The notes under the pieces were generated by a model. It was not told the origin of the DNA, made no database searches, and worked only from the letters and a program-made list of their open reading frames with translations. From Nitrospiraceae bacterium (GTDB taxonomy: Bacteria; Nitrospirota; Nitrospiria; Nitrospirales; Nitrospiraceae), in NCBI GenBank assembly GCA_919902505.1, contig CAKKRE010000008.1, forward strand, positions 1 to 45,673: a DNA stretch of 45,673 bases. Direction: 5' to 3'. Position 1 is the stretch's first letter, and each line of letters opens with the position of its first letter. Made by a program: the position numbers and the translations under genes. Below are positions 1 through 45,673 of the stretch, piece after piece.

Positions 1-43
1 TTTGCAAATGGCGCAACGACTTGTCCCAGAGTAAGATTTTAGA

Positions 44-58
44 TGGCGCAATACGCCA
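44..58. promoter_or_regulatory. Inverted repeat upstream of the Crp/Fnr gene
   Basis: TGGCG-CAATA-CGCCA is a perfect 5-bp inverted repeat about 60 bp before the first regulator gene. A related TTGC...GCAA pair lies at about 3-17. The position fits an operator, possibly autoregulatory, but no clear -35/-10 pair was found beside it. Regulatory role is inferred from symmetry and position only. Confidence 0.28.
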
Positions 59-116
59 CGTTGCCTTCACGCGGTGAACCGAGTAGGCTGTGCCGGTTCA
101 ATATTGAGCCAACCCT

Positions 117-818
117 ATGAACCACCCACAAGCCGCTCCCAACAAACTTTGGTTCCTCAAGCACATTCGACTCTTCGACGGGATTTCTCCTTCCGAAATG
201 CAGGAGATGGAGAAGATTACCCGCATGGAAGAGGTTAAGAAGCGGCAGCCCCTCTACCTTCCCGGTGATCCGAGCAGCAATGTGTATCTCCTTAAACGGG
301 GACGCGTGAAAATCGCCAATACGGCGCCAAATGGGAAGGAAGTCACCTTCGACATCCTGGAGCCGGGAGAAGTCTTTGGTGAGCTTGACGTGTTGGAAGA
401 CGCTCCCCGCTCGACCTCGGCGGAAACCCTCGATGACGCGGTCATCTGTGTCATCCCACGAAAAGATTTCGATCAATATTTAGCCATGCACCCGACCGTG
501 ATGTTCAAGCTGACCAAGCTCATCGGCCTGCGGCTCAAAAAAATCCAAAGCCGCGTCGAAGATCTCGTCTTTCGTGATGTGCCGGCCCGCCTCGCTCACC
601 TGCTCTCGGAGTTGGGTAAAACCGAAGGGGTCGCGGATACGCGGGGAATCCGTCTCAAGGTCAGATTAACCCACCAGGAAATGGCGAATCTCATCGGCTG
701 TAGCCGTGAAACCGTGAGTGCCACCATGGGGCAGTTCAGGGATGACGGCCTCATTCAGATGGTCGGACGAACGATCACTCTCGTGAATGAAAGGGGGTTA
801 GCCGAACGTCTCGGCTGA
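117..818 (+). CDS. Crp/Fnr family transcriptional regulator
   Basis: A 233-aa cytosolic DNA-binding regulator. An N-terminal cyclic-nucleotide-binding-type beta-barrel (about residues 15-130, with the GEVFGELDVLE turn typical of the family) is followed by the long dimerisation helix and a C-terminal winged helix-turn-helix. In the HTH the segment LTHQEMANLIGCSRETVS is the classic Crp/Fnr recognition helix. The FNR N-terminal cysteine cluster is absent, so an oxygen-sensing Fe-S cluster is unlikely. The effector is unknown. The ATG is taken because the fold begins soon after it, although the ribosome binding site is weak. The gene is convergent with mlaA, whose end lies about 50 bp downstream. 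Confidence 0.93.
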   Translation: MNHPQAAPNKLWFLKHIRLFDGISPSEMQEMEKITRMEEVKKRQPLYLPGDPSSNVYLLKRGRVKIANTAPNGKEVTFDILEPGEVFGELDVLEDAPRSTSAETLDDAVICVIPRKDFDQYLAMHPTVMFKLTKLIGLRLKKIQSRVEDLVFRDVPARLAHLLSELGKTEGVADTRGIRLKVRLTHQEMANLIGCSRETVSATMGQFRDDGLIQMVGRTITLVNERGLAERLG

Positions 819-869
819 TCCACCGGTGCCTCGCCCTGTAAGTCTCTGCCTTCCCCTGTGTTCCGACGC

Positions 870-1781
870 TTACTCCTGGATTGCCCTCGCCCGTTTTTGT
901 AAGTAGGCATTCCGCACCGCCGCATAGAGATCGAGTGTCGCCTCTTCCACTCCCTGAAATGTTTCCAGATTGAGCGCCCGGTCGTTGGTGACTTCTGCAA
1001 CACGTCTTCCAAGCTGCGCAATGGACGTCGTCGTCCGGTTCTGGTGCGCAATCGCCGAGGGCACCCCCTTGACCTCGATCAGCGGTAAGACCAGCCAATT
1101 GATCGGATCGAGCAAAATATCCGCCGCATATCCGAATCCGTCGCGGAGTGTGAGCGGCGGCATGAGCGGAAGGACTAGATAGGGCCCCGGTGAGACACCG
1201 TAGAAACCAAGCGTCTGACCGGTGTCTTCTTCCGGCGTCTGCAAATTCATGCGTGTGGCAACGTCGAGGAAACCGGCGACGCCGAATGTCGAGTTCACGA
1301 GAAATCGGCCCATCTCCACGCCGGCCCCGTTGAGCTTTCCTTGAAAGACGTTGTTCGCAAAGCGCGGTACGAAGCGAAGATTGTGGAAAAAGTTGCTGAC
1401 GCCGACTTGTGCCGCGCCGGGCATGACAAAATTGTAGCCTTGGGCGACCGGTTTCAGCACGAACCGGTCCATCTTGCGGTTCAATTCGAACATCGCGACG
1501 TTGAAAGGCTCCCACGGGTCGTATTCATCGTCCGTCGCTTTTTCCGATGTGGCAAAGGGATCGAAAAACTCATCGTGGTCCGATGCTGCACCCGCCGACG
1601 AGTCTGCTTTTTTGATCGGAGCAGGTCGCGTCTCCGAGACGGCGGACCGGTTCGCTTGATCACTGGGTTGAAGAGCCGCAGGAATCGTGCTCCAGCCTGT
1701 GATCCCCAGGCTGATCGCTACAACAAGGGAGAGCTCCCATCTTGCGACCAGCCACCCACGAACGCCATGCACGATCCTCAT
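870..1781 (-). CDS. mlaA: MlaA/VacJ family protein (phospholipid retrograde transport)
   Basis: 303 aa. It matches MlaA (VacJ), the outer-membrane component that removes misplaced phospholipid from the outer leaflet and hands it to the Mla pathway. Visible signatures are the DPWEPFN start of the domain (about residue 90), FVPRFANNVFQGK, and the PYLVLPLMPP segment. An N-terminal hydrophobic stretch serves as signal or anchor, but there is no lipobox cysteine, unlike E. coli MlaA. The ATG at 1781 overlaps the stop of the upstream DUF2934 gene as ATGA, so the two are probably translationally coupled. No other mla genes are in the window. Confidence 0.92.
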   Translation of the reverse strand: MRIVHGVRGWLVARWELSLVVAISLGITGWSTIPAALQPSDQANRSAVSETRPAPIKKADSSAGAASDHDEFFDPFATSEKATDDEYDPWEPFNVAMFELNRKMDRFVLKPVAQGYNFVMPGAAQVGVSNFFHNLRFVPRFANNVFQGKLNGAGVEMGRFLVNSTFGVAGFLDVATRMNLQTPEEDTGQTLGFYGVSPGPYLVLPLMPPLTLRDGFGYAADILLDPINWLVLPLIEVKGVPSAIAHQNRTTTSIAQLGRRVAEVTNDRALNLETFQGVEEATLDLYAAVRNAYLQKRARAIQE

Positions 1782-1972
1782 CGCTTGGATCGTCCTTCGA
1801 CGCGCTCGAGCACCCGCCGTTCGGCCTCGGCCCAATGTTCGAGATCGTGGCCGTGCTCGTAGCCGCACAGGCAGTAGAGTTCGTACGCCAACTTCTGAAT
1901 CTCCTCCTCCAAAGGAGCCCGATTCGCTTGTACAGGCTGCACCGCCGCAGATTTCTTATGGGTGGCTGCCAT
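1778..1972 (-). CDS. DUF2934 small protein
   Basis: 64 aa. The core (LEEEIQKLAYELYCLCGYEH then LEHWAEAERRVLE) is the DUF2934 signature, a short helical domain of unknown function common in soil and environmental bacteria. The start is fixed by a strong AGGGAGGT Shine-Dalgarno seven bases before the ATG. Longer in-frame starts lack one. Its TGA overlaps the ATG of mlaA by the ATGA arrangement, placing it first in a two-gene unit. Lysine/alanine-rich N-terminus, no signal peptide. Any role in the envelope is only implied by the neighbour. Confidence 0.85.
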   Translation of the reverse strand: MAATHKKSAAVQPVQANRAPLEEEIQKLAYELYCLCGYEHGHDLEHWAEAERRVLERVEGRSKR

Positions 1973-2260
1973 TGTCTGACCTCCCTTCATGAAGTGTGAG
2001 CCCATTGACTGGGCCATGGTTTGTTCGAGCGTGCCTCAGGCTATCACTCGTGCATCTTTCACTCTGTTACCTGGTTCACACTTTGAAGGTTTTTTGATGT
2101 GATGGACGGTCTTTTCAGGAGATTCTGTTCCAGAGCCCGAAGCTGAGGGTGTCTTACGGCCTCGGAAGCGAAGTAGGACCTGGCGCCTGTCGGCGATGCC
2201 GGGTAGGCACAGAAGGCTGCTGGTCAGAGATGCAGCTCGGTGAGGGAGAGTCCGTCGTCG

Positions 2261-3034
2261 TCAGCGCAACGGTCCGCCGCAGGAATCGCATCGGGAGACG
2301 AGGCTTTCAACTGCAACAGCAGGTTGGAGGGACGGAACCGGCACAGGAGCTTCCGCCGGCATCTCGCCGCGGAGCAGGCGAACCCACCGTGCGGTGGGAT
2401 AACGGAGCACCAGCTTGGGAATGAGCAGCATCATGCCCACCATCGCCAGACCGGAGAGGATCAGCAGCCATGCGCCCGATACCACCTGGCTGCCCGCATA
2501 GGTCAGCGCCAGGGTCGGCGGAATCATGCCGACAAAGGTGACTGCGGCGAATGTCCGGAGGGACATGTTCGTCAGGCCGGCGCCGTAGCTGATGATATCG
2601 AACGAAAAAAGCGGAACCAGCCTGGCTAGAAATACAAAGATTGCCAAATGGCGATCCGAGCAACGTTCACAAAAGGCGACGTTGGTACGCAGGAGCCGGG
2701 TCAGAACATCCCGGCCCAGCGCCCGGCCGATGAGAAAACTCGCAATCGCTCCGATTTCTGCGCCGATAACCGCATAGGCCGTTCCCAACATCGGGCCGAA
2801 GGTGGCGCCGGCCGCGATGTCTAGCGGTAAGCTCGGGATCGGACTGATCACCACGGCAGCGGCCATGAGGGCGATGAAGACGATCGGTCCGAACGGGCCA
2901 GCCTCTCTCAGCCAGTCGGCAACCAGATGCGGCTGGAGGATTTTGGGGAGATCGAACCAGAAGGCCGTGGCCAAGGCGGCGAATGTCAGGGCGGTAAGGG
3001 CTCCGAGCTTTATCCAGCGGGTGTTGATGTTCAT
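2261..3034 (-). CDS. TVP38/TMEM64 family (DedA-like, VTT domain) membrane protein
   Basis: 257 aa inner-membrane protein. An N-terminal TM is followed by the VTT/SNARE-associated domain, with helices around GPIVFIALMAAAVVISPIPS, the glycine-rich GAEIGAIASFLIGRALGR segment, and FLARLVPLFSFDIISYGAG. This family is linked to lipid scrambling and membrane homeostasis; the exact substrate here is not known. The C-terminal tail has CDSCGG, a possible metal-binding pair. It starts 18 bp after the stop of the PagL-like gene and is probably its operon partner. Confidence 0.88.
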   Translation of the reverse strand: MNINTRWIKLGALTALTFAALATAFWFDLPKILQPHLVADWLREAGPFGPIVFIALMAAAVVISPIPSLPLDIAAGATFGPMLGTAYAVIGAEIGAIASFLIGRALGRDVLTRLLRTNVAFCERCSDRHLAIFVFLARLVPLFSFDIISYGAGLTNMSLRTFAAVTFVGMIPPTLALTYAGSQVVSGAWLLILSGLAMVGMMLLIPKLVLRYPTARWVRLLRGEMPAEAPVPVPSLQPAVAVESLVSRCDSCGGPLR

Positions 3035-3052
3035 GTTCTTGCGCCTGTGGTC

Positions 3053-3700
3053 TCAGAATACTCCGGGTGTAAAGAATGAGATGCCGATGTACGGTAGCAC
3101 TCCATTGATTCCGGTATTTCTGTCGCCGAGATTCGAGTTGGAAATGTGATGTAGCCGCACGCCCATTAACCATGTCATCCGGTCCGTCACAAAATACTGC
3201 AGGCCGGGACCGGTCTCCAGTACGAACTCGAACTGGGTACTTTGTTCAGGAATCCGCGGTGCCAGATTAGTCCAGACCATCCCGGCGCCCACGTCCCAGA
3301 AAGGCATCCACCGTCCGAACGAGAGAACATTGTATTTCAGGACGAACGACCCTCCGACCGCCTCGGCGGCAAACGGTTTGGTAAACCGCGCAACCACCGG
3401 CTCAATCATCAGTTCGACATTGCCCTGCCACCAGCTCCTTCCCAAGGGCTCAGTCAAGATCATGCCCGCGCGCGGCATCACAAAGACGGCGCTCCTGTTC
3501 GCCGACTCAGCGGCACCGATCGCCGTGGTACCTTGCGCGTATCCCACCGCCCCGCCGAGCTCGAAGACGCCTTTCCGCATGACCTCGCGAGCGTCAAACG
3601 ACGATCTTTCCCCCGCGACCCCGGGTGAAGTCCACAGCACAATGCCGAGGAACATGGCAACGAGGAGCCCGGCCTGCGTAAGGCGGTGCTGCTTGCTCAT
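3053..3700 (-). CDS. pagL: Acyloxyacyl hydrolase / lipid A 3-O-deacylase (PagL-type) barrel
   Basis: 215 aa with an N-terminal signal peptide (hydrophobic stretch ending about TSPGVAG) followed by an amphipathic beta-strand pattern. The segment RLHHISNSN (about 182-190) carries the His and Ser of the PagL active site, in the position expected near the C-terminal strand, and the protein ends with an aromatic residue (F) as outer-membrane barrels do. It probably trims the 3-O acyl chain of lipid A in the outer membrane. The ATG at 3700 is preferred because the signal peptide begins there. First gene of a pair with the TVP38-like gene. Confidence 0.82.
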   Translation of the reverse strand: MSKQHRLTQAGLLVAMFLGIVLWTSPGVAGERSSFDAREVMRKGVFELGGAVGYAQGTTAIGAAESANRSAVFVMPRAGMILTEPLGRSWWQGNVELMIEPVVARFTKPFAAEAVGGSFVLKYNVLSFGRWMPFWDVGAGMVWTNLAPRIPEQSTQFEFVLETGPGLQYFVTDRMTWLMGVRLHHISNSNLGDRNTGINGVLPYIGISFFTPGVF

Positions 3701-3997
3701 TGTGGCCTCTCGTTGCCGGTCCTTTCGTGTCTCCGTCCTCCCCATGATGCCTCACACTGTCCTTTCTATCCGGCGATAGATGATGACAGGGTATCGCGCA
3801 GGTGCCCCGAAGATCTGTGACGGTTCTTACAAACGGCGGACAATGTTTGAGGAACAGAGGGTTGAGAGAGAACCATTCGCGGACCTATTCGGCGATCGTC
3901 GCTTGCGGGGCATCCCCCATTGGGACGACCTCGAAGGTCTTGGTCGGAGTGCGATGGGAGCAGCCCAGCTTCGGAAGGAGGACTTGGTGCTTGCCGG

Positions 3998-4537
3998 TCA
4001 GCGATCCGGCACGCCGTCCTGCCTGTGGTGTGACGCACCAGGAGCGCCACAGCCCATGACATGCATGACGGTGGGAAACAGGCGTGCGATGGAGATGGCT
4101 TGGGCCAGCTCAATGATGCCCACCTCGCCGTAGCGACGCATGATGGCTTCACGCCAATGGTCGTCTTCACCGCTTCCCCTCGCGACGGTTTCGGCAAAGA
4201 AATAGACTTCCGCCAGCTCCGGCGGCAACGCGCAGGGAGATTCGCCGAGCACTGCATGGAGGAGCGGAAGTCTGACTCCGGCATGTTGTGCGAGCCGTAT
4301 CTCCATCTGAAGGCAGGTTCCGCCGTGCTCGTGCCGAGCCGTCACGATGCGGGCCAGGTGATAGGCCTCCGGGGGCAGAGCGCGCCGAAACCTCGTAAGC
4401 GGCATGATCTTGATGAACGTCAAAAAATGGGCAGGCGAGACACGAAGCATCTGGCGTAGATAGGACAGTGGGCTGCCTTGGTCATGTTCGATGGCACGCA
4501 GGCGCTTCTCACCAAGCCAACGGGTCACGGAGATCAT
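3998..4537 (-). CDS. AhpD/carboxymuconolactone decarboxylase-like protein with a single Cys
   Basis: 179 aa, all-helical. The segment LARIVTARHEHGGTCLQMEIRLAQHAGV corresponds to the AhpD/CMD catalytic helix that normally reads like NCxYC...H. Here only one cysteine (GTC) remains. A second candidate cysteine lies near the C-terminus (VMGCGAPG). It may be a peroxidase-like or carbon-substrate enzyme, but the missing CxxC argues against classical AhpD chemistry. The ATG overlaps the DUF3179 stop as ATGA. It is the last gene of the four-gene chain starting at 6439. Confidence 0.8.
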   Translation of the reverse strand: MISVTRWLGEKRLRAIEHDQGSPLSYLRQMLRVSPAHFLTFIKIMPLTRFRRALPPEAYHLARIVTARHEHGGTCLQMEIRLAQHAGVRLPLLHAVLGESPCALPPELAEVYFFAETVARGSGEDDHWREAIMRRYGEVGIIELAQAISIARLFPTVMHVMGCGAPGASHHRQDGVPDR

Positions 4538-5562
4538 GGGGAGTTTCCCTTCGGATGCGTAAATACGTGCGTGTCCGGATGAAACGCGTACCAGGCAAAC
4601 CAGAAAGCCATGATGGAGGGGAGCGGTGTGCCGTCGGCGTCGATGACGGATGCGCTGCGGGATTGCTGGTTGAACCGTACCGTGATGGCCCGGCCACCGA
4701 CTTGATCGCCGACGGGCGTGCCGGCCTTCTTGAGATCTGAAAAGGGGTAGGCTTTGGCGATCCCGTCGATCTCCACCCCGACGACCCACTCCTTGGGATG
4801 GTAGCTTGGATCGAAGTGCGTGGTGTCGAACATCAAGTCCCGACGCTCGGCATAACCCAGATACGGATCGTCATCGTAGTTTCGGAAGGAACCGGTTCTT
4901 GTAGACAGGACGAGTGTGGCGGGATGGGCGGCTCGCCATTCCGACCAGGTCGTATGTTCCAGAAACATGGGCGCCAGCCGCTCTCCCGTCAACGGCCCGG
5001 CCACCGCATGCATGCCGATTTGCGACCAGAGGCTTTCCGTCTGATGATCGTACATGAGCAGATCGCTCTGATAGAGGAGGCCGGAGACGCCGAATGTATG
5101 CGGGTTCCCTCGCACATTCGCATCGAAAGCAATCCCGGTTCCGCAGAGCGGACAGTAGGTGACCACAACGGGCTTGCCGCCGACCACATCATTCACGATT
5201 TCGTGCCAGTTGAGAATCTTGATCGGATAGGCCTTGGCGTCGGATTCCCGCTCGAGACCCAGGACTCGGTCGGTGGCTTGGAGGAACGTGGCATCTTCGG
5301 CAGAGATGAATCGTGGGGTTAAGATGGCGGGGATTCCATCCTTGCCCGGTCCTCCGTCTACGATCTGATCCAGTGGCACGTTGTGGCGGGTTAGGTCGAA
5401 CGTTGTCGTCGGATGTTTCCCTAGTCCTAGCCAGGCCGCAAGAATCAGGATTGCGCCGATTGCAAGGAACAGCGTCCAACGCCAGCGCAGAGAGGTGAGC
5501 TGCCGATAGAACGTTTGGCGGGAAACCGTAGCGGGAAAGAGGTCTGGTTGAAGCGCGCTCAT
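4534..5562 (-). CDS. DUF3179 domain-containing membrane-anchored protein
   Basis: 342 aa. A signal-anchor helix (about residues 30-48) is followed by a large extracytoplasmic DUF3179 domain. Diagnostic segments are IVDGGPGKDGIPAIL, AYPIKILNWHEIVND and VVTYCPLCGTGIAF. The CxxC in YCPLC is a family feature and may bind metal or form a disulfide. Function of the family is not established. It overlaps the genes on both sides by ATGA, so it is the third gene of a tightly coupled operon between two AhpD-like genes. Confidence 0.9.
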   Translation of the reverse strand: MSALQPDLFPATVSRQTFYRQLTSLRWRWTLFLAIGAILILAAWLGLGKHPTTTFDLTRHNVPLDQIVDGGPGKDGIPAILTPRFISAEDATFLQATDRVLGLERESDAKAYPIKILNWHEIVNDVVGGKPVVVTYCPLCGTGIAFDANVRGNPHTFGVSGLLYQSDLLMYDHQTESLWSQIGMHAVAGPLTGERLAPMFLEHTTWSEWRAAHPATLVLSTRTGSFRNYDDDPYLGYAERRDLMFDTTHFDPSYHPKEWVVGVEIDGIAKAYPFSDLKKAGTPVGDQVGGRAITVRFNQQSRSASVIDADGTPLPSIMAFWFAWYAFHPDTHVFTHPKGNSP

Positions 5563-6188
5563 CGGAGGAACCAGTAGATGCCCACAGCACAGGAGAGTAG
5601 GGCGATCGCGATGATCATGCCCCCAATCCCGGCGGCCGCGCCCTGGCTCTCTTCTCTTGGGATTGCAGTATGGCTGACTCGCGTCGCTTCATCACCCAGA
5701 TATTCTTCACGCAAATGATCGTTCACGAACGTGACGGCGTCCGGGACATCAGCCGGCATGATTCCGGACAGGTATCGATCGAAAACCTTGAAAAAACGAA
5801 TGGTCGACCAGATTTTGTCGTAGGTGGCTTGATCGAGCGCGTTCAGACCGAATGCGCCAGGCATGGCCGCGATGAAGAAGGTTCCGGCCTCGTTCGTCGA
5901 GACCGCTAAGGCGATGACACGCTTGGTTCTCCGATCCAGACATTCCAGGTTCATCTCGTCTTTGAAGAGCGTCCACGTCGTGTCTAGATACGACGGCCGA
6001 TGGCGCATGCCGTCGAACAATTCAGGCACAAACGAGATGCCGAATGTCCCGGTGATGTCCTGAAAGAGGGTCTCTAGGTTGGTATCCCGGGTGATGTCAG
6101 GATCAGCCGGCGATGCTTCATCGTTTTCCGTCGATGGGTGAGCAGGACGAACTGCGCTGCGTTGGGCAACAGAAGACCGATCCCTCAT
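5559..6188 (-). CDS. AhpD-like protein lacking the catalytic CxxC, with C-terminal TM anchor
   Basis: 209 aa. The central helical region (DRRTKRVIALAVSTNEAG, then FIAAMPGAFGLNAL) aligns by pattern with AhpD/CMD proteins, but where the CxxC should be it has AGTFFIA, with no cysteine. A hydrophobic segment near the end (GGMIIAIALLSCAVGIYWFLR) is a single transmembrane anchor, so the soluble part would be membrane-tethered. The N-terminal 25 residues are low-complexity. Joined by ATGA overlaps to the thioredoxin-like gene upstream and DUF3179 downstream. Catalysis is doubtful; a structural or partner role is possible. Confidence 0.78.
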   Translation of the reverse strand: MRDRSSVAQRSAVRPAHPSTENDEASPADPDITRDTNLETLFQDITGTFGISFVPELFDGMRHRPSYLDTTWTLFKDEMNLECLDRRTKRVIALAVSTNEAGTFFIAAMPGAFGLNALDQATYDKIWSTIRFFKVFDRYLSGIMPADVPDAVTFVNDHLREEYLGDEATRVSHTAIPREESQGAAAGIGGMIIAIALLSCAVGIYWFLR

Positions 6189-6439
6189 CGCTCCCCCCTG
6201 TCCCAGGCGCGCAACCGGTCCACCAGCCAGTCCTTCTTCGGGACCCCTGTGGCGAGGACGCGTCCGTCCAGCAAGAAGGCTGGAAAGACTATGACTCCGG
6301 AGAGGTCCGGATCACCAGCTACTGCAGTTTTGACGGTGATGTCCCAATGCGGGAGTTCGTGCCGGATCTCCTCCGCCAGACTTCGAGCCGAGTGCTCGGA
6401 CAGGCACCCTCCATGAACGAGAATGTCGAGCCGTGCCAT
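6185..6439 (-). CDS. Small thioredoxin-fold protein with a single Cys
   Basis: 84 aa. The beta-alpha-beta pattern LDILVHGGCLSEHS followed by a helix, then VIVFPAFLLDGRV, matches a minimal thioredoxin fold. The FPA corresponds to the cis-proline loop. The N-terminal redox site has one cysteine (GGCLSE) rather than CxxC, so a monothiol or non-redox role is likely. It is the first gene of the operon and ends with an ATGA overlap into the AhpD-like gene. The Shine-Dalgarno is weak. A short palindrome lies about 25 bp upstream. Confidence 0.72.
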   Translation of the reverse strand: MARLDILVHGGCLSEHSARSLAEEIRHELPHWDITVKTAVAGDPDLSGVIVFPAFLLDGRVLATGVPKKDWLVDRLRAWDRGER

Positions 6440-6460
6440 GGGGCCATTCTAAAGGGAGCG

Positions 6461-6480
6461 CCCACAGCAATCTGTGAGGG
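6461..6480. promoter_or_regulatory. Palindrome upstream of the thioredoxin-like operon
   Basis: CCCACAG-CAAT-CTGTGAGGG has 5-bp perfect arms (CACAG/CTGTG) extended by partial symmetry. It lies 22-41 bp before the first ATG of the four-gene operon, where an operator or a leader hairpin would sit. No promoter consensus was identified nearby. Confidence 0.28.
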
Positions 6481-6803
6481 GGATTACAGTTTCCATAAGC
6501 ACCAGCGTGCCTCATGAATCCGGTCACGGGAGGCGCGGGTCCACGCTCAAGTGAAAGAAGTTCCTGGGCGTGTCCGTCTGGACGACCGGTGATGGAGACT
6601 ATGAATCGTCAGGGGGCAGAAGGTTGTGTGGATAGAGGATCGACAGTGGCCGAAGGCCGGGCCGGCAGGAAGGAACGGACAGGATTGGGAGGCCAGGTTG
6701 TTACGAGCAATGTATCGGGGTCGGATCAACCGGTTGCTCGCCGACAGGTCGTTGTTACGCACCTGTCAGGTCTGCCCGGTGTAGCCATTTAGAGTAGGGC
6801 ATA

Positions 6804-6830
6804 GCGGGGCGACCGCAATGGCCGCCCCGC
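6804..6830 (-). terminator. GC-rich hairpin after the truncated-haemoglobin gene
   Basis: GCGGGGCG and CGCCCCGC form a perfect 8-bp stem with an 11-nt loop, 27-53 bp beyond the stop of the haemoglobin lipoprotein gene on the minus strand. No U-run follows on that strand, so intrinsic termination is uncertain. Confidence 0.4.
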
Positions 6831-6856
6831 CCTGGTTCTGAAAAACACCGCATCGA

Positions 6857-7333
6857 TTACCGCATCGAAGCCATCGGCTTTTCGACGATGTCGCCCTTCA
6901 TCGGACCCAAGGCGCCGAGTAGTTCGTTCTTCTCCCGTTCGGGCACTTTAAACTTGTTCAAGGTGGCGACGAGATCTCCGACCAGCGCGTCGAAGTCGCT
7001 GCTGCTGACGCCCATACCGGCATGGGTGCTCTTCATGTCTCGCCCGGTATAGGTACAAGGCCCGCCTGACGCCTGACAGATTTGATCGACCAGCATGGAT
7101 TTCAGGCGCGGGATATTGGCGTTGGCGAACTTGCCGTTGATGCGGGTGTCGGCGGCCACGCGACCGACGAAGTCATCTACTACGGCGGTGATGGCCGTTT
7201 TGCCACCCAGCCGATCGTAGAGCGATTTTTCCGCCGTTGCGTTGCCGGTCGGACCTGAGCCGACCGTATTGCAGGCTGCGACCGTCAGCGCGAAGCCAAG
7301 GATCAAGGAAAGAGATGCCATTCGTTGCGACAT
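6857..7333 (-). CDS. Lipoprotein group I truncated haemoglobin
   Basis: 158 aa. A lipoprotein signal peptide ends in the lipobox LTVAAC (Cys 21), followed by a short linker and a group I truncated-globin domain: [20 protein letters not shown], then INGKF, then [10 protein letters not shown] with the probable proximal haem histidine. Trunc globins bind O2 or NO and are usually cytosolic. Here the domain would be exported and lipid-anchored. A strong AGGAGG precedes the ATG. Divergent from the ECF sigma gene, so the two may share control. The globin sequence is somewhat shortened at its C-terminus. Confidence 0.88.
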
Positions 7334-7554
7334 GGGAATACCTCCTGGTTATGGGTCAGTTTGTTGGGCCGGGTTTGCATCGATATCGACCGGCTCTCTG
7401 TCTCGAACTACGAAACGGAGCGGCAGTTGGATTTCCCGGGAATGAAAAAACTGCGTTGTGCCACGATCATTCCGGTGCTACAGTTTCGCCGAATCGGCGC
7501 GGGAGCGGGAATCTAATTCACCGGGTAGACTCGTAGATCTTGACGAGGATGCCC

Positions 7555-8160
7555 ATGATGCAATCACAGGCTGTGGCACAGGCACCTTCGATGCATGAGC
7601 AGGAATGGACGGGACTTCTCGCGCGCATTGCCGCCGGAGACCAGCCCGCGCTTGCGGAGTTCTATGATGCGAGCAGCGCCAAGGTATTCGGCTTGGCGAT
7701 GAAAATACTCGGGGAGCGCACGGCTGCCGAAGACGTGACGATGGATGTGTATACGCAAGTGTGGCGCCGGGCCTCGACCTACGACGCGGAGCGAGGCACG
7801 CCGGGGAGCTGGCTGATGACGCTGGCGAAGACCCGGGCCATCGACCGGTTCCGGAGCAGCTACCTGGAACGGGGGCGGCAAGTCCCCCTGGATCAAGTCG
7901 CGGAGTTATCGGGAGATGCGGACACGCCGGAGCAATACAGCGCGGGGCTTGAACGGCAGCGGTTGGTGCAGGAGGCCCTGGCGTGTCTCTCCACCGAGCA
8001 GCGCCAAGCGATTGCCTTGGCCTACTATTGGGGGTTGAGTCAGAGTGAAATCGCCGATCGCTTGAAACTGCCGTTGGGGACCGTGAAGACACGGATGAGA
8101 CTGGGTATGATCCGGTTGCGCGAAGTGCTGGCTCCACACGGGGAAGGGTTGCGGTCATGA
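7555..8160 (+). CDS. ECF-type RNA polymerase sigma factor
   Basis: 201 aa. Sigma region 2 (about residues 25-95, with AAEDVTMDVYTQVWRRA) and region 4 (CLSTEQRQAIALAYYWGLSQ then SEIADRLKLPLGTVKTRM) are clear. It belongs to the ECF group paired with cupin/ChrR-like or RskA-like anti-sigma factors. The start is chosen at the ATG pair 7555/7558 because GACGAGG lies just before it. An upstream TTG at 7540 is in frame but has no binding site. Its stop overlaps the anti-sigma ATG by ATGA, as usual for such pairs. Confidence 0.92.
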   Translation: MMQSQAVAQAPSMHEQEWTGLLARIAAGDQPALAEFYDASSAKVFGLAMKILGERTAAEDVTMDVYTQVWRRASTYDAERGTPGSWLMTLAKTRAIDRFRSSYLERGRQVPLDQVAELSGDADTPEQYSAGLERQRLVQEALACLSTEQRQAIALAYYWGLSQSEIADRLKLPLGTVKTRMRLGMIRLREVLAPHGEGLRS

Positions 8161-8741
8161 CCGATCCACGCCACAAAGACGAGCTGTCGGAGCTGGCGGT
8201 ACTCTACGCCCTGGGGGCTCTGGGTGACGATGAGCAGCGGCAATTCACGCAGTCCCTTGCGACGGCTCCTGCGGAAGTCCGGCAGCAGGTCGCAGCGTTT
8301 CAGGAGGTGGTGCAGGAGCTGGCGTTCAGCGGTCCCGCCATCTCGCCTCCGGCGTCGCTCAAGGCCACACTCATGGCGCGCATCGCGCAGGAGCCGCAGG
8401 AGCGACAGGCCGCCGGGGATTTCACCGTTGTTCGATCCGCGCAAGTGGCCTGGCGGGATTTGGGCCCGAGTGTGTCCATGAAAATGCTGTTCAACGATCC
8501 GGCCGGCGCGCGGGCCACGATGTTGCTGCGGCTCGCTCCGGGAGGAGAACTGGCGGCGCACCGCCACCGGCAGGTCGAAGAGTTCTACGTGTTGGAGGGG
8601 AGCTGCATCTGCGCCGGAGAATTGCTCCAGGCCGGGGACTACCACCGCGCCGAGGCCGGGAGCGTTCATCCCATTACGTCGAGCGAGCAGGGGTGCCTGG
8701 CCCTGGTGATGACCTCGACGCAGAACGAACCAGCCGGGTAG
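8157..8741 (+). CDS. ChrR-like cupin anti-sigma factor
   Basis: 194 aa. The N-terminal helical part (ELAVLYALGALGDDEQRQF and following, residues 8-60) resembles the anti-sigma domain of RskA/ChrR-type proteins but has no zinc-binding HxxxCxxC. Residues 95-190 are a cupin barrel: HRHRQVEEFYVLEG gives His135, His137 and Glu141/142, and a later His171 completes a metal site. Probably holds the adjacent sigma factor inactive until the cupin senses an oxidant or metabolite. Cytosolic, no membrane segment. Translationally coupled to the sigma gene by ATGA. Confidence 0.85.
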   Translation: MTDPRHKDELSELAVLYALGALGDDEQRQFTQSLATAPAEVRQQVAAFQEVVQELAFSGPAISPPASLKATLMARIAQEPQERQAAGDFTVVRSAQVAWRDLGPSVSMKMLFNDPAGARATMLLRLAPGGELAAHRHRQVEEFYVLEGSCICAGELLQAGDYHRAEAGSVHPITSSEQGCLALVMTSTQNEPAG

Positions 8742-8753
8742 TCCATACACGTC

Positions 8754-9062
8754 TAGCAGGCTGCGGAAATACCCGGTTGGCATGCGAAAACTCAGATGAT
8801 CCACATCGAGTGGCAGAGCAGAAGCATACCCCGCAGGATGCGCAAAATGGCCGTCCAGCAAGGCCGCAGCAAGCGAAGAGGCGAATCGTTCATTCGTACC
8901 TGCCCACCCCGAGCCTGCCAAGACAGGCTCTTGTCCCGTGGCCGTACGGTGAGCTTCTGAGGTTCAGGACGCGCGGAATAACGCGCGTCACGTTTGTGAA
9001 CGCCGCCGAGCCGGCAGTGTCTTGCGAGAACGCCGCTGGCGGACTTTTTGCGCATCCTGCTA
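8754..9062. repeat. TAGCAGG-type dispersed repeat, composite copy with both arms
   Basis: Left end TAGCAGGCTGCGGAAA (8754) and right end CGCATCCTGCTA (to 9062) are inverted and flanked by TA. An inner start, GCAGGATGCGCAAAA, lies at about 8832. The core contains GCCGTCCAGCAAGGCCGCAGC and GAGAACGCCGCTGGCGGACT, which are partial complements and could fold on each other. Compared with the other copies it carries extra sequence in the core. The right-hand terminal CTA is the stop codon (TAG) of the minus-strand DUF2784 gene. Confidence 0.8.
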
Positions 9063-9431
9063 TTGCCGTCGCCTCGACGGTTGTCCGAAGACCCACCAAT
9101 AGATCGTCACGTTCACCAGCACCACCACGGTCCCCAGAAGAATCTGAACGTTGCGTGTCAGCCCTGCCGGATACATCAGGGGCAGGAGGTAGTGGCCAAT
9201 GAAGTCGGAGTCATAGGCTGACTCTCCGGCCATGGCCCGCAGAGTTTGTTCAATCGGGGTGAGCGAGCAGATCCAACCGGTGTACTCGACAACCGCTCCC
9301 CAGATCGCTGCCGGCAGATGCAGCCAGGCAAGGCGAGGCCATTTCAGCAGTAAGAGCCCGCCCGTCACGACGAAGAACACAAAGGCCAGGTGTAGCAGCG
9401 TCACGAGATCCGCGCCGATTCGGTACCACAT
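9060..9431 (-). CDS. DUF2784 membrane protein
   Basis: 123 aa with four hydrophobic helices. LVTLLHLAFVFFVVTGGLLL, the WGAVVEYTGWICSLTPIE segment and the terminal TM are typical of DUF2784, a small inner-membrane family of unknown function. The start ATG at 9431 is preferred over an upstream TTG because the family begins close to the first TM; neither has a good binding site. Its TAG stop is formed by the terminus of the dispersed repeat at 8754-9062, so the last few residues (QPSRRRQ) may have been altered by that insertion. Confidence 0.85.
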   Translation of the reverse strand: MWYRIGADLVTLLHLAFVFFVVTGGLLLLKWPRLAWLHLPAAIWGAVVEYTGWICSLTPIEQTLRAMAGESAYDSDFIGHYLLPLMYPAGLTRNVQILLGTVVVLVNVTIYWWVFGQPSRRRQ

Positions 9432-9503
9432 GTGCGGCAGTCTGAAGAAACGGCGCAATGAAGGCAAATTATGAGACGGCGAGCGTAGCCGTTCGCCGCG
9501 TGC

Positions 9504-9875
9504 CTACATCGGAGCGGGCAGGTCGTAGCCCTGCGGTGTGGCGGAGAAGGGAAGGGGCAACTGCGCGGTTGGTAATGTCACGGCATAACGAGCCCAGGCA
9601 GCCAGCTCCTGCGGGTCCTCCAGAATATCCACCGGCACTTCGTAATACTGTCTGAGTGTTTGTTTGGCGTTCGGGTGGAAGGGTTGCATGCCGCGTGAGG
9701 CGTAGGCCGGTTGTGTCAACGCATTGGTTTTGAAATAGAGCCGGCCCTTGTGGATGATGCCGAAGAACGTTGCCCGGTGGTAGAGGCCATACCCGCCGAA
9801 CATGGCTTTCCCTGTGAGCTCAGGCATCTCACCGAGTTGATCCAGCACGAAGTCTTTGAAGCTGTCGTTTGGCAT
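9504..9875 (-). CDS. TfoX N-terminal domain protein
   Basis: 123 aa. The segment LDQLGEMPELTGKAMFGGYG and the following LYHRATFFGIIHKGRLYFK is the TfoX N-terminal domain, a ferredoxin-like fold found in competence regulators and in many stand-alone proteins. The C-terminal TfoX domain is absent, so a direct role in competence is not implied. ATG at 9875 starts at the conserved boundary; the longer frame upstream is Cys/His-rich and does not resemble the family. Confidence 0.87.
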   Translation of the reverse strand: MPNDSFKDFVLDQLGEMPELTGKAMFGGYGLYHRATFFGIIHKGRLYFKTNALTQPAYASRGMQPFHPNAKQTLRQYYEVPVDILEDPQELAAWARYAVTLPTAQLPLPFSATPQGYDLPAPM

Positions 9876-10090
9876 CGGTTGAACGTGACGACATTCGATG
9901 CAATGCCGTGAGTGGCTGTTCACGGTGAGTGTATCGAGTCGGTGCACTGTGCACCGATGGCCGGATAATTTCAACGCCTGTCGAGGCAGCTGCGCCGTTC
10001 TGCAGAGTCTGGCAGGTGGGCACCCGGAGAGGAGGATGAAGAGCCTGAACGTGCGGGCGGCAGGTTGTTCCTAGTGCCGCCCGCAGGAGC

Positions 10091-10948
10091 TTAACGTGGC
10101 TTGCGCGCGCTCACGATCCTCACCGCAATCGGCAACGAGACCCCCTGCGGCCCGCGATATTCGTTCACGGTCTTGATGATGCCCCGTTCCGCCTCGGCCT
10201 GTTGTTCCTTCGTCAGTTTCGCAAACAGATTTTGAATCGGGGCGGCGATATCCATCAAGCCGCGAAAGAACTCTTCCGCCGTGGCATAGGTCACTTCGGC
10301 CGTAAACTCCTCGTCGCCCAGAGGTGTGAGGCCGGCCCGTTCAAACATGCCGGCCAGGTCGCCTGGCTTAGCAAGGCGGAAGATTCCCGGTGCCTCGGGG
10401 TCTGGTGGGGGCAGGGGCATGATGGTTTTGATCACGTCCATCGGAATGCGAATGAATGGATTCTTATCCGGCACAGACCAGACGGCGGCGGCGACATAAC
10501 CTCCCGGTTTCAGTACACGCGCGATTTCCGCGGCAGCCTTGGGAATCTCCGGCAGGAACATCAGGCAGAATCGGCTGATCACGGCATCGACCGAGCCGGT
10601 CTCGAACGGCAGCGAGGTCACATCCCCGGTGCGAAACGTCACGTGCTGCAGGCCGAGCGTCTTGGCTTTGCGTGCCGCCACCGCCAGCATGGATTCAGCG
10701 AGATCGATTCCGACCACGGTGCCATCCGATCCCACCACTTCACCGGCCAGGAGCGCCGGATAGCCGGTGCCCGATCCAAGATCCAGGACCCGAAGCCCGG
10801 GCCGCACCCGCGCATCGGCCACCAGCCGGTGGTTGATGAAGGCCATGTTGCGGTTGAAAAACTGATCCCATTTGTCCCAACCGGCGGCCACACGATTCCA
10901 GTCCTGACGCTGGGCTTCGATCACAGCCTCTGGTGTTTGTGACGGCAT
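10091..10948 (-). CDS. Class I SAM-dependent methyltransferase (UbiE-like)
   Basis: 285 aa. Motif I is VLDLGSGTGYPALLAGEVVG (about residues 54-73), with VVGIDLAESML as motif post-I, FRTGDVTSLPFETGSVDAVI as motif II/III, and ARVLKPGGYVAAAVWS as motif IV-V. This Rossmann-type fold most resembles small-molecule methyltransferases of the UbiE/Coq5 group; the substrate cannot be told. An AAGGAG sits eight bases before the ATG. It lies 37 bp downstream of the lipocalin-like gene on the same strand. Confidence 0.9.
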   Translation of the reverse strand: MPSQTPEAVIEAQRQDWNRVAAGWDKWDQFFNRNMAFINHRLVADARVRPGLRVLDLGSGTGYPALLAGEVVGSDGTVVGIDLAESMLAVAARKAKTLGLQHVTFRTGDVTSLPFETGSVDAVISRFCLMFLPEIPKAAAEIARVLKPGGYVAAAVWSVPDKNPFIRIPMDVIKTIMPLPPPDPEAPGIFRLAKPGDLAGMFERAGLTPLGDEEFTAEVTYATAEEFFRGLMDIAAPIQNLFAKLTKEQQAEAERGIIKTVNEYRGPQGVSLPIAVRIVSARKPR

Positions 10949-10985
10949 CGGAACGACTCCTTGTTGAACAGCGTGGGGATGACGG

Positions 10986-11489
10986 TTATTTCACGCGCTC
11001 GAAGGTAAACACCTTCGGCACGTCTTTTCCTGCCTTACTCAAGGTCCAGGTCTGAGTGAAGTGATCGTGGTCTTTGACGTCGATCGAGAGCTGGCGCATA
11101 TGCACATCGGTCGGATTGGTCAGATTTGTCGCATCCACAAAAGAAAAGGTAATGGCCTTATCGCCCTCTTTGATCGCGGCGGCGCGCATGCGCGGCTGGT
11201 TATTGAGGGAGCAATAGTGCGTCAACATCAATTGCTCGCCGTCGCTGTAGTACATAGTGGTCATGGGTGGGCTGTCGAGCGGAGTGAGCGTTTCGGTCAG
11301 ACTGGTGCCTCCCGAACTGAGGGCAAAGGCGATCTTGTGGGCCTTCCCTTCCGCGTCGGCCCCCTTCCATTCTCCGACGAGGAACTTTAATGGACTGAGA
11401 CTTGTATCCGGGATATCGGCGGCTTGGGCTGAGATCGGTGCAAGGAGTAGGACGAGACCACAGAGAGTACGAAGAATTCCATGCGGCAT
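10986..11489 (-). CDS. Secreted lipocalin-like/DUF-type small protein
   Basis: 167 aa with a clear signal peptide (MPHGILRTLCGLVLLLAPIS, cleavage near AQAA-D). The mature part begins with LSPLKFLVGEWKGAD, the pattern of the lipocalin-like beta-barrel proteins that start with a FxxGxW motif. Later strands include MTTMYYSDGEQLMLTHYCS. Probably periplasmic; ligand unknown. The start is set by GGAGGG six bases before the ATG at 11489. May form a unit with the methyltransferase downstream. Confidence 0.78.
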   Translation of the reverse strand: MPHGILRTLCGLVLLLAPISAQAADIPDTSLSPLKFLVGEWKGADAEGKAHKIAFALSSGGTSLTETLTPLDSPPMTTMYYSDGEQLMLTHYCSLNNQPRMRAAAIKEGDKAITFSFVDATNLTNPTDVHMRQLSIDVKDHDHFTQTWTLSKAGKDVPKVFTFERVK

Positions 11490-11875
11490 GCAAAACCCTC
11501 CATGAAACAAGAAGATGCCGAACACAAGTCAGTCAAGCATGTCTCCAAGGTCGAGATCAAGACTTTTTCCGCCGCTGTCGCAGAACGGAACAGCACAACC
11601 GTCGGAGTGAATCAGAAATGCACGTATAATAAATTCGCCTGAAGGGAAAAGCCGGAGGTTCAATCGGGTGGGAGTAGCTATCGCGCGCGTGCGACGGAGG
11701 CCGGGAAAACCGATGCCGAAAGACTCCGGCGCCCGATCCTGAAGACTTGTCACCTGCGACTCGTGCCTCCATCTGCCGGTCGGTGTGAAGAATGATCGGC
11801 GCCCTGTAATGTTTCCCGTCTTGCTCCGTCTGTAGGGGTGAACGGCTGATTTCACCACTCACAGGGAGGATTCTC
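11490..11875. other. Intergenic, divergent promoter region
   Basis: About 386 bp between the divergent lipocalin-like and DUF4396 genes. A TATAAT-like string occurs at about 11625-11631 but without a matching -35 at normal spacing on either strand. No gene, repeat or strong hairpin seen. Confidence 0.5.
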
Positions 11876-12460
11876 ATGATGAGCCATCAATCGGCGACCG
11901 CCACCGTGCGGCGTCACGCAGCGCCACGAAATCACGATCACCATACGAACGGGCGTGACTGTGTGCAGGCTCACGGCGATCATCGTGGCCGTCATCAGCC
12001 TCACGAGCATCAGGAAGCGAACCACCAGGCCACCTCGCTCAATCGGACGGCGATCATGGCCACCTTGCATTGCTTGACCGGCTGCACCATCGGCGAAGTG
12101 CTCGGGATGGCGATCGGCACGGCGTTAGGATGGAGCAATTGGCCGACGGTCGGCCTCGCTGTTGCGCTGGCCTTTCTCTTCGGGTATGCCATGACCTTGT
12201 ATCCGTTGCGGCGGGCGGGTATAGCTTGGAGAACGGCGCTGGGGTTGGCCTTTGCGTCCGATACCCTCTCCATGACCACGATGGAACTGGTGGACAATGC
12301 GATCATGGTGATGATTCCCGGTGCGATGGACGCCGGGGTGCCGGATCCGCTGTTCTGGGGCAGTCTGGTCTTGTCCCTTCTTCTGGCCGGAGCGGCGGCA
12401 TTTCCCGTCAACCGCTGGTTGATCGCGCGGGGCAAAGGGCATGCGCTGGTGCACGGGTAG
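11876..12460 (+). CDS. DUF4396 membrane protein with His-rich N-terminus
   Basis: 194 aa. Residues 1-50 are hydrophilic and contain more than ten histidines, a likely metal-binding tail. It is followed by about four TM helices with TLHCLTGCTIGEVLGMAIG and LASDTLSMTTMELVDN-type residues that mark DUF4396. The function of this family is unknown; the His-rich tail suggests metal handling. GGAGG lies six bases before the first ATG. The next gene, a lipoprotein, starts 84 bp downstream on the same strand. Confidence 0.88.
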   Translation: MMSHQSATATVRRHAAPRNHDHHTNGRDCVQAHGDHRGRHQPHEHQEANHQATSLNRTAIMATLHCLTGCTIGEVLGMAIGTALGWSNWPTVGLAVALAFLFGYAMTLYPLRRAGIAWRTALGLAFASDTLSMTTMELVDNAIMVMIPGAMDAGVPDPLFWGSLVLSLLLAGAAAFPVNRWLIARGKGHALVHG

Positions 12461-12544
12461 CACTGCCACTGAGACGGTTCGGCTGTAATCGTCGATCCGC
12501 TGCTGCGACATGCCTGGCTGCTGATGATTCAGGAGCGATTCAGC

Positions 12545-13492
12545 ATGACGATTGGGACATATATGCGCATGCCGGCGTTCGTGGCCTTGGTCACGCTCGC
12601 CTTCGCGCTGGCGGGGTGCAGCCAGTTCGAGCCGCGCGACAAGCGTTTCTATTACCGCGCGCTGTGGAATTTCTCGTTGCGGGAAGATCTGGCCGAACTC
12701 GACAGTGAGTTCAACGGCGTGGATTTCGGCCATTCCAATCTGTACGAAAATCTGTTGCTGACCGGCGGTCAGGACGTGCCGGCCATCGAGGAGCGGGCCC
12801 GCAAGCAGACGCTCGCGTTTATCGCGACCAAGCCCAGGCTGAACCCGAACGAGGAGGCGATTGCGCCGACCTACATGAGGCTGGCCTGGCGCGCGCAGAA
12901 CACGTTCGACGAAGCGCATGCCCTGCACCGCGCGACCTACGACATCGTGGTGTCCGACGAGCCGGACAAGGACCGGGCGCTCCGCAATGTGTTGGCCTAC
13001 TATAAGGAGAGCGCGTATGCGATCACGTCCAAGCGGCTGGATCACCATCGACTGGATCAATTCCCCTATTCCAAGGCCTTCAGGGCACGCTTCCCGCTGT
13101 TCAATGCGACGATCTGGTCCTACCATTACCTGCAGGTGGCCGTGTATGACCCGTTGCAGGCCGCGCGTGACCTTGCCGCCAAGACGCAAGCGATCCGGCC
13201 GATTCTTGCGACCTACCGGCGGTATCTCGAACAGCCGCCGGTGCACTGGACCTTCATGCCGCTCACAGCGGAACTGAGTCCGCAGTTTGCCGCGGGGTAT
13301 CCCGAATTGGCCAACATCTTCGATAATCTCCATATGCTGCACGACAACATCAGCGACATCCTCACCAGCGAGCGGCTCCCGACCTGGGAGGCGAAGCGGG
13401 CTGAAATTTATCGTGTGCTGAATACCTACTATCTGGCGAGCGCGGATGCGACCAATCCGATGGTCGTCCAGGGCCAGGAGCATCACCATTGA
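12545..13492 (+). CDS. Lipoprotein of unknown function
   Basis: 315 aa. The lipoprotein signal peptide ends in LALAGC (about Cys 25 with this start). The mature part is helical, rich in acidic, Tyr and His residues, and without a family I recognise. It ends in EHHH. AGGAG lies nine bases before the ATG at 12545; an ATG at 12524 has no site. Its TGA overlaps the TTG start of the next gene, so the two proteins are probably made together. A periplasmic adaptor for the outer-membrane protein is a reasonable guess. Confidence 0.72.
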   Translation: MTIGTYMRMPAFVALVTLAFALAGCSQFEPRDKRFYYRALWNFSLREDLAELDSEFNGVDFGHSNLYENLLLTGGQDVPAIEERARKQTLAFIATKPRLNPNEEAIAPTYMRLAWRAQNTFDEAHALHRATYDIVVSDEPDKDRALRNVLAYYKESAYAITSKRLDHHRLDQFPYSKAFRARFPLFNATIWSYHYLQVAVYDPLQAARDLAAKTQAIRPILATYRRYLEQPPVHWTFMPLTAELSPQFAAGYPELANIFDNLHMLHDNISDILTSERLPTWEAKRAEIYRVLNTYYLASADATNPMVVQGQEHHH

Positions 13493-14274
13493 AGCTGAGA
13501 AGCGGGCGAGTCCTTGCGTTCGTGATCGGCGGGGCTCTCACGCTGGCGACTGCACCGTTGTTCGCCCTGGACCATGACAACCTCGATCCCAACCGGCCGA
13601 TCGGCATGGAGGACGCCTATGCCATACCCAAAGGGGAAATCGGTCTGGAGGGCGGCGTGCGCTTCAACGACCGGCGAGAGGGCCGCACCCAGGTCACATT
13701 TCAGCCGCAAATTATCTACGGCGCGTTCGCCAATACGCAGATCGAAATCCAGGGCGATCTGTTCACCGATCCGCGTGCCATCGTGGGCGCGAACAAGTCC
13801 GGCGACCTGCACCTGGGGGTCCTGTACAACTTCAATACGGAAACGCTGAGGCTGCCGGCGTTCGCGGTCCGGGTCGAGGCGGATCTTCCCACCGGGGTGA
13901 ATTCCAAAGGCGTGGATACGCAGCTCACCGGCATCCTGACCCGTTCATTCGGGCGACTGCGGGTGCATCTCAATGCCGGTTATACCGTGATCGGGTCGCC
14001 GCAAGGGCAGGAGCGACCCGGTGCCTATCGGGCCGTCGCCGCCGTCAGTTACCCGCTGGGCTATCCCACGAGCTTTCGCGACACGTTGATCGCCAGCGTC
14101 TATACCCGCCAATCGGACCTGCGCGGGCAACAGAACCACACCGGCGTCGAAGTCGGCGTCCGGCATCAATTGACCTCGCGCGTCGTGCTCGACGGCGGGC
14201 TCGGCACTGAGTTTGTCGGGCCGGCGGATCGTGCCGCGCTGCTGGGGACGATGGGGGTGTCCGTCGGGTTTTAA
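13489..14274 (+). CDS. Outer-membrane beta-barrel protein, TTG start
   Basis: 261 aa. Signal peptide (FVIGGALTLATAPLFA then LDHD) followed by alternating-residue strands with many Gly/Asn turns and a terminal GVSVGF ending in Phe, as in outer-membrane barrels. It resembles the small transporter/phenol-degradation MetA-like barrel group by composition only. The frame opens with TTG at 13489 inside the upstream stop (TTGA), so reinitiation would make it. Operon partner of the preceding lipoprotein. Confidence 0.7.
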   Translation: MKLRSGRVLAFVIGGALTLATAPLFALDHDNLDPNRPIGMEDAYAIPKGEIGLEGGVRFNDRREGRTQVTFQPQIIYGAFANTQIEIQGDLFTDPRAIVGANKSGDLHLGVLYNFNTETLRLPAFAVRVEADLPTGVNSKGVDTQLTGILTRSFGRLRVHLNAGYTVIGSPQGQERPGAYRAVAAVSYPLGYPTSFRDTLIASVYTRQSDLRGQQNHTGVEVGVRHQLTSRVVLDGGLGTEFVGPADRAALLGTMGVSVGF

Positions 14275-14289
14275 CTGCTTACCTTGAGC

Positions 14290-14317
14290 GCTTTACTTCC
14301 TTATGCTAACGTAAAGC
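14290..14317. promoter_or_regulatory. Inverted repeat upstream of the toxin-antitoxin pair
   Basis: GCTTTAC and GTAAAGC are perfect 7-bp arms separated by 14 bp, ending 16-31 bp before the antitoxin start codons. AbrB-type antitoxins commonly autoregulate at such sites. Role inferred from position. Confidence 0.35.
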
Positions 14318-14332
14318 CGAATATAGGAATCA

Positions 14333-14566
14333 ATGGCGGGGGACACCATGGCGGTCCAAAAACTCAGCAGCAAAAATCAGATCGTCCTCCCGAAGGAGGC
14401 GAGGCAGGCGATGGGCGTCCGAGGCGGTGATGAATTGCTGATCGTCGTCAAGGATGATCTGACGTTAGTCATGCCGAAACCCAAACGGTATGCGCAGACT
14501 CTGCGAGGGCTTGCTAAGGGCACCTACCCGTCAGGCTATCTCAAACGAGAGCGACGGTCGTGGTAG
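14333..14566 (+). CDS. AbrB/MazE-type antitoxin
   Basis: 77 aa. The swapped-hairpin AbrB DNA-binding fold is shown by VQKLSSKNQIVLPKEARQAM followed by GVRGGDELLIVV. The C-terminal part (residues 50-77) is basic and should bind the toxin. Two in-frame starts are possible: ATG 14333 with AGGA close before it, and ATG 14348 with GGGGG five bases upstream. The second gives the usual family start. It overlaps the PIN toxin by 7 bp and probably neutralises it and represses the operon. Confidence 0.85.
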   Translation: MAGDTMAVQKLSSKNQIVLPKEARQAMGVRGGDELLIVVKDDLTLVMPKPKRYAQTLRGLAKGTYPSGYLKRERRSW

Positions 14567-15012
14567 CGGGCTCCACACAAGGGTTTCCCCTCGAACGCCA
14601 ACGCATCGGACTCGATACCAACTTGTTCATTTATTTCTTGGAAGACCATCCTAGGTATGGGGCATGGTGTGCCTCGTTGTTCGATTTGATCGAGCGTGGC
14701 CTCAATCCGGCTGTCACATCAACCGTGACCCTCCTGGAGTTGCTGGTCCAGCCGTACCGTGACCAGAAAGATGAGCTGGCTCAACGCATTTTTGCTCTTG
14801 CCGGCACGTATCCAAGGCTGGAATGGGTTCCGGTCACAATGAATGTGGCGGACCGTGCAGCCGAACTCCGTGCCTGTTATCGTCTCAGCACACCGGATGC
14901 GATACAGCTGGCCACCGCCATCTTGCACAAGGCCGTGCGCTTCTACGGGAATGATCGTGGTTTGCGGAAGGTGAAAGAAATTGAGTGTGTCATTGTAGAG
15001 GAGTTGATCTGA
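14560..15012 (+). CDS. PIN-domain toxin (VapC-type ribonuclease)
   Basis: 150 aa, GTG start overlapping the antitoxin gene. PIN active-site acids are visible: Asp19 in IGLDTNLFIYF, Glu60 in TVTLLELLV, Asp113 in STPDAIQLATA and Asp132 in FYGNDRGL. All four are present, so the Mg-dependent RNase should be active, cutting tRNA or rRNA when free of antitoxin. Family length is usual. The pairing with AbrB/MazE-type antitoxin is common for this PIN subgroup. Confidence 0.88.
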   Translation: MVAGSTQGFPLERQRIGLDTNLFIYFLEDHPRYGAWCASLFDLIERGLNPAVTSTVTLLELLVQPYRDQKDELAQRIFALAGTYPRLEWVPVTMNVADRAAELRACYRLSTPDAIQLATAILHKAVRFYGNDRGLRKVKEIECVIVEELI

Positions 15013-15213
15013 CCTCGTAGACTCCTGCCCCGTTGTTCCGTTCCGCCAAAGTCTCCCCATCTGGCCCCTGCCGTGTTCAACGCAGCGTGAAGCTGCCCCT
15101 GTCGGAAATCGGAAGCCGCTCCGATATGTTCTTCCGCAAGCCCCTCGCGGTACGAAAAAGGTCTGAGGAATGCTGTCCAAGGTTGTGGCGCGAAGACCGC
15201 CTCTCGACCGGTG

Positions 15214-15924
15214 CTACCGTTGCAGGCTCAGTGTTGCCATGTGCCAGAGACTCTCTGCCAACCAGCGGCTGTCTTTGAACAGATGGGCCAATTCGGAGGT
15301 GAGGATGAAGAAGGCCGGGTAAAACAGGTGTGGGCTGGTTTTGCTCCAGGCCAGGGCCGGTTCCACGAGTTTCGCAAAGACAGCACGCCACTTCCAGATC
15401 ACGGCCACGGCCGTCACCCCGAGCAACGCGCCCGACAGGATGTCCGTCGGAAAGTGGAGGCCGACGTAGATCCTGGGGAGGGACACAATCACCGCTGCGT
15501 GGAGAAAGGCGAAGGCGCCCACCAGCGGGGACACCAACCAAAGGCCGGCGGCCAGGGCAAAGAAGAGAGAGGCATGGTCGCTGGGAAAGGAACTCCACCC
15601 GGCCAGAAAATCTTCCGGCATGGTGTAGGGCAGGGTGAAATTCAGTCCGGCCGTGTGGACCGGGCGCGGGCGGTAGGGCAGGACGAGCTGAAGCACACGA
15701 GCGACCGCCATCGCCGAGAAAGCCGCGAGGATCGTCAGGAGAACGTTTCGCCGGTTGTCCTCACGATGGGGGTCGCGAAACCAGGCCCACCAAATGAGCG
15801 GCAGCGAGAGATACCCCTTCAGTGCATCGCTGTCGCTGATCGTCATGATCAGGCTGTCCACGGCCCAAGACCGTTGGGCGAATTGGTTGAAGAATCCTAA
15901 GACGGTCGTGTCGAATTCGTGCAT
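15214..15924 (-). CDS. PAP2-family membrane phosphatase
   Basis: 236 aa, about six TM helices. The three PAP2 motifs are complete: LPYRPRP (about 82-88), SFPSDHAS with the His at about 117, and LPRIYVGLHFPTD with Arg151, His157 and Asp161. Such enzymes remove phosphate from undecaprenyl pyrophosphate or lipid phosphates at the periplasmic face. Which substrate is used cannot be told. The start at 15924 gives the normal length; its binding site is weak. Confidence 0.9.
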   Translation of the reverse strand: MHEFDTTVLGFFNQFAQRSWAVDSLIMTISDSDALKGYLSLPLIWWAWFRDPHREDNRRNVLLTILAAFSAMAVARVLQLVLPYRPRPVHTAGLNFTLPYTMPEDFLAGWSSFPSDHASLFFALAAGLWLVSPLVGAFAFLHAAVIVSLPRIYVGLHFPTDILSGALLGVTAVAVIWKWRAVFAKLVEPALAWSKTSPHLFYPAFFILTSELAHLFKDSRWLAESLWHMATLSLQR

Positions 15925-16256
15925 GTGCGCGTCATCTGCAGGGTGGAGTCCCTGTCACGTGAGTCAGAGGTCATGAGGCTCGGCTCATGCCGGGGCGCAG
16001 GTGCGCGGCAGCGGCAAGATAGCGGAGGTCAGGCCTGTTGTAAATGTTTATAAGCCAGACCGGTGAAAATCGAAACATGTTTTCGTCATTCGGGCGCCCG
16101 ACGTGAAACTCGCGTCCGGAAACGGCCAGGGCCGATGTGCCCTGCTCAAAGCCGTCTGTGAGAGATTGGGACTGCTCGTGGGATGGGGTCGATCACCGCC
16201 TTCTTGACGGCCATTCGGCCCTAGGCAGATAATGCGCCCGTCGCCAGGAGGCAGGC
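15925..16256. other. Intergenic, divergent
   Basis: About 332 bp between the divergent PAP2 and TPR genes. A TTATAAG string at about 16049 and a perfect AAACATGTTT palindrome near 16074 are the only features seen. Neither has enough context to be called a promoter or operator. Confidence 0.45.
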
Positions 16257-17150
16257 ATGGGACGGGCCGGCCGGATCGCACGCGGAATCATGGTCCTTGG
16301 CGGTGGGCTGCTGGTCGCTGCCTGCGGCGATTCATTCAACGACGCCTATTGCGAAGCGAACAACCACCGTAATCAGCAAACCCGCGACCACCTCACCAAC
16401 GTCATCGAACAAAAACGCAATCAGCCCGGGCTCTATCTTGCGCGCGCCCGCTGCCACTATTTTCTCGGCGCCTATGCGCAAGCCGTGCAAGACGCGTCCG
16501 AGGTCGTTCGCCGGCTGCCGAATAAGGCCGAGGCCTATCTCATTCGCGCCAAGGCCGGGAAGATGCTCGGCCGGATTCCGCAGGCGCTTGAGGACTATAG
16601 CGCCGCCATCACACTCCAGCCGACCGCCGAGGCCCACTATGGTCGCGGGTTGACCTACGTGCGGGAATACCAAGGAAAAGATCGCGAAGCCCTGGAGGAT
16701 TTCACCGCCGCCATTCGCCTCGACGGCAAACATGTCGGCGCCTATAAAGTCCGTGCCGAGATCTACAGCCGCCACGAACAGTTTCAGAACGCCCTTGCGG
16801 ATTCGGAGCAGGTGCTCACGCTCGATCCCGCCACGCCCAACGCCTATTGCAACGTCGGCTTTGCCCACTATGCCCTCGGCCATGACGCCGACGGCCGGAA
16901 GTTCCTCACCACCTGCTACCAGAAAGATCCCGATCCTCAGACACGCGGCTATTACGAAACGGAAGTCAACAAGGTGCTGTATGCGCGGAAGCCGAAGCGA
17001 AACTTCGGCGGGAATTACGTCGCTGAAGGCGGGCTGAAGACGCCGTACGATCGGGAAATGGAACGGCAGCAGAATGTCTACGAGAGCCTGCGCAATTCAG
17101 GATTTAACGATCGGGCGGAGGCTTGCCGGGTGGATGGGTCGAAGTGTTGA
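16257..17150 (+). CDS. TPR-repeat lipoprotein
   Basis: 297 aa. Lipobox LLVAAC (Cys 23) after a short signal peptide. Residues 55-215 form about five tetratricopeptide repeats, with typical AYLIRAKAGKMLGRIPQALE and YAQAVQDASEVVRRLPNKAE segments. The last 60 residues are non-repetitive and basic. The protein is probably anchored facing the periplasm as a scaffold. AGGAGG lies six to seven bases before the ATG. No operon partner is evident. Confidence 0.85.
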   Translation: MGRAGRIARGIMVLGGGLLVAACGDSFNDAYCEANNHRNQQTRDHLTNVIEQKRNQPGLYLARARCHYFLGAYAQAVQDASEVVRRLPNKAEAYLIRAKAGKMLGRIPQALEDYSAAITLQPTAEAHYGRGLTYVREYQGKDREALEDFTAAIRLDGKHVGAYKVRAEIYSRHEQFQNALADSEQVLTLDPATPNAYCNVGFAHYALGHDADGRKFLTTCYQKDPDPQTRGYYETEVNKVLYARKPKRNFGGNYVAEGGLKTPYDREMERQQNVYESLRNSGFNDRAEACRVDGSKC

Positions 17151-17197
17151 AAGAGGGGCGGGGTGGCGTGGGGTAAGTGGAAGGAGCATTGGATTTT

Positions 17198-17240
17198 GAC
17201 GCGCGGCCTCGGAAGGCCCTCGTTGGACGACGCGCACTGG
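17198..17240. repeat. 42-bp palindromic repeat block, copy 1
   Basis: Begins ACGCGCGGCCTCGGAAGGCC and continues through CTCGTTGGACGACGCGC. It recurs at 45631-45673 with three mismatches. It holds nested palindromes (GGCCT..AGGCC, GCGCG/CGCGC), as in REP-type elements. This copy lies between the TPR lipoprotein gene and the restriction enzyme gene, at the edge of the lower-GC island. Confidence 0.75.
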
Positions 17241-17382
17241 GAGACCCGCAAGGTCACCCCTGAGGTTAAGTGCGGTGAAGCCGTGAGAGTTGAGATAATT
17301 CTTGCCGGATTTCGGTCGAGAGTAGGTGAGAGATTTATTACAACAGATTTCCGACCCGGTCGAATTTCATCGGGCGGTATAG

Positions 17383-18147
17383 CTAGGTGCTACGGCTGCC
17401 GAGGAAGGTGACGACGTGGCCTCTCAGTGCAGCCACGAACCGCTGAAAGTTAAGGTCATCCGCTGGCTGCGTGAGTTTGGTCGCCCGTGAGTTTGTGGCC
17501 ATCATGAAACAGGCTGAGGTATAGAGCCGCTCTAGTACCAATCGTCGACATAGCAGCTCATAGCGCTTGCTATAGGAAACGCCTCGATATCGTCGGTGGA
17601 CCGCTGTATCCTTGAGATGCGATTCTCCCCGAAACTCGGGGTCCACGGAAAAGTATGGTTCTTTATTAGCGACAGGAATTTTGACGTTATCGCGATCCTC
17701 GAGCAGAAACAAGTAGCCCAGAAATGGAGCCGGCGATTTGCCGAACCGACCTTCTCGGAATGCGGTCCAAATATCTTTGGCGCTACCCACCGCTTCCTCT
17801 GAACGGTTGTTCACATTGTTACCGATCGATTTTCCTGCTTGGGACTTGAACTCCATTGCCAGGACCAGTGCCCCGTCGGATACGACAATCAGGTCCCATT
17901 TTTTTGTAGCTCTGAAGTAACCGGGTAGCTCAAGCGCGGTTCGAGTGCGGACATCGACTTTTTTCAGTCCGGCTTCGCAAAGGATGTCCGAAACCAAGAC
18001 TTCCAGGCCACCCATCTGGGTTCCTCCTGTGACTTCACCTCGTGTCCCTGCATCGATTTTCCCTGATTTGACCTGCTTTTCTTTATTTTGCCTTCGGGCG
18101 TTCCAGTAGCTTTGGACGGCGGTTTGCAGTCTCTTGTCAACGTTCAA
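17383..18147 (-). CDS. PaeR7I/XhoI-family type II restriction endonuclease, TTG start
   Basis: 254 aa. It resembles PaeR7I, which cuts CTCGAG. The PD-(D/E)xK site is visible: WDLIVVSDGALVLAMEFKSQ gives Asp85, Glu99 and Lys101. The start is set at TTG 18147: GGAGG stands six bases before it. In-frame upstream ATGs lie deep inside the methyltransferase gene and would add residues unlike the family. Length matches PaeR7I (about 246 aa). It overlaps the methyltransferase stop by 11 bp. The weak start codon should keep nuclease level low relative to the methylase. Base composition is lower in GC than neighbours, suggesting transfer. Confidence 0.88.
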   Translation of the reverse strand: MNVDKRLQTAVQSYWNARRQNKEKQVKSGKIDAGTRGEVTGGTQMGGLEVLVSDILCEAGLKKVDVRTRTALELPGYFRATKKWDLIVVSDGALVLAMEFKSQAGKSIGNNVNNRSEEAVGSAKDIWTAFREGRFGKSPAPFLGYLFLLEDRDNVKIPVANKEPYFSVDPEFRGESHLKDTAVHRRYRGVSYSKRYELLCRRLVLERLYTSACFMMATNSRATKLTQPADDLNFQRFVAALRGHVVTFLGSRST

Positions 18148-19846
18148 GGGCTGCCTCCAGAGTGGCAAAGTTAATCCCATAGATAGCCACAGCCACTTGG
18201 GTTGCGCGGTGCTTGTCACGATGACGGAAGGCGTCTCTCAGTTCATTGGACTGTCTGGCTGTTAAGGTCGTAGGAAGCGGAACTCGAATTCGGCGCAGAT
18301 ACTGGGCTTGAAAGCGTAAGTAGCCGCCTCGCATGCGGATTCCATAAGATTCGATGAAAAACTGTCCGACCTGTGACAGGAGCAATCCACCGAGCACTTC
18401 CAGGTCCCACTCGTCGGACTGAATAAAGTACAGGTTATGGTGCGGATATGTTTCACCCCGATCCAGGACCGGTTCAAGTGTGTTCTTAATATCCGGGATA
18501 TAGAGTTTGTGTGTGCTGGTGAGTGTATGGTTGACGCGGTCGATCGTCTTGTACCACTTGCTGCTGCTCTTCTCTGCAGTGTGACGCTTCTTCAGCGTTG
18601 CCGCATGTTGCTCGTAGTAGGCTTGTAATTTCGGGTAGGCCTTCAAATTGACCAGCCCGTCGTGGTTCCATGGATTCACGAGATAGTGTCCGGACCAACG
18701 CACGGTTCCATCCGACAGGTCTTTCGCGAGTGCAAGCTTTAGCAGACGGGAAGACTCTACCAGCTCCGCGTCTGTTGTGATGAAGACACGGTCGCTTCCG
18801 GTGGCGACACCTATTCCCACTTTGGCATTCAGCTCGAGAGGCGGAAACTGATCTTCCAGTTGCCGGAGGAGCGCCAATTGTTCTGGTGAATGGCATGGCC
18901 AGGGGGCATCCCCTTTAAACCATGTGTTCACCACTGCCCGATGGATACCTTGGGGCAGACTGTCGTGGTTGTTTGTTTGGAGCATCGTGGCCAATAGTTT
19001 TGGCTGAATATTTTCAGCATCCTGATCGGCACGGGCTACAATGGTCGACTGTTGCTCGTTCTGTCGAATTATCGTGATCGCTGGATAGGCATCGACTTCA
19101 TCGTCAAAGGCGTTAGCGTGGTGCATGCTCAAGAGCATCTCGACGCTGTATGCCGAACTGATTAGTCGCCGCAGCTCCGCTCCATATTGGTTTCGCATCC
19201 ATCGATCTGCGCATATAAATGCACATACGCCGCCGCGTTTAAGCTGCCGTAGTGCGGCCTCGAAAAAGGCCACGTAGAGGTCAGCCCGACCACGCATAGT
19301 CGGGTATGCATTGCGGTAGACCGTGGCCGTTTCGTCCGGGATTTCTTCAAGACGTATATAGGGAGGGTTCCCGATAATAAAATCAGCCTGCGTGCTATCA
19401 GGCGCTAGAAGATAGTCCCGGTTCAATACCCACGCCTCAGATAATCGTTTGGCTAGGGGGCGATTCACTCCACGAGTCGTCAGGATCTTTTCGACGACAG
19501 CCCGCGCTCGCGCAGCGCTTGTCTCATCTAATTCGTATGCGATTATGGAAGGTTCACATTCTGATAAAGACCGACCGAGATTCTTGCACGACTCCATCAG
19601 TCGTTCGATCATGGGACCGAGAAATGCGCCATCACCAGTTGCCGGTTCGATGGCCAGGGTATCCACGAGATTTTTGTCCGAGCAGTAGCCGCTCAAATCA
19701 AGCAGTAGTTCCACAACCCATCGTTTTGTATACACGACGCCTTTTGGCTCGACTGCTGGGAAAGAACAAGGGCGTTTGAGCGGCGGGATCAGCTGGAGCT
19801 GGATGCCACGAGTGCCGGTTGCTGAGATGGTTTGGTTGTCCGCCAT
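18137..19846 (-). CDS. N6-adenine DNA methyltransferase of the PaeR7I/XhoI type
   Basis: 569 aa. SAM-binding motif I reads IEPATGDGAFL (about 66-76) and the catalytic motif IV is IIGNPPYIRLEEIP (NPPY 160-163), the gamma-class N6-adenine order. The C-terminal half should hold the target-recognition domain. It would methylate the A of CTCGAG and protect host DNA. ATG 19846 is chosen because GAAGG lies five bases upstream; a TTG four codons before has none. The nuclease gene follows with an 11-bp overlap. At least five CTCGAG sites occur in this window, including one in each of these two genes (17698 and 18833). Confidence 0.92.
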   Translation of the reverse strand: MADNQTISATGTRGIQLQLIPPLKRPCSFPAVEPKGVVYTKRWVVELLLDLSGYCSDKNLVDTLAIEPATGDGAFLGPMIERLMESCKNLGRSLSECEPSIIAYELDETSAARARAVVEKILTTRGVNRPLAKRLSEAWVLNRDYLLAPDSTQADFIIGNPPYIRLEEIPDETATVYRNAYPTMRGRADLYVAFFEAALRQLKRGGVCAFICADRWMRNQYGAELRRLISSAYSVEMLLSMHHANAFDDEVDAYPAITIIRQNEQQSTIVARADQDAENIQPKLLATMLQTNNHDSLPQGIHRAVVNTWFKGDAPWPCHSPEQLALLRQLEDQFPPLELNAKVGIGVATGSDRVFITTDAELVESSRLLKLALAKDLSDGTVRWSGHYLVNPWNHDGLVNLKAYPKLQAYYEQHAATLKKRHTAEKSSSKWYKTIDRVNHTLTSTHKLYIPDIKNTLEPVLDRGETYPHHNLYFIQSDEWDLEVLGGLLLSQVGQFFIESYGIRMRGGYLRFQAQYLRRIRVPLPTTLTARQSNELRDAFRHRDKHRATQVAVAIYGINFATLEAALER

Positions 19847-20140
19847 GCGGGCCTTCAACTCTCCGACGGGGTCAGTGATACAGCAAGCGGTTGATACTAA
19901 CTTGTATGCTGCGATGGTTCAAGATTCACTCACCGGCAGAGGTTTATCTACTCACGTGCGACGCTAGAAAGGAAGGGAGCTAGGAACACTTTTGGAGCAC
20001 ATTGGCTGCAGGCCGTGGTGATGGTGACTGTGGCCGAGAGAATTAGTTTCTTGTTGGAGTAATCTTCATCGACAGCCATAGTTCCCGGTTGACAGTTCTC
20101 CGCAATCATAGGTAGTCTCAAAACATCGGGAGGGTTTGTG

Positions 20141-20437
20141 ATGGCACTTCTTCTCGCGTTTTACCTCATCTTTTCCGCAGTCATTCCCGCATCAGCGTTA
20201 GAGGATTCTCCGGCCACCGCCGAGTTGGTCATGAAGGCCGATGTTTTGTATTGGGAAGAGGGCGAACTGGTCGTGAAAGAATTCTCCGGTCACGAAGAAC
20301 GTCTGAAGGTGACGCCTGAGACCAAAATCGAAGGTGTGGTGGGCGGTCGCTTGAAGACCGGCGACAAGATCGTGGCGCAGATCACCGATGACCGGCGGGC
20401 GCTCTCCATCAAGTTGCAGGTTCCGGACGGCAGGTAG
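20141..20437 (+). CDS. Small secreted protein of unknown function
   Basis: 98 aa. A signal peptide (MALLLAFYLIFSAVIPASAL) precedes a short beta-rich domain with GELVVKEFSGHEERLKVTPETK split over strands, resembling the small secreted proteins that carry an OB-like or SH3-like fold. No family recognised. GGGAGGG stands seven bases before the ATG at 20141; the GTG three bases earlier is not preferred. A copy of the dispersed repeat follows 27 bp after its stop. Confidence 0.72.
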   Translation: MALLLAFYLIFSAVIPASALEDSPATAELVMKADVLYWEEGELVVKEFSGHEERLKVTPETKIEGVVGGRLKTGDKIVAQITDDRRALSIKLQVPDGR

Positions 20438-20463
20438 GGTCCTCCCCTCCGAATGTTCCGATG

Positions 20464-20589
20464 TAGGATGTTCAAAATAGCCGTCCAGCGCGGCCGCAGC
20501 GAATGAAGGGCCGAGGCGTACCCGTGCGGTACGTTGAGGGCCTGAATGATGCGAGAACAAAGCTGGCGGCCATTTTCAACATCCTGCTA
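20464..20589. repeat. TAGCAGG-type dispersed repeat, diverged core copy
   Basis: Left end TAGGATGTTCAAAATAGCCG and right end AACATCCTGCTA form inverted termini over 126 bp. The centre keeps GTCCAGCGCGGCCGCAGCGAA and GATGCGAGAACAAAGCTGGC with several changes from the other copies. The arms have changed in step (TTCAAAAT paired with ATTTTCAA), as if structure is maintained. Its terminal CTA gives the TAG stop of the minus-strand gene at 20587. Confidence 0.78.
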
Positions 20590-21306
20590 ATCGAGGATTG
20601 AGAAGGCGCCGATAAAATACGGCCCCTTCGCCGCCTGCGCGCCTCGGATCCGCACTTCGGTCACATCGAACACCCACCCGCCGACCAGCCAGGGATTGGG
20701 GGCGAGGTTCGACCAGTACCACCAGCTGCCGTTCGATTTCCTGAACCAGAATTGAATCGGCTCGGTGCCGGTGACTCTGATGATCGGCATGTCGAACACC
20801 CGGGGCTGGTGCGTCACCCGGTCTTCCATCCAGATCTTGATCCAGTGATCCTTCCCATGCGTGCCGAGGGTTCTCGGTTCATGAATCCAATCGGCGGCGA
20901 CGCAGTCATCGCCGACGTTCCGTCCAAAGCCTGCGCCGGGCCCGTCGCCGGGATCGACAAAACAGGGGGTGAGCAGACTCGGACTGTCGAAGACCAGGTG
21001 GATGTGGCCATAGGTCATGTCGTCCACGTTGATGTAATTGCCGAAGCAGCGATGGCGGTAGGTCCAGCAAGCCTGGTGGGTGGCCGGGTTGCATGGCTGC
21101 AACTCGCCTGAATTGTCGATGCCGGTAGGGTATCCGAAGTTCCCTCTTGCCTGCCCGTAGATATAGGTCAGCGCAAACGTATTATCGAAGTCGACCACGC
21201 AGTCACCCAGCCAATCGTGGGCTTCGGCCGGTGCGGATGTCGGTAAGAGTCCGCCCAGGATGACGGTTGTGAAGAGCAGCAGCGTGCCGAGTGGTATCCG
21301 CTTCAT
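20587..21306 (-). CDS. Secreted Cys- and Trp-rich protein of unknown function
   Basis: 239 aa. Signal peptide (MKRIPLGTLLLFTTVILGGL, cleavage near APAEA-H). The mature domain has seven cysteines (e.g. GDCVVDF, QPCNP, QACWTYRHRCFG, TPCFVD, DDCVAAD) likely to form disulfides, and many aromatic residues towards the C-terminus (FWFRKSNGSWWYW). Probably periplasmic or surface-exposed. I recognise no family. AAGGAAAGG precedes the ATG. The TAG stop is made by the repeat at 20464-20589. Confidence 0.75.
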   Translation of the reverse strand: MKRIPLGTLLLFTTVILGGLLPTSAPAEAHDWLGDCVVDFDNTFALTYIYGQARGNFGYPTGIDNSGELQPCNPATHQACWTYRHRCFGNYINVDDMTYGHIHLVFDSPSLLTPCFVDPGDGPGAGFGRNVGDDCVAADWIHEPRTLGTHGKDHWIKIWMEDRVTHQPRVFDMPIIRVTGTEPIQFWFRKSNGSWWYWSNLAPNPWLVGGWVFDVTEVRIRGAQAAKGPYFIGAFSILD

Positions 21307-21346
21307 GGTCCTTTCCTTTCTCGCTCAGGTCGGGCGCCGTTCACGG

Positions 21347-21691
21347 TCACTTTCCGGTGGCGTCTCGCAATCGTTGAAACGCCTGCTCGCGCTCGGCTTC
21401 CGGCAGAAGCAGGGCCGCATGGTGATACCGATCCACCAAATGCTGCTTCTGCCGAAAGTGTGTGGCTTGGGTAATTTGGGTAAGCAACCCGTTCAAATCG
21501 ATAGGCCCGGAGGGATTCTGGTGATGCATCGACGATTCCGCCAACATGGCGCGGACTTCATCATCGCTCGCCTCTCGGGGGCCTCGCGCGGTTTGTCCGG
21601 CTTCGCCGAGCGGCCCTCCCGGTACGAATTGGTGAGGCGGAGGTGGAACACATCCGTAAAGAAGCAGCATCAGCAGGGTGATCCGGCGCAT
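21347..21691 (-). CDS. Small lipoprotein of unknown function
   Basis: 114 aa. Short signal peptide with lipobox LLLYGC (about Cys 13), then a proline-rich linker and a helical C-terminal region with RYHHAALLLPEAEREQAFQR. No family recognised. The ATG at 21691 is set by AGGAGGG four bases upstream; the longer in-frame extension is out of keeping with a lipoprotein. It lies about 40 bp after the secreted Cys-rich gene's start on the same strand and may be transcribed with it. Confidence 0.7.
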   Translation of the reverse strand: MRRITLLMLLLYGCVPPPPHQFVPGGPLGEAGQTARGPREASDDEVRAMLAESSMHHQNPSGPIDLNGLLTQITQATHFRQKQHLVDRYHHAALLLPEAEREQAFQRLRDATGK

Positions 21692-22060
21692 CGTTCCCTC
21701 CTTGTCTTCTGCTGTCGATCCTGGAAGCGCGGCCAACAGGCTCGCCCGGTAGGAGAGTCGGCCGACAGCGATAGAGGACGCAAACTTTGCGCCATGGAAG
21801 TTGGACGGAGCCTCTGCGCGTAATAACAATCGCTTGGGTACAGCGGCTGAACGTGCTGGATTTGTGTGAGGCTGGGGCGGTATCGCATCGGATACAGCTC
21901 CGTATCCCATCCGATACCACTACGTAGATGTGCGCGGGAAGGCGAGGCGGGTTCCTATCGTGGACTGGTTATGGGTGATGAATCAGGACTTGCTGAGAAC
22001 CGAGGCCGGTTGGCGGCTCGGTTGGATGGCGTTCTGTTCGGCAAGGGTGGAAGTGCGGCG
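21692..22060. other. Intergenic with a two-stem hairpin
   Basis: About 369 bp between the lipoprotein gene and the mini membrane-protein gene. The only clear structure is the hairpin at 21879-21918. A plus-strand frame across 21866-22222 has no binding site or recognisable motif. Confidence 0.5.
21879..21918. promoter_or_regulatory. Double-palindrome hairpin upstream of the lipoprotein gene
   Basis: GGTATCG pairs perfectly with CGATACC (7 bp) and, inside it, GGATAC pairs with GTATCC (6 bp) round an AGCTCC loop, with equal 4-nt internal loops. It gives four alternating GTATC/GATAC half-sites. It could be a tandem operator for the downstream lipoprotein gene or a structured leader/terminator. 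Confidence 0.4.
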
Positions 22061-22189
22061 TTAGCGCCGCCTCCGCACTCGCACGGGCTGCCGCCGCTGG
22101 ATCCAGTCCCAGATGAGGGTGCCGATGATAAGGACGGGAAGCGCCAACAGCCAGACATACCAACTTGTCCAGAGTGCGGGGTCGTGCAT
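22061..22189 (-). CDS. 42-aa single-pass membrane protein
   Basis: A micro-protein: a short N-terminal stretch, one hydrophobic helix (about residues 10-29, WYVWLLALPVLIIGTLIWDW) and a strongly basic tail (QRRQPVRVRRRR). GGAGG stands seven bases before the ATG at 22189, which is the main reason to call it. A longer in-frame extension has no binding site. Function unknown; such proteins often bind larger membrane complexes. Confidence 0.62.
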   Translation of the reverse strand: MHDPALWTSWYVWLLALPVLIIGTLIWDWIQRRQPVRVRRRR

Positions 22190-22616
22190 GATCGTTCCTC
22201 CAGTGTGTCTGGCAGGGGATAGAGCAAGCACCATACCATCGTTCATTGTTCCGAGGGATTGCGCGGCAGACAGCCAAACCTTCGGCTATTCGCACGGATA
22301 GGATACAGGAGGGGCAGCTCCCTCTGTCGCAAAGCGCGCCAGGTAAATTTTGCCGTCGCAAAAACCTCACAACGCGTGATGCAGTTCCCACAGGTGTTGG
22401 ATTGAGGCGGGGAGCAACCAGTCACGGTGGCCACATGTATTGACCCTGCCGAAATTGATGACGTGCGGGGGAGGTGGTTTGTATCGGGCATGCTCCCGGT
22501 GACGGGCTGATTGCCCTATCCGCAAGCGGCTTCTGTAGAACCCCCCTTGTTCACCTCGCTCGCAAAGAGTAGCCTTTTACGAGTCGTTCCCGTGACGATC
22601 GACGGAAGGGCGGGCG
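22190..22616. other. Intergenic, divergent
   Basis: About 427 bp between the mini membrane-protein gene and the FAD monooxygenase gene. Short frames on both strands have no binding sites or motifs. No repeat or hairpin noted. Confidence 0.5.
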
Positions 22617-23840
22617 ATGAGGACTCTTTCCACGCGTTGCTGCATTGCCGGCGGCGGACCAGCCGGGATGATGCTGGGCCTCCTGTTGGCTCGCACCGGG
22701 GTCGACGTTGTCGTGCTGGAGAAACATGCCGACTTTCTTCGTGACTTCCGCGGCGACACGATCCATCCCTCGACGCTCGAAGTCCTGCATGAACTGGGAC
22801 TCTTGGATCGATTCCTTGCCTTGCCTCACCAGAAAGTGTCCCGCATCAACGGACAGTTCGGCGACCTGAGGTTCACCGTCGCCGATTTTTCGTCCCTCTC
22901 CACGCAATGCCGATTTGTGGCGTTCATCCCGCAGTGGGACTTTCTGGCGTTTCTCGCCGGGGAAGGTGCGCGTTATCCGACGTTTCGGTTGATGATGCAG
23001 GCTGAGGTGATCGACCTCATCACAAGGGGAGACCATGCCATCGGGATGCGCGTGTTGACTCCGGAGGGTCCGTTGGAGGTGCATGCCGCTGTGGTGGTGG
23101 GCGCGGATGGGCGGCATTCTGTCGTGCGCGCCAGGGCAGGCTTGGCAGTGGAGGAGTTCGGGGCGCCGATGGATGTGTTGTGGTTCCGGCTCTCGCGGCG
23201 ATCAGGTGATCCGGCAGACCCGATCGGCCGATTCGAACGGGGGCGCATCTTCATTATGTTGAATCGCGGCGACTATTGGCAGTGCGGGTTTGTCATCGCC
23301 AAAGGCACGTACACTCAGCTTCAGGTAAAGGGGTTGGCAGCGTTTCGTGAACGCGTGGCGGGGCTGGCGCCGTTCGCGGCCGATCGGGTCGGCGAGATAC
23401 AGGAATGGGAACTCATCAAATTGCTCACCGTGCAGGTCGATCGGTTGCAGCAGTGGTCGCGGCCTGGTCTGCTCTGTATCGGTGACGCGGCGCATGCCAT
23501 GTCGCCTGTCGGGGGTGTCGGGATTAATCTCGCCGTTCAGGATGCCGTGGCGGCGGCGAATCTCTTGGCCGCTCCGCTGCGTGAGGGGCGGTTGACGTTC
23601 GCCCATCTCCGTCAGGTGCAGCAACGGCGTGATTGGCCGACCCGAATGACGCAGCGCCTGCAGCTGTTCATGCAGGATCGCGTCATCAAGCCGGTGCTGG
23701 GGGAGGCGGGGCCGCTGCATCCTCCGCTGCCATTACGCCTCTTGGCCCGGTTTCCCTCCTTGCAGCGCATTCCCGCCCGTCTCATCGGGATCGGGTTTCG
23801 ACCCGAACATGTGCGAATTCCCCTCGCATCGAATGCATGA
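22617..23840 (+). CDS. FAD-dependent aromatic-ring-type monooxygenase (PHBH/UbiH superfamily)
   Basis: 407 aa. The dinucleotide site CIAGGGPAGMMLGLLLARTG (about 9-28), the second FAD motif CIGDAAHAMSPVGGVGIN (about 285-302), and the mid-protein VVVGADGRHSVVR (the DG motif) are all present in the usual order of class A flavin monooxygenases. It would use NAD(P)H and O2 to hydroxylate a small, possibly aromatic, substrate. A GGAAGGGCGG stretch lies just before the ATG. Convergent with the AEC transporter gene with about 14 bp between. Confidence 0.9.
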   Translation: MRTLSTRCCIAGGGPAGMMLGLLLARTGVDVVVLEKHADFLRDFRGDTIHPSTLEVLHELGLLDRFLALPHQKVSRINGQFGDLRFTVADFSSLSTQCRFVAFIPQWDFLAFLAGEGARYPTFRLMMQAEVIDLITRGDHAIGMRVLTPEGPLEVHAAVVVGADGRHSVVRARAGLAVEEFGAPMDVLWFRLSRRSGDPADPIGRFERGRIFIMLNRGDYWQCGFVIAKGTYTQLQVKGLAAFRERVAGLAPFAADRVGEIQEWELIKLLTVQVDRLQQWSRPGLLCIGDAAHAMSPVGGVGINLAVQDAVAAANLLAAPLREGRLTFAHLRQVQQRRDWPTRMTQRLQLFMQDRVIKPVLGEAGPLHPPLPLRLLARFPSLQRIPARLIGIGFRPEHVRIPLASNA

Positions 23841-23854
23841 ATGGGGGGCGGTTG

Positions 23855-24769
23855 CTACCTCAGCAGCAACAGCACCAGCTGTGGCAGCCATGGCAGCAAC
23901 GCCACGCCGACGCAGATCGACAGGGCGACAATCGACGTGACGAGGTCTTCGTCCAATCCTGTGTCGGTTGCGAAAATGACCGCCGTGACAGCGGACGGCA
24001 TGGCGGCGACGAGGATGACGATCGCCCGTTCCATACCAGTGAGGTCCAATAGGAATGCGGCTCCGAAGCCCAGGAGCAGCCCGCCGCCCATGCGCACGAG
24101 CACGCCCAGTAGCGCCAAGGCCAACGCGCGGCGCACCACGGAGAAACTGATCGACAGGCCCAGCACCAAGCTCGCCAGGGGTGTTGTGGTGAGGTGAACG
24201 GGCGTGAGTCCCTCGCGCAACCAGGTGGGAAGAGGGAGCCCGAACAGGGAGAGCGTGAGGCTGATGCAGAGCGCCCAGAGCGGCGGAGACGACACAAACC
24301 GCAGCATGGCTGATCGAGCGGTGGCGCTCCTCGCCCCGTGCCAGACCGCCAGCCCATAAATCACCGTGAGTGTCAGCGTCGTTTGTCCCAGGTCGAACAG
24401 GATCGCCTGCGCCAGTCCCTTGTCACCGAGGGTTGCGAGGACGACGGGATAGGCGAAATAGACCGAGTTGATACAGCCGGTGGCCAGGAGGAATCCTCCT
24501 TGCGTGGTGCGGGGAAGCTGCAGTAGGCGGGCGAGTTGCCAGGAACAGAGTAGCATCGGGACGGTCACGACGCAGGCGGCCAACGGGAGCTTCCAGGCAG
24601 TGGGTGCAAATGCCACTCGATCCAAAGACACCAGGATGGTCGCCGGCAGGCTGATCGAAAAGACCACAAAGGCTAGACGTTCCGCATGGATTTTCCCGAG
24701 CAGGCCGGACGACCGGAGCAGCGCACCGAGCAAGAAGATGGCGATGAAGGCTTGGAGGGTGGCGGGCAT
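23855..24769 (-). CDS. AEC family transporter (auxin efflux carrier-like permease)
   Basis: 304 aa, about ten TM helices. The AEC pattern is visible at the start (LQAFIAIFLLGALLRSSGLL), and in CINSVYFAYPVVLATLGDKG and at the C-terminal repeat (VAAMPSAVTAVIFATD), whose residues line the transport crossover in this fold. Substrate probably a small carboxylate or similar, not determinable. The start is taken at 24769 where the family begins; an ATG at 24811 adds a short N-terminal extension. Neither has a good Shine-Dalgarno. Divergent from the MFS gene. Confidence 0.87.
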   Translation of the reverse strand: MPATLQAFIAIFLLGALLRSSGLLGKIHAERLAFVVFSISLPATILVSLDRVAFAPTAWKLPLAACVVTVPMLLCSWQLARLLQLPRTTQGGFLLATGCINSVYFAYPVVLATLGDKGLAQAILFDLGQTTLTLTVIYGLAVWHGARSATARSAMLRFVSSPPLWALCISLTLSLFGLPLPTWLREGLTPVHLTTTPLASLVLGLSISFSVVRRALALALLGVLVRMGGGLLLGFGAAFLLDLTGMERAIVILVAAMPSAVTAVIFATDTGLDEDLVTSIVALSICVGVALLPWLPQLVLLLLR

Positions 24770-24866
24770 CGCGGGAGGGTAGCAGAAAACCCGTTCGAAG
24801 AGGAGGCGCATCGTCCGACTGATCCCGGCGTCTTTTTCTATGCGCCTGGACGGCGGGCCTGCTACC

Positions 24867-26105
24867 ATGGCGCATCCCATGACGCACCTGCAGAGCGCAA
24901 CATCACCGCGACAAGCGGCGGTCTTCTTCATCCTTGTCACGGTCGTGCTCGACATGTTGTCGTTCGGGATTATCATTCCCGTCTTGCCGAAACTGGTCGA
25001 AGAGTTTCTCGGCGGCGATACCGCGCACGCCGCGGAAATCTACGGGCTGATGGGCACGTCCTGGGCTTTGATGCAGTTCGTCTGTTCGCCGATTCAAGGC
25101 GCGCTGTCCGATCGCTTCGGGCGGCGTCCGGTCGTGCTCTTGTCCAACCTGGGGCTCGGTCTCGATTTCATCCTCATGGCGCTGGCGCCCAGTCTCGCCT
25201 GGCTCTTTGCGGGCCGGGTGATCTCCGGCATTGCGTCATCGAGTTTCAGCACGGCCGGCGCCTACATCGCCGATGTGACGCCGCCGGACAAACGCGCTGC
25301 TGCATTCGGCATGATGGGGGCCTCGTTCGGCCTCGGGTTTGTGTTGGGTCCTGCGGTGGGTGGGCTGCTGGGCGCCATCGATCCCCGCTGGCCCTTTTGG
25401 GGCGCGGCGGCGACGAGTCTGCTCAACGCCTGTTACGGGTTTTTCGTACTGCCGGAATCGCTTCCGCTGGAGAAGCGGGCGCCGTTCCGGTGGAAACGGG
25501 CCAATCCGGCCGGTGCGTTGATTCTGTTGCGCTCACATCACGAGCTGTTCGGCCTGGCGACGGCGAACTTCCTGATGAACCTCGCGCACGGGGTGTTGCC
25601 GAGTGTGGCGGTGTTGTACCTGGGCTATCGGTATGGCTGGGGGCCGTCGGCGGTGGGGTTCACGCTCGCGGCGGTCGGGGTTTGCGCCATGATTGTGCAG
25701 GGCACGTTGGTCAGGCCGATTACGGCGCGGCTGGGAGAGCGGCGCACGTTAATCACCGGGCTGCTCTGCGGGGCCACCGGGTTCGCCGTCTATGGACTCG
25801 CGCCCACGCCGTTCATCTATTGCTTGGGCATTCCGGTAATGGCGTTTTGGGGACTCGCCGGGCCGTCCGCGCAAATGTTCATGACGCGCCGCGTGAGTGC
25901 GTCCGAGCAGGGACAATTGCAAGGCGCCATTGCCAGCCTGACCGGCATCGCCGGCTTAATCGGTCCTACGCTGTTCACGCAGACTTTCGCCGCATTCATC
26001 GGCCCGCAGGCCGACTGGCACCTGCCTGGTGCGCCCTATCTGTTATCGACGCTGTTGTTGCTGATCGGGGCGGGTATCGCCTGGCGAGCCACCAGGGCCG
26101 TCTGA
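24867..26105 (+). CDS. MFS efflux transporter, TetA-like subgroup
   Basis: 412 aa, twelve TM helices. Motif A between TM2 and TM3 is GALSDRFGRRPVVLLSN, and motif C in TM5 is GASFGLGFVLGPAVGGLLGA, both marking drug:H+ antiporters of the 12-TM DHA1 type. The N-terminal FGIIIPVLPKLVEEF is typical of the TetA/TCR branch. It probably exports a drug or metabolite, but resistance is not implied. ATG 24867 or 24879 are both plausible. Convergent with the TPR gene, whose end is 4 bp away. Confidence 0.88.
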   Translation: MAHPMTHLQSATSPRQAAVFFILVTVVLDMLSFGIIIPVLPKLVEEFLGGDTAHAAEIYGLMGTSWALMQFVCSPIQGALSDRFGRRPVVLLSNLGLGLDFILMALAPSLAWLFAGRVISGIASSSFSTAGAYIADVTPPDKRAAAFGMMGASFGLGFVLGPAVGGLLGAIDPRWPFWGAAATSLLNACYGFFVLPESLPLEKRAPFRWKRANPAGALILLRSHHELFGLATANFLMNLAHGVLPSVAVLYLGYRYGWGPSAVGFTLAAVGVCAMIVQGTLVRPITARLGERRTLITGLLCGATGFAVYGLAPTPFIYCLGIPVMAFWGLAGPSAQMFMTRRVSASEQGQLQGAIASLTGIAGLIGPTLFTQTFAAFIGPQADWHLPGAPYLLSTLLLLIGAGIAWRATRAV

Positions 26106-26109
26106 CGGG

Positions 26110-27123
26110 CTACCGGTTCCCGTGTACGAACAACTCGCGGTTGCGGTAGATCGCCAGCGCATGGGTGTCCGCTTCTTGAGACTCCGTGGCCTGCCCCAGT
26201 TGCCCATAGAGGTCGGCGAGGAGCGACCAGGCCTCCGCCTCGGCGGCGGTGTCGTGGACCGCTTGCGCAATCTGCAGGGCGCGTTTCCCTTGGGCGACGC
26301 GATCGTTCAGGGATGCCTTGTCCGCATCCAGTCGCGCGAGACGCAGTTGCATCATGCCTTCGAACGGCAGGTGATGTTCCGCTTCCGCCAGGCTGAGGGC
26401 GTCGAGATAGGCGCTGCGCGCGTCACTGGTGTGACCGAGCAGCCAATGGGCATCTCCGAGCGCGACCGTGGCGGTGAACTGTTGGTCCACGTGCCGTCTC
26501 GTACGGGCCTCTTCCGCGGCCTGCTGCAAGGTGGTCAGTCCCGCGCTGTTCTCTCCCTGTGCGATCTGTAACAACCCCAACTGCACCATCGTGTCGTTCC
26601 ATCCCCGGGCATTTCTCACGCGCGTGAAGAGGGCGGCGGCCTGGGTGAGGGCGTCACGCGATTCGTCGGATAGCCCCAACTGCGCCGAGACTCGACCGAT
26701 GGCGAGCAGCGACTCGGCATGGGCGGATCGATCCGACGCCTTGGCGAACAGCGACACCGCTTCCTTGAGTGAGGTGTGGGCCTGCTGCAGATGACCCTGG
26801 CGTTCATTGATCCGCGCGATCTTCACCAGCGTGGTGGCGATGCCTTGGGGCTGTCTCTTCTCCCGGAATTTCGACAAGGCCAGGTGGTAATACGTCAACG
26901 ACTCCGGGAAATGTTCCTGCTGATCATGGATCGTTCCGATGCGAAGCAGTTCATGGCCTGACAAGGTATTGGGAGACGCGGCCGGTGTGGTCGGTTCTGC
27001 GGAGAACGCCTGGTCCGCAAATTGGCCGGACAGGCACCAGAACAGGAGAAGCGAGCAGCTGATCGCAATGTGGCGAATCAGGCCTGGTCCCGAACGGTGA
27101 TGGAGTGCTGACCGGTGATACAT
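26110..27123 (-). CDS. Secreted TPR-repeat protein
   Basis: 337 aa. Signal peptide about residues 15-40 (IAISCSLLLFWCLSG), then about seven tetratricopeptide units from residue 55 on, e.g. LLRIGTIHDQQEHFPESLTY and TTLVKIARINERQGHLQQAH, with about 40-residue spacing. The spacing is nearer to the TPR_12 type of longer helices. Probably a periplasmic scaffold. No enzymatic motif. Divergent from the CBS-domain gene at 27246. Confidence 0.85.
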   Translation of the reverse strand: MYHRSALHHRSGPGLIRHIAISCSLLLFWCLSGQFADQAFSAEPTTPAASPNTLSGHELLRIGTIHDQQEHFPESLTYYHLALSKFREKRQPQGIATTLVKIARINERQGHLQQAHTSLKEAVSLFAKASDRSAHAESLLAIGRVSAQLGLSDESRDALTQAAALFTRVRNARGWNDTMVQLGLLQIAQGENSAGLTTLQQAAEEARTRRHVDQQFTATVALGDAHWLLGHTSDARSAYLDALSLAEAEHHLPFEGMMQLRLARLDADKASLNDRVAQGKRALQIAQAVHDTAAEAEAWSLLADLYGQLGQATESQEADTHALAIYRNRELFVHGNR

Positions 27124-27245
27124 GGCCTAAACATGCACGTGCCGGTTGCTAAGGTCAAGTCGGTGCGGCTGCATGAGCCCGGCGCTTGCCTCGCCTGTTC
27201 CGGAGGGGTAAGATCGGACATCCCGCCATACAGAGAGGAGGTGCC

Positions 27246-28016
27246 ATGTCTACGACACGCGCGACTCCCAAACGAGCCCGGATCTCCCTCGACCGTAACA
27301 TCGAGCGGTTACGCAAGCAGTTGGCCGATCTGGCCGCCTATCTTGGCAGGGGCCTTCCCACCCGCAGCCTGGAAGAGTTCGATCAGGACACCGAAAACCT
27401 CATTGCCGAATTGCTCGGGGATACCTCCGAGCTGCTTGAGGCGTATGAATATGCCGAGTTCGGCGAAGCGGCCGGCTTGGTGAATCTGACAGATGAAGCG
27501 CCTGAAAGCGCCGGTGTGGAGAGTCAGCGACAGCGCCTCTTGCAACGCAGTCGGGTGCTGGAAAGTTGCATTGCCGAACTCGAAGCCCGACGCGCCGCTG
27601 AACCGAAACAATCACAAGCCAGCCGGCAGACCCTCATCGGTCCTCAGGTCGCCGAGCATATGTCGTCTGAGATCCGCAGCCTGTCCCAGGACGCCAGCCT
27701 CAAGGACGCTGGTCAGGCCATGGAGAAATGGAAACTGGGCTCGCTGCTGCTCACCGACAATCAGGCCTATGTCGGGTTTATCACCGATTCAGACCTCGCC
27801 CGCGCGGTGGTGGCCAGGGGGGTGAACCCTGCGACGGCGGTGAAAGGGCATATGCGAAGGCCGGTCGTGTCGATCGCCGGCGACCGTCCGATTATCGAGG
27901 CGGTGCGCCTGATGAAAGACCAGGCGACCAGGCATCTGGCGGTCACACAGGATGGCTCGATCATCGGTGTGGTGTCGGTGTCCAATATTTTACGGTACTA
28001 CTCCGGCGTGGTGTAG
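27246..28016 (+). CDS. CBS-domain protein with coiled N-terminal region
   Basis: 256 aa. Residues 15-120 are helical and charged. Residues 135-255 contain a CBS pair: VAEHMSSEIRSLSQDASLKD ... SLLLTDNQAYVGFITDSDLAR and GHMRRPVVSIAGDRPIIEAVRLM ... GVVSVSNILRYY. CBS pairs usually bind adenine nucleotides as energy or redox sensors. The start ATG at 27246 has AGGAGG four to five bases upstream. The next gene (zinc-ribbon) follows about 90 bp away after a short repeat. Confidence 0.88.
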   Translation: MSTTRATPKRARISLDRNIERLRKQLADLAAYLGRGLPTRSLEEFDQDTENLIAELLGDTSELLEAYEYAEFGEAAGLVNLTDEAPESAGVESQRQRLLQRSRVLESCIAELEARRAAEPKQSQASRQTLIGPQVAEHMSSEIRSLSQDASLKDAGQAMEKWKLGSLLLTDNQAYVGFITDSDLARAVVARGVNPATAVKGHMRRPVVSIAGDRPIIEAVRLMKDQATRHLAVTQDGSIIGVVSVSNILRYYSGVV

Positions 28017-28022
28017 CCGGAC

Positions 28023-28072
28023 GAGCAGAGCGAATAGCCTATGGCCAATAGCTGATAGCAAGAGCTGAAGCG
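28023..28072. repeat. Short ATAGC/ATGGC-type mosaic repeat
   Basis: AGAGCGAATAGCCTATGGCC and AATAGCTGATAGCAAGAGC resemble, after reversal, the inverted arms at 41490-41572. It sits between the CBS gene and the zinc-ribbon gene. Probably a diverged member of a small dispersed repeat family. Confidence 0.5.
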
Positions 28073-28105
28073 ACGGGAGCTCGCGATACCCAAGGGAGGT
28101 CGGAG

Positions 28106-28465
28106 ATGGGACCCACCAAAGCAATCGTGAAAGGACAAGCCCTCTACGAAGTTGTGAGCGGCAAGCTTATCCATGACGGATTTGCGAGCCATCAGGCCAT
28201 GGAAGATTATGTGCGGCAGCACTATGTCGCGATGCCGGTGCTCGACAACGCCGGCAAGCCCTGGCAGCTCGACGGGAAACCGGTCTACTGTCTGCACGGC
28301 GTGCAATACGAAACGGTCGATGACCAGAAAGTGCACCTGGCACGTTGCCCGGATTGCGGCGGCATGGGGGTCAGGGCGGATGAACTCACGGTCGAGTCCG
28401 ACTGCATTCGCTGCACGGCTTGTGGCCATGAATTCGATGCGCGGCTGGAGATGATGGAGACGTAG
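28106..28465 (+). CDS. Zinc-ribbon protein of unknown function
   Basis: 119 aa. Two cysteine pairs, CPDCGG and CIRCTACG (about 81-110), make a zinc ribbon in the C-terminal third. The N-terminal part (about 1-75) is a compact alpha/beta region with an AIVKGQALYEVVSGKLIHDG start, unlike known enzymes. Cytosolic. AGGGAGGT lies about eight bases before the ATG. Its TAG stop is the first three bases of a dispersed-repeat terminus (TAGCAGG). Confidence 0.75.
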   Translation: MGPTKAIVKGQALYEVVSGKLIHDGFASHQAMEDYVRQHYVAMPVLDNAGKPWQLDGKPVYCLHGVQYETVDDQKVHLARCPDCGGMGVRADELTVESDCIRCTACGHEFDARLEMMET

Positions 28466-28480
28466 CAGGCTGCAGAAACA
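28463..28480. repeat. Solitary TAGCAGG repeat terminus
   Basis: TAGCAGGCTGCAGAAAC matches the outer left arm of the copies at 8754 and 32825, but no right end was found within 300 bp. The TAG doubles as the stop codon of the zinc-ribbon gene. Perhaps a remnant after internal deletion. Confidence 0.55.
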
Positions 28481-28500
28481 AACCGTCCTCATCATCCGTC

Positions 28501-28604
28501 GTTCGTGAAGCGTGAAGCGTCAAACGTAAGACGTGAAACGTATCTCGCGGGGAATAAGAGCGGACGAGAGACGAACGACGCTTCACGCTCGACGCTTCAC
28601 GATT
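28501..28604. repeat. Inverted CGTGAAGCGT repeat cluster
   Basis: GTTCGTGAAGCGTGAAGCGTC at the left is matched by GACGCTTCACG and GACGCTTCACGA units at the right, on the opposite strand sense, around a centre that contains GTGAAACGTATCTCGCGGGG. The reverse complement of that centre recurs at about 41574-41595. Lies just upstream of the AAA-like gene at 28731 and could form a long hairpin. Confidence 0.65.
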
Positions 28605-28730
28605 GATCTGCCTTCAGGAGGAGCAAGAAGAAATTCAGCGACAGGAATGAGAACCGGTTATACTCAGCGCCTGCTCCTCATGAGGGGGAGGCCACGTGGG
28701 TCAGCCTAGAATCGGAAAGGGACGAAGGAC

Positions 28731-29312
28731 ATGGCAGGTGCAACGGTGACTCGGCAACGCAAGAACGCTCCGCAGCAGAACAAGAAAGCGCCTGCGAGAA
28801 AACCCAAGAAGGCTCGTGTGCAGGAGCCGTCCGGTGCGGTGATCGTGCTGTCCGGAGCCACGCCGCTTCGCCGGCAGAAGGCCGCGGAGGTCTTGGCCGA
28901 AGAACTGCAATTGGACCTGGCCAGCGTGGATCTGTCGGCGGTGGTGAGCAAGCACGCCGGCGAAACTGAAAAAAATGTCAATCGCGTGTTCGACATGGCA
29001 AACCGCCATGGGTCGATTCTTTTCTTCGATGAGGCCGACGCGCTCTTCGGCAAGCGCACCCAGGTGCAGGATGCTCACGATCGATATGCCAATGCCGAGA
29101 TGTCCCATCTCATTCAGTGCATCGAACACCACCAGGGCCTCGTTATCCTCACGAGTAATGGAAAGAGCCGCATTGAAGAATCCTTCTCGCCCGAGAAGCC
29201 GGTGATTGTGCTGGGTGGAGCTTCAAAGAAAAAGGCCACCACCAAGTCTAAGCCCAAGCCGACAGCCAAGACCGTATCCAAGCCCAAGAAGAAGGCGGCG
29301 AAAAAGAAGTGA
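28731..29312 (+). CDS. Degenerate AAA-like protein with histone-H1-like tails (paralogue 1)
   Basis: 193 aa. Residues 1-35 and 164-193 are Lys/Ala/Pro-rich, like histone H1 tails. The core (36-155) matches the AAA ATPase group with GETEKN...ILFFDEADALFGKR...DAHDRYAN. The Walker B DE (100-101), the GETEKN segment (77-82) and a sensor-1-like TSN (141-143) are kept. The Walker A (normally GPxGTGKT) is GATPLRRQ at 42-49, same spacing, with Arg for the lysine and Gln for the Thr. The arginine-finger LRR after the last helix is also gone. Nucleotide hydrolysis is unlikely. GAAGG lies just before the ATG. A paralogue is at 40893. Confidence 0.85.
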   Translation: MAGATVTRQRKNAPQQNKKAPARKPKKARVQEPSGAVIVLSGATPLRRQKAAEVLAEELQLDLASVDLSAVVSKHAGETEKNVNRVFDMANRHGSILFFDEADALFGKRTQVQDAHDRYANAEMSHLIQCIEHHQGLVILTSNGKSRIEESFSPEKPVIVLGGASKKKATTKSKPKPTAKTVSKPKKKAAKKK

Positions 29313-29399
29313 GGCGGGGCACGAGGTGATCACTGTCACTGCGGCATTCGGCTGCCGTGCAGAAGCGGCTTGGTGCGTGTAAAACCTCCCCCTGAGGAA

Positions 29400-29660
29400 T
29401 CACGACATCGATGCGATCAGCGCGACCTTTCCCGCCCGGTCCAGTGCTTTGATTGCAGCTTCACGTTGCAAGGCGGCCCCTTTGCTGGCGAGTGATTCGG
29501 TATACCGCACCGTGAACGGCCCACGGCGTTTCGTGTATTTCGCCCCCTTCCCGTTTGCATGCGCCTTCATGCGCCGCTCCAAATCATTCGTGATCCCGGT
29601 GTACAGACTGCCGTCGGTACATTCGAGGATGTAGACAATCCATGTCGCAGGTTGCTGCAT
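29400..29660 (-). CDS. GIY-YIG domain protein
   Basis: 86 aa. WIVYILECTDGSLYTGITND is a GIY-YIG-type core written VYI...YTG, followed by LERRMKAHANGKGAKYTKRR with the conserved Arg and then the C-terminal Glu-containing helix (ALQREAAIKALDRA). These stand-alone domains, often called UPF0213/YhbQ-like, are putative DNA nucleases; in vivo role uncertain. Short but full length for the group. No clear Shine-Dalgarno. Confidence 0.9.
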   Translation of the reverse strand: MQQPATWIVYILECTDGSLYTGITNDLERRMKAHANGKGAKYTKRRGPFTVRYTESLASKGAALQREAAIKALDRAGKVALIASMS

Positions 29661-29792
29661 CGTTTGTTCTTTGCCTGTTCACTCCGACCGCCGGGCGGAT
29701 GATAGCGAATCCCCGGCAAGGGAACAATGTGGCGGCGGCGCCCATCTCACAGGGCGTTCGTGCGTCCTCCTGTCCTCATTGACAGCTCCGTC

Positions 29793-30083
29793 ATGAGCCA
29801 CGTAGCGTACCCGGTCATGTCGCATGTCACAATGATCGATCGAGCACTCGCCGCGGCTGAAGTTGCGTGGACACGAGGCCATGAAGGCAAGGCGCGGGTC
29901 TGTGCGCGGTGTGCCGTGGCGTATTTGCGTCGGATTCAGCAGCAGGAGGCCTTTCCATTGGCTGTCCGGCAGGCGGCGGAACGACTCACCACCGCTGTGA
30001 CCAGGCGGCATGAGGCACCCTTCACGAGTGATCCGATCGGTGACGCCAACCTGATCATCGCGCACCTGGCCGCCGATGCGTAA
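29793..30083 (+). CDS. Small helical hypothetical protein
   Basis: About 96 aa, start uncertain among ATGs at 29793, 29817 and 29832, none with a good binding site. The body (RALAAAEVAWTRGHEGKARV, then AVAYLRRIQQQEAFPLAVRQ) looks like regular amphipathic helices, which is better protein-like composition than the opposite-strand frame. No family recognised. It ends 19 bp before the convergent NTF2-like gene. Confidence 0.5.
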   Translation: MSHVAYPVMSHVTMIDRALAAAEVAWTRGHEGKARVCARCAVAYLRRIQQQEAFPLAVRQAAERLTTAVTRRHEAPFTSDPIGDANLIIAHLAADA

Positions 30084-30102
30084 GCGGTTCGTCTCGCCCC
30101 GG

Positions 30103-30462
30103 TCACTCCTGGACATAATGCGCGTGTACCGTCTGAATCTGCCCTTCTCCATTGACCGTCATCATTTCCGCTGCCAGTAACCCTTTGACGCTGCGGTAGT
30201 ACAGTAACAGGCTGTCGACCCCTGTCAGCGTGCGCAGCAATTCAAAGTGCAGGTCCGGATAGGCTTGGAGTCCTTTCCGGAAATACTCCTTCAATGGCTC
30301 GCGGCCATGGATGGTTCCGGACGGCTCACCGGATAGCGCCTGCACAAACGGACTGGTACACTCCACGTCCGTCGCGTAATGGTGCACAATGGCGTCCAGG
30401 TCGTGCCGGTTCCAGGCTTCGATCCAGGCCCGGGCCAGGCTGTTGGCCTGTCGGTCGTTCAT
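30103..30462 (-). CDS. SnoaL/NTF2-like domain protein
   Basis: 119 aa. An alpha+beta cone fold of the NTF2/SnoaL type: ARAWIEAWNRHDLDAIVHHY, then YATDVECTSPFV, and later PDLHFELLRTL and LLLYYRSVKG strands. Such proteins bind or isomerise small hydrophobic molecules; no partner gene gives a hint. The start at 30462 has AAAGGGG shortly upstream. Confidence 0.85.
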   Translation of the reverse strand: MNDRQANSLARAWIEAWNRHDLDAIVHHYATDVECTSPFVQALSGEPSGTIHGREPLKEYFRKGLQAYPDLHFELLRTLTGVDSLLLYYRSVKGLLAAEMMTVNGEGQIQTVHAHYVQE

Positions 30463-30599
30463 ATCGGTCGCCCCTTTCGCGAAAACATGATACGGCTCTA
30501 CCTAGCCTAGCGACATGGGTGCGACGGGCAAGGGGCTATTGAGGCTTGCTGGAAGATGATGCGGTTCGATCCGGCCGTGCCAGGGTGGTGGAAAACGGC

Positions 30600-31073
30600 A
30601 TGATCCCATTCATGACGCAGGCATCGCCCCGGAGCGGCCTGGCGCTGATCGCCCTGTTCAAACTGGTCAAGGGTGTGATCCTGTTGCTTGTCGGCGCTGG
30701 GCTGCTCCGATTGGTGGATCCCGAGATCGCCACTTTCCTGGTTCCGGCGGTGGATCTCTTGCATCTGCACGGCCATTCCCGCCTGGTCCATGCGCTGCTG
30801 CTCAAGGTCGGTGTGTTTTCCTCCCAGACCCTGTTTCTGATGGCCTATGCCAGTCTGCTCTATTCAGTCTTCCTGCTCATTGAAGGCTGCGGCCTGTGGC
30901 TCGAAGCTTCCTGGGCGGGATACATGGCCGTGATTTCCACCAGTGTGTTTCTGCCCGTCGAATTCTACGACGTGCTGAAGCAGATCTCGGTCATGCATGT
31001 GACGATGCTCCTCCTCAATGTGGCCATCGCGGGGTACCTCCTCCGTCAACTCGGAGAGCAGACGTTCCGGTGA
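30600..31073 (+). CDS. DUF2127 membrane protein
   Basis: 157 aa, about four TM helices. The family pattern is ALIALFKLVKGVILLLVGAG at the N-terminus, LHGHSRLVHALLLKV in the first loop, and VFLPVEFYDVLKQIS before the last helix. Function unknown. The start is set at ATG 30600; a TTG at 30546 opens the frame but lacks a binding site. About 40 bp separates it from the cytochrome gene end, which is convergent. Confidence 0.88.
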   Translation: MIPFMTQASPRSGLALIALFKLVKGVILLLVGAGLLRLVDPEIATFLVPAVDLLHLHGHSRLVHALLLKVGVFSSQTLFLMAYASLLYSVFLLIEGCGLWLEASWAGYMAVISTSVFLPVEFYDVLKQISVMHVTMLLLNVAIAGYLLRQLGEQTFR

Positions 31074-31115
31074 ACGAACGGAAGATGGCGGATGAGGGCG
31101 ACTGTGCGGTTGGTG

Positions 31116-31931
31116 TCAGTGGCCCGGCTCACGAAGGGTGGCGAGGTACGCCACGAGGTCGCGGATATCTTCGTCCCGGAGAAGTGTCTTTGGATACATG
31201 GCTGTGCCGGGGTGGCCGCGTTTGATCGAGCGGTAGCGGTCTTCGTCATTCTGCGATTTCAGCGTGGCAGGGTCCCGGAGGTTGGCGGGCGGCGCCGGAA
31301 GCGCGTCAAGCCGTTTGATCAGGTCAGCCGACATCGGCGGTCGTCGATTCAAATGTCCTTCGATTCCATGGCAGATCGCACATCCCCCGAGTTCATGATA
31401 AAGCTGCCGTCCGCTTTTGGCATCACCCCGCAGCGAGGTGTCGGGCCGAGGGAGTGCAGCGGGTGGCGGCATGGTGCCGCGGATTGAGGCGAGGTAGGGG
31501 AGCAGCGCAAGAATCTCTTCGTCGGAGAGGGCGTCCTTCGAGAGCGGGTACATGGCGGTGCGGAGATGCCCGTGCCGGATGGCCTCGACCCGTTGTTTGT
31601 CCGTGGAGAGGGAAAGCGTGGCCGCCTGTCGCAGGTCGGGTGGCGCAGGCGAGAGATGTTCGATATTCTCCCGGATGTTTTTACTGAGTTGCGGGGGGAG
31701 CCGGTCTCTGTAGCCGTCGATGCCATGGCAGGTGGAGCAGAGGCCCTTGCCGTTGAAGATCGCCCGGCCTTGCTCAGTATCCGCCGTTCCGTTGCCCGGC
31801 TTGGTCTGTGACGGCGATCCAGCCCAGAGCAGTGAAGCGGCAATCAACGAGGCTGCAAGACAGACTGTCCCAGTGAGGGCAATTCCGGGGCGGCCTCTTC
31901 GAATCGGTGGCTGATGGGAGGACGTCGGCAT
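31116..31931 (-). CDS. Dihaem cytochrome c
   Basis: 271 aa. A signal-anchor helix at about 17-38 precedes two cytochrome c domains with haem motifs CSTCH (Cys65, Cys68, His69) and CAICH (Cys184, Cys187, His188). The sixth ligands are probably the Met in TAMYP of each domain. The two halves are related (KRGHPGTAMYP vs IRHGHLRTAMYP), so the gene arose by duplication. It is periplasmic, an electron carrier for an unnamed oxidase or reductase. Divergent from the second Crp/Fnr gene, with an inverted repeat between them. Confidence 0.92.
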   Translation of the reverse strand: MPTSSHQPPIRRGRPGIALTGTVCLAASLIAASLLWAGSPSQTKPGNGTADTEQGRAIFNGKGLCSTCHGIDGYRDRLPPQLSKNIRENIEHLSPAPPDLRQAATLSLSTDKQRVEAIRHGHLRTAMYPLSKDALSDEEILALLPYLASIRGTMPPPAALPRPDTSLRGDAKSGRQLYHELGGCAICHGIEGHLNRRPPMSADLIKRLDALPAPPANLRDPATLKSQNDEDRYRSIKRGHPGTAMYPKTLLRDEDIRDLVAYLATLREPGH

Positions 31932-31968
31932 GGTCAGTGTCCGGGTAGCCCGGCTGTCGGACCTGTTT

Positions 31969-32001
31969 CACTGCATCATAATCGAGGAAGGGGGTGCAGT
32001 G
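31969..32001. promoter_or_regulatory. Inverted repeat between cytochrome c and Crp/Fnr genes
   Basis: CACTGCA and TGCAGTG are perfect 7-bp arms with a 19-bp spacer, midway between the divergent genes. It does not match the TTGAT-N4-ATCAA FNR box. It may be an operator for the divergent regulator, inferred from position alone. Confidence 0.35.
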
Positions 32002-32046
32002 CCATGCCTGATTGCGGAGAAGAGTCATGGTGCTTCGTGCGGGGGC

Positions 32047-32076
32047 TGGTCAGGCGGCTCAGGATCCCGGTACAAT
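32047..32076 (+). promoter_or_regulatory. Candidate sigma-70 promoter for the second Crp/Fnr gene
   Basis: TGGTCA (32047-32052) and TACAAT (32071-32076) are 18 bp apart. The -10 matches five of six consensus bases and the -35 four of six. The gene's ATG follows 20 bp after the -10, with GTGAGGG between them as the binding site, so the leader would be short. Confidence 0.45.
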
Positions 32077-32095
32077 GCGCAGCAGTGAGGGACGC

Positions 32096-32827
32096 ATGAT
32101 GTACACGGCGATGAATATGACAGACCACCGTCACTGTGCCGCCCTGTCGGGCTGTTTTCGCGGCAAACTCTGCGAGCAGCTCATGAACAGGCCCGGGCGT
32201 TCCGTGGGCAAGGGCGAACTCGTCTACGGCCTCGGCGATTCGGCACAGAGTGTCTTCTTTCTCCGGCGGGGATTCGTGAAGTTGACCTCTCTGACCGAGG
32301 ACGGCCGTGAATTGATTTTGCGCCTGCATCAAGCCGGGGAAGTATTCGGCGAGCTTTGCCATTGTACCGGGGAGCGCCGTGAACAGGCCGTGGCGATGGA
32401 AGACAGCGAGATCGTCGAACTGAATTTCGATGAATTTGTGGCTCATCTGCAGAATAATCGTCCCGCCTTCCTGTTGTTTCTTTCCAACGTCGCGCAGCAA
32501 CTGTCGGCGGCCTACGACCAGATCCAGACGCTCTCGTTCAGCAGCACCATGGAGCGCCTGGTGCGGACGCTGGGCCGGCTGGCCGATGAATTCGGCGAGC
32601 CGGACGGCGAATGGGTGCGGCTCACGCATTATTTCCGGCAGGACGATCTGGCGCAGATGATCGGCGCGCGCCGGGAAGTGGTCTCGACCCTCTTGAACCA
32701 GTTGCGTGACCGGGGTCTGATCAATTACGCGCGGAAGGACGGGCTGTTGCTGCATCGTGCCGGGCTCGACGGATTTCTGGTTCCCGCCGAAAAGTCTCCT
32801 GCCAATCTCAGCGATTCCGGCTTCTAA
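32096..32827 (+). CDS. Crp/Fnr family regulator with N-terminal cysteine cluster
   Basis: 243 aa. The sensor barrel (VYGLGDSAQSVFFLRRGFVK, EVFGELCHCTGERREQ) and the C-terminal HTH (LTHYFRQDDLAQMIGARREV) are typical. Residues 14-29 carry three cysteines (HCAALSGCFRGKLC), spaced CxxxxxCxxxxxC, and the barrel loop has CHC. FNR uses CxxCx5C plus a distant Cys, so this is a related but different pattern, possibly Fe-S or redox sensing. The start is set by GTGAGGG before ATG 32096. Divergent from cytochrome c, a natural target for oxygen or redox control. Confidence 0.9.
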   Translation: MMYTAMNMTDHRHCAALSGCFRGKLCEQLMNRPGRSVGKGELVYGLGDSAQSVFFLRRGFVKLTSLTEDGRELILRLHQAGEVFGELCHCTGERREQAVAMEDSEIVELNFDEFVAHLQNNRPAFLLFLSNVAQQLSAAYDQIQTLSFSSTMERLVRTLGRLADEFGEPDGEWVRLTHYFRQDDLAQMIGARREVVSTLLNQLRDRGLINYARKDGLLLHRAGLDGFLVPAEKSPANLSDSGF

Positions 32828-33029
32828 CAGGCTGCGGAAAAACTCAGTTCTTGCACCCTGTGCAGCGATCAGCGACTGTAAGGTGTCAGCTTGAAACAGT
32901 ACGCAGGATGCGAAAAAAGGCCGTCCAGCAAGGCCGCAGCGAGCGACGAGGCGAATCGTACTCGGGCCGTACGGTGAGCCTTGGCGCGATGCGAGAACGC
33001 CGCTGGCGGACTTTTTCCGCATCCTGCTA
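32825..33029. repeat. TAGCAGG-type dispersed repeat, composite copy
   Basis: Starts TAACAGGCTGCGGAAAAACT at 32825, with the inner GCAGGATGCGAAAAAAGGCC at about 32902, and ends TTTTTCCGCATCCTGCTA at 33029. The core is very close to the copy at 8832-9062 without its insert, and close to the inverted copy at 34883. The first bases TAA double as the stop codon of the Crp/Fnr gene. A 77-bp unique spacer separates outer and inner arms. Confidence 0.82.
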
Positions 33030-33163
33030 AGGCCACGTTTCTCCCCGCACTGTTATCCCGCTAACTTACAGGACTGCTCCCGTTCTCTATCCTTGCCTAT
33101 CGATGCTACTGCCGGTGTCGGTTGACCCGGCGCGCCACTACTATTTTCCAAAGGAGAGTTGCC

Positions 33164-33817
33164 ATGCAGAAGCTGGTTCGAGCGTTGCCTGTGTTGATGT
33201 TGACCCTATCCCCGATTGCCTGTGTCCATTCGACTGATGTGCCTGCAGCAACGGCGTCCCCGTCCGCGACGGCGCACCCGGCCAAGGTGGCGGAGACCAA
33301 GGCCGTGCTTCGGGATCTCTGGCTGGGCCATATCCTGTCCATTCGAAATGTTGCCGTGGCGACGATGGATAAGAATGCGTCTGCGCGAAGCGCGGCCGAA
33401 GCGGGTGTGGTCGCCAACGCCGAGCAGATTGCGCGGTCGATCGAGCCGTTCTACGGCAAGGCCGCGTCCGATAAACTCTTTACCTTGTTGGCCGGTCACT
33501 ACGGCGCCATTCGCGATCACTTGGATGCGACGGTGGCAGGGTCGGCGAGCCAGCAGGAGGCGGCCGTGAAGGCCCTCACCGCGAATGCGGCGGAGATTTC
33601 GACGTTTCTCAGCGGCGCCAACCCGAATTTGCCGAAGGATACGCTGATGGGACTGCTCATGGCCCATGCCGCGCATCACCTTACGCAGTTTCAGCAGTTG
33701 AAAGACGGGGACTATGTGCATGAGGCGGAGACCTGGACGGGCATGAAGCAACACATCTACGTGGTGTCCGATGCGCTGACGCAGGCGTTGGCGGCGCAAT
33801 TCCCTGCGAAGTTCTAG
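33164..33817 (+). CDS. Lipoprotein, four-helix type, unknown function
   Basis: 217 aa. Signal peptide with lipobox LSPIAC (about Cys 20). The mature part is helical: LRDLWLGHILSIRNVAVATM, ARSIEPFYGKAASDKLFTLL, then LMAHAAHHLTQFQQL, with a cluster of histidines (AHAAHH) and a WLGH near the start that could bind a metal or haem. I recognise no named family. AGGAGAG lies close before the ATG at 33164. The TAG stop is also the start of a repeat terminus (TAGCAGGATG). Confidence 0.75.
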   Translation: MQKLVRALPVLMLTLSPIACVHSTDVPAATASPSATAHPAKVAETKAVLRDLWLGHILSIRNVAVATMDKNASARSAAEAGVVANAEQIARSIEPFYGKAASDKLFTLLAGHYGAIRDHLDATVAGSASQQEAAVKALTANAAEISTFLSGANPNLPKDTLMGLLMAHAAHHLTQFQQLKDGDYVHEAETWTGMKQHIYVVSDALTQALAAQFPAKF

Positions 33818-33828
33818 CAGGATGCTCC
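33815..33828. repeat. Solitary TAGCAGG repeat terminus
   Basis: TAGCAGGATGCTCC matches the end of the dispersed repeat for about eleven bases, then diverges. TAG is the stop of the lipoprotein gene. With the similar positions at 28463 and 34883 it supports repeat ends at stop codons. Confidence 0.5.
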
Positions 33829-34230
33829 GATACCCGCACGATACATGCGCTGATACGCGGTGTATGGCGCAACACGTGAGTATGTTCGTCGCCGGCTAGA
33901 ACTATGAATAAGGGGTATGGCCTCAGCGTTCCCCTGGTGCGGCTGTGTATCACACGCGGTGTTGTCTCGGAGGCCGGATTCAGGCAGTCAGGTAGCGGGG
34001 GCTCCGCTCCTGGCTGCCCCCGCGTTACTTCTTCACACCCGCCGATCCTGTTCAGCCTTTTCCCTTCCGGCCCTCAGTTTCTGCTCGCTCAGGGCGGGAT
34101 CCTTCCGTTGGAACTGCTCAATACTACGTGCTAGTGGTTTTCTCTGCTCCTGCTATTTGAGTGGTCATGCCGTCTCAGTTTGCGACAATAATTGGAGCCA
34201 TTCTGTGTTGCCGGAACCGCACGCTTTTTC
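33829..34230. other. Intergenic without a credible gene
   Basis: About 400 bp. Plus-strand frames between 33904 and 34234 have no binding sites and no motifs. A short hairpin-free, moderately AT-rich stretch precedes the promoter candidate at 34231. Confidence 0.5.
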
Positions 34231-34259
34231 TTGAAAACGGAAGGGCCACTTGCCTAGAG
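34231..34259 (+). promoter_or_regulatory. Weak sigma-70-like promoter before the outer-membrane gene
   Basis: TTGAAA (34231) and CTAGAG (34254) are 17 bp apart, about 42 bp before the ATG of the barrel gene. The -35 is good (five of six), the -10 poor. Not more than a candidate. Confidence 0.3.
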
Positions 34260-34300
34260 TGCACCGTGTGCAGATTGTTTCATCATCATAGGAGGACGGT

Positions 34301-34885
34301 ATGCGCAGGAATCGTGAGCAGTATGTGTTCGGTGGGGCCATGGTGCTGGCCCTGGCGATGAGTCTGGTCCCCGCGTTCTCTCAGGCCGCCGAGTGGGTGC
34401 ACGAGGGCATGGCCGAAGAGGGGAAAGTCACGATGGGCTTTCGAGTGGGTCCGAGCTTCACCACGCAAAGCGCCGGTGTGTCGACAGCCGGTCCGGCGCT
34501 GAACTTTCAGGGCATGTATGGACTAAACAAGTGGTTTCGTCTGGGTATGATGTTGGAGTGGGAAAATCACGGGATCGATGGGCCTCGAAGCGGGTCCCTT
34601 AACACCATTACGCTGCTGCCGGTGAACCTGGAGTATCGTCCCGGGCATTTCGGCAACTTCATCCCCTACTTCACGACCGGTCTGGGTGTGAACATCAATA
34701 CGAAGGATGTGAAGGATACGTTCGCCTGGCGGATCGGCGGCGGCATCGACTATGCGTTGACTAATCTGGTCCAGAGTGCGCCGAAGGGGCTGATGCTGAA
34801 TATGGAAGCGGCCTGGAAGCGCAACCATCCCGACAGTGACGGGTCCACTATGGGTCTGCTCTTCGGCGTGCGCCATACCTTCTAG
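34301..34885 (+). CDS. Outer-membrane beta-barrel protein
   Basis: 194 aa. Signal peptide (about 12-30, AMVLALAMSLVPAFSQAA) then about eight amphipathic strands, e.g. KVTMGFRVGPSFTTQ, FRLGMMLEWENHG, TLLPVNLEYRP, and a final GLLFGVRHTF ending in Phe. This is the OmpA/OmpW-like porin-fold pattern ('outer membrane protein beta-barrel'). AGGAGG stands four bases before the ATG, an unusually strong site. The TAG stop is the first part of the repeat at 34883. Confidence 0.82.
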   Translation: MRRNREQYVFGGAMVLALAMSLVPAFSQAAEWVHEGMAEEGKVTMGFRVGPSFTTQSAGVSTAGPALNFQGMYGLNKWFRLGMMLEWENHGIDGPRSGSLNTITLLPVNLEYRPGHFGNFIPYFTTGLGVNINTKDVKDTFAWRIGGGIDYALTNLVQSAPKGLMLNMEAAWKRNHPDSDGSTMGLLFGVRHTF

Positions 34886-35081
34886 CAGGAAGCGGAAAAA
34901 GTTCGCCAGCGGCGTTCTCGCATCGTTTCGCGGCTCACCGTACTGCACGAGTACGATTCGCTGCTTCGCTCGCTGCGGCCTTGCTGGACGGCCTTTTTGC
35001 GCATCCTGCGGATGATTCTGACACCGACACCGAGCACGAGTTAATCATCACGCAACAATCGAGGGTTTCAGCAGCCTGCTA
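34883..35081. repeat. TAGCAGG-type dispersed repeat, inverted composite copy
   Basis: The core runs from TAGCAGGAAGCGGAAAAAG (34883) to TTTTTGCGCATCCTGC (35010), in the opposite sense to the copies at 8754 and 32825. About 60 bp of unique sequence follows, then the outer arm TTTCAGCAGCCTGCTA ending at 35081. The same two-part plan (core, unique spacer, outer arm) is thus seen in both orientations. The first TAG is the stop of the barrel gene. Confidence 0.8.
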
Positions 35082-35392
35082 ATCCTGACCTCGAACGTTC
35101 CAACGAGCCCCCGAACGGGAATGATGCCATACCAGGGCAGTCAGTAGGGGTTCAGCCGTTGCTGGCTGCTCTTCAGCTCCTTATTCGAGCGATCACCTCT
35201 GCCAGGTTTGCAGGCCTCCGATGACCGTGCCCACTCTCTGCTGAAATTGCTGCTGATCATCTGAGGGGTGCGAGAAGAGCTCCGGAGGATTGTGCCCTGT
35301 TCTGCATTAACGGGAGGGCTGAGCGGTGAGCCATTCAAGCGGTCATTGTGGGTGGTCGCGTGGAACGTGGCATGACTGGAATCTCCTCGCGA
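35082..35392. other. Intergenic between repeat and CBS gene
   Basis: About 310 bp after the repeat. A minus-strand frame at 35141-35338 has no binding site and no motif. No promoter, hairpin or repeat recognised. Confidence 0.45.
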
Positions 35393-35884
35393 TCAGCACC
35401 CGGTGGGCTTACGCCGAAGATATTCGCGGAGGAGATCCCGCCAGGTGATGATGCCTTCGAGAAGTCCCGCCGTTGTGACAACGGGGAGGCAGGACACGCG
35501 ATGCTCAAGCAGCAGTCGTGCCGCTGCCTCCACGGTCGTGTCGGCTGCGACCGTGATGAGTTTCCGGCTCATGATTTGATGGGCGCGTTTGTTGAGCGTC
35601 GCCCGATCGCGATCGGTTTCGGACAGTGTCCCGATATTGGGACTCACCGCCTTGAGCAGATCGCGATCTGAAATGATGCCGAGCAATTCCCGACCTTGCA
35701 CGACCAGCAGGTGGTGGAAATGATGTTCATTGAAGAGCTCTCGCGCTCGAGCGAGGGAATCGTCCATGGTGACGGTGACGGCTCGTGTCGACATGATGGC
35801 ACGAACGGTCGGCTGTGCGATGGTGTCGGAGGGGACGACTGGGGGAGGCATTGTCGCGGAATCATTGGGACCTGGTTGGGACAT
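35393..35884 (-). CDS. Stand-alone CBS-pair protein
   Basis: 163 aa, essentially one CBS pair: VRAIMSTRAVTVTMDDSLAR ... HHLLVVQGRELLGIISDRDLLKA and AHQIMSRKLITVAADTTVEA ... CLPVVTTAGLLEGIITWRDLL. A proline-rich N-terminus of about 25 residues precedes it. Binds AMP/ATP or similar in other proteins; target unknown. AAGGACC lies close before the ATG. Confidence 0.9.
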   Translation of the reverse strand: MSQPGPNDSATMPPPVVPSDTIAQPTVRAIMSTRAVTVTMDDSLARARELFNEHHFHHLLVVQGRELLGIISDRDLLKAVSPNIGTLSETDRDRATLNKRAHQIMSRKLITVAADTTVEAAARLLLEHRVSCLPVVTTAGLLEGIITWRDLLREYLRRKPTGC

Positions 35885-36353
35885 GGACGGTCCTTATGGA
35901 CAGAAATTGGAAAGTGTGTGCCGGTCTGCCTTCCCGCTATGCTTCCCTTATCGGCGGGCGGGAGACCATTCTTGAGAGTTTGGCGCGACTTGCGCGCGGG
36001 GCTGGAAGGCCGGATCGAATGGCCGATTGCGAATGGATGTGGAGCGGGACGGTCTCGCCCGGGCGTCCCGTTTCTCGTTCGGATGAGGCGTTTCTGCTCG
36101 TCATGTGTATCCGCAGGGCGGGAGTTCCTGATGGTTTCGGCTTGATGGCGAAGTCGGTCTGTCGTCGGCGCGGGAGCCGACCACGGCCCCCCCTGCTGTT
36201 TCATTCGGCCGCAATGTGTTATAAGCTGTCTGTTTCTCTCGCCGATCGATCATGTTTCATTGCAGTGGTTCGTAGAATCAATCCAGACCTTCGGGGATCG
36301 CACGATCGTCAGACCGTCAGTTCCGGGGGGCTTCACAGGGGGAATGAATTAGG
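35885..36353. other. Intergenic, divergent CBS / pyrophosphatase region
   Basis: About 469 bp. Plus-strand frames here (to 36357) are Arg/Ser/Gly-rich and lack motifs, and overlap in antisense with the CBS gene. A weak extended -10 occurs at 36217-36225. No repeat or hairpin seen. Confidence 0.5.
36197..36225 (+). promoter_or_regulatory. Weak extended -10 candidate before pyrophosphatase
   Basis: TATAAG at 36220 is preceded by TGT (extended -10). The -35 region (TGTTTC at 36197) is a poor match with 17-bp spacing. About 130 bp before the pyrophosphatase ATG. Low confidence. Confidence 0.25.
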
Positions 36354-37037
36354 ATGAGCAAGAAGGAAATCGATGCAGCGCGGCGACTGATGAGCCTGAT
36401 GTTCAAGGCGCATCCGTGGCACGGAGTGTCCATGGGCGACCATGCGCCTGACTTGGTGACGGCCTATATCGAAATTGTGCCGACCGATACGGTCAAATAT
36501 GAGGTGGACAAGGCCAGCGGGTTTCTCAAGGTCGACCGTCCGCAGCGATTTTCCAACTACTGTCCGTCCTATTACGGGCTGATTCCGCAAACCTATTGCG
36601 GCGAGCGTGTGGCAAAACTGTTCGGCGCGCGGGCGGGCCGGCCGGACATGATCGGAGACGGCGATCCGCTCGATATCTGCGTGTTGACCGAGAAGACGAT
36701 TCCGCACAGCGATATTCTGTTGACGGCCCGGCCCATCGGCGGATTCAGCATGGCGGACGGCGGCGAGGCGGACGACAAGATCATCGCGGTCATGCGGGAC
36801 GACGCCGTCTACGGGTCGTTTACCGATCTCAAGGAATGTCCGGCGGCACTCCTGGATCGGCTACACCATTATTTTCTGACCTACAAGCACGCGCCGGGAT
36901 CGACGCAGCACAAGGTCGAGATCACGAGCATCTACGGCCGCGATGAGGCCATGAAAGTCATTCACGCCAGTCACGACGACTACAAACAGAAATTCCCTGA
37001 GTTGGAATTCATGTGGCCCGCCAGCATGAACAGCTAG
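36354..37037 (+). CDS. ppa: Inorganic pyrophosphatase (family I)
   Basis: 227 aa. The family I signature GDGDPLDICV (about 101-110) has the metal-binding Asp residues, and KYEVDKASGFLKVDR (about 48-62) holds the conserved substrate-side Lys, Glu and Arg. It hydrolyses PPi to drive biosynthesis. The length is above the E. coli enzyme (175 aa), with an N-terminal extension of about 25 residues and a C-terminal helix. Start ATG follows AGGGGGAATGAATTAGG. The DEAD-box helicase gene follows about 30 bp after its stop. Confidence 0.93.
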   Translation: MSKKEIDAARRLMSLMFKAHPWHGVSMGDHAPDLVTAYIEIVPTDTVKYEVDKASGFLKVDRPQRFSNYCPSYYGLIPQTYCGERVAKLFGARAGRPDMIGDGDPLDICVLTEKTIPHSDILLTARPIGGFSMADGGEADDKIIAVMRDDAVYGSFTDLKECPAALLDRLHHYFLTYKHAPGSTQHKVEITSIYGRDEAMKVIHASHDDYKQKFPELEFMWPASMNS

Positions 37038-37066
37038 TACTACCAAGAAAGGTTTATCCCCCCCTG

Positions 37067-38797
37067 ATGAAACACACCACGACGCATTCGCAGACGGAGC
37101 CGACGGCCAAGGGATTCTCTCCCGGCTTTGCCGCGCTCGGATTAGAAGCCTCGCTGTTGACCACCCTGGAAGCTTTGGGCTACGAAGAGCCCACCCCGAT
37201 TCAGCGTGAAGCCATCCCTCCGCTCCTGGAGGGACGCGACCTGCTGGGGCAGGCCGCCACGGGAACCGGAAAGACGGCGGCGTTTGCGTTGCCGCTCCTG
37301 CAGCGGATCGCCCATGGCCCACGGCAGCGGCCCACGGCATTGGTGCTGGTGCCGACCCGGGAACTCGCCGTGCAAGTGAGTGAGGCGGTGCAGCGGTACG
37401 GGAAGGAGCTGCAGATCGGGGTGCTCGCCCTGTACGGCGGTCAAGCGATGGGACCGCAACTGCAGGCGCTCCGGCGCGGGGTGGAAGTCATTGTCGCGAC
37501 GCCGGGTCGGGCCTTGGATCACCTCCGCCGCAAGACCTTAAAGCTGGCCGATCTGCAAGTCGTGGTGCTCGATGAGGCGGACGAAATGCTCGATATGGGC
37601 TTCGCCGACGACCTCGATGCCATTCTCGAACAAACTCCGGCCAGCAAGCAGACCGCGTTGTTCTCGGCGACCATGCCGCCGCGGATTGCGTCCATCGCTC
37701 GCCGGCATTTGAAGAATCCGGTGGATGTCACGATCGCCCGTGAGCCGGTGAAGGCAGGCGCCGCGCCGCGTGTGCAACAGACCGCCTATGTGGTGGCGCG
37801 ACAGCATAAGGTGTCCGCGCTGGCCCGCGTGTTGGATATTGCGACGCCCAAGTCGGCGCTTGTGTTCTGCCGGACCCGGTTGGAAGTGGATGAAGTGACG
37901 GCGGCGCTGAACGGTCGCGGCTATCGCGCCGAGGCGATCCATGGGGGTATGAGCCAGGTGCAGCGGGATCGCGTCATGCAGGCCTTTCGCTCCGGGCAAA
38001 CCGAACTCCTCGTGGCGACCGACGTGGCCGCGCGCGGGTTGGATATTCCATCCGTCTCTCATGTGATCAACTACGACCTGCCCTCGTCGTTGGAAGTCTA
38101 TGTCCATCGGATCGGGCGAACGGGCCGGGCGGGGCGCGAAGGCGCGGCGATGACGATCATCGAGCCGCGTGAACAGCGATTATTGCGCGCGGTCGAACAG
38201 CATACCAAAGCGAAAATTACGATCGCCGCTGTGCCATCCCTGGGTGATCTGTTGGCGAAGCGGCTGGAGCGGACCAAGGCCTCCATTCAAGAAACCTTGG
38301 AGACCGGCGAGCTCGAAGATTTTCGTCGTGTCGTGGAAGCGCTGTCGGCGTCGGCAGATCCGGCGGATATCGCGGCGGCGGCCATCAAGCTGGTCTACCG
38401 GTCCCATGGCGGTGAACGGGCGGAAGAAGAAATCCCGGCAGTCTCCACCAGGGCGCCGGAGCCCTACAGGCCGTCGCGTCCCGCATACGGTTCTGCTCCT
38501 CAGCAGGGGGATCGCGCGCGGGCGCCACGCAGTGGTCCGAGTCGCGGCGGTCGGGCGGCCGGAACCGTGCGGGTCTATGTCGGGGCCGGTCGGGCGGCGG
38601 GCATCAGGCCGGGCGATCTCGTCGGGGCCATCGCCAACGAAGCGGGTGTGCCGTCGCGTATGATCGGGGCGATCGAAGTCGAGGAGCGATTCTCCCTGGT
38701 GGATGTGCAGGAAGAAGCGGCCCGGCAGATCATCGAGGCGCTCGGACGGACGCGCATCAAAGGGCAAAAAGTCGCCGTGAGATTGTTCCGGGATTAA
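37067..38797 (+). CDS. deaD: DEAD-box RNA helicase (DeaD/CsdA/DbpA-type)
   Basis: 576 aa. Motifs in order: Q motif FAALGLEASLLTTLEALGY (21-39), Walker A AATGTGKT (63-70), PTREL (96-100), DEAD (169-172), SAT (200-202), ARGLDIP, and HRIGRTGRAG. The final 75 residues (GTVRVYVGAGRAAGIRPGDL onward) are a DbpA-type RNA-binding domain. Probably remodels rRNA or mRNA, e.g. in cold or ribosome assembly. ATG at 37067 is taken; an in-frame GTG at 37013 overlaps the ppa gene. The Ser/Pro-rich linker before the C-terminal domain is typical. Confidence 0.93.
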   Translation: MKHTTTHSQTEPTAKGFSPGFAALGLEASLLTTLEALGYEEPTPIQREAIPPLLEGRDLLGQAATGTGKTAAFALPLLQRIAHGPRQRPTALVLVPTRELAVQVSEAVQRYGKELQIGVLALYGGQAMGPQLQALRRGVEVIVATPGRALDHLRRKTLKLADLQVVVLDEADEMLDMGFADDLDAILEQTPASKQTALFSATMPPRIASIARRHLKNPVDVTIAREPVKAGAAPRVQQTAYVVARQHKVSALARVLDIATPKSALVFCRTRLEVDEVTAALNGRGYRAEAIHGGMSQVQRDRVMQAFRSGQTELLVATDVAARGLDIPSVSHVINYDLPSSLEVYVHRIGRTGRAGREGAAMTIIEPREQRLLRAVEQHTKAKITIAAVPSLGDLLAKRLERTKASIQETLETGELEDFRRVVEALSASADPADIAAAAIKLVYRSHGGERAEEEIPAVSTRAPEPYRPSRPAYGSAPQQGDRARAPRSGPSRGGRAAGTVRVYVGAGRAAGIRPGDLVGAIANEAGVPSRMIGAIEVEERFSLVDVQEEAARQIIEALGRTRIKGQKVAVRLFRD

Positions 38798-39247
38798 GCA
38801 GTAAGGCGGGCCGGCCGATGACGGACGTCACGACCGGCTCACCGCTCGATCCTTGAGAGCCTGTCTTGTGTCAACCCCGTTGCCACCGTCGACTCCGGCC
38901 GGTCTATCCCCCGCGCAGGATGACCCATCAACACCGTTTCGGCTCGGCATCGTCCTTCTTGGCCCTTGTTGCCTGACCGGTTTTGCGCTACCATCCCGCA
39001 CAGACATGATGCGTCTCACCCATACCGTGTCGGCCGCCTCGCGATCGTGAGGGTGTGCCGACAGAGTGTGCGTCACACCTCATTACCAGATCAGTGACAG
39101 GCAGACAGTCTCTGTGATTCCTCGCACCGGCGAGCCATTGCGGAGAGGGGCTGGCGGCGTATGACGTGTGGTGGCGATCCAGGGGGATGGCGAAGGAGTG
39201 AGACCGGGTTCCGATGATGCAAGCCAACGAAAAGGATGTGTGTTGAG
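38798..39247. other. Intergenic, no gene seen
   Basis: About 450 bp between the two helicase genes. Short frames on both strands have no motifs or binding sites. No repeat, palindrome or convincing promoter recognised. Confidence 0.5.
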
Positions 39248-40810
39248 ATGGCGGTGACGCTCGCACCATGGAAAGCCGTGCTGCGGGATTGGCAGGCGAG
39301 GGCGGTCGCCGATGTGTTGGCGCAGCAGCGGGAGGACTATCTCGTCACCGCGACGCCTGCGGCCGGGAAAACACGCTTCGCGCTCCGGATCGCACATCAG
39401 TATCTCGCCGATCGGGCCGCGAGTCGTGTCCTGGTGATCTGCCCGACGAATCATCTTCGAACGCAGTGGGCTTCCGCGGCGGGGCAGGTCGGCATTCAAC
39501 TCGATCCGGCCCTCTCGAACGAGCAGGCCTGCGAGGCGCGTGACTATCACGGCGCGGTTGTGACCTATCAGCAAGTCTGTCTGGCGCCGGAAGTGTTCCG
39601 GCGCGCCTGCCGCAGTCGCAAAACTCTCGTCATCCTCGATGAGTTGCACCATGCCGGTGACGGCAAGGATTGGGGCAAAGCGCTGCGCGAATCCTTCGGC
39701 GAAGCGGTCTTTCGTCTGGCGCTGTCCGGCACTCCCTTCCGTTCAGATAACAACCCGATTCCTTTTGTGCGCTATGAGCAGGGCGAAAGCCAGGCGGATT
39801 TCACCTATGGGTATTCGCATTCGATTCGTGACGGGGTCTGCCGTCCGATTCTGTTCCCGAGTTACGAAGGCGAACTGACCTGGTTATCGGACGGGCGCGA
39901 GCATCGGGCCACCTTCGAAGACGGGTTAACCTTCGAACGTCAGCGTGAACGGCTCAAGACCGCCTTGCTCCAGGAGACATGGCTGGGTCCGGTCTTGAGT
40001 GATGCCCATGCCGAGTTGCAGCGGCTGCGCAAGCAGGAGCAGGCGGATGCGGGCGGGTTGATCGTGACCATGAATCAGGACCATGCGCGGCAGGTGGCGG
40101 ATCTGGTGTTGAAGCTCACCGGCACGCGCGCGCTCGTGGCGGTGTCCGACGATCCATCCGCCTCGAAGACCATCGAAACCTTTGCGCATCACAAGCAGCA
40201 ACAGTGGCTGGTGGCGGTGAATATGGTGAGCGAAGGCGTCGATATTCCTCGCCTGCGGGTCGGTGTGTATGCGACCAACGTGTTGACCGAGATGTATTTC
40301 CGCCAGGTCGTCGGGCGGTTTGTGCGGATGCAGGATAAGGTGCCGAAACCGCAACGGGCCTGGCTCTACCTGCCGAAGGATGCCACGCTGGTGCATTATG
40401 CCAAGCACATCAAGGTCGAGCGCGATCACGTCCTCGAAGAAATCATGCCGGCGGTGCAACGGACGCTCTTCGGTACGGCAGCGACCTCGTTGAAGGAATA
40501 TATTCCGCTGAATGGCGTGGCCAGGCTCGATGCCTTGATCGGCGCGGACGAGGGTGATCCTGCGGGGGAAGGCAAGGGGCAGCCGGAGCCGGCGGTCGCG
40601 TTGCATGATCAGAAAAACACCTTGCGGGACAAACATCGTTCTCTGGTCGGGGCGGTGGCGCGGAAGTGCGGGATGGATCATCGGCAACTGAATGCGGAGT
40701 TGATCAAGCGGACAGGCGGCCGGGTCGATCAGGCGACCATCCCGCAACTGGAGCGACGGATCGCGCTGCTGGAAAAGTGGCGGGATTCCGGCTTCGACAA
40801 GAAGCGCTGA
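39248..40810 (+). CDS. SF2 DEAD/DEAH-type helicase (type III restriction/UvrB-like)
   Basis: 520 aa. Helicase motifs: TPAAGKT (36-42, Walker A), VLVICPTNHL (Ia), ILDELHHAG (DELH 131-134, Walker B), LSGTPFRSD (motif III), VNMVSEGVDIPRLR (V), and QVVGRFVRMQ (VI). This is the ResIII-type SF2 set often found in DNA-processing and defence settings. The last 100 residues include a helical domain (LRDKHRSLVGAVARKCG ...) of unknown function. ATG 39248 is preferred to one four codons earlier. The degenerate AAA-like paralogue follows 82 bp downstream on the same strand. Confidence 0.88.
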   Translation: MAVTLAPWKAVLRDWQARAVADVLAQQREDYLVTATPAAGKTRFALRIAHQYLADRAASRVLVICPTNHLRTQWASAAGQVGIQLDPALSNEQACEARDYHGAVVTYQQVCLAPEVFRRACRSRKTLVILDELHHAGDGKDWGKALRESFGEAVFRLALSGTPFRSDNNPIPFVRYEQGESQADFTYGYSHSIRDGVCRPILFPSYEGELTWLSDGREHRATFEDGLTFERQRERLKTALLQETWLGPVLSDAHAELQRLRKQEQADAGGLIVTMNQDHARQVADLVLKLTGTRALVAVSDDPSASKTIETFAHHKQQQWLVAVNMVSEGVDIPRLRVGVYATNVLTEMYFRQVVGRFVRMQDKVPKPQRAWLYLPKDATLVHYAKHIKVERDHVLEEIMPAVQRTLFGTAATSLKEYIPLNGVARLDALIGADEGDPAGEGKGQPEPAVALHDQKNTLRDKHRSLVGAVARKCGMDHRQLNAELIKRTGGRVDQATIPQLERRIALLEKWRDSGFDKKR

Positions 40811-40892
40811 GTGGCTGAAGTGTGGTAATGATGGCAGGCCCCATCGGCGGGTGTGCGATCTCGTTGAATATTGATGTGAGAGGAAGGCAAGC

Positions 40893-41447
40893 ATGGCTGG
40901 GAAACAAGTGGCGCGCCGTACGAGTGCGGTCGCCAAGAAGATCACGAAGCAGGCGGTGAAAAAATCAGGAACGAAAAAAGCGGCGCCCGCGCGCCGCGCA
41001 AAGACGACTCGCGCCAAGCGTCCGTCCGTGGCGGTGGTGGTACTGTCCGGTTCCACACCGCTTCACCGGAATAAGGCGGCGGAACTGGTGGCGGAAGAAC
41101 TGCAATTGGATCTGGCAAAGGTGAACCTGGCTTCGGTGGTCAGCCGGCGTGTCGGCGAAACCGAGAAGAACATCAACCGGGTGTTCGATGAGGCTGAGCG
41201 GAGCGGATCGATTCTCTTCTTCGACGGCGCGGATGCGCTGTTCGGCACGGGCCGGGCGGGCAAGGCCGGCGCCAGTCACGCGACCGCTGCCGGAGCGGCC
41301 CATCTGCTGCAACGCATCGAGGACCATAACGGCCTGGTCATTCTGACGACCAACGGGAAAAGCCGGATCGATCAAGCCTTGTCGCGGCAAGCGAAGGTGT
41401 CCGTGATGGTGGGCATCAAGAAGAAGCCAAAGAAGAAGACGGCCTGA
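40893..41447 (+). CDS. Degenerate AAA-like protein with histone-H1-like tails (paralogue 2)
   Basis: 184 aa, about 60 percent identical by eye to 28731-29312 over the core. The N-terminal 45 residues are Lys/Ala/Arg-rich (KKAAPARRAKTTRAKRP) and the tail is KKKPKKKTA. The Walker A position reads GSTPLHRN at 53-60 (Lys to Arg, Thr to Asn). Walker B is ILFFDGAD, with the catalytic Glu changed to Gly (112), so both ATP-binding and hydrolysis residues are lost. GETEKN and TTNGKSRID are kept. AGGAAGG is just before the ATG. It directly follows the SF2 helicase gene. Confidence 0.85.
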   Translation: MAGKQVARRTSAVAKKITKQAVKKSGTKKAAPARRAKTTRAKRPSVAVVVLSGSTPLHRNKAAELVAEELQLDLAKVNLASVVSRRVGETEKNINRVFDEAERSGSILFFDGADALFGTGRAGKAGASHATAAGAAHLLQRIEDHNGLVILTTNGKSRIDQALSRQAKVSVMVGIKKKPKKKTA

Positions 41448-41489
41448 CGAGTCGGCTGTCCCATAGCCACCTAAATGGAAGGGCCAAAA

Positions 41490-41596
41490 GAGCTTATGGC
41501 GTATAGCTTATAGCGGAAGGCAAGAAATCGAGAGTAGGCGTACTTGCTATCAGCCATAAGCCATACGCTCTTACCCCCACGAGATACGTTCACGAT
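41490..41596. repeat. Mosaic of ATAGC-type inverted repeat and ACGTTCACG-type repeat
   Basis: GAGCTTATGGCGTATAGCTT at 41490 and GCTATCAGCCATAAGCCATA at 41546 form an imperfect hairpin. It is followed by CACGAGATACGTTCACGATTC, which matches in reverse the centre of the cluster at 28501. It resembles 28023-28072 as well, so the same short modules occur in both places near the two AAA-like paralogues. Confidence 0.6.
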
Positions 41597-41599
41597 TCA

Positions 41600-41653
41600 C
41601 GGATCGGCGAGCGATGCCAGAACGCGGCTGACAGACTTTTTCAGCATCCTGTG
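41600..41653. repeat. Partial right end of TAGCAGG-type repeat
   Basis: GCGATGCCAGAACGCGGCTG then ACAGACTTTTTCAGCATCCTG match the right arm of the dispersed repeat with several changes. The left arm is missing and the TA flank is degraded, so this is a remnant joined to the mosaic at 41490. Confidence 0.6.
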
Positions 41654-41657
41654 AGGA

Positions 41658-41828
41658 TTATTCCGTTTCTTCGCTGGCCTCCAGACACTTCGTGCACTGT
41701 TCCAGATCGGGTACGCCATGGGCGCTGCAGAAGTGCCGATGGCAGAGGCCGCAGAGCATAAAGGTCATCTTGATGCGGTCTTCCGCCTCGCAGTAGTAAC
41801 AGTTTTTTGCGGTTCTTGCCTTCGGCAT
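41658..41828 (-). CDS. 56-aa Cys-rich zinc-finger-like protein
   Basis: Seven cysteines at 10, 13, 26, 29, 34, 45 and 48 with His residues between (NCYYCE, LCGLCHRHFC, QCTKC) give a treble-clef or double-zinc-ribbon pattern. GAGGAGAAGG stands a few bases before the ATG at 41828, which fixes the start against a longer frame. Cytosolic, unknown role; could bind nucleic acid or protein. Confidence 0.75.
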   Translation of the reverse strand: MPKARTAKNCYYCEAEDRIKMTFMLCGLCHRHFCSAHGVPDLEQCTKCLEASEETE

Positions 41829-42155
41829 GGTCCTTCTCCTCAAAACGTTTGTCGGTTCAATTGTCGGTCATTGATTGAGTGCACGAGCCGGGTTCTCTCG
41901 GCGTCAGTGCGCTTCGCCGTTCCATGCCGATGATCGAGCATGAGGGCGGCAGGACCTGAAACCATGACAGGGGGCGGGCAGGGCACCTAGGCCGAGTTAG
42001 CCTGAGGCGCTAAGGGCAGTTAGAGGTGTGATCGTGCTCGCGTTCACCATTCCACAGGGTCGGCCGACACTCCCGTGGACCGCTGCTCGTTATAACACAT
42101 TTTGAAGATCATCGTGGCGTTTCCCGCCTCGGCCTGTTGTGGCGACGCGACGAGG
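41829..42155. other. Intergenic, no gene seen
   Basis: About 327 bp between the mini zinc protein and the SGNH-like gene, both on the minus strand. No convincing frame, repeat or hairpin found. Confidence 0.5.
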
Positions 42156-43478
42156 TCAGATGTTCGGCAAGAGCCCCGGCCGCTGGGATCTTTGTAATGC
42201 GCGGTGAATGGCTTCAGCCGCCACACGGTTGCCCTCGTCCGTCCAATGCGTATCGTCGGTCAGGTATGTGGGAATGCCGGCGCGCGATGCGGCTTTCAGC
42301 GCCGGAGTGAGATCGACATGCTCGATGCGTGAGTCCAAATCCGCCAGCAGCCGCTGCATGTGCCCAGGCAGATCGGTGACCTGCCATCGGCGAATCGCTT
42401 CCGTCGCCAACGTCACATTGCCGAGGTCATGGTAGACCCGAAATTTCTCCGGAACAAAGGCCACGAGGAAGCGGATATTCCGGTCACGGCAGAGTTTCGC
42501 TGCTTCGATGATCGGAACGACAGCCTTGCGAAGAGTCAGGTCTGATATCCGCTCCACTTCGGCGGAGGCGAAAAATACGGTTGTCGTCCTGTGCGTGGCG
42601 TCGAGAAACTCGGCTCGGAGTTCCTTGAGGGAATCATCCGGCGTACATTGCTGATCCGGGCGGAACAGGAGGGCCGAGACATTTCTGCTCAATGACCGAA
42701 ACCAGAAATCCTGCCACCAGCCGGTGCCGGACCGGAGCGCCTTCTCTTCGTATTTCTCCGCATCGGAAAAATCATTGCCTTCAAAAAACGCCCAGATCAC
42801 GGTCTTGGGTGCGAGTGGTAAGCCGAACCGCCGCAGGACGGCCAATTCCTGCTGAGGACCATATCCTGAATGCCCCAGATTGGCGACAGACTTGCCTTGC
42901 AGTTCACTCAGCCGCGTCGTGATTAAGTTTTCGTCCGGCGTGAAGTACCCTTCCATGTACGAATCTCCGATCACCACGATCTCGGCCGATTCGAGGTCGC
43001 GGGCATTGCGAAATCCGTTGCGATCGTAACGCACGGCCACCGTTCGCGCCGGATCGGGAGGAATGCAGAGCGCCGCGCCGATGTTTCCCTGGTACGGCGC
43101 TTCGTACTGATAGTGCGGATCGTGCCGCCACAAGAGTTCCTTGTCGAACCGTCGTCCCGCCACGCTCAGGGCCGTGCCGGATTCGTACGAACCGAAGAGG
43201 GCCCGGTAATCAACGAGGTCGATCAGGACGGCTCCTTCTGCGAGCACCCAGCAGAACACCAGCGAGCCCGTCGTGAGAAGGAAGCGTGTGCCTGTTTCCG
43301 GGAGGGGTGTCCGCGCAAACATGCCATACAATGCCCAGCCCAGCAGATAGGCCGAGATGACATTGTCGAGGAGGTGCCGGATAGTCGTCACCCCCGTGAG
43401 GAAGAGGATGCCATATCCCGCAAGGAAGACAGCGAGGGTCAGGCTAACCACGATACTTCTGTGCATCTCCGATGGCAT
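42156..43478 (-). CDS. Membrane-anchored SGNH/AlgX-like acyl-hydrolase-type protein
   Basis: 440 aa. Two or three N-terminal TM helices (about 8-95) are followed by an extracytoplasmic SGNH/GDSL domain: VVIGDSYMEGYF (Ser nucleophile in GDS, block I) and DDTHWTDEGNRVAAEAI near the C-terminus (Asp and His of block V). This plan matches the AlgX/AlgJ-like O-acetylation and DHHW-type proteins. It may add or remove an acyl group on an exported glycan. Start at ATG 43478 has GTGAG upstream; an ATG four codons later is possible. A long palindrome lies about 100 bp upstream. Confidence 0.82.
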   Translation of the reverse strand: MPSEMHRSIVVSLTLAVFLAGYGILFLTGVTTIRHLLDNVISAYLLGWALYGMFARTPLPETGTRFLLTTGSLVFCWVLAEGAVLIDLVDYRALFGSYESGTALSVAGRRFDKELLWRHDPHYQYEAPYQGNIGAALCIPPDPARTVAVRYDRNGFRNARDLESAEIVVIGDSYMEGYFTPDENLITTRLSELQGKSVANLGHSGYGPQQELAVLRRFGLPLAPKTVIWAFFEGNDFSDAEKYEEKALRSGTGWWQDFWFRSLSRNVSALLFRPDQQCTPDDSLKELRAEFLDATHRTTTVFFASAEVERISDLTLRKAVVPIIEAAKLCRDRNIRFLVAFVPEKFRVYHDLGNVTLATEAIRRWQVTDLPGHMQRLLADLDSRIEHVDLTPALKAASRAGIPTYLTDDTHWTDEGNRVAAEAIHRALQRSQRPGLLPNI

Positions 43479-43576
43479 GACAAGCTCACATTGTGGTGGC
43501 GTGAATAGTATGCCGGTTCGCAGCGAATCATCCGTTCCGGAACAGGACGTGCGCCGCATGGTGATCGTCGCGGTCC

Positions 43577-43601
43577 GAGTGTCCAGTATTACTGGACACT
43601 C
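43577..43601. promoter_or_regulatory. 25-bp perfect palindrome upstream of the SGNH gene
   Basis: GAGTGTCCAGT-ATT-ACTGGACACTC has 11-bp perfect arms and a 3-bp centre, 99 bp before the SGNH start codon. TGTCCAGTAT is repeated at 43764. It could be an operator, or an end of a lost mobile element. Confidence 0.4.
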
Positions 43602-43715
43602 AATCTGCTGTCAACACAGCGTGGACCGACTGACCGTTTCCGGCAAAGCGGGTTGACGGTTCAAATCCCAATAGCGATGAGTCATTAGGATGGATGGTCG
43701 TTGAGAATCCTGAAG

Positions 43716-43739
43716 AACGAGCTTGAGCGTAAGCTCGTT
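43716..43739 (-). terminator. Hairpin downstream of prfC
   Basis: AACGAGCTT and AAGCTCGTT form a perfect 9-bp stem with a 6-nt loop, about 110 bp after the prfC stop. On the minus strand only CTTC follows, so it is a weak intrinsic terminator candidate. Confidence 0.42.
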
Positions 43740-43847
43740 TCCACGGCAGTCGAACGAAGCAGTTGTCCAGTATAGCTGAATTGGTCGGAGATACGATAAT
43801 CACGAAGAGGGCAGGGCTCGGGAATGTCAGGATTCCACGTCCGCCGG

Positions 43848-45473
43848 TCAGTCTTCCGTCCCGGCCACTTCTTCCCGCAACAGGAACTTGATGGACGGGT
43901 TCGATTTGATGCAGTAGGCCAGCAGGTGTTCGGTGGTGAACAGCATGACGCCGCGGCCCTGCTGATCGACGAGCCGGATGGTGTCGGACGGCCAATAGAC
44001 GGCCGAAATCGTGGCAGGATCGCCGACGATCCAGCGGGCCCGCGCATGGGGCAGGCGCTCCACGGATGTCTTCACCCCGTATTCATTCTCCAGGCGGGAC
44101 ATGACGACGTCGAACTGCAATTCACCCACCGCGGCCAGCACCGGTTCGCGGCGCACATGGTCGGGTGAATAAAAAATCTGCATAACCCCTTCTTCTTCGA
44201 GCTGCTTGAGCCCCTTCTGAAACTGCTTGTGCTTCGAAATATCCTGCGTGCGCAACAGGCCGAAACATTCCGGAGGAAAGTGCGGAATGGGATCGAAGGT
44301 CAGCGCGGGATCGGAAGTCAGGGTGTCGCCGATCGTGAACAGGCCGGGGTTCACCAACCCGACGACATCGCCGGGGTAGGCCTCGTCGATCGTTTCGCGG
44401 TCGCGGCCGAACAGGCGATGGGGGCGTGTCATCCGGATCTTGCGGCCCAGGCGCGCATGATGGACCATCATGTCTTTTTCGAAGCGCCCGGAGCAGATGC
44501 GGAGGAAGGCCATGCGGTCGCGATGCTGCGGGTCCATGTTCGCCTGAATCTTGAACACGAAGCCGGAGAACGCTTCGTCGGTCGGTTGTATCAGGCCCTG
44601 GGCCGTCTGGCGCGGTCCGGGAGGCGGCGCGAGTTTGGTAAAGGCATCCAGGAACGGCCCGACGCCGAAGTTGGTCAACGCGCTGCCGAAGAAGACCGGC
44701 GTGAGTTCACCCGCGAGGAACCGGTCGCGATCGAAGGAGGTGCCTGCGCCCGTCAACAGGCCGATCTCTTCCTGCAGCGGCCCGTAGGCCTCGCCGAGCG
44801 TCTCCGCCAGTTTCGGATTGGGAAAGGCCTCGACCGTCATCGGAGCGCGGCGTTGATTGTGCGCCGTGCGCTGGAAGAACAGCACCTGACGGTGTTGAAA
44901 ATCGTAGACCCCTTGAAAGCCGGACCCTTCGCCGATCGGCCAATTGAAAGGCACCGCCGTCATTCCCAGCGTCCGCTCGATTTCATCCAGCAGGTCGAAC
45001 GGATGGCGGCCAGGCTGGTCCATCTTGTTGATGAAGGTCAGGATCGGGATGCCGCGTTTGCGGCAGACAGCAAAGAGTTTCTTGGTTTGCGGTTCGATAC
45101 CCTTGGCGCCGTCCAGCACCATGACGGCGCTATCCACCGCCATGAGCGTGCGATACGTGTCTTCGCTGAAGTCCTGGTGGCCCGGCGTATCGAGCAGATT
45201 GACCCGCGCACCTTGATAGTCGAACTGCAGCATAGTGGACGTAATCGAAATGCCGCGCGCCTGCTCCAATTCCATCCAGTCGGACTTGGCTTGACGTTGG
45301 CTGGAGCGAGCTTGCACTGCGCCGGCCAGGTGGACAGCTCCCGCGTAGAGCAGGAGTTTTTCCGTCAACGTGGTTTTTCCGGCGTCCGGATGGGAAATGA
45401 TGGCAAATGTGCGCCGTCGCAGCACTTCTCGTCGCAATTCGTCGGACGCAGATTTCTCAACCGGCAGGGACAT
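43848..45473 (-). CDS. prfC: Peptide chain release factor 3 (RF3)
   Basis: 541 aa, full length. G1 SHPDAGKTTL (27-36), the G2 ARGISITSTMLQF region, G3 LLDTPGHQDF, and G4 INKMDQPG are all intact. The C-terminal part (QDISKHKQFQKGLKQLEEEG) is typical of RF3 rather than EF-G. A cytosolic GTPase that releases RF1/RF2 from the ribosome after termination. No other gene follows within the window on its upstream side; an upstream leader of about 200 bp ends in the repeat block at 45631. Confidence 0.96.
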   Translation of the reverse strand: MSLPVEKSASDELRREVLRRRTFAIISHPDAGKTTLTEKLLLYAGAVHLAGAVQARSSQRQAKSDWMELEQARGISITSTMLQFDYQGARVNLLDTPGHQDFSEDTYRTLMAVDSAVMVLDGAKGIEPQTKKLFAVCRKRGIPILTFINKMDQPGRHPFDLLDEIERTLGMTAVPFNWPIGEGSGFQGVYDFQHRQVLFFQRTAHNQRRAPMTVEAFPNPKLAETLGEAYGPLQEEIGLLTGAGTSFDRDRFLAGELTPVFFGSALTNFGVGPFLDAFTKLAPPPGPRQTAQGLIQPTDEAFSGFVFKIQANMDPQHRDRMAFLRICSGRFEKDMMVHHARLGRKIRMTRPHRLFGRDRETIDEAYPGDVVGLVNPGLFTIGDTLTSDPALTFDPIPHFPPECFGLLRTQDISKHKQFQKGLKQLEEEGVMQIFYSPDHVRREPVLAAVGELQFDVVMSRLENEYGVKTSVERLPHARARWIVGDPATISAVYWPSDTIRLVDQQGRGVMLFTTEHLLAYCIKSNPSIKFLLREEVAGTED

Positions 45474-45630
45474 AGAGTTTCTCTTCGTGGTTAGGGGAGG
45501 CCAACGGGACAGGGGATCAGGGCATCGCCTGGCGTCGCTGGGTGATAACTCTTTCTTTTATCAGTCGGAGTGGGGTGGCGGCAAGGAGGGGGAGGCGGGA
45601 TGGGGGCTGGTTGATCTCCTGTGCTCGCGC

Positions 45631-45673
45631 AACGCGCGGCCTAGGAAGGCCCTCGTTGGACGGCGCGCAGTGG
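45631..45673. repeat. 42-bp palindromic repeat block, copy 2 (runs to the window edge)
   Basis: Begins ACGCGCGGCCTAGGAAGGCC and continues CTCGTTGGACGGCGCGC. It differs from 17198-17240 at three positions. It may extend beyond the window. It lies upstream of prfC. Confidence 0.75.

Follow-up and report, generated by a model that had tools for sequence, protein, structure and literature searches.

The window, by which the whole analysed stretch of 45,673 nucleotides is meant, carries four minus-strand ORFs in the order TrxL-AhpD1-DUF3179-AhpD2, and each gene overlaps the next by four bases, ATGA, as the original prediction had stated for all of them. TrxL (6185..6439) encodes a thioredoxin-like protein of 84 amino acids with a profile match to PDB 1fo5 (E 8.2e-7), and AhpD1 (5559..6188) an AhpD/carboxymuconolactone decarboxylase (CMD)-like protein of 209 amino acids with a profile match to PDB 2ouw. 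The third gene (4534..5562) encodes a DUF3179 protein of 342 amino acids (PF11376, E 1.6e-91), and AhpD2 (3998..4537) a remotely AhpD/CMD-like protein of 179 amino acids, whose start at ATG 4537 is backed by the alignment of relatives; the ORF listing instead starts at GTG 4789. Among the family names first proposed, that of DUF3179 is certain and those of TrxL and AhpD1 are borne out by profile, while the AhpD likeness of AhpD2 is weaker than claimed, being below the Pfam cut-off and seen via remote relatives. Scans for promoters (0 sigma-70-like sites, 1.1 expected) and terminators (3 terminator-like sites, 2.5 expected) were uninformative, PADLOC gave no anti-phage defence match for seven proteins, and an IMG/VR scan with DUF3179 returned no viral relative.

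The genes on either side lie on the same minus strand. Next to AhpD2 are those of a PagL-like outer-membrane protein (3053..3745; PF09411, E 1.4e-12) and a VTT/TVP38-type membrane protein (2261..3034; PF09335, E 1.5e-27) with the motifs FCERC and, at its C terminus, CDSC, followed by that of a small DUF2934 protein (1778..2017; PF11154, E 7.6e-10); all three are also found in many cassettes. Upstream of TrxL there is a truncated haemoglobin gene (6857..7333; PF01152, E 1e-15), also present in some other Nitrospira. By eye, the N-terminus of this haemoglobin looks lipoprotein-like. The four genes may make up the 5′ end of an operon that is accessory and probably linked to stress, so far seen in Nitrospira-type genomes only.

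The gene order recurs in relatives. There are 32 cassette-bearing sequences (the window and 31 loci), of which 25 are distinct once 7 repeats are removed (for instance, L086 is a repeat of L067), and every cassette comes from a Nitrospira-type genome. TrxL-AhpD1 is found in 25/25 distinct cassettes, TrxL-AhpD1-DUF3179 in 22/25 and the full set in 11/25. In effect, the neighbourhood is conserved as a pair or a set of three, although as a four-gene unit it is complete in fewer than half of the cassettes. Loci L012 and L063 consist of identical DNA, so genome G025 may be contaminated. N. moscoviensis has two cassettes. In literature on Nitrospira with carboxymuconolactone decarboxylase, monothiol or thioredoxin, such an operon is not named in the available parts of the texts, and the word thioredoxin is absent from the available main text on N. 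moscoviensis transcription (PMC6606698).

In both thiol-enzyme folds of this cluster, AhpD and thioredoxin, the chemistry is normally done by paired cysteines. AhpD1 lacks this pair at its active site. Its profile, built from cassette copies only, matches the "AhpD core" of PDB 2ouw over about 105 residues (E 6.3e-14), and a Pfam search gave no family over its cut-off, CMD included, for the window copy or the L015 copy. In the window copy, CxxC...H is replaced by Gly102..Phe105...Met109 (codons within 5862-5885), and both cysteines and the histidine are absent in 23/23 readable distinct copies, a count that includes L065 and L080 and leaves out L088 and L089, which end before the site. The place of the first cysteine is taken by glycine in 22 of these 23. 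AhpD1 had been described as having no cysteine, which is wrong: Cys83 and Cys200 are present, neither at the active site. The homologues L016 and L017 retain NNCEYC..AH, and CxxC is retained in 29/30 CMD proteins of related genomes, a comparison that leans towards CxxC because it covers Pfam-detected proteins only and the 30 loci returned, fewer than all places found. Judged from sequence, this contrast and the recurrence of the gene order are together more than chance. A search of the literature found no co-mention of "pseudoenzyme" and "AhpD".

Selection on AhpD1 was estimated from 12 pairs, which share sequences and are not independent. The dN/dS values of 0.21-0.45 are below 0.5 in 12/12 pairs, and the gene is therefore maintained; purifying selection is present, weaker than on DUF3179. 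AhpD1 is also the fastest-evolving of the four, with 67% identity between the window and L011 copies (84-96% for the other three) and the highest dN/dS in 10/12 pairs, which fits relaxed constraint as well. Because the residue loss extends across relatives and purifying selection is present, a putatively redox-inert AhpD is a shared, maintained trait. A membrane anchor had been proposed for this protein. The window copy does have a C-terminal hydrophobic segment of 19 residues from residue 186 (mean KD 2.29, about 5577-5633), although such a tail is present in 8/12 aligned copies and absent in 4/12.

TrxL has, as first described, a single cysteine, Cys12 (codon 6404-6406), in the motif HGGC12-LSE. 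Sequence alignment places Pro53 at the cis-Pro position, where it is invariant in 14/14 aligned copies; the Pfam match to Thioredoxin_3 (E 0.17) is below the cut-off. The cysteine is retained and the resolving cysteine absent in 25/25 cassette copies and 8/8 others, so that a CxxC active site occurs in 0/33 copies. The loss of redox cysteines from AhpD1 and TrxL is thus common to the relatives found and not an accident of the window genome.

AhpD2 has not lost its motif uniformly. The window copy was said to have one cysteine and has three (75, 102 and 163), of which one lies at the motif, GGTC (Gly72, Cys75); relatives have CGTC, CGSC or CGPC. Among 11 cassette copies (L079, which holds only a remnant, is left out), CGTC is intact in 3 and one cysteine has been lost in 8, in two ways, while relatives outside the cassette have CxxC in 4/4. 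For the window copy there is no Pfam match; the L012 copy reaches 17.5 bits (E 0.0043) and the L018 copy 11.6 for CMD, with a cut-off of 23. The AhpD2 profile gave no match in the PDB, hhalign no signal between AhpD2 and AhpD1, and the helical AlphaFold2 model (mean pLDDT 47.8) is too poor for a structure search.

The DUF3179 protein matches PF11376 over its full length (307.2 bits, cut-off 27). It has a hydrophobic segment from residue 30 and conserved NWHE and CPLC motifs, the latter being the predicted YCPLC (Cys137 and Cys140, codons within 5143-5154). CPLC is retained in 22/22 readable copies, including the aligned L067 and L069 proteins; L065 (internal deletion) and L088 and L089 (contig ends) were left out of this count. 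DUF3179 is tabled as a selenoprotein family with the motif UxxC/T in the available parts of PMC9312934 and PMC13188914, and in G301 the codon of a relative at the first-cysteine place is TGA. The available parts of the literature under the name DUF3179 gave no stated function. Because basic residues precede the N-terminal anchor, the domain probably faces the periplasm. No export signal was seen in TrxL, AhpD1 or AhpD2; the membrane may separate DUF3179 from the other three proteins. At the 14 loci of the phylum that were inspected outside the cassette (G045, G048, G067, G124 and G194 left out; L111 and L120 on short contigs), DUF3179 stands without TrxL.

A relation of DUF3179 to Rieske proteins was considered and left unproven. 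The spacing from His120 to Cys137, H-x16-C, resembles the Rieske motif by eye. The DUF3179 model, for which 12 sequences were available, has a mean pLDDT of 61.6 and a best Foldseek match to the PDB no better than E 0.13; rows 1-9 of its VIA-align 2 comparison are Rieske proteins (Z 3.8-4.7), with a structural range that, judged from the ranges alone, does not seem to line up with the motif. The hhalign score against 14 Rieske proteins, picked from 30 loci by motif and length, was 10.3, inside the 7.9-17.8 of 30 column shuffles, and a profile search of the PDB with DUF3179 did not find a Rieske protein.

In general, the cluster looks partly composed of catalytically dead or one-cysteine proteins. 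The reading preferred here, to which a probability of about 40% is given, is that the DUF3179 enzyme is served by a thioredoxin with one cysteine and by an AhpD scaffold that is catalytically dead. DUF3179 would be a membrane-anchored, probably periplasmic redox enzyme acting through its CPLC pair, whose first cysteine would be the counterpart of the selenocysteine in selenoprotein relatives. AhpD1 would be a pseudoenzyme, an AhpD scaffold without the motif cysteines or histidine, held at the inner membrane by its tail in many copies and probably having a docking or regulatory role. TrxL may form mixed disulfides without means of its own to resolve them, which would make it an adaptor or thiol switch, with AhpD1 as a plausible docking partner. 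AhpD2 would be a true AhpD-type enzyme that has turned one-cysteine in some lineages. Counting against this reading are the lone TrxL loci, the loss of the AhpD1 tail, the broken frames, the DUF3179 remnant in Nitrospira sp. CG24E, the fast evolution of AhpD1 and the possible location of the proteins on opposite membrane sides. The original suggestion of a membrane complex with a different chemistry is not supported: all four genes are together in 11/25 cassettes only, AhpD2 keeps its CxxC in some copies, TrxL is also found alone, the tail is absent in 4/12 AhpD1 copies and DUF3179 is probably periplasmic.

A serious contender, short of probable, is that the genes form a loose accessory stress island, a hotspot near haemoglobin and Crp-type regulator genes where each protein acts alone and the cysteines of AhpD1 and AhpD2 were lost by drift under weak selection. 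Eight loci, spread over 7 genomes, have TrxL but not AhpD1, DUF3179 or AhpD2; at 6 of these loci a haemoglobin gene precedes TrxL. What lies behind TrxL varies: PagL-VTT-DUF2934-MlaA in L195, VTT in L194, and in L197-L200 nothing but a Crp-type gene. AhpD2 is missing from most cassettes, AhpD1 has the highest dN/dS in 10/12 pairs, and several genes are broken or shifted in frame (AhpD1 in G019, DUF3179 in G308 and L075, and the AhpD1-DUF3179 junction of L080), some of which may be assembly errors; CG24E has kept TrxL and AhpD1, with DUF3179 reduced to its two ends. Nevertheless, the order TrxL-AhpD1-DUF3179 is kept in 22 distinct cassettes, and in one sample of 37 family genomes the 6 with DUF3179 are precisely the 6 with cassette-type AhpD1, although the genomes are related and therefore not 37 independent cases. 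In a sample of the phylum, DUF3179 is found in 9/10 family genomes with cassette AhpD1, the tenth having a remnant. Drift also sits poorly with AhpD1 dN/dS values below 0.5 in every pair and with the conservation of the replacement residues Gly102, Ala108 and Pro110 in 12 aligned copies.

It is unlikely that TrxL and AhpD2 are instead catalysts that use a single cysteine and an outside thiol, like Sesn-A, leaving AhpD1 alone as dead. In favour of this, TrxL keeps its cysteine in 33/33 copies and AhpD2 at least one motif cysteine in 11/11, and Sesn-A is an alkylhydroperoxidase that is active with its second cysteine replaced by leucine (available part of PMC4674687). However, the window AhpD2 retains the second cysteine of the pair and Sesn-A the first, and the classical AhpD histidine is absent in aligned AhpD2 copies and relatives. 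Very improbable is a new, cysteine-free reaction of AhpD1 like that of the haloacid dehalogenases DehI: its profile is weakly similar to (R)-2-haloacid dehalogenases in the PDB (E 2.9e-6 to 6e-6), but this alignment has a 7-residue gap spanning the first-Cys place, and the former motif has no invariant acidic residue, His or Cys, the residues conserved there being Gly, Ala and Pro.

A bolder reading, itself doubtful, would make TrxL, tail-anchored AhpD1 and DUF3179 a sensor or redox relay that spans the inner membrane. On the periplasmic side, DUF3179 would carry out or sense thiol chemistry; on the cytoplasmic side, dead AhpD1 would pass it on or dock it, with one-cysteine TrxL as the trapped output. 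Such an arrangement would amount to a bacterial version of the sestrin division of labour. Redox-dead or one-cysteine proteins related to AhpD and thioredoxin, kept next to each other in nitrite oxidisers, would parallel the sestrins in bacteria. They also provide genetic partners for DUF3179, a conserved family that has selenoprotein members. The idea is testable, since N. moscoviensis, with its two cassettes, is cultivated and its transcription has been reported (available part of PMC6606698).

Among known systems, AhpD1 is like the AhpD/carboxymuconolactone decarboxylase family (PF02627), for instance PDB 2ouw, over the core, and differs from it in having neither CxxC nor the histidine, in going unseen by Pfam and in the tail of 8/12 copies. 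TrxL shares length, fold by profile and the proline at the cis-Pro place with MJ0307-type small thioredoxins (PDB 1fo5, TIGR00411); by contrast, its CxxC is reduced to C-L-S-x, and its TIGR00411 score of 11.7 bits is far below the cut-off of 92.75. The cassette DUF3179 protein resembles its family (PF11376) in the full-length match and CPLC, whereas the members at the 14 inspected phylum loci lie apart from TrxL. Remote relatives of AhpD2 adjoin an annotated sigJ gene in two Rhizobium plasmids, which recalls ECF41-linked CMD proteins; all of these contain CxxC according to the available part of PMC3426412, unlike cassette AhpD2 in 8/11 copies. Finally, in human Sestrin2, as described in the available part of PMC4674687, Sesn-A is an active alkylhydroperoxidase with one cysteine, and Sesn-C no longer has the catalytic residues and functions in signalling. 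Sestrin2 is eukaryotic and has both folds in one chain, AhpD1 has no Pfam match, and Pfam PA26 (sestrin) weakly matches, below the cut-off, the canonical relatives L016 and L017 only. The likeness is thus a functional analogy: AhpD-like folds with one cysteine or without a catalytic residue, the latter being regulatory.

Four consecutive minus-strand genes of the window encode, in order, a small thioredoxin-like protein (TrxL, 6439-6185), an AhpD-like protein (AhpD1, 6188-5559), a DUF3179 protein (5562-4534) and a second AhpD-like protein (AhpD2, 4537-3998), and they are joined, as the original prediction held, by three ATGA overlaps of 4 bases each. On the same strand, a truncated haemoglobin gene (PF01152; 7333-6857) lies upstream of TrxL, and AhpD2 is followed by genes for a PagL-like protein (3745-3053), a VTT/TVP38 membrane protein (3034-2261) and a DUF2934 protein (2017-1778). 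Other neighbours, named from their sequences, are presumably MlaA (1868-870) and, on the plus strand, Crp (117-818), an ECF sigma factor (7540-8160) and an anti-sigma factor (8157-8741). The VTT/TVP38 protein has an FCERC motif and a C-terminal CDSC, and both pairs are kept in the four relatives viewed at full length.

In AhpD1, the canonical active site of the carboxymuconolactone decarboxylase (CMD) family, a CxxC with a histidine, is missing. Its EAGTFF..AM aligns to NNCEYC..AH of homologues at L016 and L017 (Pfam assigns both to CMD, at E 1.2e-17 and 4e-21), with Gly102 for the first Cys, Phe105 for the second and Met109 for the His. CxxC and His are absent from all 23 readable copies in cassettes (such gene runs, relatives included), the first-Cys place being Gly in 22 and Glu in L078. 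The original prediction counted no cysteine in AhpD1 and one in AhpD2; the proteins have two (Cys83, Cys200) and three (Cys75, Cys102, Cys163), respectively. Nevertheless, neither AhpD1 cysteine sits at the active site, and thus the sense of the observation survives. For comparison, CxxC is kept in 29 of 30 CMD proteins returned from related genomes, a yardstick that covers Pfam-detectable proteins. The exception, outside the cassette (L258 1468-1794, genome G016), is a CMD-family protein that lacks Cys at the motif (HSEGGVHSH). A Pfam scan of the window AhpD1 gave no family match; a profile of 12 cassette copies matched 2ouw, a solved AhpD-core protein, at E 6.3e-14, as well as haloacid dehalogenases (E 2.9e-6 to 6e-6). 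The gene next to the canonical relative at L017 (G016:C271) is of YjeF_N type, is divided between two ORFs and resembles the YjeF_N gene of some cassettes.

Pairwise dN/dS (NG86) was 0.21-0.45 for AhpD1 (12 pairs), 0.18-0.38 for AhpD2 (11 pairs), 0.12-0.22 for DUF3179 (9 pairs) and 0.06-0.30 for TrxL (the 11 of 14 pairs with estimable dS). Of its 12 pairs, AhpD1 gave the highest value in 10, a tie in one and a value lower than that of AhpD2 in one (L018-L064); the gene is maintained, yet is the least constrained of the four. Some copies are damaged, and part of this damage may be due to misassembly: AhpD1 is frameshifted in G019, DUF3179 has a stop in G308, the reading frame shifts within DUF3179 in L075 and where AhpD1 meets DUF3179 in L080, and of DUF3179 only the two ends remain in Nitrospira sp. 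CG24E.

TrxL has a sole cysteine, Cys12, in the window. All 25 cassette copies carry HxxC[LP]S with no Cys three residues further on, and the HxGC[LI]S of eight TrxL loci outside the cassette agrees with this pattern. A profile of TrxL copies matched 1fo5 at E 8.2e-7, and the window's own genome also has a 90-aa thioredoxin relative that retains CGAC (L201).

Family assignment is weakest for AhpD2: the Pfam scan gave no match for the window copy, a profile search of the PDB gave none, the structure model is of poor quality, and the L012 copy matches CMD in Pfam at E 0.0043. Its remote relatives have CxxC at the same place (CGSC in G265, CGPC in G078, CGSC and CGPC on two Rhizobium plasmids). 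Annotated sigJ follows both Rhizobium genes; ECF41 sigma factors are described as linked to CMD genes with conserved CxxC (PMC3426412), and these sigJ genes are probably ECF41. Cassette copies carry CGTC in 3 of 11 (L012, L074, L075), GGTC in 3 (window, L011, L013) and CGTW in 5 (L014, L018, L064, L080, L081). The GGTC and CGTW groups each lack a different cysteine, and the relatives outside the cassette have both; the simplest account would therefore be two or more independent losses.

DUF3179, by contrast with these, keeps its pair (Cys137 and Cys140 in the window), with CPLC in all 22 readable cassette copies. The family is listed among selenoproteins with the motif UxxC/T (PMC9312934, PMC13188914). 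In the gene of G301, of another Nitrospirota lineage (L118 5194-6141), a TGA stands precisely where CPLC has its first Cys (VSW*PLAF), which is what a selenoprotein would show; together, the listing and this TGA support a function through the first Cys. In the model of the window protein (4534-5562), a strand-helix-strand run occurs twice in similar form, at about 99-147 and 259-308, which would fit an internal duplication of the domain, with CPLC confined to the first half. Away from the cassette, DUF3179 was inspected at 14 loci in the phylum: none has a TrxL, and one has, on the opposite strand at a distance of about 2.2 kb, a weak AhpD1-type match (E 3.6e-5).

Among 61 relatives searched, AhpD1 matched in 8 genomes and DUF3179 in 12. 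Within the family sample (37 genomes, G000-G036), DUF3179 occurs in six (G000, G002, G015, G019, G025, G030), exactly those whose AhpD1 is of the cassette type; the seventh genome matched by AhpD1, G016, has a canonical CxxC protein in a different setting. In the 295-genome phylum sample, AhpD1 was found in 13 genomes (E 1e-15) and DUF3179 in 23 (E 1e-20), the latter in 9 of 10 family genomes with cassette AhpD1. A pattern-based scan covering the genomes of 84,980 species found 17 loci in all. Four of them are in two bins titled 'uncultured Nitrosospira', and the others are in records titled Nitrospira (N. moscoviensis appearing twice), Nitrospiraceae or Nitrospirota. One of the two bins (L077) duplicates DNA of G002, which belongs to the same genus as the window.

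After removal of 7 repeats from 32 sequences, 25 distinct cassettes remained. Gene order, by which the prediction was to be checked in relatives, holds for TrxL-AhpD1 in 25 of 25 and for DUF3179 behind them in 22 (L065 keeps a remnant of it; L088 and L089 run into contig ends), but all four genes are present in only 11, with an AhpD2 remnant in L079. The 4-base DUF3179-AhpD2 overlap is retained in 10 of these 11, the L075 DUF3179 frame being shifted; the other two overlaps vary, with TrxL-AhpD1 gaps in L018 and L067-L069. Extra genes between DUF3179 and PagL or VTT (L066, L068, L069, L070) include those for a TPR protein, a YjeF_N protein and a 327-residue protein. L012 (G025:C2) and L063 (G277) are 100% identical over 15,411 bases, and their genomes bear different genus labels; this would mean that one genome is contaminated or that transfer was very recent. 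Two large ORFs adjoining one N. moscoviensis cassette (L081 1521-5384), which by eye we take to be Tn7-type TniQ-like proteins, are a possible sign of mobility.

TrxL ranges more widely than the other three, occurring without them at eight loci in seven genomes. A haemoglobin gene precedes it in six of the eight, directly or within 1.6 kb; behind it lie a Crp-type gene alone (L197-L200), VTT (L194) or PagL-VTT-DUF2934-MlaA (L195). The cassettes of the window, L085 and L089 likewise have a haemoglobin gene upstream. For G002, G015, G019 and G025, haemoglobin has its best match on a contig other than that of the cassette, and thus the linkage is not general. Where haemoglobin and TrxL are paired (window 6185-7333; L194, L195, L197-L200), the locus varies in content and lies near ECF-type and Crp-type genes; AhpD1, DUF3179 and AhpD2 form an optional block behind TrxL there.

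A C-terminal hydrophobic segment is present in 8 of 12 aligned AhpD1 copies (maximum KD 2.3-3.2) and absent in 4 (1.1-1.4). All 12 DUF3179 copies, with the L078 ORF taken from an extended start, have one near the N-terminus (KD 1.9-2.5), preceded by a stretch with 2-5 basic residues. By the positive-inside rule, the DUF3179 domain would be periplasmic and the AhpD1 domain cytoplasmic. What points to a putative stress role is the haemoglobin and ECF-type neighbours.

In effect, the predicted cysteine-poor operon of redox folds is real and more general than one genome, with its cysteine counts corrected; the membrane complex and 'different chemistry' also suggested are possible and unproven. The families that make up the cassette are known ones; literature searches, covering open-licence papers, found no published description of their arrangement. 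Tentatively, with a probability of about 0.4, DUF3179 would be a redox enzyme working through its first Cys, AhpD1 a dead scaffold and TrxL a one-cysteine partner. Sestrin2, as described in PMC4674687, offers a precedent for this reading of AhpD1 and TrxL: its Sesn-A works with one Cys, and its Sesn-C, with none of the catalytic residues, inhibits mTORC1.
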